A stretch of 64,000 nt of DNA from Hydractinia symbiolongicarpus. Taxonomy: Eukaryota; Cnidaria; Hydrozoa; Anthoathecata; Hydractiniidae. The stretch's first letter is position 1; every line of letters begins with the position of its first letter. The stretch is taken from contig NC_079877.1 of assembly GCF_029227915.1 (NCBI RefSeq), forward strand, positions 22,097,851-22,161,850, read 5' to 3'. Below the pieces are notes generated by a model. It saw only the letters and a list, made by a program, of their open reading frames with translations, was not told the DNA's origin and made no database searches. Positions 1-64,000 of the stretch are shown here, one piece after another. A program made the translations under genes and the position numbers.

Positions 1-53
1 GCCAACTTATAATCTTGTGTCTAGTCTGTTTCTTATCAAAAATATTTTATTAG

Positions 54-3000
54 GAGTTGGATGACGAACGCAATCGCGAGGAAAAGAAGAAAAAGCAGCG
101 AGCTGCGAAAAGAAGAGACAAGCAGAACAAACGTAAGAAGAATAGAGAGGTTGAGACAGTGGAGGTTGGCACGAAAATAAACGGAATCCTGCCTGATAAC
201 GACGATGAAGATGACAATGATGACGAGGAGATTAAAGGTAATGTCTGTTTTTTTATCATTACTTCAATCGTTTGCAAACAAAGTTTGTTTTGTTGGTTTT
301 CTTGCTTTCTCAAACCCGTCAAATGAGAAAAATACTAGTCATCTAACAATGTAACCGTTGCCACATTTTCAATCCTTTAATCCCTCAAGCTGCTTAGTTT
401 GTTTCGTTATTTTCTTATTCTTCTGTTTAGACAACATTGTACCAACTGAAAATCGTGAAAAGGTTGTAGAAGACGAACTTATGTCAAATTTAAATTTGCT
501 ACACATATCAAACAGTTTACAATCAAGTACCGCGAAAACAGATCTTTCTTCAAAAGAAGTGGATTTAAAGAATGCAATGAATTTTAGAAAAAAAAGTAGA
601 AAGAAATCTGAGAAGAATAAACCTACTATGGATGACGACGACGACAAGTGCACTGTACACGCGTCGAAAGCGAGAAATGCGGAAATTTCACAACGCAGAA
701 ACAAAAACAAAAGTAAGGACGCGTATTGTTCAAGCGAACAAAACACAAAAACAACACCGACGCAAACTGTTGCAGAAACAACAGCCACTGTCGCAATTCA
801 AGGACCACCAGCCCTGAACAAAAAACGGAAACTTTGCGATAATAGTGTACTAGAAACTTCAAAATCGAACTCGGTTAACTGCAATGTGGAAATAAACAGG
901 AAGTCTCATAAAACATCCGGTGCATGTACGCAGAGTTCGTCAACATCTGGACCGAGTCGGGCGAAGGACAACAACACACGCAATTCGAGTAAACCCAATC
1001 CATCTGTAGGCTCTCGCGTTAACCACACAACGTCACTTACAGTGATCTCTAGCGTTGCTGTGGCAACGTTCGCGAAAATCACGACAACGAGAAGTGATCC
1101 GAGATCTCATCGTATAAACATGACACCTGTTGAACCGGTGGAGGACTGGGACGAGGAGGCCAATAACACCACCTACGACAAGGCTGTTTATTTCCGATCT
1201 GGTACGTTACACCTTAGTTTTGTGTCGTTAAAAGAACAGCATGATTACTGCACACTCACATTTTCTATGTTTTTTCTATGCTAGTAAAGTTTTCACGTTT
1301 TCTTAGATTCTCACTCGGCTACTTCTAACTCGTCCGTCTCCAGAAATGGATCGTTTGATGAATACAAAGAATCTGATTGGAGAGAAACATCAAAAACAGC
1401 CAGGTGAATAGGGTGTATTTCAGCGGCCTTTGATTTTGATAGGAAAGCCACATTTTGAGTAGCCACATCCCCATCTATACTCTTTGAAAATGAATAAAAG
1501 ACTTGACTGTCGTCTCTTTAGGTTGATCCTGTTTGAATTGGTTGTTCCAAATGGATTTTGTGGGCGTGTCATCGGTAAAGGCGGAAAGAAGATTAATATG
1601 ATTACTGTAAGCACGAGAGTTTCTCTTTGATATATATTTTCTACCCAATGCTTAGTTGAATTTATTATGTCTGACGTAACGTTGGAAAACATCACTTCCC
1701 TATTTTTATGCATGGACACTAATGTTCAACCAGTTCTCCCGTGTGTTTGCTTACAAAAGTCGCACGATGATCGCAAATTTCTTTTTTTATCTTTTTGTAC
1801 TGTTTTAAAAGTTTTTTGTGTACATTGCAATAAATTATCTCACCCCTGATTATTCAAGGTAGGGTCAGCTGGATAAAAGGTTCACTAATTTGATTCGTTT
1901 CTTTCATAGGAAGACTCTGGTGCTCAGATTACCATAGATAAACCGCCTTCGAACGTTATACCTGCCGATCGTGTGATTACAATAAAAGGTACCCCCACCT
2001 GTGCTGAACGAGCGAGACATTTAGTTACTAAAGCCCTAAATACGCCTAGTTTGAATAATCAAGGCATTTCTGTCGAACCGACGTCGACAATTGGTAATAA
2101 GGTGCCGAACGTATCGTCAATGTGCTCGACTGCTCAAACTGTTGTTAAAAGCGTTTCAAAACCGTCATGTTCTGTTAACGTCAGTGCTGAAACACGGCAA
2201 CCGCGGCTTTCGACCGGTAGACCTATTGGAGTAGATGTGATCGTCACTCCTCAACTATCCTACAGCAAGGTAGCGACGGGTGATATTTCATTGCAAGATC
2301 TTAAAAAACGCAAGGAACCACAAACTCAGGTTTGTACTTTCTTCCATGTAAAAATAAATTGTGTATGAAACAACGATAAAAAACTAGTGATTTAATTTTC
2401 GCAGAACCTCGAATTAATAAAGGTTTGTCTCTGGTAGGTCATGACTGGAAACAATGCAACGTCACACAATTCACAAGATACACAATTCACAGGGAATGTG
2501 AACAAAAAATCTTCTCCGCCGAGCAAAGGTAAAATATAGACTATTCTTTGTGTCTGTGTTTGTTTTTGTCTCCTTCTTACGATTCGTTTCACCATTTTAG
2601 ATTACGTACCTTCCTCGTCGCACGCCACGTCGTTACAAAGTGACGGCTTTGCTACGAAAGATTTTTCTTATTTTACAACGCAAGGTATGCTGTTACTTAG
2701 CAACTGCATAATGTTTTATGTTGATTTTCAAAAATCCAATGTATGTGCACGCAACATGTTTTTAGGTAATCGCCCGCACTTGAATGACGAGAAAACTCAG
2801 GTAAAAAGCGTCTCTTGTAATAATTTTTATCAGCATTTCTTCTCTGCCTCCAGAATAGGTATTAATGAAAAATTAGTTTTTTAGAAATATTTGCTTTAAT
2901 GATATACAAGAACTACATATTGCAATGTCTACTATTAGTTTTTTTCCGCTACTCCTCCGTAACCGCTACTCAAATGAGGCGTAAGCGTGTTTATCCTTCC

Positions 3001-5242
3001 TGGACCGTTCTGCTCGTCTTCTGATGAAATGTTTTTTTCTTATTGATTAGACTCCATTGCAAAGCATATCAGCTTTCGTTGAAACCAAACAAGGTTTATC
3101 TCGGTAAGTGTTTTTATCAGAGTGGATGAATTAGCAAACTTCTGAAGATATTAAATTATATACTACACGTTATCCACTACACCGTAGTGCCCATGAGTAA
3201 TATCTGTCTTCTGAAGGTACAAAGAGTAGGTTCTAACTTGTATTTTTAGGGAAAATCTTCCGTGGAAAGTAGCAGAAGCAGATGGAGGTGATGCATTGTT
3301 GTTCGACAGAAGTAGAAGCATTAGCTGGACTGGACAGGTAAAGCATTTCTCATGCACATGAAAAAGTCGCTTATCATTTGTAGGTTCGTAAACAAATCGA
3401 GAAAGTTAGTGAAATTGAAATGTTATGCGTTAGCGTGTAAGATTGCGGGACACCAGATCATTCTAATTTTAACGCAACTATCATTTAAAGTCAATTCACT
3501 TTTTTTTGTTGTTTATGATAGCGTTAATACAAAGGATTTTTTTTAATGCTAGTCAAAACTAGATGCTTTCTCTAATGGTGCCGGACCAGGAAATCGCTCG
3601 CTTTCAACGGAAGCCATTAATGATCGACAGGGAGCTGTGGTGTCACCATGGAATCTCATCTCAAAACATGGACATAGTACAGACGAATTTTCGGATGAAC
3701 AAGTATTTGCTGAAGAGGTTGGTTGGTCGAGTAAAGCTAAGATAGATAGTGCCGTGTCAACTGGTAACGAAGTTTGGGAATTGTCTTCAAGTCCAACGAG
3801 TAGCGTAAGTAGTAGCAAAGTTGAACTCACTAACATACTCGACAATGACAGCGGAATGAGCAGTTCCAACCCACTTGGTCCGACACCGCCGTCTGTCCAA
3901 AGCGAATCTCGCATAAGTCTCCAGGAGCAACAATATCTTGAGACAACCATGGATAATTCCACGTGGCTGCAATCGCGCGGGGCGTACAGTGCACCATCTT
4001 CACCAGCACTTCAACGCAGCAACGGAAATCATCCGGGTGTATGTTCTCCAAAACAGCAAAGCATGCGCTCGCATCCATCTATGGAGGAATTAAACAGTAG
4101 TCGTCCGTGGAAAAAAAATATTTACAGTGAAACACAGTGTTGGAACGAAAAATCCGTCGTCGATCTTAATGACAGACACGATAAATCAGAGGCTGGTGCA
4201 GATACGCACGACAGTGGCTTATCTTCTCCGCATGGTTACAGCGAGAAACATTTAAAACATCCGGATACCGATCCCATACCTGGCGTAGGAACTACACCTT
4301 GGTCGGCGGAACGCTTTCAAGACGTTCATACAGCGTTGCATCTCCTTCGTCATCTTTCTCTGGATAAATATGCTGCTAAACTCGAGGTTAGTGTTGCACA
4401 TTTTGTACTTTCAAAATTTTGCATGTTTTAGTTTTCATGTTTTAGAAGACCAACGAATTGACTTGTTGTGGCATTTTTTTGTATTTCTTGTATAGTTATT
4501 CCTGTTGTTGTGTTTAGGAACACGGTATCAGTTTGGAATCGCTGCTGACCTTAACTGAAAAGGATTTACAAACGTTTGGAATACCGAAGGTGATATCTAT
4601 GCTATTATTTGTAACAAATTTCTTGCTTAAACGTGATGTTTCTCCCGTAAGCGTAAGTTTTGTTTTTACTTTCTTATAGGGCCCCCGATTAAAGATACTG
4701 AAGGCTTGTGACGTTATAAAAAGTAGGTATCTTCTTTGTATTTTTTATTTGTTTGTTTGTTTGTTTTATCTGTTTTTTATATCCATTTGACACATTCTTT
4801 ATTTTGTGTTATAGATCAACGATTTAATACATATGGACAATCGAATTCAGATCTCTCTGCTCAAACCTTTTTTGCAACGTTACCCAACAATGTCCAACAA
4901 CCAGCGCAACAGTCGATGCCACCTGAAGGGACCTCAACATTTAACAACAAACACCAACAGGTCTTTTCTGCACAGTATGGTTACCCACCAGATTTCTTAC
5001 CATATCCCGGAGTCCCACAACAGCCCTACAACATGTTGATACCAAACAATCAACCGTTTATTCATCCCTCCACACATCAAAATCACCCGGTACAACCAGC
5101 TGTGTTCACGAACGGTGGAGAATTCGCACTCCCGCATCACTCGGTGGAACAGTTGCAGCACCATAATCAAACGATGATTCCTCCCACGTATGTGTATCAA
5201 GAGAATCCGTTTTACTTTTACCCCCCGCCGCCGCAGTCGTGA
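54..5242 (+). CDS. MASK/ANKHD1-like KH and SAM domain protein, 3' part (5' end outside window)
   Basis: Fourteen exons join in one open frame: 54-237, 431-1201, 1307-1403, 1522-1606, 1910-2329, 2438-2528, 2601-2684, 2766-2800, 3051-3103, 3250-3337, 3553-4386, 4518-4589, 4680-4722, 4815-5242. They total 3,285 nt, ending in TGA; all introns are GT-AG. The visible protein opens with a Lys/Arg-rich segment followed by an acidic run, then a long Ser/Thr-rich linker. A single KH domain follows across exons 4-5, with the GxxG loop in RVIGKGGKKI and a partner motif DRVITIKG. After another disordered stretch comes a SAM domain across exons 11-13 (motifs LDKYAAKLEE, LTLTEKDLQTFGI, LKILKACDVI), then a Gln/Pro-rich tail. 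The basic linker plus single KH resembles ANKHD1/ANKRD17/Drosophila mask, whose ankyrin repeats would lie upstream of the window. Bicaudal-C also combines KH and SAM, but has several KH modules. Family assignment is inference; the KH and SAM calls are firmer. Confidence 0.7.
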
Positions 5243-5443
5243 GACATGTGCATCGGTGTTTTAGTGTTTAGTCATATAAAAATATCTTCAGCGGAAAATT
5301 GAAGTTGAGTGAGAGTTTAGATTTGAATGTGATTTTGAGTTCTTAATACACATAATGTTAAAAAGCGTGTTTTCTTTACTTGCGTTTAGTGGTCCCACTC
5401 TGGAGTAATACGTTTGCCTGCACAGACCGACTTGGAAAAATTA

Positions 5444-5449
5444 AATAAA
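5444..5449 (+). terminator. Poly(A) signal of the KH/SAM gene
   Basis: A canonical AATAAA lies about 200 nt after the TGA of the KH/SAM gene, inside an A/T-rich 3' untranslated stretch. No other hexamer of this quality lies closer to the stop. Confidence 0.55.
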
Positions 5450-7422
5450 ATTAGGAGTTAATTATTTGCCCTTTTTGGAGAAATATTAGGTTAGCGTTTC
5501 AAACGAGTTTATTATGCCATCTTTCTATTATGCATAACTTTCTATTGTGCATAAACGAAAAAGAAGATTTGTAAGGTTTACACTATATTTTTTTAACGTA
5601 AATAATGTGTCGGGCATAGCTAACTTTTCTTCAAACTTTTCTTTTCTTTGGATAAGTATCGTTTGTTTACAAAATCCTGCCCGGTTTACTGCGCTACCAT
5701 ATTTTATGTAATAATTTTAGATTGGTTAAAACTTAACTATTCCATATTTGTAAAAAGTTATTTCAACCCGACCGAGCTGAGATCATGCTCATCAAATATC
5801 CATATACAGTCGACGCTCGTTATCTCGAACTCCCAAGGGACCGAAAGAAAAGTTCGAGATAGCGAGCGTTCGAGATAGCGGAGGTTCGACATAACGAGCG
5901 TATTTCATGAAAAGTTCGAGATAACGAGTTTTTCGAAATTTTTTGAAATTTTCAGAAAAGGGCAAGGGTCAGTAGTTCGGTCATAAGTATCTGTGGGCAA
6001 GCTTTTAAAATTAAAATTCACCTGAATTAAGGGTACTTGAAGGAACTGTTTGGTCAAGAAAGGGAAATGGATAATAAAGAAAACAACATTTTGCGTACAT
6101 GTATACTTATTGTTGATTACAATTACATACATTATTTTTGACGGAAAAATTCAAAATACTAGTTTGCTTCTTGTTTTTCATTTCACTTTTAAGAAACAAA
6201 TCTTCAAAGCGAAGCAGGAGGCGTTGCATGTCATTTCCATCATCAGTGAATAGACAAGCATTTTGTAAAGTCTCCACTGCAGTGTTTATTTCTGATTTTG
6301 TTGGCTTGCTCACTGGCTCATCAAACACCTCGATGACATCGGCATTTTCATCATGCTCCTCGTCATTCTCATCTGTACTTGGCCGTACCGACTCAAGGAT
6401 TTCTTCATCAGTCACGGGATTTTCGATTGTGGTCAAATCTTGGTCAATATCGACAACATCACGGGCCGAGAGATCAGCAGGAATAATGGTATCGTCAATG
6501 GCACGCAGTTGTGTGAGATCTTTCTCCAGTTGTTTAAATGGATCATCAATATCATCAGTTGCATTCTGTTGAGCTTTCTTGGAAATCTTTGATTTCTTGA
6601 AGCAATTTACGATGGTTTCTTTCTTCACTTTGTCCCACGACGAAACAAGTATTTGAAGAGCACGCAGAATTGAAACTTTTGGAAGATCTTTGCCTTTTTC
6701 TAGGTTTTGAATCATCATGTTGACCAATTTTTGGCGATAAAGAGACTTAAGACATCTTATGACACCTTGGTCCATCGGTTGTGACACAGAAGTTGTATTT
6801 GGAGGTAAGAAAATCAATTTAATGTTGGACAGTCCACCGACATCAGGGTGAGCGGGACAATTATCGATGATCAAGACTATCTTTCGACCTTCTTTTAGAA
6901 ACATTGCATTGATTTCTCGCACCCACTCTTCAAAAAGAGAGCTGTCCATCCAACTCTTCTTCTGCGCTCTTTACCTGCAGGGTAGGGATGTTACATTTTT
7001 GAAGCACCTTGGTTTCTTCGATTTACCAATCACAAACATTGGTAGTTTATCTCCGACAGCATTGGCAGCTGCAAGCCCGGTAATTCGGACTTTGCTATTT
7101 TTACCCCCAGAGCATTTTTCGGATTTGTAGTGATACGTTTTATTTGGCAAGCATTGGTAGAAGAGACCGAATTCGTCGGCATTGTAAATATCTTCTAGTT
7201 TGTAGTTAGTTAATAATGTTGGTAAAGTGGTTTCAAACCAAGATGCTATCATATCAGGTTGAACAGAATTGCTTTCACCAACGACCGTCTTGAACGTTAC
7301 ATTGTGCCTGAAATAGAAAATAAAACAAATATCGACTTGTATAAAAGATTTATTGTTAACCTGTTCGTGCATTTTTTCGAATACGAATGTTCGAATTTCA
7401 ATTCGAATGTTTTTAAAAATTC

Positions 7423-7902
7423 TTGTGTGAACACCCTGTGAACATTATCATTATTACTTGTGCATGGCAACAAGGAAAAGCAAACCAGGAGAAAAAGGAG
7501 AAGATGTATCTTGCAAAAATGATAATTGATCAAAATTTAATCAATGTTGTAATGATAAAAGAATTTGAATTGGCTTCACATGTTAAGGGGTTCCACGTTT
7601 ATAAAGCATTGTGGACTCCAAAAAATGGGGAGACTTTACAATGCGAAGGAGAGCCTAATAATCCCGTTGACAAATATGCTGTGTGTGTCAAGAAAGAAAA
7701 CAAGATAGTTGGACATTTACCACTTGGAAAATCTGCTAAAACAATATTTTATTTCCTCAGAGCTGATGAATTAAGCTCGTGCAAAGTAACTGTGACTGGA
7801 AAACCAGTTAATTTGGGAGATGGTGAAGGCATGCAAGTGCCATGCAATTTGACATTTATTGGAACGGAAAAGTGCATCGAAATACTCAAGAAACATATTT
7901 AG
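7423..7902 (+). CDS. HIRAN-like domain protein nested antisense in the Tigger transposase intron
   Basis: Intact 159-codon ORF on the strand opposite the transposase, entirely inside its intron (7308-7975). ATG codons at 7423 and 7504 are both plausible starts; homologous sequence begins near FELASHVKGFHVY. The core follows the HIRAN pattern: a hydrophobic strand, then EPNNPVDKYAVCV (N-D-A signature), then IVGHLPLGKSAKTIFYFL, then a Cys/Val strand and a closing strand near PCNLTFIG. HIRAN domains, known from HLTF/Rad5 helicases and as stand-alone proteins, bind DNA 3' ends. Here the domain stands alone, without helicase or nuclease. AATAAA follows at 7936-7941. It may be a transposon passenger gene, a captured host gene or a transposon-spread accessory factor. 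Assignment is by pattern recognition, so moderate confidence. Confidence 0.72.
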   Translation: MCEHPVNIIIITCAWQQGKANQEKKEKMYLAKMIIDQNLINVVMIKEFELASHVKGFHVYKALWTPKNGETLQCEGEPNNPVDKYAVCVKKENKIVGHLPLGKSAKTIFYFLRADELSSCKVTVTGKPVNLGDGEGMQVPCNLTFIGTEKCIEILKKHI

Positions 7903-7935
7903 TTTATGTTAGTCTTTTTAAGATTTTAATATCAA

Positions 7936-7941
7936 AATAAA
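7936..7941 (+). terminator. Poly(A) signal of the HIRAN-like ORF
   Basis: AATAAA 34 nt after the HIRAN-like stop codon, on the same strand. It lies still inside the transposase intron, so the ORF has its own possible 3' end. Confidence 0.45.
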
Positions 7942-8486
7942 ACCAATTCGAAAAAAAGAGATTTAATATTCTTACCTTTTTTTCCATTTACCAAGCCAAC
8001 CGTCTGAAGCTTTGAAATCTTCTACTCCAAGCTCCTGTGCATAGCTTTTAGCTTTCTCCTTTAGTATTGTCCCATCGATTGGTATGTTTTTGCTTCGTTG
8101 TGAAACAAACCATTTGAACACGACAAGATCTACTTCTGAGAATTTACCATCTCTGATCTTTCTTTTCTTGCTCGAAGATTTTTCGAGAGCAGAAAAAAGT
8201 TTTTCCTTATTGGCTAGCCAAGTTGATATCGTGTTTTTAGGCACCCCGTACTTTTTAGCGATATCTTTATTTGGAATACCTTTTTCCAATTCTTTTAATG
8301 CTTGGCATTTTTCTGTCAAAGTTTTTACAACGAGCTTTCTTTTCGGTGGCATTCTGACAAAGGAAATCACAAAAAAAACATTGCAAAATCTACCTGTTTT
8401 ACAATGGAATGTCTTCTTTTTATTGCAACATTTTGTGACTTTAAAACAAGCAGTGCAAGGTCTTCTTTTTTCAAAATTCCTCTTCA

Positions 8487-8686
8487 AGAGTTCGAGATAA
8501 CGAGCGTAAATCAGTCCAAGGGACTGAGAAAAAAGTTCGAGATAGTGAAAGTTCGAGATAACGGAGGTTCGAGATATTGAACGTTTTTTTGCCTACTATT
8601 GCTTACAGAACTCAAGGGACCGAAGAAAAAGTTCGAGATAGAAAAAGTTCGAGATAACGGAGGTTCGAGATAATGAGCGTCGACTG
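8487..8686. repeat. Duplicated terminal module at the right end of the Tigger element
   Basis: The right end contains two successive copies of the terminal block. An inner copy at about 8487-8585 runs from the GAGATAACGAGCG motif through a GGGACTGAG block to GAGATATTGAACG. The outer copy at about 8609-8686 has GGGACCGAAG and ends in the true terminus. Both carry several GTTCGAGATA motifs. Confidence 0.7.
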
Positions 8687-8736
8687 TAATAGCAAAATAA
8701 TTTTCGATCGGCCCCGAGTTAAACTTTGATATAATA

Positions 8737-8925
8737 GTAATTACAACTTGATAAAATTAAAATTGACAAGTTTCAATTTTGTTTTATGTTTTAATATAGA
8801 AAAAACGGCGAAAAATATTTTTTTCACTTTGGGGACGAGGGTGAAACTTTGATATCCCTGCATCACGTGTCTTTTTAAAACAAAACTGAAACTTGTGAAT
8901 TTTAATTTTAGCAAGTTGTAATTGA
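8737..8925. repeat. Fold-back inverted repeat, arms about 49 bp
   Basis: The left arm at about 8737-8785 (TAATTACAACTTGATAAAAT and on) is the reverse complement of about 8877-8925, with only a few mismatches. Roughly 90 nt separate the arms. It lies just outside the Tigger element. It may be a MITE remnant or fold-back element. The flanking sequence to 9150 shows no gene. Confidence 0.7.
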
Positions 8926-9149
8926 ATTTCCGCGCCCGAAGGCGTAGGAAATTCTTTAAAACCGTCGTTTTTTCTTTCCGAGCATTTTTTGAGAAAAAAT
9001 CGACCCTGGGATTTCACGTTTCTCTGAGAGGAGGATAGTATTGGTATAACTGACTAACTAACCCTGTCCCAAATGGTCAATTGCAACGTCACAGATTTAA
9101 ACTTCGTACCCAAGCTACCTAAGTACTGGGAAGTCATCTAAATGACGTT

Positions 9150-9650
9150 TCAGGCCAAAATTGGTGTTTGTTTTCGACAAAATTTGGCACAGTTAACAAA
9201 AAAAAGTATCCTGAACATGATGGTGACATCAAAATTTTGATTTCTTGTTACCTAAAAGTCATTTTAGGCAAAAATTGGTCCAAAAATTATAACTACTTTA
9301 TTTTTGACAAAATTTGCCACAGTTAACAAATAAAGTATGCTGAACATGATGGTGACATCAAAATTTTGATTTCTTGTTACCTAAATGTCATTTTAGGCCA
9401 AAATTGGTCCAAAAATCAAAACTACTTTATTTTTGACAAAATTTGCCACAGTTAACAAATAAAGTATGCTGAACATGATGGTGACATCAAAATTTTGATT
9501 TCTTGTTACCTAAATGTCATTTTAGGCCAAAATTTGTGCAAAAATCAAAACTACTTCATTTTCAACAAAAATTGGCAGAGTTAACAAAAAAGGTATGCTG
9601 AACATAATGGTGACATCAAAATTTTGATTTTTTGTCAACAAAATGCCGTT
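9150..9650. repeat. Tandem array, 129-bp unit, about 3.5-4 copies
   Basis: The phrase CTGAACATGATGGTGACATC recurs at 9211, 9340, 9469 and (one change) 9598, an exact 129-nt spacing. Each unit also carries a CAAAATTTTGATTTCTTG block and an AAATGTCATTTTAGGCCA block. Outer units are more diverged than the middle two. No ORF spans the array. Confidence 0.92.
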
Positions 9651-10088
9651 TAAGACCATAAACGTTTCAATCGCAAGACTTTCAACCATGAATGAAGGCT
9701 GTATTTTTTGTTAGCAATTTCTTTTAAAATGTGAGTTTATTATGACACGTTTCGTTTTGTTTGCCTTTGTTGTAAGATATAATGTCAGTTGTGTGCTTTA
9801 TCTTCAGAGCTTCATGCACCAAACCTCTTCGAATGTTTGGCACGATACGATAACACAACGAATTAGCAGGTTGTTATCAAATATTTTGGTAGCGAGCGGA
9901 AATTCTTAGGACCCCCAGGGCTTCTTGTTATTTTTGAAGAATACACGTAATATTTCATTTCTTAAAATTTTTTGCGAATTCTCCGGATAAAATTTTCGTT
10001 AAACCTGAAATGCATATTTCGCAAAAGAAATTTTTGCGACCCCAGACTAAAAAAATCCTTCTTTTTTAAAAAAAGGGCCAGGCAGCTT
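9651..10088. other. Spacer without gene
   Basis: No coding exon is recognisable. A weak palindromic stretch with TTTTGCGAA and TTCGCAAAAG words at 9965-10050 looks like a degraded member of the GCGAA-rich MITEs seen elsewhere in the window. Confidence 0.4.
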
Positions 10089-11454
10089 CAGTAGAATCCC
10101 GATAACTCGAACCCCCACGGGACCGAGAAAAGAGTTTGAGTTATTAAAAGATGGGTTTTTTTTTCAATGAAAACCATGCTACATATATCATTGCAAAAAG
10201 TTTCTAATGTCGGCCCGAGTCAATTTAGTCAAATATATTTATCAATAACAATGGACAAGGAATCGAGCTTTTGCTGTATGTCTTCCCAACAATATGGGAT
10301 GTAGTCGTACAGATACTGCACTCACTTACAGATACTATGTCTCTCGAATGTCACCAACAAATCGGTGCCGGTGAAGCATCATCATCATCTTCTTCTCCAC
10401 CTTCTTCTCCGTCTCCTTTCTATGTCTTTCTATCAAATCGTTAGTTACCTGAAAGCAATAGGGCTGTATTCATTACGTATTCGTTTGCAGAAATGATATC
10501 CTCATAACTGTTGTGCTGTGAAGATAAAGATCGCCAACTTTTTGGATCTCACTTTGAAGACCTTTGAAGGGGTCGCCATCATCAGTCTAGGTAGATTTCT
10601 GTTGATCTTTTGAAATTCCTGCTTTTGCAATACAACGATGTGGAGATTTTTACTTTCTGCCATGCAAGATCCAAGATTGAGCATTTTCATTGCATCCAGA
10701 ATCGCAAAATTTAGGAAGAGCCTCTCCTTTGTTTACAGGCGCAACCAGCCTTTCCAAAGCTAATAATCTGTAAAAAGCTTTCAAAGAGCGTATGACCCCC
10801 TGGTCCATTGGTTGAAGCTTCAATGTGGTATTAGGTTGTAGGAAAACGAGCTCTATGAATTTCAGGTTATCGATCGCTGGATGTTATCTATCATTAACGC
10901 TACTTTCTTCTTCTCGCTTGTAAACTTGCATCCACCTCCAGTATCCGTTCCTCAAACAATTTGCTACTTATCCAGCTCTTATTTTAACTTCTGAATCGGC
11001 AAGGCAAATGGTTGACTCCTTTGAAATAGCAAAAAGATTTCGATTAACCAAGACAAACATCGGTATTTTATCCCCCGTCGCATTTGCTGCATCCATTCCA
11101 GTAAGACCAATCTTACTGTGTTTACCCCCAGTGCAATCCTCAGATCGAAGATGAAGAGACTTGTTAGGTTGCATGCGATAAAAGAACCCAAATTCATCTG
11201 CATTATAAATTTCATCAAGTTTGTATTTGGATAAAATTGTTGGAAGGTTGATTCGTTTATTTTAAATTATCGGGAGAATCCTACTCCAAGGGACATGAAT
11301 ATTGGTTTGACTTATCGAATGTTCGAGTTATCGGGGGTTTAAGTTATCGGAGTACTTTACGAGAAAGTATGGGTAAAGGTTCAAGGAATTTCGAAATCGG
11401 TTTGAGCTATTGAAAGTTCGGGAATCGGGGGTTCGAGTTATCGGCATTCTACTG
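10089..11454 (-). mobile_element. Second Tigger/pogo-like element, decayed
   Basis: The ends are inverted repeats: CAGTAGAATCCCGATAACTC at the left, and at the right its inverse with one mismatch in 20. These differ from the first Tigger element, so this is a separate subfamily. No TA duplication is visible at the flanks. Length is about 1.37 kb, so much of the interior is lost. Motifs of the GAGTTATCGG type repeat near the right end, paralleling the subterminal repeats of the first element. Confidence 0.85.
10500..11265 (-). pseudogene. Tigger-like transposase remnant
   Basis: Minus-strand fragments in different frames still show the DDE_1 landmarks: a NADEFGFFYRMQPNKS block near 11160-11210, then GMDAANATGDKIPMFV, a degenerate LMIDN block near 10890, a QPMDQG-like block near 10800 and a diverged C-terminal part near 10500-10690. 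Frameshifts separate the pieces and the N-terminal DNA-binding domains are missing. No function is expected. Confidence 0.75.
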
Positions 11455-11990
11455 CATTATGTTGTGACAAATTTTCTCTTACGTGAAATAAGCCGGTTAA
11501 ATATTTAAAAAAAATTATTTTTTAACCAGAATTCTGGTTTTAGGAAGTGTCTTAAGGAGAACGTTTATTTTCACAAATAAGCATTTTTGATTTATTTTGC
11601 GGCAAAAACCAGTGCCGCGAAAAATTTTAAGCAATTTCCATCCAAATTGTTTTTTGATACTTTCTTACTCTAACTGTCTTTCCATACTGGCATTTTAAAC
11701 GATCTTTAGAATTCTCTGGAATCCTTCTTTTCCAAAATTATCTCATTACGGCGGAATCATAAGCCTGTTTGCATAGAAAATCTGCGTGTCCAGAGAAAGG
11801 TTTTATTCTCCATCATTCATTGCTCAATAATTCATAAAATTGTCTCGAAAGAAGAGAGTGTAATATTTAAGAGCATCTTTGTTTCCTGGGGCAGCACGAA
11901 CTCTGTCAACTCCCGTAAATGATGTAAATTTGTATGCATCTTAAAATTAATCATGTTACGAGAAGTTGGAATAATCATCGTTTATCAACG
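11455..11990. other. Spacer without gene
   Basis: No exon is seen. GCGGCAAAAACC and GCCGCGAAAAA words at about 11600-11625 hint at an old MITE end. Nothing else is recognisable. Confidence 0.4.
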
Positions 11991-11994
11991 GAAC

Positions 11995-12365
11995 GCAATG
12001 GAATGCTGTGTTGATAGTAGATTCAATAGAACGCAATGGAACGCTGTGTCTGTAGTAGATTCAGCGGTACGCAATAGAACGCTGTGTCAGTAGTAGATTC
12101 AACGCAACGGAATGGAACACTGTGTCAGTATAAGATTCAACGGAACTCAAACGTTGTGTCAACAGCAGATTCAATGCAACACGCTGGAACGCTTTGTCGA
12201 TAGTAGATTCAACGGTACGCATTGGAACGCTGTGTCGACAGTAGATTCAATGGAACGCAATGGAACGCTGCGTCAGTAGTAGATTTAACGGTACACAATA
12301 ATAGTAAGCTGTGTCAGTAGTAGATTCAACATACGCAATTAAACGCTGTGTCTGCAGTAAATTGA
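11995..12365. repeat. Tandem array, about 38-bp unit, roughly 10 copies
   Basis: The unit reads approximately GTAGATTCAACGGAACGCAA then TGGAACGCTGTGTCAGTA. Successive GTAGAT anchors fall at 12017, 12055 and 12093, a spacing of 38, and degenerate copies continue to about 12365. Copies differ by substitutions and small indels. The array is more G+C-rich than its surroundings and has no sustained ORF. Confidence 0.88.
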
Positions 12366-12972
12366 AGGTGTTTTTTTTCAGGTTTGCCACCGAATTTTCA
12401 TTTCTCAAAGTTTATGTTTCATTTATTGACGACAAAGGTGTTTGTTCAAGCTGAAATAACATGTCAAAATAAAAGACAAACAGTTCAAGGGTGAAAGAAT
12501 AGTAATGTTCAAGTTTTTCCTTGTTTACTCAGTGCTTTCATTTTTTTAAAATTTTTATTATGATAAATCAGCCAACAAATAAATAAGAAAAGTTTTAAAA
12601 ACACATGTTAAAATTTTAGTAGTAGCACGAAGCTTTTCGTAACTGAGTTACATTTTCAAGTGATAAGAATATCCTAAGCTAAAAACCTTTATACAAAATA
12701 TCTACAATAAAATAATTAATTGATTTAATTAAAATGTTCTACCCAAGGGAATACAAGTAAAAATCATGGACAAGCGAAACAAAAGAAAGAAAATGTGCAA
12801 AATCACCATGTGTAAAAATAAAATAAAAGAAACAAAAACTAATTGCCCACGGGAATAGAGAATTAAAAACAGGCGGTTGTGTAAATAAAGCTATGTAACT
12901 CCATTCCTAAATAACAAAAGTGATTTGATTTCTTTTTGATCATTCAACCTTTTTCTCTTTCAATTTTTACCA
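12366..12972. other. Upstream region of the LicD-like gene
   Basis: A/T-rich sequence with no recognisable exon. It should contain the promoter and 5' UTR of the gene that starts at 12973. The last 70 nt are pyrimidine-rich (TTTCTCTTTCAATTTTTACC before the ATG) and could hold a splice acceptor, so a 5' non-coding exon is possible. Confidence 0.35.
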
Positions 12973-14163
12973 ATGCATAGACGCTGGAAAAGCTTACTTG
13001 CTTATTTTGTTTGCTTCGGATGTTTTGCAATAATGACATTTTTAACGGAAGAAAATAACAGAACCTCGATAAAAATGACTGGCATGGTGCTTGATAACAA
13101 AAAATTACCAAACTTTGAAAAAATCAGAAGTTTTGGTGGCCACACTAAGAAAGTATCTTTGAATGCGCTCACAACTACAACAATATCCAGTGGCAAACGA
13201 AAATGGAAGCAAGCTATGAGATGGAATTACAAATTAAAAAATTCAACCACATCTTTATTTCGGTCAATAGAAAGAACAGATAAAATAATTATCGAGCAAC
13301 CTTTAAAAGCTGGTTTATGGACCTTTAATGACAAAAAAGTAGTTAAAAACTACGCTGAACAGGACCGAAGAATTTTGTGTGAAAAATGGATGTACGATCC
13401 AGCAGAGATGACGTTACGATATAGCAAAGAAACTCATGTTACGCATGATTCGTGTCCATTTCCCTACAACGAGACAATTAAGAAAATAGTATCCAGCCGA
13501 GGTAAAGTTATGTTTAAAGGTTGCACTCAACAAACACTGAAATGTAGAGAAAGTGCACATTATGACACAGAAAGAAAGATGCGTATAAATACGCCTCCGT
13601 GCTGCAGACAACATTTGTTGCAAATGTTAAATCACACAACCCATCTTCTTAGAAAACACAACGTCACGCATATGTTAGTGTATGGAGGCATAATTGGATG
13701 GTATCGGTATAAAAATATTGTTCCTTACGATGTCGACTTGGATATTTTAGTAGATTCGAAGCAGTGGAAATCTCCTACAATGAAAATAATCTATGTTTCA
13801 TTACGTGAAAAATACGGATATTTAATAAAAAGACAGAGACGAAAAAAACAGAAAATTATGTTTAGTGCGGTTAATAATCTCAATATAGATCTATGGCCGT
13901 ATTTCGTTAAGAACTCTGGCAAGGAGGCTGGTAAAGAAGGATTTGATGCGGATAATCGTACCATTATTTGGACAGACGAAGCTACTATGAAAACGGACCT
14001 TTATGAAGATATCATCCCACCAAGATTAGATAGTTTTGCTGGTTTCCCGATGTTTATTCCGAAAAATCCGGTAAATCATTTGAATCGCCAGTATGGAAAA
14101 AACAATTGGAGGAGAGAATTGAAATGTAGTGAAAAAAATTCTGACGGAAATTGCTTAAAATAA
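12973..14163 (+). CDS. LicD/fukutin-family type II membrane protein (putative phospho-sugar transferase)
   Basis: Single-exon ORF of 396 codons. After a short basic N-terminus (MHRRWK) there is one hydrophobic segment at about residues 7-24, as in Golgi type II membrane enzymes, then a Lys-rich stem. The catalytic half carries the LicD/fukutin signature: a GGIIGWYR helix near residue 238, PYDVDLDILVD with acidic residues near 253-257 for metal/nucleotide binding, and NIDLWPY near 304. This matches the nucleotidyltransferase-fold family of bacterial LicD and animal fukutin/FKRP, which transfer phosphocholine or ribitol phosphate to glycans. The Cys-rich segment at about 180-210 may form disulfides. 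The substrate cannot be deduced. Cnidarian-type lineage expansions of such genes are common as I recall, so I give no symbol. Confidence 0.8.
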   Translation: MHRRWKSLLAYFVCFGCFAIMTFLTEENNRTSIKMTGMVLDNKKLPNFEKIRSFGGHTKKVSLNALTTTTISSGKRKWKQAMRWNYKLKNSTTSLFRSIERTDKIIIEQPLKAGLWTFNDKKVVKNYAEQDRRILCEKWMYDPAEMTLRYSKETHVTHDSCPFPYNETIKKIVSSRGKVMFKGCTQQTLKCRESAHYDTERKMRINTPPCCRQHLLQMLNHTTHLLRKHNVTHMLVYGGIIGWYRYKNIVPYDVDLDILVDSKQWKSPTMKIIYVSLREKYGYLIKRQRRKKQKIMFSAVNNLNIDLWPYFVKNSGKEAGKEGFDADNRTIIWTDEATMKTDLYEDIIPPRLDSFAGFPMFIPKNPVNHLNRQYGKNNWRRELKCSEKNSDGNCLK

Positions 14164-16680
14164 GTGCTAAATTTTCATTACTTTTGGACAATTCTAAAAT
14201 TAAATTCACGCGACACTACATAGCCGTCGTGGGTTTTTCGCTGGTTTGATACAGCATAAGTTTCGCTAGCAAAAAGACTTAACTCTAACAGACAAGTATT
14301 TTTAGTAGACTTCTTTTAACCCACATATCGACTTTGTTTGTTTTCGTCAATTTTAAAGGCCGTATCTTACTAGAGAAATTTTCGTCAAAAAAAGTGACAA
14401 AAAATGACAAAAATTTTCCCTGACGAGAAATTTTACGCGATGGATGGCGGAGTTTTTTTTAATCGGTCAACACCTAGGCAAGAATTTATGATATCTACAA
14501 CACAAAAGTAAATTCAAAACCAAATAATTCCTTGTGTCAAATGTGATGGTAACCTAACAAAAAAGGTATATATATATTTTTTGCTGATAAAAATATTCGC
14601 CCACTAACAAAAGGGTGACAAAATCTTTCATAAGACGGGAAGGTTTTATCACGCTTTTTTTATAAGAACCAGTGAAATGTGAATACATTATTGCATTTGT
14701 TCTTATATTTTGTACTTACCTTAGAAAGACATAAAAAGTGTTTTTAATTCAGAAAAATCGTCTGAGAATGTCGATAGAAATTAATAATATCGCAATAATT
14801 TATGCTGAAATAATTATTGTACGTAATAATTTTCCTCCTTAAGGTAATAGAAAACAAAACTCCGGAATTCAGCCTCATTCTGTTCTTATCTATGATTTTT
14901 CCCTTAAATTTAATGCTTACTTTTAAAATTTGTTTTTAGGCCGGAGAACCACGTATGTAATATGGGAGCCAAACATATATGTTTATACCCATTAAACACA
15001 CTGAAACCTTAAAACTGAGATTTGATAACAAAAATTTATTCATTTATCAATAAAATTTTGAAAAAAATATTAAGTTTCATTTGTTTATCAGCTACCACAA
15101 CAGGCTTAGATTTTATGTCTTTTTTTAATGAAAACAGATACCCTCTCAATCCTGTTAAATTCTTGTAAACACGAAGTCATCCTGGCAATAAATTTGGTTA
15201 AAAGAGGTAGTTGAGGCTTACGTGAAACCGATAAGCCATAAATTTGAAGTGTACCAGTACTTTAGAAAAAATTATGGTCTGTGGCAAAACACGTTTTTTT
15301 AAAAAAATTTTTTGTTAAATTCAACATGGCCACTATAGAATTTCACCTAGCCTTGATAGGAAAAACGTTCTACTTGTTCAAAGAACTTCAGAAAATTAGT
15401 TTTTTTTTGCATAAAAAAAGTTGGGGAACAAAATTTTGTCCCACACTTAGCTATTTTTTTGATACCTGTTTTTGGTATGTCGATGTTGATTTATTGTGCG
15501 CGAAAACGATATGGAAAGTGTATCTACTTATTTGTCGAAACTGTTTTGCGCCCGCAACGTGCTCAAGCAACCAGCGCATGCGCAGTCTTACTTTCCGCGC
15601 TGAAACAGCCGTGTGATCTCATACAGAGCAAATGTATTGATCAATTAATAATTGATTAAAACACATGATACAAGAAATCGTCAGCCTTAGTGTATTAGAA
15701 GAGAAAAACAGCAGTCTCATTAATTAGCGGACACCATCGACATGCAAAAATAAAAAAAAAATTAGTATAGTATCTGGATTTCAAAAATGTAGTCGGTCAG
15801 AAGTGAACAGAATTTGTCAAAGTTGTTCTGGCTTTTTTTCGTTCTTTACGATTATTTTATACCAATGATTAATACAAAAAACACTGGAAACATTGCACAA
15901 AACGAAATATTTGTGTGTGAGATTGAATGTTTCAAACAAAAGTAACACCAGTTTCGTGACTTTATTATTATTCTTTTGACGACGTTTCAGCCATTATCCA
16001 GTCATTTTTACACAATATACTTGTATATTGTGTAAAAATGACTTGGTACTATTTAAACAATTCGATTTTACCATACAATTATCGTACGATATACTAATCA
16101 GCGAATAAGAATAAAGAAACTGATGCTATGTTTCTATTGAGAGGTTTGTCCCTATGAAGTAATAAACTTTTCTTCAGCTCTAAATCATAATTATTTCTAG
16201 AAGTGGAGAGTGTCGAAGAATTCTTTAAACGAAGCCTCGACTGACAGTGTGCAGCATGTTCAGACACAGCGGAAAGAGGCGGATTTATGGTGACTTTTCT
16301 GGTTAAATGCCCATATGCTCACTTGCTCGTACTTTCAAATGCGATAATTCTTGCCTATATAGATATCACTGCAGCTATCGCACTTAAACTTGCAGACGAC
16401 TTTTAAAAGTAAAGCTTTTACGGGTCTATTTTTAAAGTGGAACAAATCACCAATTCTCAAACCTGACGAACACATAACCTTAACCTTAAAAGATAGTTAA
16501 TGCTTGAAAAACGTTTGCTAAACGTGTGCGATGCCTAAGTGATACATTGCCCAAAAATGGCAATATTACAAGAAGTCCACGTTTAGAGACAGTTGATATG
16601 ACCTTTTTAACTCGAAACAATTTGTCAAGAAATGTCTTAATACAACGATTAATCGATTTAGCTGGAAGGGTAGCCGTTTT
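14164..16680. other. Spacer without gene; contains a perfect palindrome
   Basis: About 2.5 kb with no convincing exon; short ORFs near 15281-15659 have low-complexity composition. The only sharp structure is the palindrome at 16001-16042. Confidence 0.4.
16001..16042. repeat. Perfect 20-bp palindrome with 2-nt centre
   Basis: GTCATTTTTACACAATATAC is followed by TT and then its exact reverse complement. A DNA cruciform or RNA hairpin could form. No gene overlaps it. Confidence 0.9.
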
Positions 16681-16684
16681 TTAA

Positions 16685-17010
16685 TAATACTAGTCGTTAG
16701 CATGTGGAAAATCCACGGGTTCGCCCGTTCTTTTTATACCGCATTGCGTGCTTCTCGCTATTGCGCAGCTAAGCTACCATTTTGCGTGACAGACAGACAG
16801 ACAGACCTATACGGGTATTATAATATTGACTAGTCGTTAACCCGTGGGTCGCCCGTTGCGTTCGCTCGTCCTTTAAATTTACCCGTCGCAACAAAGTGGA
16901 TAAAAATATATCGCATTTGATATTCGTGCGCATTTTAAAAATTTCGTGTTTCCGTTACGGGGCGCCGCTTTCGCGGACATACAGACAGACGACGGCTATT
17001 ATTAAAGAGA
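16685..17010. repeat. Two adjacent copies of a short dispersed repeat (SINE- or LINE-tail-like)
   Basis: Copy one (about 16688-16830) and copy two (about 16831-17010) both open with ACTAGTCGTTA, a CGTGG block and GGGTTCGCCCGTT / GGGTCGCCCGTTG. Both end in a run of CAGACAGACAGA followed by an A/T-rich tail containing ATTATTA or ATTATAATA. They are more G+C-rich than the surroundings. The shared head, body and tail point to two insertions of one family. Confidence 0.7.
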
Positions 17011-17085
17011 TTTGTTTCAACTTTTCTTTCTCAAAATAAAAAGTTGAAAAATTGCTAACAATTCTGAAATTTCTACAAATCAATG

Positions 17086-17340
17086 TCATAACAAGTACTC
17101 GTCGAGTACAAAACTATCAAAATTTGTATATACGCCACTAAAAGGAGGTTTTCTATAAATCGGGGTTACAAAATTGTTATTTTCACGTTTAACATTGACA
17201 TCAAGAAATGGTAGACACTGATTACCTTCACATTTTGATGTAAAAACTATGTCGACGTGTTCGTTGTCTATGTAAGCATAAAAAAAGAAGGAAATGATCA
17301 GACGTAGAAAAGAGATCATCAGCATGTTCTGTAGTATAAT
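17086..17340 (-). pseudogene. Penelope-like reverse transcriptase fragment
   Basis: The minus-strand ORF contains NQCLPFLDVNVKRENNNFVT followed by IYRKPPFSGVYTNFDSF, a block characteristic of Penelope-like element RTs downstream of the catalytic box. A shifted frame just upstream reads ADDLF, a candidate for the YxDD catalytic motif, so a frameshift separates the two. Only about 80 codons remain, with no GIY-YIG endonuclease in sight. Confidence 0.7.
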
Positions 17341-17452
17341 CGCTCATATTTAATTATAATTTTATGATCAGTATACTTTCTGTCGGACTGTTGAGAAAGT
17401 CCGACCATTTTGAAGCAGTTTAACTTCCATACTTTACGAAAAATACATCCCT

Positions 17453-17458
17453 TTTATT
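17453..17458 (-). terminator. Poly(A) signal of ACTR8
   Basis: TTTATT on the plus strand (AATAAA on the coding strand), about 130 nt past the ACTR8 stop codon. Confidence 0.45.
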
Positions 17459-17586
17459 TCTTTTTTACCAGAAATGTCATCTATACCGTTTTCGCGTTCG
17501 CTATCCTTCACAGGGGGTAAACAGCTAAAAGCTTTTACTGTTATGCTCTCCGTTCGATCTGCGTGATTGACACTCCACAGTTGATG

Positions 17587-20500
17587 TTATTGTTTGTCCA
17601 TGTTCGTGCTCCATTGAAAAGCGCACCGCTCTCTCAGTATACGCACGCCATATTGATTCCACTCTTTTCGGGATATCCACAGCTCCTGTGAACTATCTAG
17701 AATACTCAAAACCGTACCACCCTTCCAGCCTGCAGTCCGTGGGTCATTCTCCTAAAAGTGAAAGTGGTAAAACCTGACAATCTTTGTATCTTGCTGACAT
17801 TTAAAAAGGATAGTAGTTTGACTCGCAAGTTTAATTCGCTTTCACAGAAATGAAAGACGTTTTTACACTCTTTTTATTTTTTTTTTATTTTTTTATTTTT
17901 GATTTAGCCCATCATTTATATCATTCTCGCAAAGTGTAGATTAGCTTTATTAAATGTATCTTCTAGAAGTGTAGTTTGTGTATTTCTACACAAAAAAAAC
18001 TGCAGCAAGCAACAAGAAATATTTTTCCGCAAATATTAAAACATTTCTTACTTTTGGTCTCGTTATCACTTCCATCTGCTCCTTCATAAAATGGTAATGC
18101 GGGGGCAACTGCGATTGAAGTCTCTTCAGTAGAAATTCGTCAGTCCCTTTAAAGTTCATCCCACCACCTATCAATAGCACTGTCCCGTACATTTTACGTT
18201 TCGTTTCTTGATTACCTGCCGATAAAAAAATTTGAACACAGTTTCATCAAAACAATGTCTTTTATATAACATCTTATACCCTTCTTCACTAATCATTTCA
18301 CATGCTTTCACTACCCGAAATTAATTTTCACTAAAGACACTTAAAAATTTTGAACAGTCTAATAAAACTAACCACGAAACACTAAGCAGACACCAGCCTG
18401 GTCATGCAAACTTTAAATCAATTCCATGATTTTTACAGGCTTCCTAACCACTGAACGCAGTAAAATATTTAATGTTAACAGGTTAACATGAAATAATATT
18501 CTTGCGATCATTATGGCATAGCGAAAAAAAAGATACTAAATCCACTGAAACAACGCATGAATGCATGAATATAAAATAAAGCAACTAACAACATTAGCAC
18601 GCCATAAAACATAAAAAAAGATCTTTAATGTAAAAAGAATTTTATGGCATTTTCCACCGCTTTCTTTTAAAAGAGTTTTCAATGATTATTTTTCAGATCA
18701 AACCAAATTAACGTGACTTTTCATTGACATTCCATCCTGCTACACGCAAATGCAACAGGAGAAATGCGTAAAATTTTAGAACAACAAAGAGTATCTGTCG
18801 TGAACTATATCACGAACTTATAACATGACGTAATAATAGAAAATTCAATAACATTTATATGAACAGTTTTTATACGTATTCGGCACAATGAACTCACACT
18901 CAGTATGTGACGTCATAATATAGATAATAGGTTATTTGTTTATATTGTAAAATGGGAAACTTCTCGAATAGAACATTCGAGAACATTATGCTAGGAATAT
19001 ATATGAGCGTTCGAATTCGAGCAAGAGTTAAGTTAACGAGGGAAGAGTTATATGAAGATACGAATGTAATACGAGACGATTTATAAGAAGATATACGAGA
19101 AAACAAAACTATCGAACTTTATTGAGTCCATCGCAACAGTATCAGAACTGAAAAAAGCCTGGGGACAAAAAGGAGATTTACTGTTAGCTTAAAACCCAAC
19201 GTTAAAAGTAATAAAAAGAAAAGATAACTAATAAGGAACTATGAAACAAATTTCTAAATAACATACTGCATTGCTCAATGCTGTACATGATAGCTTCGTC
19301 AAGTGGCATGCCATCTAAACGCAACGCTTTGAGCTTCGCATGTTCAATCGGTGCTGTATGTGACAAACTTATAAATTCTTGAGATTCGTTCTCATTTTCA
19401 CCTTTCGCTTTCTTCGTATCCACATCTCTTTTCTAAATAACACGACTACCACATATAACGTTTGCAGGATGGCAATTTATTTGTAAAAGTAAAATTCAGG
19501 ATTTTTCAATTTAAACGACATAACCTATATGGTTGTCATTCAGAAAAATTATTTCCCTGGAATTTTTCCATTTTTTGCACTTTCAAGTTTTCTCCAGGAG
19601 TGTTGACCACCCTGGTACAGAAGAATTATTTAACGCCCCCATTCAGCCATTGTACAAAGACGCAATCATAGGCACGGAATCCATCCCATCTAAGCACATA
19701 TCGTAGGCACATATTGTAGTATTTAGTATGTAATTAAAAACAACACAAAAAACAAAATAACAAATAAAACCCATTATGTTTACTTACTTCAAGCAAGTAC
19801 CGATGGTCCATCAGATCTTCAGGATCACATTCCAATATTTCGGGGAAGGTTTTGATTAATGGTTCATCAACTATACCGAAGAGATCAGGAACAAACATGC
19901 TCTATAAAGGTAAAAGTCCTAAAAAGATACTGTTTTCTTTGTCTAAATCTAAATTGCGAAACTACGTTATCATAAAAACCTAAAAACAACAACAACAACA
20001 ACAAAATCAACAGCATGCACGAAAGAAATACTTACCGTTGGCGCAAGAAGGGGTTCGTCACCCAAACGCAATTTATATACTAAAATATTTTCGTTTGGTC
20101 GAACAACTTGAAACTCGTGAACGTGGCCAGAAGGAATCTCCTAAACAATACAAAAACATAAAACTGATCTACCAGTATCTGTTAACAAGTATTAACATCT
20201 TATCAAGTACCCGGCTTAAACGTTAGAAAAGTACACCAAAACGTTTTGTTAACCAATCTGATAATTTCGTAATGAATCATATATCTAAGAAGCCGATAAT
20301 TCATCATCCTATCTTAAAACTTTGACCTTCGAGGATTGTTCCTGACTTTTAATAAAGAAAACGAGACTCAACAAAAACCAACTCTCTTCATCGTTTATAA
20401 ATACATACGCACGCTCGTTGAGGAAAGATGCGTCCCAGCCCAGGAAGCTGGAAGGCAGCACGTGTTTTCTTCCATAAACACATAAACTTTGATAACAAAA

Positions 20501-22956
20501 GAACTCGCACAATCGCATATTTTACACTATCATATACTTCACACCAATAAGATAACATTGGTTAAGCCTCAAAGTCTTACCATGCTTAAATGACAAAACG
20601 TTTCTTTCAGTTCTTGCAGTAACTGTGCATCGAATTGATCTTCTGTGTCAATGCTTCTGTAGGGAAAATTTGCCTAAATACACACGATTCGTACAGAATG
20701 GATAAAAAAAAAACTTTTTGAGTTTCGCCTTGATTGTACCTAACTTTGAACTGATTTCTTTGGAAGTCTATAGAGCTTTACCCTTTTTTTTCATATCTAA
20801 ATTTTCAGCAAAATTCATGCTAATATTTATAATTAATTTTTTAATTTCTTCAATATTTTTCGCGTTCGCAGTTAAGTACTTGTAACTTCATGTTTCTTAT
20901 AATAGATGATTCTTATAATAAAATCCTACTATTCTCCACGCAAGAAGGTAGTATTTGCTAACAACTGTTAACAAACAAAAATACAAAGACTAACTATTCC
21001 TCACCATTTTTAGAAGCCAGTAAAAACATCTGGTTATATCATTGCCACCATAATTTAAAGTAACTCTAAAAATATCATAGTCTCAATAAGATAGTATGTT
21101 ATGTCATCTTAAAAGTTTATTTTACCTAAGTTTTTACAAAGCTGGTTATAAGAACACTTCTAAACAATCCCTTGCCTGCATGCTTCAATAGATACTGCAG
21201 AAAATAAACAATGTTTACGTTAGACTGAATTAATACATAAATTGTTTTTCGAAAATCCTCATAAACTAACACTCCTACAAAAACATACAGAAACTGTTTC
21301 CGGAGACAGCACACACCAATCTCTGTTAAAACAGAACACATCATACCTGGTGCTTGGTAGCGATATCCCATCCTCGACACAACAAATACTTGTTTTTTCT
21401 GCACCTACGTCAACAACACAAGCTGATGGAAGACCACTACCAAATGCACCACACACTGATTCCTTAAATAAAAACATCCACATCCAACATCATAACCTTC
21501 GTTAAATACCATCTAATTATACGTTAACTCTTTCAAATTGAAATAATTCAGTTGCAGAATGGAACTAAACGTGACACTTAAGAAATGTCCAGAAAAAAAT
21601 CAATTTTCAAGTACTATCAATAGTCTAGTCAGTATATGAGAAGCCTACCTGACCAACTATAACACAAGAGAACTTCAGCCGATTCAATAAAACATCCACT
21701 AAAACTTTAACGTGTGCACGTTCAAAAATGTCTGGTATTAGCAATACTGCTCTATAATAATTCAAATCTTTCACAGGTATTTCCAAATACGTTTCTATTG
21801 CACTCCCCCACAGTGTTTGCAAATCAGCAGCAATCGAAGTTACTGAACCACCAACAGAGCTGTGTATGTTTAACTGTCCATGAGCCATCGGCCACCGAAT
21901 AGAGTATGGAGCGGATGAAGGAAGACTTAATACCTGAATAAATTAAGAAGTAGAATTATAAACCAGTTGTTGCTACCTAAGAATACTTGCTTCTTGTTGG
22001 CGAGAAAAATTTAACCAGAAATCAAGAACACAATTTCAGGTAAAAACATAAAAGTAGATAAAGTCCGGGAATTAAGTATTGCACCTGTTCCCCAATAAAA
22101 AAATTTGGCATTGCACTGACATCCGTCCAAGATACCGACCCATCATTATCTACAGCAGCAGGACGGACCTGACTATTGTATGATGCCACCTAAAAACAGA
22201 AGATGTTTCATTCAGGTTAATAATGCAAAGAGAAAGGTATTACATCCAATACAATTAAGTTAGCAGTCCCTAACATAAAGATATATGAGAAGTCTTAGAT
22301 TCATATTCAGCATTGTTTTAAAGAGATTTTTAAACTTTACCTCGGCAGGTGTTGTTCTCGGTTTTCTGTGCCCACCACTAATCCTCATAGCTTGAATAAG
22401 TGTTTTTGCAGATCTTAACCCATGTGCTTTTTTATCATCGCTTTCAGCATGCTAAAGTATAAGTATCTCTCAGGGTTCAGTTACATTTGGTCAATTTTAG
22501 ATACTTTTTTCGTTATTACCTGCTTTTTTCCTAATTTCCTATTTTGCTTAAGTATCTATGGATTTTATAAATTCAGAAAAAAGGACCAACATAAAAATGT
22601 TATAACGAACTAGTGATTACCTGACCACCTTTTCTGATGAAGAGATTCTTTCCACTGTATTTAGAGAAAAGGTCATTGCTAGTGATTTTTCTTGCAATAA
22701 CATGTGGAATGGAATGTGGATAGTGATCTGTTGTGCGACCGATTCGAAGAACAGATGATCCAGCATGAATTACAACGATAGTTGTTCCTTGGATTGGCTG
22801 AAAAAAAAACACTCTTTTCTTATCAAAACATTTATAGTTTCTTCTAATAATTTAAAATACTTCTAAAGCACTTAAATAAAAAATACCACACTGGACTTAT
22901 ACCTCAACAACAGGTTCAGCTATTACAGGACGATCGGGTTTCACTGGTCGTGGCAT
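17587..22956 (-). CDS. ACTR8: Actin-related protein 8 (INO80 complex subunit)
   Basis: Exons in coding order: 22903-22956 (ATG at 22954-22956), 22621-22797, 22341-22451, 22085-22189, 21649-21933, 21347-21462, [unplaced], 20581-20673, 20036-20140, 19788-19901, 19267-19432, 18052-18215, 17587-17751 (stop 17587-17589). Joins keep frame except at the unplaced part. Arp8 landmarks: HAGSSVLRIGR and HSIPHVIAR near the N-terminus, HGQLNIH, YLEIPVKDLNYYRAVLLIPD, VVDVGAEKTSICCVEDG (actin-type phosphate loop), LLIGGGMNF (adenosine motif), EVITRPK, WKGGTVLSILDSSQELWIS. Arp8 is a nuclear subunit of the INO80 chromatin remodeller that binds nucleosomes. About 551 codons are placed, against roughly 620 in human. 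The segment matching the YGGSD...FYWLM region should lie in 20674-21346, but I cannot place it without breaking the frame. Confidence 0.93.
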
Positions 22957-23312
22957 ACTGCTATACTACTTTCATTATGAATGTTTTGAAGAAGCAAGTC
23001 CTAGGATGATTATACTAATTTATATCTTATATAAATTCGAACTTAACAGTTATCAAACCAATCACATACAATCAACACTCTCATTTTTTTTGTTTGATAT
23101 AAAGCAAAATGACTTAAGATTTAAAAAGGTAAAATTAATTGTCCCGTTGTCCACCGTTTAAAACAACAATAACAAATTTTGCTTGATATCAATTAACTGG
23201 CCTAATGTTTAAAACAAAATCATTTTGTACTAGAGGTTTTCTTTTCTGTTAACATAAAATGTGCATTAGCTAATTTCCAACTAAAAATAATTTTAAATTA
23301 TGTAAACTTAAA
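22957..23312. other. ACTR8 upstream spacer
   Basis: A/T-rich, no exon seen. It lies between the ACTR8 start codon and a MITE-like repeat and probably contains the ACTR8 promoter. Confidence 0.35.
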
Positions 23313-23643
23313 GTCTGTTTTCCACTTCTAAAAAATTTTCCAAAAATAGAACAGAAAATTTTCTGCTAGCAATTTCCACTTCATATTATTGCGCACATTT
23401 TAATACAAGAAGTATACAACCTCTCCATAAATCTTACGAAATAGAATAATCAGATTGGCTAACTAATTATCTACCTGTTGTTTCCGCACAGAACATAAAA
23501 AGTTGAACTGATTCTACTTTGCCTGAAATGAAACGGACAAGAAAATGTTCCGTTCATTTGATGTAAATGTACGCATACCCGGAAGCTTATCTGTTCCTTT
23601 TTATTCTGTTCCACAGAAAATTTTCTTGAAGTGGAAAATACTC
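23313..23643. mobile_element. MITE-like element with TTTTCCACTTC inverted ends
   Basis: The left end reads TCTGTTTTCCACTTCTAAAA, followed by an AAATTTTCC and GAACAGAAAA block. The right end near 23605-23642 carries TTCTGTTCC, AGAAAATTTTCTTGAAGTGG and AAAATAC, its approximate inverse. The element is about 330 bp with no coding capacity. The TTTCCACTTCTAAAA word recurs inside the Harbinger-type element at 48.3 kb, so the two may be related. Confidence 0.55.
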
Positions 23644-23774
23644 TTGTAAAATGTAAAAAAAAATTAATGGCAATGTCGATGCCTAAAATACTACACAAAT
23701 AGATATTCTGTAAAATATATAATTTCCAATTTTTCATGAATAAAATCCATTTACATTAAAAACCTTGCAAGGAA

Positions 23775-24316
23775 TTAATTTCTATTGGACATCCTTGTTT
23801 GATTGAGTGACCTAGCCTCTTTTTGAAGCAGCTTAATCATATTATGATTTAAAACATCTTCCTGATCAAAGGCGACTGCATTGTCTACTTTTGCTTTTGA
23901 TAACAGCACTTTAATAGCTGGAACATGACGTGTTACTTCCAGACTATCCATTCCACTTTCTTTAATTTTTGGTATCCATTTATCCGTATATTCTACAAAG
24001 TGTGCTACATTATGTTGATAAAGACTGAATTGTGATTTTAAGTCTTCCGCAACGTTAATAGTTCTTGTTACGTCACAACCAACACCACTGAGACAAACTT
24101 TCTTTTGCTCTTTTAATATCTTTGATGCTTCCCGCAATGTTTGGTAAAAATTCTTTGAACTGTCAACAGTCAATTCAAAGTTGTGCATAGTTGCAACTTT
24201 TCTTTGTTCCTCATCATTGTGACTGCAAATATAATTCTCCATCCAGGGATTTAAAACATCATAATTAGTGCTGCCATTTGTTAATTTCTTAATGACAGTG
24301 TTGTTACCTGTGCATG
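23775..24316 (-). CDS. Small Alba-like domain protein (possible RNase P/MRP-type nucleic-acid-binding protein)
   Basis: The minus-strand ORF of 155 codons starts at ATG 24240-24242. The frame stays open upstream to a possible acceptor (TGCACAG at 24317-24323), so the exon may begin at 24316 with more N-terminal sequence from an exon I cannot find. The central part, ASKILKEQKKVCLSGVGCDV then TRTINVAEDLKSQF, fits the Alba fold: a strand, a Gly-containing loop and a helix that starts with a Thr/Ala-Ile pattern. Alba proteins bind RNA or DNA; animal relatives include RNase P/MRP subunits Rpp20 and Rpp25. The region after it (HVPAIKVLLSK, NHNMIKLLQKEARSLNQ) is helical. The specific family is uncertain. 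It is on the same strand as its neighbours ACTR8 and DZANK1. Confidence 0.5.
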
Positions 24317-26897
24317 TTGTTAAGAAAATAAAGTAGCATGTTTTTCAAAGGGTTATCACAGTACATTCTCAATTATTTCAACAACGGTTTCAATAATCAG
24401 AAATACTAAAAAAATTAGCAAACAGACAGAGCACCAATTCTTAGACAGTAAGGTTTAAGTTAGACAAAGATTGAGGTGAGAAATAATATAACATCTGTTC
24501 GATATCAGTTTGTGAATACAAAGCAAACTTAATGTCTATCATTTTTGTTTGCTTTTTTTCTTAAGGGGTTATGATTTAACAATTCTTTCACATTTATCTG
24601 TTGTCAATTGGAAGGATTTGATTGAGGTTTGATTAATCTAAATATGGATATGGATTTAAGTTGCATTAGGTGCATTGAAACAGTAGTCCGTATGTTGTTC
24701 AAGGGTCATGCAAATTACAAATTGCAAGCAATAATTTATATCATAGAAAATGACAACTTAAAAGAAAACTAAGTTGTTGTTTTTGTCAAAAAAGATTGAT
24801 GTATGCAACTCTCCATACCAGATTACATATATAACAAGTAAAAAATCAATATAATCCATAATAAATCCACAAAAAAGTATTCACATCAATATTTGACACA
24901 TTCTATAAACAAGTTAAAATATTAATGATATATACACTTTTTAACTATGCTACAGTAAATACTACATTAAATATGATAAAATTAATTTCAATCCTTTTTT
25001 AACCCTTAATTAAGGATGGACATAATCAGCTTCCCAAAACTTGAAGCGTGATTGGTGGCTGAGGACAAGGCCTAGACGGTTCATGTTTAGTAACATTAGG
25101 TAGCCCAATTCATCCTAACACACATACCTTTTATGACAAACCAGTCCTCAGAAGTTTTTGTGGTCCAACTGTGGCACTGTTTTTGACCGTATATTTTTTG
25201 GACCAGTCTTTTAAGGGTTAACTACTGTGAAGACATCTGTTATGTACAGTTTTGTAATTGTATTGTACAAAAAAATTTACTTTATCTTTACTCATAATTT
25301 TTGTGATAAAATCATTTGTGACAGAATTGACATTGTGATCATTTTTTTATATTTAATGACAGTATACAGTATAGCTTTAAAACTTCAACAACAATTAAAA
25401 TAAAACTCTCTAGATATTACGTCCTAAAGATAAAAGTAAGATAAATAAAAAAACAGGGTTTTGTGAATAATAATCAAGAAGCTGTTTTACTTCAAATGAC
25501 AGTTGGGAACAGAATAGTTCGTGCTCAGAAGGAATACATTATCAAAAACTTAGGGACCCAAATAATTGAGATAAACACAATTTGAGATGAAAGACTACTT
25601 ATAGTCAACATATTTATATGTAAGAAAATACATTAGCCTAATACACAACATAAAAAGTGATTTAGCTTTAAATGGGCTCCCTGATAAAACGATCCTCCAA
25701 TGGGAAGATGTTTGTCATTTGAACAATTATATCTTCTTGTGAGTGAGGTTTACTAATTCTACAGAAAAAAAAAAATTTTAACATTTAATGTCTGCTTTTA
25801 ATGTAAGAAAAATATTGCATTCATTCGAAATTTCAGACGATTTCCAGACAACAAGAATTTTGGGGCATTATGATTTGAGGAAAAATGTGTTTTGTCCAAA
25901 ATTAACATTGTCCCAAATTTTAGTAATTAATTTATGCATCCTTAATACACCAAACATGTAAATGTATACTTTGGTTTCACTGCACCTAAAGGATTTCACA
26001 TTACAAAAGAGTAAAATGTTGCAAGGCATTCTCTTAAAAAAATAATCAATTTAAAAAATGATAGTAATACAAGAAATTTGTTTTGAAATAAGCTCTTGTT
26101 AACATTTATTTTTAAAATTTTTCTAATAGCCTTCCTCCCATGCAGACTCAAACATTAAAACCTCTTTCTTTCTTTAGCCTCCCCTCTCCCCCTCACAGAA
26201 AAGGTAGGGAATACGTTAAACATTTAATGTTAGATAAGGATAATGAAACAGGAAGGGATGTGATGTTTATTGATATAAAAACATTGTGTTTCTAAAAATT
26301 ATTTATTTAGCTCCCTCCATTTGTGTCTCCTTCTACCTTCATCTAAAACTAGTAAAATATAATAAACTGAATTAGAATAAAAAAGAACAAAAAGGTGTTT
26401 TTTGTAATATTCAGATGACTGGTGAAAATAAAACCCTGAAAAGATTGCAAGTTGATGAAAATTAAAATCCTTAAAAGTAATTATTTAGCCGATTCAAAAT
26501 TAAAAAAACAGCAAGCATTTTGAAGTAGAAAATGTTACAATGAACAAAATTTTTAAAAATTAATTGGTTTTAATCCACTTTATACATTATCACACAATCT
26601 TCATTATTATATAATCTAAATAGTATGAGAGTGGTCATTTAATTCCACTAAAGAAATTTCTTTCTAGATTTTCAAGGGTTACTTTTAACAATGTAACATA
26701 TTTTCTTAAAAATCAACAAATTAATTAACAAAAATATTAAAATTTCGACATTGACAGTTGTAACAAATTTCAACAACACAATGACAAAAAAATTTAATAT
26801 AAACACTATTTTAAAAAGAGTTTTAAAAAATTAATCAAAGCTATTTCAACAAGATTCAAATTTTTTCCACACAGCTTGTAAAAAGCAGTAAAAACTA
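24317..26897. other. Spacer without recognisable gene
   Basis: About 2.6 kb of very A/T-rich sequence between the Alba-like gene and DZANK1. I find no exon with a protein signature. Part near DZANK1 must be its 3' UTR, and an upstream exon of the Alba-like gene could hide here. Confidence 0.4.
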
Positions 26898-29075
26898 CTA
26901 AATTTTCATAACATCTTTTAACAAGTCTTGTGATGAATGTTTTGTAAACTTATCAATTAAAATTTCTGTACCAGAGTCTAATGCTAACTCATAAGGAGTT
27001 CTTCCTTTTTTATCTTTCACATCTGGCGAAGCATCATTCTCCAGCAGAATTGCTACAGCATCTTTTCCAGTAATACCAAGTAAAACTGCTTCATGCAATG
27101 CAGTTGTTTCCTTCATTCCGGAAGTCTCGTTTATATACGCTCCTGCTTTAATAAGTATTTGAATAATATCAAAATGTTTCTGTAAAATACAGAGCTTCAA
27201 CAAAGGAATATTATTTTCGTCTTTTGTATTAGGATTGACATCTTCAAGATCCAGCAATTCTTGTACTTTGTCCTGGTCTAATGTTTTTGTAGATTTGATC
27301 ATGTTTAAAAGTTTTAAGTTGTCTTCAGATAATTTTGAGAGTTTAACTGCAATCTTTTCCTTTTCAATGGCTTTATGTGTTTTCTTTTTTCTGGCTGAAT
27401 TTGGTCTTGAATTAGCAGAGCCAGGTCGCTGTCTACCAGATGATGGCCGAGATCCAGACGCCCCAGACTTTGCATTAGAGCTAGTTGTCATTGCATTTAT
27501 GAGGGTTTGGCCAGACTGAACATTTTTCAAGCCTTTTTTGGCAATCTTGTTTACATCTTCAGCTCTTAAACCAAATCTTACAGTTAAAACAAGCTCTGAA
27601 TCTTCAGTGGATTCTTCAACAGAAGCAGTTATCAGACGAGATATAATATGTTTGCTAAAAGACTCTCGAAACTCTAAATTATTTTGTGTATAAACTTTCA
27701 AATGGTGATTAACATGCTCAACTTGTTGACGCCAAAATCCTTTGCCTGGACTAGGCTTTGCATTTATTCCAGAAAACTTATCCACATTTGATAATACACC
27801 ATCACCTGCTTGAGTTGATGCATTTTTAGACCTCTTCTTAGATGTTGGTTGGAATGGTACTTTTCGCCAGTTAGGACTCTCACCTTTAGCTAGATCATGA
27901 AGCATTTCTGATGCTGATCCCATCTGGTGTTTTACTGACAGCTCGCCATTTTCTAGGATTTCTTCAAAATCTTTTTGGAGTGGAGCAGGTAAAACCTTAC
28001 CACATGAGCAGCAATACTGAGAGTATAAGCCGTTTTCTGTAAAACAAAGCTGACATGCGGTAGTAGCTGTTGGTGGTTGAGGTTTCTCTCTACACCAGTC
28101 ACAAAAGCGTGCATCAGCACTGTTTACTCTGCTACAAAATGGGCAAACAACATAATCACTAGATGGTCTTGGAGTTTTCGAGATACGTGGAGATGATTTA
28201 ATTTTTAATTTTTCATCACAAACCAAACATTCTACTGCATCTGGGGGATTTGTTGTTCCACAATTTGCACACTTATGCTCATTTTTACATTGTGTTTTCG
28301 AATTTGTTTTTATTGCAATATCACACACAGTGCAAAATGACAGCTCAGAGGGAATTATTGAACCACAATTAGCACATGGAAAGGTTTCGAAGGAAGGTGG
28401 GACAGGTGGACTTCTTATGCGCCCAGGCGCAGGTGGAAGGTTGGATCCACAGCCATTACAGAACCTTGCATAAGGGTCTGCTGGTCTTAGTGTATTGCAA
28501 CGAAGACAACGCATTGCATTGTCATAATCATCATTTGACTTTTCTATTTCACGTACAGATGGTGAATCAGTTAGTACTTTCTTTACAACTTCACCAGCAA
28601 CTTGTGGTGGCGTTTTCTTAAAATGTTCTTTACGTATAACTTTCTTAAACATATTTCGTTCAATCTTGTTAGAATCTTCTAAATCCCTTGGTAGTGCTTG
28701 CTCCTCCCAAGTTGTATTTAATTTTTGGTCAGTTTCTTCATCGCTTTTCTCCTCCACCGGATCAACTTGAAATACTTTTGTGTTTATCGAACTCTCCTTA
28801 GTTCCATCTTTAAGCACAGCTATTGCTTTTACTGTTCTCTTGCCTGGATTCAAGGTGAAAGGTTTAGAATACTGGTATGTTGTCCTGTCTCCAATTTTTT
28901 TGAATGGATCAGGCTTGCTACCATTTAGTGTATAAAATAACAGACAGTCTTTAGTATTTGAATGCACTTCCACTAATGTTGACGCATCAATCATCCATTT
29001 ACGAGAACCAGTCGTACCACTTCCTGGTGCTTTTAAAGGAATTATAACAGGTACTGAAACCATACCAGCACTCAT
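26898..29075 (-). CDS. DZANK1: Double zinc ribbon and ankyrin repeat protein 1
   Basis: One uninterrupted 725-codon ORF. Residues 1-103 form the chitobiase C-terminal-like (Fn3-related) domain typical of DZANK1, with VPVIIPLKAP, LLFYTLNGSKPDPFKKIG and VKAIAVLKDG. Five CxxC pairs of zinc-ribbon type follow: about 190-209 (CLRC...CNGC), 234-251 (CANC...CTVC), 269-286 (CANC...CLVC), 311-328 (CPFC...CDWC) and 341-358 (CQLC...CSCG). A Ser/Arg-rich linker leads to ankyrin repeats at about 600-715 (TALHEAVLLGITGKDAVAIL, GRTPYELALDSG). DZANK1 is associated with centrosomes, cilia and intraflagellar transport in vertebrates. An acceptor-like TTTTCAG sits 25 nt upstream of the ATG, so a 5' non-coding exon or trans-spliced leader is possible. 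Lack of coding introns contrasts with ACTR8 and ATPAF2. Confidence 0.95.
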   Translation of the reverse strand: MSAGMVSVPVIIPLKAPGSGTTGSRKWMIDASTLVEVHSNTKDCLLFYTLNGSKPDPFKKIGDRTTYQYSKPFTLNPGKRTVKAIAVLKDGTKESSINTKVFQVDPVEEKSDEETDQKLNTTWEEQALPRDLEDSNKIERNMFKKVIRKEHFKKTPPQVAGEVVKKVLTDSPSVREIEKSNDDYDNAMRCLRCNTLRPADPYARFCNGCGSNLPPAPGRIRSPPVPPSFETFPCANCGSIIPSELSFCTVCDIAIKTNSKTQCKNEHKCANCGTTNPPDAVECLVCDEKLKIKSSPRISKTPRPSSDYVVCPFCSRVNSADARFCDWCREKPQPPTATTACQLCFTENGLYSQYCCSCGKVLPAPLQKDFEEILENGELSVKHQMGSASEMLHDLAKGESPNWRKVPFQPTSKKRSKNASTQAGDGVLSNVDKFSGINAKPSPGKGFWRQQVEHVNHHLKVYTQNNLEFRESFSKHIISRLITASVEESTEDSELVLTVRFGLRAEDVNKIAKKGLKNVQSGQTLINAMTTSSNAKSGASGSRPSSGRQRPGSANSRPNSARKKKTHKAIEKEKIAVKLSKLSEDNLKLLNMIKSTKTLDQDKVQELLDLEDVNPNTKDENNIPLLKLCILQKHFDIIQILIKAGAYINETSGMKETTALHEAVLLGITGKDAVAILLENDASPDVKDKKGRTPYELALDSGTEILIDKFTKHSSQDLLKDVMKI

Positions 29076-30946
29076 CTTGTTTATTGTTTATAAGCCACTG
29101 AAAATGAAAGATAAAAAGTTATAGTTAAAATAATAAATCCAAAGTAAGGGAAACACAAGTAAAATTTAAATGCTTTAAAAATTGCATCATCCATCATTGA
29201 GTATTAGGATGGGAAGGACAGGTGCATGTTTCTACAGTTCATTATGTGCCTTAAAGAAAACATCTACACTTAAGGATTAAAAAATCAATGAACATATGCA
29301 GGTACGTTCATCCACTGTTATCACTAATGATAACAATGATCTTATATAATAACGTGCTATGTCTGTAACAGGCATAGTGGAGGTGTAAAAATGCTTGTTT
29401 GCCTTAAATGCTAATCAACAAACTAAACGTCATGAGTTCAATAACATTAATTTAATGTCAATACATTTGAAGTAATAAAGCCATTAGAATGCACTTATAA
29501 CTTGAAGGCCAAATAATTTGAAAACGAGTGGAAATAATCATCTCCCGTGTGGGTAACTAGAAAGAGACCAAAATTAGGCCCATTTTCCAAAGCTGGGTCA
29601 ACACAACTGTTTCTAACAGACAGGTTTATGACATTTTTAAAAAACCATTAAACCCCAATACCTATGTAACGGTTCATCAAAAATACATGATCCTATACAT
29701 TTTCTTAATAAGCGTTTCAAGCTCTACAGTGGCGAAGTTATAGTTTCTGATAAAAAAAATTGTGTATCAGCAACTCATTGCTGACGTCAGCAAATTTTTT
29801 TAAACTGTTATATATCCTTTACTGCTTGTCACCAGTGTTTGATGATCTCAATGGGCAGTCTAGGTGTACTGTGATGTATTGAATGTATGTAAACATCTTT
29901 TTTTCTTTCTATAGTTTGTAGCATAAAGAAAAACAATGCACTTTTTAGTAGCTGTGGAATTTGTGGGGGAAAAGTTTCAATTTTTGTAAAATTGGTCTTA
30001 TATAAATACTTTCAAAAAAGCTGAATTATCTATTTCTTGTACATAAATGCTGTTAAGTAGGTAAAGTTATCAACGTGTCAATGTAAAATTTGTCAACACA
30101 CTACTTTTACTTTAAGTTTATTTTCAGAACATTAAAAATGGTTTGTATACAAAGATTGTAATAGTTATTTTAACAAAGTAAAAATTAGAATATCTTATTA
30201 AAACAGAATTTAATATTTATTATGGATTGTCTGTAACAACGATGTACAGAAGTTTTTTTCTGATGTTTTTATAATTTTTATCTCAGCAATCACAGTGTGT
30301 AGGCTAACAGGGGCCTAGGGATCTCTACATTGTCTAAAACAGCTTAACCGGCAATTAGAAACTCAAAATGTCTCTACAAACCAGTTTTTTCCCAGCCAAA
30401 ATACAAAATTTATAAATGATGGCCCCCATTTTTTCATAACTCTTTTAAGGAATAAACATTTTATCATACTTGTAAGTATTTACAAAAATAGGACAACAAA
30501 AATACATGGCTTTAGCATATGCATCGTCTTTTTTTTTAGTATAGAACGTATATAGTTTCTTTATGAAAGTATATATATATATATATCCTCTCTGTGATTA
30601 AAAATATCCAGAAATGAGAAATAAGCGATTCTCAAGCATTTTAAAATTACCTGTCTATCCCCAAAATTGGTATACCAATGATGTCTAAATTGACCTGGAT
30701 CAGCCCCTGGCTAAAATGAATTGCAGCAATGGAGAGGATATAGATGCTTGTTTGTTATTATCATATTTTTAGTTAATTGGTTTATTATATATATATATTT
30801 AAGTGGTCACCTGTTGTTTAAAAGTAACAAAGATAAAAAAGTGAAAAAAGCATTGTATTTTCAACATCTATATAATTGTAACATTATTTTAAATACTTGA
30901 ACACCAATTAATAATTGATAAAGTGTCACGTAAGTTATTTGGTGAA
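29076..30946. other. DZANK1 upstream region and spacer
   Basis: No coding exon recognised in about 1.9 kb. Short (TA)n runs occur near 30571-30587 and 30788-30800. The DZANK1 promoter and any 5' non-coding exon should lie here. Confidence 0.4.
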
Positions 30947-30951
30947 CGATG

Positions 30952-31330
30952 AGAAAATTAGGTGTGGATGAGTGGCTAGTTAAGATGGTACAGTCTATGT
31001 ACAGGAATGCTAGAGGTTGTGTCAGGATTAACGATTCACTTAGTGCTAAATTTAGTGAAAATGTAAGTGCACATCAGGGTTCTGTACTTATTTCTTTGTT
31101 GTTTGTTTTAGTCTAAGAAGAGCTGTCAATGGAGTTCAGAACAGGTTGTCTTTAAAAATTATTGTATGCAGGTGATTTGGTTCTTATAGTAAAGTCAATG
31201 GAAGGATTAGTTAAAAAGTTTGAGAAGTGGAGGGAAGGACTAGAAGAGTAAGGGTTAAGAGTAAATGCAGCAAAGTCTCTAAAGTCATGATTAGTAGCAT
31301 TGAAGCCAAGTGTGACCTTGCAGTTGTAAA
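30952..31330 (+). pseudogene. LINE-type reverse transcriptase fragment
   Basis: Plus-strand pieces read RKLGVDEWLVKMVQSMYRNA, HQGSVLISLLF (usually HQGSVLSPLLF), then after frame breaks LLYAGDLVLI (the RT catalytic box, with YADD changed to YAGD), MEGLVKKFEKWREGLEE and GLRVNAAKSK. This order is the palm region of a non-LTR retrotransposon RT. At least two stops and one frameshift are present, and the catalytic Asp change alone would inactivate it. Confidence 0.85.
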
Positions 31331-33600
31331 GTGGCATTGTGGAACTTCTGTTGGTGATAACTATCGTGTACATGTAAAGTTACATTCGAGCGGTACTGTA
31401 GACATGAGATCATTACATGAGATAGCTAGAATGATTTTAGAAAGAAAAAATGTCACAACTTATGCAATATGATGGGAGAGAAGAGTGACTAGCTAATAGC
31501 TAGCTTGTTTAGACTATACTAATTTGAAATTGTCCCCGACTGGCCCTGACTGATAAAACAAGGAATGATTCACATAAATAACTATAATGGCTATATAACT
31601 AGTTAATACATACCACTCAACTCAACTGTCAACATCCATTCAATTCAAGTTTGTTTTCCGTAACAACTGTTATCAAAACTCAACTAAAAGTCATGTAAAG
31701 GAAACATGAAATCTTCACGGGTTCCGGCGTAGCTAGCTGTTACCATTATGAATTTAAAAACGAATATTATCATTTCAGAACACCATGCTTGTTTTTGTCC
31801 AGACTGAACCAATTTTTTGATGCTAGTTTTATTGCAGTCTCAACAGACTTTTTTTCAATTCAGCAACATATTCGAATTTTGAGAGCGACGAGTGTATCTT
31901 TGTGATATAAAGTATTGTTTATAATTAAATAAAGTACAAGCTTTTAAAGGGTAACTTTAAGTTAAGATCAAAAATATTTTCAAAACAATTATAAACTAAT
32001 ACATGTTATTTAAAACGTATATTATCAACATTTATAAAAGCCGTTTTTTTCAAGAAATCTATCGTGGTCGCGTAAAATTGAAGAGGCTTGGAGCGAATAA
32101 AACATATAACATCATAACTTTCAGAAAAAACGTGAACCGTGGAGGTGTAGGTTGAAAATTTTTACTACCTCGTAATGACTCACAACACTAATAGTCTTGA
32201 CTCCACGAGCCTAATGATTTTCTTTCACACCAAAGCTTAGCGAGGTTGCAGCCATATGAATTCGAATATTTGATGTCGTCGAACTCATAATACAACCGAG
32301 TAAGAAGTTCCTGAGAATTTGGGCCTGTCCTAAAATCGACAAATTGGTAAAACCACTTGGTGTGATTGCAATGAATGCCAAGCCATGTAAACTGAGCAAG
32401 AGAGTTGGTGCTGTCGAGAATTTAATGAAATTCCAGATGAATTATTGGAAGGTTTTCGTTATCTTCTTAAACTTTTTCCACGCAGATATGTTATTCTTGT
32501 TACCAAACACTTTTGTTCTTCTTCTCTGTGCTGTTTCGAAGTTTTAATGACAAACAGTATTAGAATTCTTACATAGTCAACTGCGATGGTATTTTATTGA
32601 AATGAACTCACAAAATCATATTCAGCAACATGTCTTAGGGGTAAATTTGTTAGACGGGTGTCAATCTTTATAAAAAAGTTCAATTATTTTTCGGAGAATA
32701 GATGCGTGACGGAATCTGCAGCATTTAAAATGGTTTGTTTGACGAGTGCGTAGTCTTGGAAACGGCATTGGCTGCTATAAATGACCTAAGGGGCGACAAT
32801 ATAGAGTTAAGAAATGAGTATGCGATAGACACGTCTTTTTATCAGTATGTTTTTTATAATTATATTGTTTCTAAGTTTAGAAGCGTAGGATACATACAAT
32901 TTATCTGGTGGATACACAGCAGACTTGGAAAAGGTGTACGAAGAGTTATTCCGTCCTGTGTCGTTTGAGCAATAAAAGCGAATATCCGTCTGGGGAAAAC
33001 GTATATTTGGAATTTATAATATTTCCATACATAGCATTTTTTATTACAGTTCGTTTAGCTGAAAAATGTCAATTGTCGTCGTATTATTTTTGTAATATTT
33101 TCTAAGCAAAAAAAACATTGAAGTATGTGTCAAATAAAAAGCGTTTTTTGAACAGATGAGCTCCAAATAGTGAGACTTAATTTTGGTTCAAAATCCCCCA
33201 AATAATTCCTAAAAAAATTATTCCTCAAACATTTTGTATTCCTAAGGTAGCACACAATACTTTGCTGTTGGTAAAGTTGTTTACCAATACTCTTAAACTA
33301 TTAAGGCAATGATACATGATTCAATTATTCAACAAATCTAAGTGTTGTTAGATCCAAGTGGACTTTTCAATTTTAATTTTTAAACTTGTTTAACGCTTTC
33401 GATTAAATTTTTGTGTGTGCAACAAAACGTGAGCTTGTTAAGTGCAAAATAAAAAAGTTATATGGTGTTTTAAAATGTGAGCTTGTTAAGTGCAAAATGC
33501 CAAACGCCAAATTAATGGCTAATTTCTGGTTTTCCCTTTTTCATAAATGCGCGAATTTAAATACGGCGATCTGTTGCTACTGACTTAACTTTAACGTTTT
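31331..33600. other. Spacer with weak coding-like segments
   Basis: No recognisable gene. At 31331-31472 (+) an open tail follows the LINE fragment, with GTVDMRSLHEIARMILERKN. At 32745-32970 (+) there are two short exon-like pieces, VLETALAAINDLRGDNIELR before a GTATGC donor and DLEKVYEELFRPVSFEQ before a stop. I cannot connect them in one frame or name them; they may be remnants or exons of an unrecognised gene. Confidence 0.25.
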
Positions 33601-35587
33601 TCAACAGTTTCGACTGGAACAACATCAATGACAGAACTCATAAAAGTATATGTCCCACATTTTGCGCTATAGCCTAGCGAGGCACAGCGCCAACTCTGAT
33701 TAAAATATTCTCATTGTTTGATGCACATTGATTCAAGATATTGCCTCTGTATGTTTTGTTGACGCGATTTAAAACTGGAAATACTATTTCTTTCTGATTC
33801 CCATAAAATGTTTATCATTTTCAGCATTTCAAATATACGTGTATACGTGTTACCGGAGAAAAGAATTGCTGATGCTAAAAGTAGGTTGCTCGCTCCTATG
33901 CAGTTTACTAAGGACTGTGACCTCCAAACGTGTCGATTATGCTTAAGACACGAAGTTACAATAAGAAGTGACCAGCAACAAACAAAACAGTGTTTGAATA
34001 ACTGTAGCAAACAAGTCAAAAACAACTATAAATATGAACCTGCGCAAGGCGTTGGAGAGATATGTTCCATGTTTACTTTCTCCTCTTCAATGTCGCTGTC
34101 ACTTTCTTCTTCCGTGGTCTGCTCTTCACTTTCCTCCAAAACAAAACTTGAATATTTACCACTTGCAGCGTTTTTTTTTTGGCGAATTGGTGATTTGGAT
34201 CTGCATTGTCTTAGCAGGGATGTGCGCATTTTTATGAATGGGAAATGACTGTTCTGTATTGGTGCTTGTATGTATTTTATTTTAACCTGGAGTATGGGCC
34301 TAGTTGTGGTTTGAGGATCAAATTTTTCAGTTGCTGAATAACTATCTATCGCATTGTGTTGGGATCTCACTGATTTGTAACACATATGGTTACCAACGGC
34401 TTCGTCTACACATTCAACCTTCGTCCCCACACACTTATTATTTTGATGTTCCTCAGCTCTGTTCACAGCAGTTAGAACCCATCCAACTCCATACAAAACA
34501 TAAAATTTATTGGGACAGCATCGTCTGTTAAAAATCTTCTTCGTTTCTGTCCTATCAATTTAGCCTACCAAAAGAACATAGGTAATAAAACATTGGGACT
34601 ATACCCCGTCTTAATGAAATTTTCTTCGAAATAATCCTTTTCAGAATAATTGGAGCAGATATAAAAACTTTGGTCCTTTGGAAGAATGCCATCACGTAGT
34701 ATACGTTGGAGTCACTTTTTCTGTTGTATTTTTTTCGTCTTAGATGAAATTTTATGGAAACTCAATTCTGAATTATCGTTTGAATATTTGTACACCCTAC
34801 AGCAGCATAGTTTACCATTTTAATCATTAGGAGTAATACTATTTATCGCTATCGTCATATATTTTACCACCCGGGGATTTAGATAAAAAGTTTACCGTCT
34901 TGTTTTGGAGAGTGTTTTTCAAATATTACAGAGAACTTTTTATGGATAACTGACACAGAAGAATATTAAATATTGATTTTTTTTCTTGTATAGTTAACTT
35001 TGTAGTATCTAAAGAACTGGTTTATACAGTTTTCATTTAATTCGTATTTTCTGATCACGACGAATAAATCTTTAAAATTCCACCAGGTCTCGTGCCTCGT
35101 GCCTCCAGTATCGGGACCAGAGGGTACTGGGTTTTGGGTATGGGGGTATTGATGTCCAGGGTGGGTATCGGGAATCACTTTGGGTATGGGGTCTTATTTT
35201 TCTTACATGCCGCATTATGATTATGTTCGTGTATTCTCCCACACGGCACAACAAAGTAAAATCGAAACAGAAACCGATCTGATGAGAATTGTTTTACAAA
35301 CAAAAACGAAGGTTAGCCAGTGTAAATTATTGTGGTCATTAGCTAGATAAGTTATTTTTTTCTTAGTGATCTAGAATTTTATAGGAATATCATCGGTATG
35401 TCACTTATCATAGAAAACGTCCTTGTGAATTGATACTTGACCCATCTGTTTTGGGCAAAAAAATATATATTAGTCAAATTTCAAAAACAGTGAAAAAACA
35501 TGAGCCCAGTCTTGTAGCTAATAAAATTAGTTCTTTTCTACCTATTTATACATATAGTATCCTATATTACTCTTGACAGCGATTCAA
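33601..35587. other. Spacer with overlapping unassigned ORFs
   Basis: A plus-strand ORF (33808-34248, after a TTTTCAG acceptor) and a minus-strand ORF (34026-34496) overlap. The minus one ends in an acidic Ser/Glu stretch (EESDSDIEEEKVNMEH) after a basic segment. At most one can be real. Neither shows a domain I know. A G-rich stretch (35098-35195) with GGGTATGGGGG runs is low-complexity. Confidence 0.25.
34026..34496 (-). CDS. Hypothetical protein, 156 codons, uncertain
   Basis: Minus-strand ORF without a recognised domain. The N-terminal half is mixed polar. The C-terminal half is basic (MRTSLLRQCRSKSPIRQKKN), then acidic (EESEEQTTEEESDSDIEEE). This basic/acidic pattern is more protein-like than the shadow ORFs on the other strand, but it has no start context or family support. 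It could be an exon of a larger gene. Confidence 0.22.
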   Translation of the reverse strand: MYGVGWVLTAVNRAEEHQNNKCVGTKVECVDEAVGNHMCYKSVRSQHNAIDSYSATEKFDPQTTTRPILQVKIKYIQAPIQNSHFPFIKMRTSLLRQCRSKSPIRQKKNAASGKYSSFVLEESEEQTTEEESDSDIEEEKVNMEHISPTPCAGSYL

Positions 35588-35870
35588 CATGGGCGAGTGA
35601 ATGTTACCATAGCCCCGGGTTAATCCAAGCCATGTGAGGGAAATTGGGAAGATGGCACACTGTGTGGGCCGTTGGATGTTGCCGGGAGTTGTCTAGTAGA
35701 GCGCGGGCTCTAATTGGGTCTGCGTAGCTCAAAATGAGCATTAAATACTCTAGGACTCTCCATCTACGCCATGGCCCCTCCTGGAAATAATAGACAGGGT
35801 AGCTATATCCCTCGATATTTGTGAGGCTAGCCATGTAAAATATGCACATCCATCTATCTATCTATCTAGT
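35588..35870 (-). repeat. SINE-like repeat with (ATCT)n tail
   Basis: A compact G+C-richer island runs from about CGAGTGAATGTTACCATAGC to a (ATCT)4 tail at about 35851-35869. Body words include CCGGGTTAATCC, GCCGTTGGATGTTGCCGGGA and TCTCCATCTACGCCATGG. A sharp composition change, a simple-repeat tail and lack of true coding sequence fit a SINE or a short non-autonomous retroelement. No clear A/B boxes were identified, so the class is inferred. Confidence 0.6.
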
Positions 35871-37534
35871 CGTTCAGCACTTTGGCTGGGGAAAATGGAA
35901 ACAATATTTTTATACAATCTTTTATTATATTGTTAAATATCCAACATTGACTTACGTCAAAGTTGACTTCTTATCCTCTCCTTGCAAAATCAAAGACCCC
36001 AAAACAACTGATTTTTATGTTATTTAAAAACACATGGTTGGTGTCCATTTGCAAATATATGTCATATAAGTTCGCAAACATATCAGTAAAATTTACCTAA
36101 AATGGCATACGCTTATACTACCGTACTGGTTTTTTACTAGCAAAACAATTGTTAACTTTATGCCGCGTAACAGGACTCTTAATTAAATTACACATCTCAT
36201 ATGCCCTTTTCTCATAGTCAGGGCGCTGAGTTCTGAAAGTTAAAGAAGTTCGTGCAAATGGGAACTTACAAAAACTTTACCAGATGATAGATAAATACTT
36301 ACTATATATAAACGATTTTACCTACTGGCGTTCTTTATTCTACTTGCATACATTCCAAAACCAGAAAAAATTAAACATGTTTAAACATGTTTAAACAATG
36401 TTTTTCTTTGGCTTTTCACCACCATATTTTTATGAAATCGAATGTTGCAAGACATTTTTTATTCCAAATTGAATAATTTCACAGGGGTAAATATAAAAAT
36501 AATTCATAAACATTACATTTTATTACCCATTGTCGCAATTTCCAATATTTTATTCTTTTAAATATATAATGCTTTTGTAATAACAGATATGAATAAACAG
36601 ATCTGAATAAAGAAAACAACCCTGTATTCTTATTCGTAAACAAAATGTTGTGACACTCCAAAGAGATAAAAAAAAAGCTATCTCAATTAAAGAAGTATAT
36701 GCATGCGCCATGACGAAAACAAAAGAAAATCACTCATTTTTTATTAAACGACTGGTCCAATGAAAGTTGATTTGTACTTCAATTCTTTCTCAAAATTTTT
36801 TAAAATATATTATCATATGTCATCAATATATGTTGTAAAGAAGAATCTTTGGAAATCCACAAAGAAGAGGCAGACACCAAGGTATTTTTGTTGTTGCAAC
36901 CACCCAAGCGTGATCTGTGTTGATAATGCATGCATTGTAACTGGGGACAGTGACATTGTCATATGTGTTGTTAATTTTGAAAATAAAATTGAAATCAACA
37001 ATTATCTAAAGATCAGTTTGGGTGGACGGAAACGAATCTTGTGTAATCAACATTCGAGACGGTGTTGGTCAAGCTCTTCCAGCTCTTCCGATCTGTTTTT
37101 TGTTGGGTTTCATGTGGCTATGTTAGCTTTTTTATGCTGTGAAGTCATTTCTAAAAATAGGACAGGCAAGAAAATTGAAGAAGGCCAGTAAAGGTTTTTT
37201 GAATGCTTTTATATATGCGATTGTGCTGTGTGAATATCAGAGGTTCTCCCGAATTTCCAAATAAATTAACTTAGCACCCTGACTATTATTACAACAGACC
37301 TCTGAAGACTTAACATTCGCCAGGTTCTGTGTAAATTCCAATATTGTTTTTTGAATGTCTCTCATAATTGATTAAATATGATTAGTATAAATGTAGATCA
37401 GCAATAAGGGACAGTTAAATTATTTAAAACCAGAAAACAACACTAAACAATGAAAATATAATGCCTAAGGATCAAAATCTGATCTGGAAAACTTTACAAC
37501 CACTGCACAATGTATGGTGATTGCCATACCCACG
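35871..37534. other. Spacer without convincing gene
   Basis: A 143-codon plus-strand ORF (36760-37191) has no domain signature and ends in a Ser run encoded by a repeated AGCTCTTCC word, so I do not call it. The rest is A/T-rich. Confidence 0.35.
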
Positions 37535-37579
37535 TGTAAAGCAGGAATAAACACATGTTGATTGTATTAATAATATATA

Positions 37580-38281
37580 CAGTCTTTTTCAGGAATATTT
37601 GAGTAGGTGTGCGATAATTCGCATGTGCAAATTAAGTAACATGTGTAATGTAAAACGCACATGCAAAGGATGTTACACATTCGATACGGGCTCCGAGGTT
37701 AATCTTTGTTGCGCATTCATTTTGAGATAGAAAAGGGGGGGACGTTTTGAATTGTGAACCCCAAACACAATGATGGTTTTTAATTGTTTTGTCAAATGAA
37801 GCAGACCTGCTTATCCATGCTCCGTCGGCGTTCACCTCCGCATTAGTTAAGAACCGCATGGCTGAATTTTTTGTGTAAGACCTGGTTACCAACAACGAAG
37901 GGGCTAGGCAAAAGAATGTCTATGTAGTTCTTTTAACTAAATCAGGAGTCAGTAAATTAGCTAGGATGGTCAGGTTGGCTATGAATAGCTCGTGGATTAA
38001 AAGGACCAGAACTGTTCAATAATTCTGAGATTTAAAAGTGTCTCACCAAGACGGAAATCTATCGGACGTTTTGTCTGAGAAAAGTTCGAAACGAGTTACG
38101 GAAATTTCCGACTGAACTGGAAATGTGGTGGACATTTTGTCTTACGAGTCTCCAAAAATTATTTCAAGGGCTGCCATTGCACGCTACAAAATGGATTTTA
38201 TAGGTTGATTTTTAAAACTCAATATTTATTTTTCAGGCGTGCGATTAATCACACGCCTGAAACGAACTACTGAAAAACCTG
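37580..38281. mobile_element. 0.7-kb DNA-transposon-like insertion inside the copia 3' LTR
   Basis: Comparison with the intact 5' LTR shows that 37580-38281 interrupts the 3' LTR. The flanks share ATAATATAT (37570-37578 and 38282-38290), a possible 8-9-bp target duplication as in hAT elements. The ends are imperfect inverted repeats: CAGTCTTTTTCAGGA at the left and CAGGTTTTTCAGTAG at the right on the opposite strand, with GTGTGCGATAATTCGCA against GTGTGATTAATCGCA further in. The interior (about 37780-38005) matches, in inverted orientation, the last 300 nt of the window. It has no transposase ORF. Confidence 0.72.
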
Positions 38282-38493
38282 ATAATATATTAAACACCCA
38301 CCAGTTATTGTTATTACAGTATCTAAAATATAACACAACAAACATAAATGTACACACTCCTCCATTTTTCTTCTTCTGTGTGAGTGTCCATATGGAAATG
38401 TTCGTAAATAACATAACTTCGATAAAGTAAAAGATAATGCAACTTCGACTGAGCGATATCTAGTCAACAGTGTAAAATAAACTATGGTCACAT

Positions 38494-41400
38494 CTAGTCA
38501 GTATCCAGCTTGGCACAGGTTATAGCTTCTCGTAGCTTCTGGCAGCTTGATCCTTGTTTGGTTAATCCATCAGCTAATTGTCCTTCAGTGCTGATTGTTG
38601 TTATCTTTTTACGGGACAACATTTCTTTGATAGCTGCAACTTCATTTTGTAATCTATTCTCATTAATAACCTTTGTTGAACGGATTAGTCCGTGTAAATT
38701 CTTGTTGTCGATATTAGCTTCCACAGGTATTTCCATCACGCCAAGTTGTAATAATTCACACAATATTTCTCTCAAATAGCAGAGAGAGAAATGGGCTGCA
38801 TGACTGATACGAATTCTGTTTGACACATTGTCGTACCATTTTCTGTGTTGTATGTTTAATCCATTGATTTGAGGCAGTGTTTTCAGTTTTACCAATCTCA
38901 AAACTCTCCCACAGTTTTAAGATAACACAGTTTTCAAAAGAAGCACATCTGGCGTGAATAAAATCATCCACGTGTATAACAACGATTTCTTGCAAATCAA
39001 ATTTTGATTGAACACCACCCAGGTCTTCAATTTCTTGCTTCAAACTAAAGAACCAGTGGCATGCAGCATGTTTTTTATTTTCCAGAGGCAATTTGAGTTG
39101 CTAGCTTCAACAGGTGGTACTAAGTAAACATCTCGTCCGATTTCTGAACCTTGAAGGAAAGCAACCATAACATCAGTTGTTTTACAATGCTACCCTTTAA
39201 TATCAGCAACAGCCAGCAATATGTGTAGGGTGCTTTTGAGAACTGTATGTGAGTCCACTTGTGATGATTGATCCTCCTCGAATTCAAGGGCAAGGAGTCT
39301 GGCTTTAATGAAACACTTGTTTTCAACTGTTTTCTCAGTGATCACCTGAGTTGTTTATATTGCTTTTTGCCCATTGTCAGGCGCTTCCTTAAACACAGAA
39401 AAATTTTTCCAGGTCTGCAGCAATGACATTTTCTTTGTCATGTTGTTCAAAAGGCACAAAAGCAACATTTACCTCTTCCATTTGTTCTTTGTCGTAATTC
39501 AATTTTTCCCACTGGCTCACTTGTTCAAAGTCAAGACAAATGGGCTCCTCTTTATTGACATTTTGTATGTTCATCCATGATGAATATTTGCCAGTGGCCT
39601 TTCCTGCACGTCCTAGTACTTTAACTTCAATCCAATGATCAGAATCTGTGAGTTTGTATCTAACCTGCTCGTTCTGTTTTGGTATCTACACTTGCTTTTT
39701 GATAGATTGTTGTGAAGTCACATCAACATTGTGTTCTTGATTGCCATTAGGATCATCGATTTGATTCTCTTCTGTAGAAGGTGTGTGAATCTCATCTTCT
39801 TCACAGTCATCTGGCTTTTCTTTTCTGAAATCTGAAGCTGTCTGATTTTCAGAAATAGCAGCCTTTTCAGCATTTGCTAATTCTTGACCACATTTCACCA
39901 ATCGATTTGTTGACACACATACATACACTTTACTATGGTGGATGAAAACAATTTTTCTATCTTTCTATCTTGACTGATAACAACACCTGGACCTCTCCAT
40001 TTGATAGAGTCATCTTGCTTGTAGTACACCTTGCAACCAGTGTCAAAGTGTTAAGAATTAATGATGACTCAGCTTCGATGTAGGCTTGCCTTGCTGAGTG
40101 CAAGGCACTGAGAGGATTGGCAAAGGTATGGCTGAGCATTCCATTGCTGGAGGTGAATCTGTCATTATATTTGGCAAGTTTGGGTTTTGGCCAAACACAA
40201 TTGATATGAGGAAAACCCATTCCACATCTGGAGACAGTTCTTCGTATTAATGGCCCACGGTAAGGCTTTTTCCACGGTCAAATTAGAATTATCTTCCAGT
40301 ATTTTCTTCAAGCATCTATCTACAACAGCATGATTTCTTTCGCATAAACCATTTTGCCAAGGACTGTCACATTTCCACACATGTCTTTGTATTGGTCATT
40401 TCCGAATTCCCCACCGTTGTCTACTAGAAACTTTTAGGTGCATTAAAACCTGAACCTATCCACATCTGCATGACTTTATCAATGATTGTCGATGGTCTCT
40501 TGTCTTTGATTACTGTGGCAGTGGTAAATCGGCTATACATATCAATCAGGTACAAAATGTGAATGTTCTGGTTCCATTTCTTGAGATCCATAGCCACTGC
40601 ATCGTTAAAACAGTTTGTTAATGGCAGACAAACTATGGGTCTTGATGGTGTCTTGTGAAATTTTAGACAGATATCAGAAGATGAATAAACAGTAGTTGCA
40701 ATAGTTTCGAAGTCTTCATCCCACACTTTTGCATCAATCATCAAGGCTTTTAGCTTCTCTTTAGATGGGTGAGCAAACTGCTTGTGCATCTTTGAAAAGA
40801 TCTTTTCTTTTTCCTTGAATGAAACATCAGGGCTGAGGCTAACTACTCCCAAGACTTCTTCTTGAATTAATGAAACACAATAGTGGCCGGGTGATGTACA
40901 ATGAAGATCAACAACGTTTCCCCAAATTTCAGCACAATCGTTCTCAAGGTCAAGCTTAATCTTTGCTTTCTTCATTGTTGACTTGCTTAACAGCAAAGAA
41001 ATGTCACCGTTAACTATGTCAGTTCTCACCATTATACTTCTACCAGCTAATTTGCAAGGGATCACCACACATCCTTGAGAGATTTTTGTTTCGCCTCCAC
41101 CAAATTTAAACACTCTTGTACTATCATGATATTTCACCATATTCACTTGATCTGGGTGCAAGGTTTCAAGATAACATTTCAACCACAATTACCCAGTAAC
41201 TGTTGATGGCATCCAGAATCAAGCACAGCTGCATTTCGAGCTTCACTTGTAAATAAACACATCTCATTATCACTAGAAGCAGTAAGCAGAGTGATTTTTT
41301 CTTTTTCTGACATGAACATTTATGAGGGCAATCCCTCATAAAATGTAATATTGATCCACAAATCTTGCATTTCATAGGTTTCCCGTTAAAATGTATAGGA

Positions 41401-42074
41401 TTACCTTTCTGTCCATACTGTCTGGGCTTTTTATCTTCTTGCTTGCTTTTCACGCTATCGTAATTTCGTTTAAATGACCTTGGCTGCAATCTTGGTTTCT
41501 GCTCTCTCACTTTCTGATGATGGTTGCAATTTTATAGCGTACCTATTGTCAACAGAAGGAATTGCTTGTCCTCCATAAAATTTTTGAAAAGTGGTCTTCA
41601 TCTGCTCAAAAAGTTCTTCCTTTTTCGTGTAATTAACAGCTGTCAAAACCAACTGGCTGTTTTTATGTGTTAATTTTGTGGCATCCAGCAATTTAAATGA
41701 CAAAACAGAAGAAGGTTTCCTTTTGCATTATGCTGTTATATCTTCTCTCAAATTCAAGTATAAAGTCCTCTATTTTTCTGACTAACATCACAAACATATC
41801 TATCAAATGTTGTGTTTTGTCATAAACTTCACTCAGATTGTTCTTTTTAAATAACTTGTCCAAATACGTAATCAATTTCTCCACGCCATCATTGCCATTA
41901 ATAGTTTCTAATTTCAGTTCATTAAATACTTTATCACGTACTCCACTTGGCTATAGCTACCCCTTGTTTCGTTATATCAAGATATGTTACTATACACCAT
42001 GCAGGAATCTCTTCCACATATCGATCATACGGCTTGTCTTTACTAAACACTGGCGGGTTTTTGTATCCACTCAT
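38494..42074 (-). pseudogene. copia gag-pol polyprotein remnant
   Basis: On the minus strand, in order: a gag start (MSGYKNPPVFSKDKPYDRY, ATG at 42072-42074); gag helices (41693-41884); a CCHC zinc knuckle CKICGSILHFMRDC (about 41360); a protease DSG motif (about 41200, another frame); the gag-pre-integrase helix HKQFAHPSKEKL and integrase core (41188-40424), with AMDLKKWNQ and, beyond a break, DNGGEFGN; a degraded RT start with VAFLQGSE (about 39130-39330); the RT active-site box VIHVDDFIHAR (about 38950); and the copia RNase H end (TEGQLADGLTKQ, 38494-38901). Many frameshifts and stops, plus loss of much of the RT between 39.1 and 39.0 kb, make it non-functional. Confidence 0.88.
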
Positions 42075-42202
42075 TTCTAACCCTCTTCTGTCATGTAAAA
42101 CAGGAATAAACACACGTTGATTGTGTTAGTAATATATTAAACACTCACCAGTTATTGTTAGTACAGTATCTAAAATATAACATAACAATACATAAATGTA
42201 CA

Positions 42203-45200
42203 GTCGAACGGTTTCTGAGGAGCAAATTAAAATCAACAAAATCATTTCATTTGGCATGTTCTAATATAATATAATATATTCACCCATTAAATCTACGAAA
42301 TCTACATTAAATTATAGAAAAAATAGCCATTTCAGCGCATACAGTTCTTGTCCATTAGATTACAAAGTATAAAAAAAAACTTGGAAAGGAAGGTGAAGAA
42401 TATTATTATATATTTGCGAATTCTTTCTTTTAGTATATAATATTTGCATATTTATATATACTAAGTTCAACCCTTGTAAGAGAGGACCTCTTACAAAAGT
42501 TGAACATAGAATGTCAAAAACAGTTTCAGTCAAAACATTCAGCAGATATATAATTACTTATCATCACCAAATATTTATTTAAAATTTTGTGAATTTCTCA
42601 ACAAAAACAAAAAACCTTGACCCATGAAATTTTCCTCTAGCAAAAATTTTATGTTTATAACACGAAAGATAAAAAGACATCAGCTTACACAACAGCTCAC
42701 AGTGAAGTCTAATTCTACAAAAATCTGTTCTTTAAGTATATTACATGTTGTCTATTTCCACGAAAGTATCCACAAAATTTCAAAAACAGGAGTTTGCAAT
42801 ATGAATAATATAAATGAACAACCATTCCATCCTCTCCTAAAAATTTTAACTAAACATGGCATAAACCCACGTAAATTTCCCCCCAATATGTCAACACCTT
42901 TGTAAATATCAACCCTTGTAAAAATAACCTGGTAATTTACATGCTGAATCTCGAATTTAACCGGATTTCAAAAACAAATAAATAAAATTAACCCCAATTA
43001 ATGCATACACTTTAAATTTTACAAAAATCTCCTCTTATCATATTGCAAGTGACCCAAGTATAAAGTTTGCAGAAGCGTGAGATAAATTATACTCTATGGA
43101 CATACTATCCTAAAAGTCTTTGAAAGATTTTGCAAGTTGTTACATCATAATTTGTGTTCAAAAATAGCTAAAAAAGAGAAATAACGACAAAACTCCTGGG
43201 TTAGCTAGCTATCTATGGAGCTTGATATTAACATTACATACAGTAGCAAAGACACCCAGTTAAATATAGTTAAACTGGTGAGGCGTATATAGCTAGCTTG
43301 CTGGTTATTTATGCCTAGTAAAACACATGTATTGAGAAACAATAATAATAGAAAAATTAAGACATTTGCAGTAGGTTCAACAAACCAATGCTCCTTGTTT
43401 TACTAGCAAATTTGTTTTGTAGCCAGCTTACAGTTTAATGTAGTACTTTAAATTTTACGATATATTAGTTACGCGCTAAAATGCCAAAAATGTGCACAAA
43501 TATGCTAGCTTTTTTATTTTATAAGAAACACGGTGAAATATTAAACATAAAGAATTTAGTCCTTGTCTTTTTTCTGGGAATGGAATTTTGCTTGACAAAA
43601 AAATAAAACGTCTGGAGGTATAAAAACTGAACGTCTAAAAATAGCAAAATTCTTACTTTTACTGACTTCCAATCCTCTTCAAACTCTTGCCTTCATTCTC
43701 TACTTCTAACTTTACTTTGTTACTTCTAGCACTTCTCTTCATTTTCAAAGTAACTTCTCAAGGCTTTTAACTTCACTTTTCTACTTCTACTTCTTCACTT
43801 CACTTTTTCACTTTTTTGCACTTTTTTTAAGACAAAGGGACCGTTCATTTGTTTTTGTGCGAGGGTAACACTATGTTAGAAAGTCCGCTGTTAAAATTAT
43901 TTAAGCAACTTAAATTGATTAGTTTTTATCACGTGACGTAAACAAAGTAAATCCGCAGTCTTATTTCTGGCAAACTGGACATTTTTTCTACGACTTCGAA
44001 GAAAATTTCAACGACGAAAATGAACACATCCACTATGCCTGTCACTTCTGTCAGAAGATACAGCATTTAATTCTTTTTGATCTAAGAATGCATGTGCTAT
44101 GATACGGCTCATTTGTTTTGTGCCATGGTTGGAGGGGATTTTTTTAATATGGTTGCGCATACCTTAAGTAGTCTGTTTGTACCCTATTTAGCTGATCCAA
44201 AAGCTTTTGATGTATAATCTACAATCCCGCAAAGCAAAGTACATTAAACTTTGCTTGAACAAAGGTGCCACTTTAAATAAAGCTAAATGAAGATTTAGCT
44301 CATGTTAATTGTGGTGACTGCAGTAATTTTTCTGTACTAATTTCTGTGCTACTTATTGTGTACTAATGTTCTTAGGATCAGATAAAGGGGCGTGAGGGCT
44401 TAAGTTATAACTTTACAAGGAGCTTCACTTGGGGCCATATTGGTTAATACATGATAGGAGTGTTGCCTGGCCTCAATACATGATAGGAGTGTTGCCTGGC
44501 CTACCTGCTTGTTCTCAGGTATCAGACAGCTGAGATGCCTCACTTATTAGGACAAGACTATAAATACCTGTACATTGTCCTTTCCAATTTTGGATTTATC
44601 AACAACGGTTAAAGCTGAAGATTTTGTAACCTCAAATGTTCTTCCTACCAACTAGCGAGATACTAGATCAGAATCTTGGCACTTAAAAATAAACAAGTGG
44701 TCAGAAAAGACTCCAAATTATTAAGCTGCAGACCTAGTGCACAAGGATCGTCATCCATGGTGTCTCAACCATCATCTGGTAAGGAATTTGTCGAGGTGCC
44801 ATTGTTAGGCATAGAGCCTCACATTCGCACAGCCAACCAGTGGGCATCTATGGGAATATGAATTTTTCCTGAAACTCCAATTTAATCCTTTTACTAGAGG
44901 GAAATGTGGCATCAATGTTTTTTCTTCGGAAATGTTAAAACTAAAAGATTTCGTTTAAAATAGTATTGTGAAAAGAAAAGAAGACTCAGATATGTACTCC
45001 TGAAATGCAAGTTAGCTAATACAGTATACACACATCACACATGTCTTATTTGATACATTGGTAGGTCTCTGGTTAAAAAATTTTTAAAGGTATATAAAAT
45101 AGGCACTTTTATCAATTTCCAGAAAATCTCCTTTACAGTTGAGAAATATCCAGGCTGAACTTAAAAAGTATGTATTTCATACAAAAATGTGTATACAAAA

Positions 45201-45718
45201 ATGTGTATACAAAAATGTGTAATCCATATACCGACCATTTAACAGAATGGTCGGTATATGGATTCTTGCCACTAAGCAGAGACAGTTGACAATTAAAAAT
45301 AGTCTTTCAGTGTTTCCAATTTAACAAAGTTACTTTCCAGAATGACTGGGTACAAAAAATGTGTGTGATTTAATGCAGTTCTGTTTGAGATGTTAGATAA
45401 AAAAACTGATATTTTTTAAAGTCATTTTCATCAGAAAATCCTGTTTATAAAAATGTATATGCCTTTTGGAACCCTTAACATTTCATCCACTACAACCTGA
45501 GATTATCAATAAGTGATGATTTGTAAAGATTCAGTTTTATTTCAAAAATACTTTTTTTAACATTTAAATTGTTACCATGGGTATGGTTTATTAAGAGGGA
45601 CAGTTAAAGAAAGTAAGGAGTAACTTTTCTAAAAGTTTTTTTTACATTGTTTTTTTTACCTTTGTATTAAAGCAGATTATTTATTTATCAACATTCATTA
45701 CATTTATATATTCTTTAG
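42203..45718. other. Spacer upstream of ATPAF2, no gene recognised
   Basis: A/T-rich. A pyrimidine-rich stretch of ACTTC words spans about 43660-43815. A 28-nt direct repeat (AATACATGATAGGAGTGTTG plus CCTGGCCT) lies at about 44448-44503. Three copies of ACAAAAATGTGTAT occur near 45180-45220, and a perfect hairpin lies at 45221-45264. Short ORFs (42624-42905, 44676-44861) have no protein signature. Confidence 0.4.
45221..45264. repeat. Perfect hairpin, 19-bp stem and 6-nt loop
   Basis: AATCCATATACCGACCATT, loop TAACAG, then the exact reverse complement. It follows directly after three short direct repeats and lies about 450 nt upstream of the ATPAF2 start codon. Confidence 0.9.
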
Positions 45719-48700
45719 ATGAATAATTATTTCAGGAAGCGATTTTTGTCGGTCGTGGTGAACCAAAGAATGATGTCGTACTTAAAAGGTTTGGTTAAAT
45801 TCATTATAAATTTATATCAAATCACTTAAAATGAGAAAAACTAAGTTAATAAAGTTCTTAAGAACCAATTTTATGGATTAAGAAAGATCGTTAAATGTGC
45901 TAGATTCAAAATGCCTTTTCTTCATTATGGCATTACATTGTGCCCACAATAGCTTGACAATGTTTGATTATTTCAATCATAAACAGAGTTTTAAATTAGA
46001 AAACTGTGTATATTTTGCATCTAAGAAAGAAAAAATGTGTGAGTATAGTTTCCTATTTGATTTCCAATATTCAAATATTCGTCATTTAAGTAGAAAAAGA
46101 TACAAATCTTCACGGGGTAGATATAGTAAAGAAATAAATTTGTTTTTTAGCGAACAAGATAAGATTTTACAAAAATGTCGATATTCATCCTGACAAAAGT
46201 AAGTGAGATATTACTCCCTACACAAATTTTAAGTCCTTAAAAATGGTAAGGTTGCTGCCATGTTTTAAACCTAACAGTTATTTAGGGCGTCGTAAAAGCA
46301 TTATGCGCGATTGATAGTTTTTCCCAAAGCCATGCATTTCGTTAAGAAAATAACCCCTTGGAAAATACCTGAGCATTTAACGTGACACCCAATTTTCAAT
46401 CACATAAAAGCATTAGGTTATAATGCTGTCGACAAAACACAAGTTTAGAGCTAAGGAATGTTCAACTTTTTTAATGTTACTGTTTTATACTAAAGATGGC
46501 TACTTGATCCAGTTAGACAATAGAACTATAAAAACACCATTATTGAATCAGCTGTGTGTTCCAACGAAGCGATTAGCTGTTGCTGTTGCAAACGAATGGT
46601 TTATGCAGACTGAAGTAATCGATCAACACAATATGCCATTGGTGAGTAAAAATGAAAATAAAAAAAGAAGTTTGCCAAGACTTGTGTATTTTTTGTTTTT
46701 GTTTTACCTGACTACAATTGTCTTTTATTCGTTGCATTGATAGTGAACGAAAGTGTATACAAAAGTTTACAAGAGTTTCGTGTCTTGATTTACGTAATCG
46801 TGATTTCAGTTACTATTAGTGCTGACAGATCATGATTATCAATACTGTATTAACTGGAGCCTCCTGGACTTAATTTATTTATTGCATAAAAGCATCACGT
46901 TACATGAAGGGGTGAATTATTCATGTTCATACAAGTAGCAAATTTCTTCTATTTTAATCTCCCATAATAACGCTAAAGAAAGTCTTGCTTTTATCAATAT
47001 TTTAATCGAGTACTTTTATAATAAAAACAATTTCTTTTTTTAGCCAGTTTTCTTTCAAATGTTTGGCACCGAAGTTTACGTAGCTTCACCACTAAAGTAT
47101 CAAATTGTATTTAGACTGCAATATGCAACACAGCGATTGACAATCCAACTAATATAACGCAAGAAGAATTGGCTGACGAAATTTTAAATTTCTTCCACAC
47201 AGATACGATATGGCATGTTGTTGTTACATCAGATATTTTTTAAAGCAAACAGAATAAACAAGTAACAGTTGTGTTAGAAGGAAGAGAGAATTGTCTTTTT
47301 TCCCATTTCATGAATTACAATAGGTGCCTGTGGTTTTCTTCCATCATGCAAATTCATGCAAACAAGTGAACAAAATAGTTACACACCATCTTTTGTATCA
47401 GTAAAAACACTTCTTGAAAATTGTGTTTACTTCAGAAGATGATGATGCATAACAAATCAAACATGTGTTTAAAGCCATGTAAACACTTTTTAAACAATTT
47501 TTGAGAAGAAGATAGCTTTTAGTTAAAACTGCTTTAAAATGGGACCTAAAAATTTCTACTATTTTCAAATGCTATCAGTATGATATATATTGTGATCTAA
47601 AAAAATTGTAGAAAATCTGTTTCAACAGAGAGTAAAATCTGACAATGATCAAATTATTCTGAGCATGGGTAAAAATTATAGGCGATGTTACACGCTTTAT
47701 TTGTTATGTGATAGTTCTAATTAATTTTAACGTGTTTAGTTTATAAGTTTAACATATTAATGAACATTTTCAGTGCGCTTGCTGAGGAACCAGAAGCACT
47801 GATGTGGTTACAGAAAGAAAAGTGGACACCAATTCACGAATGGTTTTCAAAAAAGTGAGTACTTCTTCATGACAAGTATACGAAAGAATTGGTTAAACGA
47901 AATAGATTTAAACGAATTTTACCTAACAATTTGGCTTCGTTTAATGGTTTAATTAAAAAGTAATTTTTTGTCTCCTCGTATATGTACACGCTTCGTATGT
48001 ATTGCTGGTGCACAAACAAAATGTTTTCCTGATGTCAAAACAAATTACTTGGAAATTACATGTGGTTACGTCTTTGTTTCTGATATGATTAAAAATCCGT
48101 ACTGCTTTGAACTCGTTGATTTTTGTTACAAAGAAGGTGATAATTAACTCCTTAAATTCTTCAAATTTATTAGCAAAACTATATTCAGAATTTTTTTTAT
48201 AAGGCGTTAGTCGATTTTGACAGTCATGATATGTCACCATTAAAGGCTGGTTTCCAATTGTCTGAATTAGACCGGAGCAGACCAAGATGGGATGGAATTA
48301 TAATCCGATCCAGGTCCATGTACAGATTTCCACTTCTAAAAGAGCGCGAATTTTATTTAAAAAACTAAACAAATATGGCTGCAATAAACATTAGAACCTT
48401 GCTACTTTTGATAATTTTTCAAGAAAGAAAGCAGAAAGGAGAATACCATCTATTAATTTAAGATCTACGTCTTTTTGACTTCGAGTATTTCTTTAAATAA
48501 TTTCGCATGTTACTTAGAAATTACGAAAAACTTGTATCTTATGTTGCACCATTGATTTTTAAATCCAATCTAAAACGTGAAAGCATATCTGTTGATCAAC
48601 GTCTGTGCATAACTTTAAAATATCTAGTGACTAGAGATGCAAAATATACCATAGCAAGCAGTTATCGCATGGGACCTACAACAGTTGGTAGAATTATAAG

Positions 48701-49921
48701 CGACACATGAAATACCATATGGGAAAGGTTGTTGGGAGCAGGACATTTAAAATGTCCATCAACGCAGGCGCAGATAAAAACCAATCCGGTCCAATTCACA
48801 CAATTGGAAACCAACCTTAATTGCACTGACTGCGCATAGTATTCGCAAAAATGATTGGCGAGTACTGGTTTTCAAAAAGAAATGAGATGCGATTAGATGC
48901 GGATAATAGATTATTCACAGCTCTACTTATCAACTGTCTTCTTACTATAGCGAATTTGCTCGCCTTACAGCTATGAAAGAACACGTTTGATAACGTCGGT
49001 AAAACTCCGTTGTGTCAATGACAAAGAATATAATGATGTTATTTTTTTGACAGATTCAACGTAGAAGTGAATGCTTCATCCGATTTGTTCTGTTTATATC
49101 AACCTGATCATGCAATATCAACAATGAAAAACTTTCTAATGAAACTAAACAGATGGCAACTTTGCGGTACGCGAATTTCTTTTCAAATTTTGTACCACAA
49201 AATCAGAAGTCTCCAATTGTAAACACACCATTCCGCAGCTTGGAGAATTATCTGTTTTGATTTTGCACCAATTGTATTGTATTAAATCCTGTTTTGTTTT
49301 TACGAAACAGGTGTACAAGCAGCTGTGGATAGTATTAAATCGTTTATTTTACCATTATGTGTTATTGAAAAACATATCTCTATTGAAGAGGCACTGTATT
49401 TGTCGAGATTGGAATTAGAATTTCAAGTAAGCAGTTATGAAATATAATTAACCTTTTTATTTTTTTAGACTATATTAACGTTGTAGACGTATTTTATTAA
49501 GATTTTTGTGCTTTTCTTTCCTTCATGTTAAGATGAAATAGAATTTTTGAATTAACTTTTAAAGCTTAGTGTGTAGTCAGGTACACGAAATTAAAAAAAA
49601 ATCTAAATCTTGAAATTGTGCGACCTGGCAGTGTAATTACAGTGTAGTAGAAAAACATCGCTGTCATTTTAACTCATGCTATCTAGTTAATATACAGCTT
49701 AACGTGAAGTGGTAAAGGAGATTCTATATCAGATTGCACATGAATTTATATGTGTTAATATGATGTTGTGACGTTTCTTTGTCTTTACCTTTTAGATCGA
49801 GAAATGGGGAAATGTTGAATATGCTCACGACATAGACAGATATAATCAACAATCACTTTTAACGACAGCTGTATTGGTTTTCCACCTGTCGCAGAGCACA
49901 TTAGTTGAAGAACTTCCTTGA
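45719..49921 (+). CDS. ATPAF2: ATP synthase mitochondrial F1 complex assembly factor 2 (Atp12 family)
   Basis: Eight exons, 798 nt in total (265 codons plus TGA): 45719-45788, 46151-46198, 46496-46641, 47115-47212, 47774-47854, 49054-49166, 49311-49426, 49796-49921. The protein starts MNNYFRKRFLSVVVNQRMMS, a basic amphipathic mitochondrial presequence, and is a little shorter than the human protein. Atp12 motifs: RFYKNVDI, YLIQLDNRTIKTP, LAVAVANEW, TAICNTAIDNPT, FHTDTIC, EEPEALMWLQKEKWTPIHEW, SISTMKNFLMKLNRWQL-type segment, ALYLSRLELEFQIEKWGNVE then YAHD. Atp12 chaperones the F1 alpha subunit in the mitochondrial matrix. Intron 4 uses a GC donor (47213-47214). Intron 5 contains a Harbinger-type element. 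The frame closes exactly only with the GC donor, which supports it. Confidence 0.95.
48244..48817. mobile_element. PIF/Harbinger non-autonomous element in ATPAF2 intron 5
   Basis: Flanked by TAA duplications (48241-48243 and 48818-48820), the 3-bp target site of Harbinger elements. The terminal inverted repeats of about 35 bp start AGGCTGGTTTCCAATTGTCT at the left and AGGTTGGTTTCCAATTGTGT at the right (reverse strand). Length is 574 bp. It encloses a fragment of Harbinger transposase, so it is an internally deleted copy rather than a random MITE. Confidence 0.9.
48507..48713 (+). pseudogene. Harbinger (HARBI1-like) transposase N-terminal fragment
   Basis: A 67-codon ORF: LRNYEKLVSYVAPLIFKSNL, then SVDQRLCITLKYLVTRDA, then ASSYRMGPTTVGRII. 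This is the helical N-terminal region before the DDE nuclease in Harbinger transposases (pattern LxxLxxxVxPxI, ISxxxRLxxTLxxLATG, FRxSxxTVxxII). It ends with TGA before any catalytic residue. The rest was lost in the deletion that made this element. Confidence 0.82.
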
Positions 49922-52900
49922 TAGCTGTGTTAAACTTAACCAGTAAACTGAAAAAAAATCCAGCCAAATTGATGAAATAATCAGTAACAGTTAGCATTAA
50001 ATTCTTGGTACCAGCCGATCAAATTTTCTAACTGTTAAAAAAATAAAAAGAAAAAAAACGTAATTTGTTTTTCTGTCTTCCAGCCCTACCTATTTCACGA
50101 AATAACGACGCCAGAATGTCGTGACAATATTTTGTGTTTTGTCTATATACCTCGATGACAGAACTTTTCAACTTTTGTTTGAATGTAATAAGGGTGACAT
50201 TTTGTAAGTATTTACTATTATAATATATATTAAATATGGGTCGCCCTGTGTCTACTAAAAAATAAGCTATACAAAAACATTGTCAAACCGCAAAACTAAC
50301 CATCAACGGAGTCACGCCGCGTATAATTGGCGTAATAGTGTGTCGTAATAACATCAATCTATTATACACGGCTTCATCGAGAAAATTTATGTGGTCCCTT
50401 CAGAAGGATATTTAATAGGACTTTTTCTGCCATCAAATGCCTTAAGATTAAAAATTTTTGCGAAACCTTTTTTTTTTCAAAAATCCGCAAAAATAAGTTC
50501 CGCAAAAGTATAAATATCAGTCAATCGCCATGATATCTTCCGCAAAATGTTCCGTTTGTTGTATCCGAAAAAAATTCTAGCGCAAAAAATTCGTACCCTT
50601 CAGGTAATAATATTGATTTGTTTTCACTATTTGGATAATGCAAGTGAAGTTGAGACTTCAGTCTGAAAAATTGGAATTTAAAAAAAAACGGTTTCATTAA
50701 AATCAGTATAAAATCTGCACAACATATGTTGTAAAACATATCTTTTGTTGCTGTGTGTACGACGTGTTTCCAATAAAGTCGTAACGACTACTCTTGTACA
50801 ACATTTTGCTCAACAATTTTTGGGAACCGACCTAAATGGTAATTCACACTGACAAATAATGTATAAATTTCTTCCCAATTTTCAGGTTTTCAATCGCTTA
50901 TTTGTGAAATAACAGAAAAACAACAACAACAAGGAAATTTTTAAAAGTAAACACACGGTTTTTTCAACCTATTCGTTAACGAAGCAATATTGTAACAACC
51001 TGACATTTGTAACATCTTCGAATTGTTTCATCACTAGTTAGAAGCTCAACTTTGACCTGAAGGTAACAAGATTGGATAGGTAAAAGTAAAATATATTAAA
51101 GAAATGATTTAGGTCGCGTTCCTGTGGCCGGCATTAGCTCATAAAATATGAAAAAATCATGCGCGCAAACTAAAAGGCGAGTGCACGCTTAGTACCACCC
51201 ATTCTGTTTTGTCATTTGCAAAAGCTTTGTATAACTGGTTCGTAAGGTTTTTATTCTCTGTACTGATTGCACAAAGCCTTAATAAATTCCGTATCTACGT
51301 CATGAACACGTGATATTCATTTTCTTTCCAAATAAATTTGGATTGTTTATTTAAAAATAAAGTTGTATTGAATCCAACTCAAAGTCAACAATAGGTTTAA
51401 GAAAGAAAATAAATATTTAAAATAAGATTGAAAATGATAATATGCAAGAAAAAAAAGTTTTCTACAGAGAAAATATTTTGCTTTGTGATGCTTTTAAACT
51501 TTTCGTGGTAATAATAAGAAGGTAAGCGTTTGTTTGTTTTTTAGCTGGACTTCGTTCATTCTTTTAATAGAGCGAACTAAAAATTCTAGTCAAGTGTAAC
51601 CCCTCCTTTATCAATATGAGTTTAAACACTATTTTTAAAAAAGGTTGCGGATAGGGGCGTTGGCTGGAATTGGTTCCAAGATTTTTTTATGCTTTTTATG
51701 AAGTATTTCGCTTCTGCGAGAAAGTACGACAGTTTGACAGAAAGAACTCTATAAATAAAGTACGACAGTTAAATCAAAACAAACAAGAGGCGGCCTGAAA
51801 AATTACGGATTTTATAAAAAACGAAATTGTGAGAGAACTGTAGAAAAATTTCCAAAATTTAAAAAATATGAATTATTAGTTATTTACCCATTTGGCCTAA
51901 AAATGGATAAATTTTATTATTTAGTGTACCAAATTTTTTAGATAAGAAAGAAGTTCTAAATTTTGGACCACTTTCTTGCTTAAAACAGTAACAATGTGAC
52001 GAAAAATCGAGATTTTAACGTCGGTATGCATTTTTGACACTTTTTATCAAAAAACAAAGCCTTTCAACTAGCATTTTTTTCGGCAGCTTTTTTGCTTACT
52101 ATGCTCAATTTTGTCGAAGTCGGAAACGAAGCCCATTAAGTCAGTGAAAACCCAGGGCACATTCTATAAAAGAAAAACAAAAAATTAAAATACGTATTTT
52201 AACCTAGACTAATCAAACATTTAAACAAGAAGGAAAGTTGCTTTAGAATTATTAATACGAAATTTTCTCAAAGGTTGCTAGATATATCAGTATCACTTAT
52301 AAATCAACACAAGTTGGAATTTTTTTTCGAGAATTTAAGTGTAACTGTTTATTTATTTATTTTAAGTCAAAACTAAAGACATAAAAACTAATTAATGTCA
52401 TTTTGTAGTGACATAAGTGATAGCGAAACTATCAACAAATCAAACAAAAACATTAGTTGTATAGAAACTTATGATATCAACTTGTGACTATCGATTTTGA
52501 AAATACTGTTTGCGTGTTAAAACAATTAGCTTTTGTCAGATTCGTAAATTTAGCTTTATGAGTTAGGTTAGGTGGTAATATATTTTTAACTGATTCTCTT
52601 TCGATGTGTTTTTTGTTCGTTGTTAATAGTTTTTGTAACAGAATGCATTTAATCGATAAAACAATTAATTTAATTTCTTAAAATATGTTATCGCCATCGG
52701 CAAGATGCGTGCTTTTGGAATGTTCAACATTATTTACGCATATTAAAACATATTTGAAGTTTTTTTTATTTACGTATTGGGATTCTATCCTCAGCTTTCA
52801 ATAAGCGGGATAAGACATAAATATTCCTTAATTTCAACAGAGAGGAAAATAAGAAACAACTGAAAGAGATTAGATTTTCAAAACAGGAAAAAAGAAATAT

Positions 52901-55900
52901 GAGTTAACTGCCAAAAAGATTGGTGTATTATGTTGAATACAACGTATTATTTGATCAAGCTCTCTTTTTTCCGTGTAAAAGAGTTAAGAATAAAGAATGA
53001 CGTTATTGAATTTACTTCGAGGTTAAGAGAAACTGATAAAAAAAACATGCTAAACCAACGTCATTCAGGAATCTGTTTTCATACGAGAGAAATAAATTGA
53101 CAGAAGGGAAACAAAATAAAAACTTGCGTCAGCATAAGAAGTTGTTAGTTATTCTCACTTCTATAAAAGTTCATATTTTTATTGTTTGCTCGTGTAGATT
53201 CTTACACATTCACATAATAAACACAAATAACACGGTTGGTTCGTAATTCTCTTTTAATCCCCTTCCTGGGTTTGGTAATAATAAATAACTCTGTTTAATC
53301 TCTTTGACCAATCGATTTAACATTTATTTAGACAAGATTAGGTAATACCCAACTACGATTTAACTATTTTATGCCTGGGGTACGCTGACTGGAGTCGTTG
53401 GGGTAGAAAAGCCTTGGAAACGAAGTTAACTAATTCATTCAGATGCTAAAGCTTGAATAATTATAAAAAACAATGTGACGGCCTACATGGTGGCGTAGCG
53501 ATACTAATTTGTATCATCTTTCAGCTAAGGACCTCCTCAGCTTTCATCATATGCTTTAATTTCTTTTTCTTCTAGAAACAAGAACTCGCATGCTCCTTTA
53601 CTATGTTCGGCCTGTATTTATACAAGCAGCGTATAAAAAATAGTCAGGTTGTGTATCAAATATAATTGCGACCTGGTTTCTACTAGGTATGTAAAATAAC
53701 ACAACTTTCTTTAATTTAAAAAATGTAAATAAGTACTGTGACATCTTTAGATGGACTACTTGATCGACAAAGAAACATACCTATGAAAATATAATTAACT
53801 TGTCCTTGGTAAAGATATTTTATGCAAACAGAGGATATATACTGTCTGTCGTATATATAAAATACATCGAAACTAATAACAGGCTTAGCTAAACTGAAAT
53901 GAATATTGCTTTGATAAACACGATAGAAACTTTGAGATATGACAAGCACAGAAGTTATACATCTCATGAAGACATAAAATGAATGCTTCATAAAGTATTA
54001 AGCTGCACAATACTAGGTTAACAATTTCTTGTCACTACTATGGCGTAGTAAGTAATTATTATTATTATTATTATTATGAAAATGCTTTTCAAGAAAAGAG
54101 TTTTAAGCGTAAAACTACTAAGAAAGAATCGAAAGTTGCGGAGTTTTTAATACTCGCTTGTATATAGAACTTCACAGGATGGTAAAAGTTATATAGTTAA
54201 TATGTACAACAAACTTCGTGAGAGCGTATCTGCTACTGCACCACTATATTTGTCTTAAATGTGGTAAATAATACCAAACTTTCTCCCAGGACATTTCTTA
54301 ACAACTAGGAAACAAGTCCCCCGATCGATTTTCTACAAACTGAGTTTGATAAAACACGTTCTCCTTTCTTTCCCTTTTTCGATAAGAAAAATCACGAGAT
54401 TGAAATTGGTGCAAAACATTTCGAAAAAATAGCGAACACTTTCGAAAAGTTTAGCTACATCTATATGTGATGGTAAAACCCATTCTCGACCCCAGAGCTA
54501 CTTTCGAGGTTTTAATCTCAAAGAGATCTGGAGGGGAGCATGGGTAAAACCTATTACATTTGCGAGATGCGATTTTTTTGAACGATTCTCTAATTTTCGG
54601 CTTCGTTTGGCGTTAACTTGGTTAAACAGGTGCGTTAATTGGAGTAAATTTTTTAAACGCCTAATAGAAGCTGAAAGTTTCCAGAGCTTCTCTTTGACCC
54701 GCTTGACATTGGTACGTCACACTTCCTATTTTCGTTTCCTTTTGTATTACTATCAAGCTCACATTTCAGAGACGATCTCCACCATAGTGATAAACTGTTT
54801 TGTATGGCTATGTTTTCACTAGAGAACCAAATCAGGTTGTATTTTCTCCAAAGTTTTTAATTTTTGGGAATATCATTTTAAGCTTCATCTGAGGACTAAA
54901 GCAAACTTCTTCTTCTTCTTTATTCGTTTGAAATAGGATAACTTACCAGAGGAGAGTGTCTCATTTTGACAGCTTGAAATTACGTAGTTTTTTTTTTAAT
55001 TACTCCTTAATTACGTTTTCGTAATGTCAGAGAATGGTCATATTAGTAATTTAGATGAATTCATATTACTTGTACGTCGTCCAACAGATTACAGAAACCG
55101 TAAGTTTCGTTGTTTATATATATATTTTCATATGTGTTGTTTATTACAATTTCACTTTTTCTATTTCTTTAGATTAATATTTTTAACTACGTTTTTTCTT
55201 ATTTGATTTGTTTGATCATTTTCCATGATAGTGGCATGAAATTGAGGGATATGATGTTGTGAAAAATCATTTGCATGATTTGGCGTGAGTAAATTATACT
55301 AATTTTGGCCCGTAGAAAAATCCATAGGTATTCGCCAGTTGCACTTATACACCACAACACTATTTCATGCGTTCCTAGCAGAATTGAATTATTCTGTAGT
55401 AGGTTCGAATTGAAGCTACGCACAACCACTTTAAACTGATAAAATGCGGCTATTATTATGAGAGTAGTCGCTAATCTGTTGAAAAATCCATAAAGAGAGA
55501 TGTGGCCATGGTAACGCAGCAATAAATTCTTGCATGATCAGCATTAGGGCGTTCCTTTAACGCATTAAAACTTCCTCAGTTGAATCGTTAGATTAAGAGG
55601 CATAGGGCCTAAAAACTACTGTAAACTACATGGTTTTGGTTCGACACATAACCTCGAAAAACAAGAAACATTGAGAAAATGTTAGTAGTCATTGAGAGCT
55701 ATCTAAAATCTTCGCAAAAAAGATTGAGTTTTGGAAAATATCCCATGGCAATGTCAACCATTTCATTTGCAACTAATTTTTTTAACAGGGAAGCGTCTTA
55801 AGGTGGAAGGTACTTGTGAGGTGTTATTGTAGTTTATTTAAAGAAAGTGTATAATTTAAATTGTTATATTTTTCAACTTTAAATATACATATCAGTCTGA

Positions 55901-56820
55901 ATGTCAAAATAATTAGACATAGCAATTTCAATTTTTTTTAGCTATCTAGAATTGTAGACGAAATTTAATAAAACACCCCTAGAATAATGATATTTTGTCT
56001 ATTGTTTGAAACAATAGGAGAATAAGGATAATCACCATCCTGGTTGGGATTTTGATATTAGATTATAAAAAAGATGTAGTGCAGACACTCTATGGAAAAT
56101 ATCAAGCTGTTTAAATATCTTTTATTAAACTTAATAACTTCTATTATCATTAACTACCTGCTTTTATATTCAGCAATACAAGTTTTATTTACTCATTCAT
56201 GAAGAACGAATACAGTACTATAAACGAGCTCAACAATAACTCTGTTGCTAAAGTAATATGGATTTCGTTGATATGGAATGACCCACTGTGCTTTTATATT
56301 TACTACAAGCTATACTATAGTACTTATTTAGTATTCGCACGCGTATGAGTATGCACCTAACTTTAATTCGGATAAAAATGAGGACATTTTGTACAGACCG
56401 GGAGAGACAGTTACACCTTCTTGGATTGTATAAACGTAAGAGATATCTAAAAGCGCCTCGCATAGACATCATAAGATTGATATGCCGAAAGAAACTAAAA
56501 GTTAATCGCTGGCGTAATACCGTAATCAACACAATAAAAACAGCATTGTATGGCGGAATGTTGGAAATCGAGGAATGCGTGCGTGTATTGAATGATAAGA
56601 TAAAGTCTGCTTAGACGATAGCTCAAGTTAACCGTCAACAAACACAGCTGAAACCTATAGCTTGCAACAAACTGTCCACCAAGACAGCTTAAAACAAACT
56701 GTCAATAAAGACAGCTTAAAAACACAAACTGTCAACAAGGACATTAGTTGTATGAAGAAAACTAAGGACTAAATATATCCCTTATGTTGCTACACGCCGC
56801 ACACCTCTAAATTTCCCCAA
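49922..56820. other. Long spacer without recognisable gene
   Basis: Nearly 7 kb of A/T-rich DNA between ATPAF2 and the DIRS-like element. It contains a possible ATPAF2 AATAAA at 50042-50047, a GCAAAA/CCGCAAAA repeat remnant at 50455-50600, an (ATT)n microsatellite at about 54055-54077 and a short ORF at 56345-56614 (+) of unknown meaning. Three imperfect copies of an AACTGTCAACAAGACAGCTT-like phrase occur at about 56640-56745. No exon with a domain was seen. Confidence 0.4.
56630..56748. repeat. Short tandem repeat, about 28-bp unit, three or more copies
   Basis: The phrase AAACTGTC-ACAAGACAGCTTA occurs at least three times in direct order with small changes. It lies about 120 bp beyond the recombinase end of the DIRS-like element, so it may belong to that element's terminal region. 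Confidence 0.6.
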
Positions 56821-56899
56821 ACGGCATACAGTGAAAATTATTAAACCTGAAATGATGACGAGGTGGATTGATCCCAGCCTCGAGTTGGGGCCTGAGTCA

Positions 56900-57045
56900 T
56901 ACACATCCTTCGGGAGAGTAGTGTGTGTCTTCCTATCCAAATGAAGGTAACGGCGATAGGCGTCGCTTGACCACCTACCTAGAATCTGTATAGTGCTGTG
57001 GGGAATACCAGCTGACGCAGCGGCTGAAACGCCACCGATATAGCA
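56900..57045 (-). pseudogene. Tyrosine recombinase C-terminus (DIRS)
   Basis: The minus strand reads GGVSAAASAGIPHSTIQILG then RWSSDAYRRYLHL. This matches the last catalytic block of DIRS tyrosine recombinases: a helix after the HxxR motif, a His/Ile-Gln-LGRW turn, and the nucleophilic Tyr in RRYLHL. The upstream HxxR and N-terminal half are missing because the sequence joins almost directly to the RNase H end. Confidence 0.78.
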
Positions 57046-57059
57046 AGATACAGCAAGAT

Positions 57060-58040
57060 ATTAACAATTTGTTGAGCAGTGAAAAAGAACATATATATAT
57101 CAGGGTCATTATGCCCCTGTCCCTACAAATATCAGTTTTCCACACTTGGGCTATAGATGCATTGTCGGTATAGAATATTACTTGTTGGTTACGCCATTCA
57201 GAACCCCAGGTCATGACAGCTGCTACAATGGCAAAAAGTTCCTGAACGTTTATGTGAAAATGACAAGGTAACTTCGGCCAGGGTGAAGAAAACCAGCAGT
57301 GCTTATACACTGCTCTAAAACCTAAACCTGAGGCATCTGTATACAGACATAAAGAGGCTGCTGTAACCGGCTCTTTTTGAATGAGGCATACCCCATTCCA
57401 TTCAGAAAGAAATTCCAACCACCACCTAATGCCCGCCCGAGTTTTGGCATTGAAATAAATGTGGTGGTTCAAGCAAGAGACTAAAGTGGACAAATTAATC
57501 AACCCAAAAACATTCTGCCGGTTTAACAACCTTCAATGCGAAGGATAAAGACCCAATTAAAGAGAGAAGCTCGCGTTTGGTGTACTTTTTCTTGTTGTGC
57601 CAGCTTAGCAGATTATCCTGCAACTCTGTATACTTCTCTGTGGGTAGCCGAATGATTTGTTGAGATATATCGATCTCAATTCCTAGATATGTAAGTGACT
57701 GTGCAGGCCCCACTGTTTTGTCTTCGGCTAAAGGCACTCCTAACTCAGAACAAAGAGACTGGATAGCATAGAGATGTGTCTCAACCTCTTCTCTTGATTT
57801 CCCACAGACAAAAAAACATCAAGATAGTGTAGGACAAAAGGAATCCCTAAGACCACGATAAAAAATCCAACATAAGACGTCTGCGACTGTGTTGAACATG
57901 ATGGGAGATGAACGGCTACCAAAAGGAAGACGTGGATCAATAAAATAATATCTCTGCCAACAGTAACCTATTAAACCCCATTGTCCTGTCTAACAGGACA
58001 AAGCCTAAACGCATGCCTTATGTCCACTTTAGCCAGAAAG
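57060..58040 (-). pseudogene. DIRS-type reverse transcriptase and RNase H
   Basis: KVDIRHAFRLCPVRQDN (about 58030) is RT motif A. After a break come LPFGSR and GIPFVLHYLD (about 57810), where the second Asp of the catalytic box is lost to an indel. Then LTYLGIEIDISQQIIRLP and KYTKRELLSLIGSLSFALKV (57495-57737) mark the thumb/connection. The RNase H part (56975-57529) shows LYTDASGLGF, HINVQELFAIVAAVMTWG and FYTDNASIAQVW with its acidic residues. Several frame changes make it inactive. Confidence 0.87.
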
Positions 58041-58910
58041 ATGGAGTTGAGGCCTGTGGACTTGTCTGTGCCACTGCACCACGTAGAGAGCATGAGGATG
58101 ATAGATGTCCATATTTCCTACAGCGATAGCAGAGCGCTTGAAGTGGAGTGTTCCGCAAGTAGCAGTTGTATAAATCGTCATCGACCCGATTCCAAGAAAG
58201 GGTAGAATTAAAGGCCATTTGTTACCTAAACATCCGATCGTATGTGGACCAGCCGAAAAATGTATACTGGGCAGCAAATTTGCACATGAATGCCTGATAT
58301 TGTAAAAGTGCGGATACCCGGTGAGGAAAAAAGGAACCAAAGGTCTGAATAAAATTATTCCAGGCAAACATCCATGAGGAAAAATCACTAACCTTAGGAC
58401 AATGGTTTTGTTGTGGCACCAAGGTGACAGAGCAAGTAGACCCACCAGAGACCTCCAGGGTAAGTTCATCAGCAGATGGGACCGTGGAAGGAAGCAATTG
58501 GTCAAAATTGACATTGGCAAAGCTGGCAAGGACGCCGCGCATGCTGGAGTTGCCTGTGAAAGACTTGGTCGAAACGCGCGAGAAATACATCCAGTTCTAT
58601 CTACGTTGTCTATAGAAATATGTTCGTTATAAAAATTAGCTGTGGTATTAAAGTTAGTATTAAAATCACCTGATTTCAAAGCTGCAGGGCGAGTCGTACT
58701 AAGTTCTTGAGGCACAGAAACAACTCCGACCGTGTTCTCGAAATAACGTGCCACTTCTGATCGTATTATCGCACTAACATCAATTGTGGTTGGTTGTTGT
58801 GTCGTTATTATCACAAGTCCAGATACGCTATTCTCCAGGCGACTTGGTTCAGAAGTTTTTATGGTTACTGTTGCTGTTGCCACAGTTGGTTGAACAGTTG
58901 TTTGGCACAC
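58018..58910 (-). pseudogene. DIRS-like gag with CCHC zinc knuckle
   Basis: Three frames carry one gag: 58910 down to about 58595 (Thr/Val-rich start, IIRSEVARYFEN), 58590-58222 (SWMFAWNNFIQTFGSFFPHR, then FMCKFAAQYTFFGWSTYDRM), and 58218-58018 (TLSWNRVDDDLYNCYLR, then the knuckle CYRCRKYGHLSSSC of CX2CX4HX4C form). Two frameshifts separate them. The zinc knuckle is intact. Confidence 0.82.
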
Positions 58911-59140
58911 CGCAGCAGTAAAGGATATTACTGGCGGTTGTCGGAGGAGTGGAGAAGCTTGTGACGAGGAGAAAGGTGGAGGATGTCAGGCTCGGTATCG
59001 GGGAGACCCAAACCAAATGCGTGTGTTTCCAACCTTACCCTTAAGACGTATCTCATGGAAGCGTCTGCGTCTTTCGTATAAATAAGGTTTGTACACTTAA
59101 ACGATTTATTTAATATAAAAGTCAATCCATACTGCAAATG

Positions 59141-60974
59141 AACTTTTGTAGGGGAGGTTGCAGAATTTGATTTCAGACAATATGGAATGTGACATTTTTC
59201 ATTTCTGGATAGACACTTTGTATATGCAGATTGAAAATCAAATGTGCATATTGAAAAACAATTCTGTTACATATATGATAGGTATATATTATACAAATTG
59301 TTCCAAAAGATTGTGTTCTTTATGATGGAATTTCCATTGAAACAGAGACTTTCGTGTTGTTACAGGTTTCAACAGTATATGTCCAGCACAAACAAGCATT
59401 ACAAGCTTACCTATATATACAGTTACAAAAGTGTTAAGAAATCTATGGTAAATAATTTAATAGTTAGGAATAAGGTTAGAAAAAAGGGTTTACAAATATG
59501 CTATATCACAAAGAGGCGAATAGGAAACATAACAATGCTACATTACGAATAGAATGAGATATTAAGCGAATCTACACCTTATCACACAAAAAACTGTCGA
59601 AAAAAAAGGTGACGAAAAGTTTGCCTGGCGAATAATCTTGCCCGTCGAAATATTAGAATGCTCACTTAAAAGGTACAGCGTAGTTAATATCTTTTACTAT
59701 CTACATAAGAAAGTGGAGGAAAAAAACGTAAACAGAAAAGTTCAAAATAAAAAAGTGACGAAACTTTCTTTAGTTGACTAATGTCCAGCGATAAATGTTG
59801 TTAGCTAAATGAACATTTTCTGTGACATATTTTTGTCCGATAATGTATACAACAATACGCTGTATACATATTTTAAATGCATGTCTACAGACAAGGAACT
59901 ATTTATTGGCAAAGCAATGAAAAAACTGGCAAGAAAAAGCAAGTATATTGAAAATAAAAGTTTATTATTAGCGCAGACAGCTGGTTATTTGTGTTGAAAT
60001 GGGTATAAAATATGTATACAGACAAGATGCAATAATCCAAAGTTTTTCACGTGATTATGGAATCTAAAAACCGCAGCCAAATAATTTATCAACACATGTC
60101 TACCACACATAGCTACTAAACATGCGTATATATCTATATCATTACTTTGCTTTAAGAGAGTGAAAATTTCATGATTCCAGGTTCGTTGCTTATTGTCCAT
60201 AGGAAACCAAACTTCCGAACATAATGTAAATATAAGTACAGCTCAGTATTACTGGATGCCATAGGCTGCGCAGGGTCGATCTTATTAATTTCCGCGTTCA
60301 ACTTTGTTGTTTTTACAAAATAAAATTACGAGGTTCAAGACTTTAAAAAGTTCCGCCGAATTTATTCTCGCAGTTTGCAAAAAATACCTGATATTTCGCG
60401 GATTTTAATTTAGCGAATTTTTAAAGAAACATAGAGAGATAGAGGTAGTGAGACGATGTAGAACGTATAACAAGGGTTGATATGCCAAGGCTAAAACATT
60501 TTCCCTATGCCCCGGAAAACATTGCCATGAAATGATAATGTTTCATTTTAACTTTTAGTTAATAAAAATACAGATTATAAATAATAACAGAATGTCCACA
60601 GAATGTTTTATGTAGACAGAAAGTTTTCTGGTCAACGCACTTTTCTTGTTTACTTGCTTGTGTGCCAGACGAAACAAGTTGATGCTATTTGATTTACAAT
60701 AGTTTGGTTGTTATGGTTTCTCGGGAAAAAATACTGTATTTTTAATGAACTAGTTAACTAGATAAGGTATAACGACTCTTTATGGTTTGTTGCTGCTCGT
60801 CATTCAAATTCAAAACCTCCTTTACTCTATACGTATGCGTATACGTACATTTTTGAAAAATGCAGTATGTGTATCACACCATCGGTGATTAAATCTAAAG
60901 ACACGAAGGTAGTGTGCCAATTTTAACAAAGCATTCTCTTTCCAAAGCTTTTATACTAAAAGTTTACTACGTCC
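59141..60974. other. Spacer without gene
   Basis: A/T-rich with short low-complexity ORFs on both strands (59244-59552, 59809-59997), none with a signature. TTTCGCGGATTTT and AGCGAATTTTT words at 60390-60425 look like a degraded GCGAA-type MITE. Confidence 0.4.
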
Positions 60975-60980
60975 ATATAT

Positions 60981-61600
60981 TTTCGCGGGCAGAAGCTTTC
61001 GCAGGCAGAAACTTTCGCGTATCAAAAAACCCGCCAAAATTTATGCTAAACTTTTGCGTTTCGCGGTGTTTGGAATAAATTTTAGGGAAAAAAATTTGCA
61101 AATCGAAGAAAAAGGTTTTTTTCTAGTAAAAAAACTTTCGTGGATGAGCAAAAATTAGGATTATAAGGTAAAAAAAAATAGAACTAACTTTTCCCACTCA
61201 GTTTCCTCATCGGTTCCTCCATCCAAGACAGAGCCTTTGGCAACCTTTTTAACTTTACCCCTAGTCGTAAACACTCCACCTTTTCCAGCGCAAAATAAAA
61301 AAAAAAGAAGAAAGCTCAGGGAAATATTTAGCGTGGTAAAGGGAAAGAAAAAGAAAGTTATAGTAATAGATTGATAGACTAAAAAAAGGAAAGATTGTAT
61401 ACATATTAATAATATCCATCCATGTGTCATTGATTTTTTGATAACAACGAATTTCATGAAGGGGCCTTAAAAAAGATTTTTCGCGTGAAAAAAACTTTTG
61501 CGTTTTGCTGTTTTTAAATTTCCAAAGGCAAAAACTTTCGCGAAAAAGGGTAAACACGCGAAAATCTCTACCCGCGAAAGTTTCTGCCTGAAGTATTCCC
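60981..61600. mobile_element. CGCGAAA-type MITE or MITE pair
   Basis: CAGGCAGAAACTTTCGCG at 61002-61019 is exactly inverted at 61573-61590. Both ends also contain GCGGGCAGAAGC/CTACCCGCG blocks and further TTTCGCG words facing inward. The ends may belong to one element of about 620 bp or to two facing copies. The middle (about 61150-61450) is unlike the ends and contains an exon-like segment. Confidence 0.65.
61189..61280 (-). other. Exon-like coding segment between the MITE ends
   Basis: The minus strand reads GGVFTTRGKVKKVAKGSVLD then GGTDEETEWEK and runs into a GTTAGT donor at 61183-61188. The sequence has a protein-like Lys/Gly then acidic composition in an otherwise A/T-rich context. The acceptor is unclear (a polypyrimidine tract and GGAAAAG precede it). 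I do not recognise the family. Confidence 0.3.
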
Positions 61601-61894
61601 TCAGCTGTGAACAAGACGTATCGTTTGAAACTGTCCAAGGGTAACTGTTCAATGTTAACTACGGTGTCCCCTTATGGTAAACATGATATTTTTATCTTTG
61701 GATTGGATCTTATTAGCAGTTAAAGTTGCACATTGCAAGAGCTAAAAACAGGTCAGTTAGCTTTAATTTCATTATGGATCAATATCACTACGTAAACAGA
61801 AAACGATATAAGAAGGGCCTGCGCGTCGGATTAAACCTTTGTTTCTTAGGTCACACAACATAATTTCGCTACATACGATGCTCTGAATTCTCTA

Positions 61895-62330
61895 CCGTGC
61901 TTCATATTTTATCTGTTTACGGAGTGTGGTTTCTATACGTAGTAATACTCCGTATAGCTGCTATACGGAGTTTGGTTTAGCTAACGGAGTCTGCCAACGA
62001 ATGTTCTTAAAGTGAAATATTGCAATATATGACTGTTTAAAACTATTCCCGAAAAAAATAAAAAATAATCACCATAAAGAACAAGTTAAAAAGACAAGCC
62101 ATGATTTTCCTAATTTTTTATCCATCGTAAACGTACGAAGTAGTAGCTATACGGAGTGTGACAGGCTTCATATACGAAGTATGCTATACGGAGTGTGACA
62201 GACTTAGAATACGGAGTGTGACATGCTTAGTATACGGAGTAGTATGACATGCTTAGTATACGGAGTGTGACATGATTAATATACGAGTAGTGTGACATGC
62301 TTAGTATACTGGGTATGACATGCTTAGTAA
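61895..62330. repeat. Degenerate tandem repeat, about 23-bp unit (TATACGGAGTGTGACATGCTTAG)
   Basis: The main array is at about 62149-62330, with some eight copies of a TATACGGAGTGTGACATGCT-type unit and one-base to few-base differences. Isolated ATACGGAGT words at 61918-61990 suggest an older extension. ACTCCGTAT near 61950 is in inverted orientation. No coding. Confidence 0.8.
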
Positions 62331-63059
62331 ACATAAAAACGTGTAAAAATAGGTGAAGGTCTACCTTCTACCACCACCAAGTAATATCAAAAAACTAAAG
62401 TTTAGGAATTGGAATGCAACATTCCAGGGCCTTTATTCTTGCAGCAGACCCAAGAATAAACGCCGCGAAATCAAATCTTAGAGTGTAATTTCGTATCTTG
62501 GAGATTTTACGTAGAATATTAGAAACATTCTCAAAAAGTGTGTTACTTTTATCTTCCCAGTCTTTATAGAACCATACACGATATCCCCCCGGTCTTCCGT
62601 GGGTTTCGGGCGTTACAGGGTTCAGGGAAAAAACGAAAGTGAAAGAAGCCCACGTTGCCGCCACTTTTTCCTGGTGTCAAAAGTGCCCGCGGTTTGAGAA
62701 AAGACAAAAGATAGCCAAGCATCATTCAACCAAGGTTATGGAGATAAAGCATTTTCCAAAATTACAGTAGCTTGCTGTTATGGATATTTTTATACAAATG
62801 GAGTGAGTTAAACTTCAGATTCAACTGAGTTTTCAGAGCAGCCCATAAAAAACTGCTAAAACGTATGTGCTAGGTACTTTATAAGAGTTTTATTTATTCA
62901 GGGACAACACACCAAACGTTTTTTTCCCAAATTAGGGTTAAAATGTTGGTATTGAGTGGGTGAGTAATTTCTTGAGATGCTAAAATTTTAACCATTGGTA
63001 TTAATTTTGGCTGGACTTTAGTATCAATTTGTAGACGTTTGCATTTCTTAGGGTATTTC
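62331..63059. other. Spacer and probable 3' UTR
   Basis: No firm gene. A minus-strand ORF at 62395-62664 (MAATWASFTFVFSLNPV...) has no known domain. Two overlapping AATAAA signals on the minus strand (62889-62898) fit the 3' end of a minus-strand gene whose last exon may be at 63060-63097. Confidence 0.35.
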
Positions 63060-63097
63060 TTAGTTCTTTGCATTTCGCTTAGGGTCTTCAACATCAT
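63060..63097 (-). CDS. Possible terminal coding exon of an unidentified minus-strand gene
   Basis: After a good acceptor (ATTATTTTTAG, ending at 63098) the frame reads DDVEDPKRNAKN then TAA (63060-63062). Two overlapping AATAAA hexamers follow about 165 nt downstream. The short acidic/basic tail looks like a protein C-terminus, but no upstream exon was identified up to the window end. An alternative frame here stays open for 65 codons, so the choice is not certain. Confidence 0.3.
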
Positions 63098-63689
63098 CTA
63101 AAAATAATCATTTCATACTGTTTCATTTCTTAATTAACGACTTACCATACAAATTTAAAACGATTTTAAAATAACATTTTTTAATGAAATCGCTTTATAT
63201 CACATAGAAATCGTTTATGTTTATGTAGGATCGTTTTGCACAACAAAATTTTGATTCAACATTTGATATCGTTTCAAAATTGCTTCAGGGTGTTAAAGAC
63301 TAGTAAATAAAATAATTATCCATCAAGTATATAATTGAATGGATATTTACGGCGATATTTAATCTTTGTGGAGTCATTCTCTCGTCTTTTTGTTCCTCAT
63401 AAGTTTTATGAGGTTTTGAATTCAGTTAGTATGAAGTCCTCACACAGCACTGCAGCTCATTTGTTTTGGTTAGCTCCTACTGCTGACCCCTTAGAACTGC
63501 TTACCACTAGGTTTGCAGTTTTACCTATATATAGGCCATGATTTTTCATCCCATTCTTTTTCAGTTCTTGATCATGTGTCATCTACATGACCCTACACAT
63601 TCCTATGCCCTATGGCGTACCTGAATTATGTGAGGTACGGGAAGAACCGCGTACCTCCATTGACAGATTACTTTTAGATCTGAGAATTA

Positions 63690-64000
63690 ATAAATAATCC
63701 TGGTCCTTTAAATCCACGAGCAAGCTTATTCATAGCCAACCTGACCATCCTAGCTAATTCACCGACTCCTGACTTAGTTAAAATCACTACGTAGACATAA
63801 ATCTCTTTTGCCTGGCCCCTTTGTTGTTGGTAACCAGGTCTTGCACAAGAAATCCAGCCATGCGGTTCCTAACTAATGCAGATGTGAACGGATGAATCAA
63901 GTCTGCAAAACACGATTGATCACGTAAGCACATGTTTACAAAATGAGAAGCCTGTATAACAAGACCTAGTTTGAGCCTTCGCCCCTTAATCACATGTCAT
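63690..64000 (-). repeat. Second, inverted copy of the dispersed repeat found inside the copia LTR
   Basis: From TCCACGAGC through TTCATAGCCAACCTGACCAT, GTTGTTGGTAACCAGGTCTT and CCAGCCATGCGGTTC, this region is the reverse complement of about 37780-38005 at roughly 80% or more identity by eye. The copy runs toward the window edge. Read on the minus strand it has a partly open frame (MAGFLVQDLVTNNKGARQ), suggesting a coding ancestor. The rest of 63110-63690 shows no gene. Confidence 0.82.

Follow-up and report, generated by a model that had tools for sequence, protein, structure and literature searches.

A HIRAN-domain gene lies antisense to the transposase in Tigger-like transposons of Hydractinia symbiolongicarpus

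Tigger elements have been described with a single open reading frame (ORF) of about 492 amino acids (PMC9219625), and the group is held to be polyphyletic (PMC7325037). Additional ORFs are known in other Tc1/mariner branches, such as the TBE and Tec elements of ciliates, one of those in Tec being encoded on the complementary strand; no HIRAN gene is among the extra genes named in that account (PMC7325037). A link between HIRAN domains and bacterial mobile DNA has been suggested before (PMC2292703). In HLTF, the HIRAN domain is described as binding 3'-OH ends of single-stranded DNA and as losing its function upon N90A-N91A mutation (PMC11237066, PMC4666394), with Y72 and Y93 as its base-stacking residues (PMC4666394). 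No report of HIRAN in pogo or Tigger elements was found among the papers listed in the literature searched, a set that lay outside subscription journals and Repbase reports.

A 64,000-nucleotide stretch of the Hydractinia symbiolongicarpus genome (contig NC_079877.1, positions 22,097,851 to 22,161,850; hereafter the window) contains a transposon that carries a stand-alone HIRAN protein encoded antisense to the transposase. The element resembles the Tigger members of the pogo transposons in its TA target, terminal inverted repeats (TIRs), CENP-B_N and Tc5-type helix-turn-helix domains, DD30D motif and length of about 2.8 kb, but differs from them in its second, antisense HIRAN gene and in the transposase intron of families A-C (putative in B and C), families being defined below. 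Accessory genes of transposons as such are known; what is new here is one with an unexpected domain and layout.

The element, a family-A copy, extends from window position 5807 to 8686, as judged from its TIRs, the flanking TA and the same ends in other copies. TA target-site duplications occupy 5805-5806 and 8687-8688, and the left TIR (5807-5830, plus strand; 24 nt without the TA) has one mismatch to the right one (8663-8686, minus strand); allowing up to three mismatches, this repeat occurs in the window only at the two element ends. The transposase is encoded on the minus strand in exon 1 (7976-8352), with Pfam matches to CENP-B_N and HTH_Tnp_Tc5, and exon 2 (6107-7307), with a match to DDE_1 and 30 residues between its second and third aspartates. 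It is from these ends, domains and DD30D spacing, all of which agree with those of Tigger/pogo elements, that the element is assigned as Tigger-like. The exons are separated by a 668-nt GT-AG intron (GTAAGA...TTTCAG) at exactly 7308-7975 on the minus strand, within which the HIRAN frame is nested in antisense orientation, as the earlier note on this DNA had proposed; the nonsense codon that it ascribed to the transposase is also present, as a TAA at 6971-6973 (minus strand) after 237 codons. The HIRAN gene is flanked by 14-nt near repeats (13/14 identical; 7317-7330 and 7934-7947), and excision of the stretch between them would leave a 51-nt GT-AG intron. In a post hoc test, such a repeat was matched in 29 or 120 of 5,000 simulations, depending on the composition used.

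On the plus strand, the HIRAN frame is open from 7417 to a stop at 7900-7902, and a possible polyadenylation signal, AATAAA, follows at 7936-7941, as originally noted. The same note had described 159 codons; the open frame stands, but its start does not, since that length begins at a TTG (7423) and the first in-frame ATG, at 7504, gives a gene of 132 codons (7504-7902). This ATG looks like the real start because a beginning of the MDL..MII type is common to other copies: MDLAKMII in all 16 other family-A copies readable at this point and MDLVSMII in family D. The frame was also said to be undamaged, which holds for the frame itself, but the copy is not pristine: it alone lacks 9 nt (GKF in GKSGKFAKT) found in 16/16 other readable family-A copies, the stretch being present as GKF or GRF in the representatives of B, C and D, and it has MY where all 16 other family-A copies readable there have MD. 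An out-of-frame upstream ATG opens a 21-codon frame (7464-7526) that overlaps the HIRAN start and may be an upstream ORF. An N-terminal frameshift, suggested by this ATG, was considered and dropped, since the MDL..MII start is common to all 16 other readable family-A copies and family D and the stretch forms strands in the structure model. Origin as a chance ORF was rated low: when 5,000 introns were simulated with a Markov model, open frames of 161 codons or more turned up in 12 and ATG-initiated frames of 132 or more in 16. The period-3 signal was weak, being equalled by 108 of 5,000 shuffles.

That the protein, first called HIRAN-like, is a HIRAN domain is supported by profile matches and predicted fold. 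The Pfam profile PF08797 scored 20.3 bits (E 4.9e-4) on the window protein, below the curated cut-off of 24.7 bits, which the family-E protein exceeds (34.1 bits); another family-A copy scored 20.3, family C 21.6 and family D 23.0, and family B gave no match. Comparison with the HLTF HIRAN gave an E-value of 2.6e-4. A bacterial HIRAN profile, built from 36 of 66 fetched loci picked by eye for full and varied domains and with several columns fixed by the scan motif, scored 28.8 bits, the best of 2,000 shuffled sequences reaching 5.6; identity to bacterial and phage HIRAN domains is only 15-25% in the alignment used. The predicted structure has the fold of the HLTF HIRAN domain, a barrel of six strands accompanied by two helices, and it matches the HIRAN of both HLTF and Rad5. 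An AF2 model made without an alignment was poor (pLDDT 46), and its Foldseek hits (TM 0.24) were not used as proof. Unlike HLTF and Rad5, which combine HIRAN with SNF2 or RING parts, the predicted protein is little more than the HIRAN domain and lacks a motor, a RING or any further domain to act as partner.

The genome assembly (480.9 Mb, 76 contigs) was searched with the window HIRAN protein, for which the best 150 of 846 candidate matches were scored, and with transposase exon 2 (140 places, 138 of 690 candidates scored) and exon 1 (150 places, 150 of 600 candidates scored). The best 150 HIRAN matches fall into identity bands that are here called families, each of which may mix several: A (95-99%, 19 rows), B (59-69%, 32), C (50-58%, 55), D (46-49%, 23) and E (40-45%, 21). 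Among the matches listed, HIRAN lies on the strand opposite the exon-2 match in 91 of the 92 cases with a match within 2.5 kb, and opposite the exon-1 match in 95 of 97. Within the best 150 of 846, HIRAN is nested between the exons in 68 cases, upstream of both in 11, next to exon 1 only in 14 and next to exon 2 only in 11, on the expected side, with two other arrangements; 44 have no Tigger match, 19 of these belonging to band E. Four of these 44 were read (L123-L126), and all four had opposite-strand DDE remnants. Viewed from the transposase, 90 of 135 merged loci carry a HIRAN from the best 150, opposite and upstream in each, and 45 do not, among the matches listed. TIRs were identified for families B (L116, L120), C (L118, L112), D (L117) and E (L119); at L115, a clear Tigger TIR was sought and not found. 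Beyond this genome, no relatives were confirmed in IMG/VR, where the transposase was also queried, or in phages, plasmids or GTDB contigs, the last three of which yielded no close relative of the window protein.

Searching other Tigger copies, as had been proposed, showed that the HIRAN ORF is kept: 14 of the 18 family-A copies have it intact, and 24 of 25 full-length family-E matches are free of stops. Both tests that the earlier note had named as able to refute its reading, on the ORF in other copies and on the predicted fold, left it standing. In family A, the window element and ten others align over the whole element in one piece and L106, L107 and L109 in two; in the remaining four copies, out of 18, the element is truncated or has larger deletions. 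Of the 17 other copies, 16 share the intron donor and acceptor of the window element, and the truncated L114 does not. Judged by frame, L105 and L111 are the two copies with a transposase free of early stops; a stricter rule, tied to the window's own C-terminal stop, scored the transposase intact in none of 18. The length-corrected excess of disabling hits among the 14 copies without a large deletion was marginal (P 0.047) and is given no weight here. Within family A there is no sign of constraint on HIRAN: over 13 near-full copies, divergence was 0.0109 for HIRAN, 0.0105 and 0.0166 for the transposase exons, and 0.0094 and 0.0067 for non-coding parts of the intron, which is as expected if copies drift after insertion. 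A copy with an empty intron was sought in two HIRAN-less family-A loci, of which L121 proved to be an internal deletion and L122 truncated. At L112 (G000:C10:12638301-12647693), a family-C Tigger (1165-3708) and a family-A copy beginning at 3712 lie 3 bp apart, one inserted beside the other.

The layout of the pair differs among families. HIRAN is nested in the transposase intron in A-C (a putative intron in B and C) and head to head with the transposase in D and E. The DDE-side frame of B and C starts shortly before the point where exon 2 of A starts, and that of D and E is continuous there; the frame break common to A-C suggests that the nested state arose once. When the proteins of family E itself served as queries, each of the 25 full-length HIRANs proved to have a transposase in head-to-head orientation, and in 22 cases a 5-bp gap separates the ORFs. 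One of these (L119, G000:C1:12064200-12069200) has an intact 534-aa transposase, intronless as in the family, with the HIRAN ORF 5 bp away, and here a later ATG may be the true HIRAN start. The HIRAN protein is 100% identical in ten family-E copies, which indicates that this family moved recently. Rows at 66-74% and 42-43% identity mark additional HIRAN groups akin to family E, some with many near-identical scores, and at G000:C12:8535250-8537194 one HIRAN of family D and one of family E adjoin within 2 kb.

Between families, coding constraint on HIRAN is evident from the pattern of substitution. With one representative per family, dN among A-D was 0.40-0.54 for HIRAN and 0.42-0.50 for the transposase, and A and B HIRAN differ by 0.37, 0.20 and 0.64 at codon positions 1, 2 and 3. 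Because synonymous sites are saturated between families, dS being undefined in most pairs, no dN/dS ratio is given. The proposed dN/dS test thus gives half an answer: coding constraint is plain between families, where dS is saturated, and none is visible within family A. The open HIRAN frames of the five families share 34-57% protein identity, with 25 of 163 columns invariant in six sequences. Their identities correlate with those of the transposases (r = 0.88, 5/120 permutations; 0.46 without family E), and the trees of the two proteins, five sequences each, are poorly supported (31-72) and differ. The pair was likely inherited from one common ancestor, though the trees do not prove it. A captured host gene was among the suggestions of the earlier note; a recent one-off capture is at odds with the pairing of HIRAN and transposase in five diverged families.

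Comparison with HLTF bears on how the protein might act. Residue equivalences, set by placing the published NN90,91 on the HLTF alignment, pair Y72 with V32 of the window protein, N90 with N52, N91 with N53, Y93 with V55 and D94 with D56. The D94 equivalent is constant in all five families, and that of N91 is kept except in one family-B copy (L120; N in 5/6 B copies read). Unlike in HLTF, the stacking tyrosines are replaced in every family (Y72 by V, E or A; Y93 by V, M, I or H), the N96 equivalent is Y or F, and N90 is an asparagine in family A only. H31, Y33, W37, K57 and Y/F58 are constant across the five families. The hypothesis of HLTF-type 3'-end reading is only partly backed by these residues, the full set (N90/N91, D94 and stacking Y72/Y93) being incomplete. 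With the stacking residues and N96 replaced and N90 kept only in A, the DNA-binding mode of the transposon HIRAN may differ from that of HLTF or have been lost.

Since the pairing recurs in five diverged families, the second gene is probably of use to the element in moving or surviving. The best explanation is a Tigger-like pogo lineage with a true second gene, most likely an accessory of transposition, a reading to which about an even chance is given. In this reading, the HIRAN protein would bind 3' ends or single-stranded stretches that become exposed on the excised transposon or at the broken donor site, and would shield these ends or channel their repair; the antisense layout would place two opposite-strand genes in a compact element, where they perhaps share regulatory DNA. 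Against this reading count the replaced HLTF residues, the family-A divergence without sign of constraint, the saturated dS, the poorly supported trees with their weaker identity correlation once family E is left out, and the 45 of 135 merged transposase loci that have no HIRAN among the best 150. A more specific form, in which HIRAN occupies the 3' ends of the post-cleavage complex and blocks stripping of the transposase by HLTF/Rad5-type translocases, the pair being kept as an antisense two-gene cassette whose layout switched between head-to-head and intron-nested, is regarded as unlikely.

Several other explanations are less easily reconciled with the data. Free HIRAN protein might act as a decoy that competes for 3' ends with HLTF/Rad5-type host proteins; the post-cleavage complex of the transposase would then escape stripping, or the break would escape premature processing. 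This model was prompted by work in which HLTF removes Cas9 from cut DNA by means of its HIRAN domain and 3'-end binding, whereas an isolated HIRAN domain inhibits both this removal and end resection in trans (PMC11237066). The transposon protein, predicted to be hardly more than a HIRAN domain, would suit such a role, but it lacks the stacking tyrosines of HLTF, and the model is considered improbable. A similarly low probability attaches to a regulatory role, in which transposase expression would be limited by the HIRAN gene or by the antisense RNA made from it, through antisense interference or binding to the element's own DNA, so that copy number stays tolerable. The antisense placement in 91/92 cases with a nearby DDE match, among the matches listed, and the 5-bp spacing of ORF starts in 22/25 family-E copies are consistent with it, but a pure antisense RNA would need no conserved protein, and A and B differ far less at codon position 2 (0.20) than at position 3 (0.64). 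It seems quite improbable that the protein gives the element one route of post-excision repair, for example at replication forks, outside the transposition complex: fork reversal and break processing do involve the HIRAN domains of HLTF and Rad5 (PMC4666394, PMC11237066), and the predicted fold matches both, but no motor, RING or further domain accompanies HIRAN in the protein. Finally, a functionless passenger, derived from a HIRAN cDNA or gene fragment of the host that was captured in the intron, would fit the near repeats that bound the family-A gene, with the 51-nt intron that removal of the stretch would leave, and the unconstrained family-A divergence, but it is highly improbable and largely refuted by the between-family constraint, with open frames at 34-57% identity and saturated third positions in five families and the same pairing in two different layouts.

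If the accessory reading is true, a conserved HIRAN gene would make this lineage of an otherwise single-gene transposon type a two-component system and would tie cut-and-paste transposition to the 3'-end recognition of fork reversal and break processing; many HIRAN genes in the host genome would also be explained as transposon genes. Family E, with its identical HIRAN copies and intronless transposase, opens the role to direct testing, and the nested and head-to-head layouts offer a natural case for how a gene enters a neighbour's intron.

The rest of the window holds further features. Open frames with a KH-domain match at 355-5242, on the same strand as the HIRAN gene, resemble the end of an ANKHD1/ANKRD17-type gene, and the family-A Tigger begins about 560 bp beyond their last stop. 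A second, internally deleted Tigger-like element at 10089-11454 has a TIR distinct to it, the two ends differing by one mismatch, and transposase remnants between 10536 and 11246; the part expected to hold HIRAN is lost. Near the two Tiggers lie a 129-bp tandem array (9167-9635; 3.6 copies, 93% matches) and a 38-bp array (11985-12352). Farther on are a 407-codon open frame with a LicD match (12940-14160), an open frame of 729 codons containing double zinc ribbons together with ankyrin repeats (26901-29087) and retroelement remains (56978-57532), whose RNase H match falls just below its cut-off.
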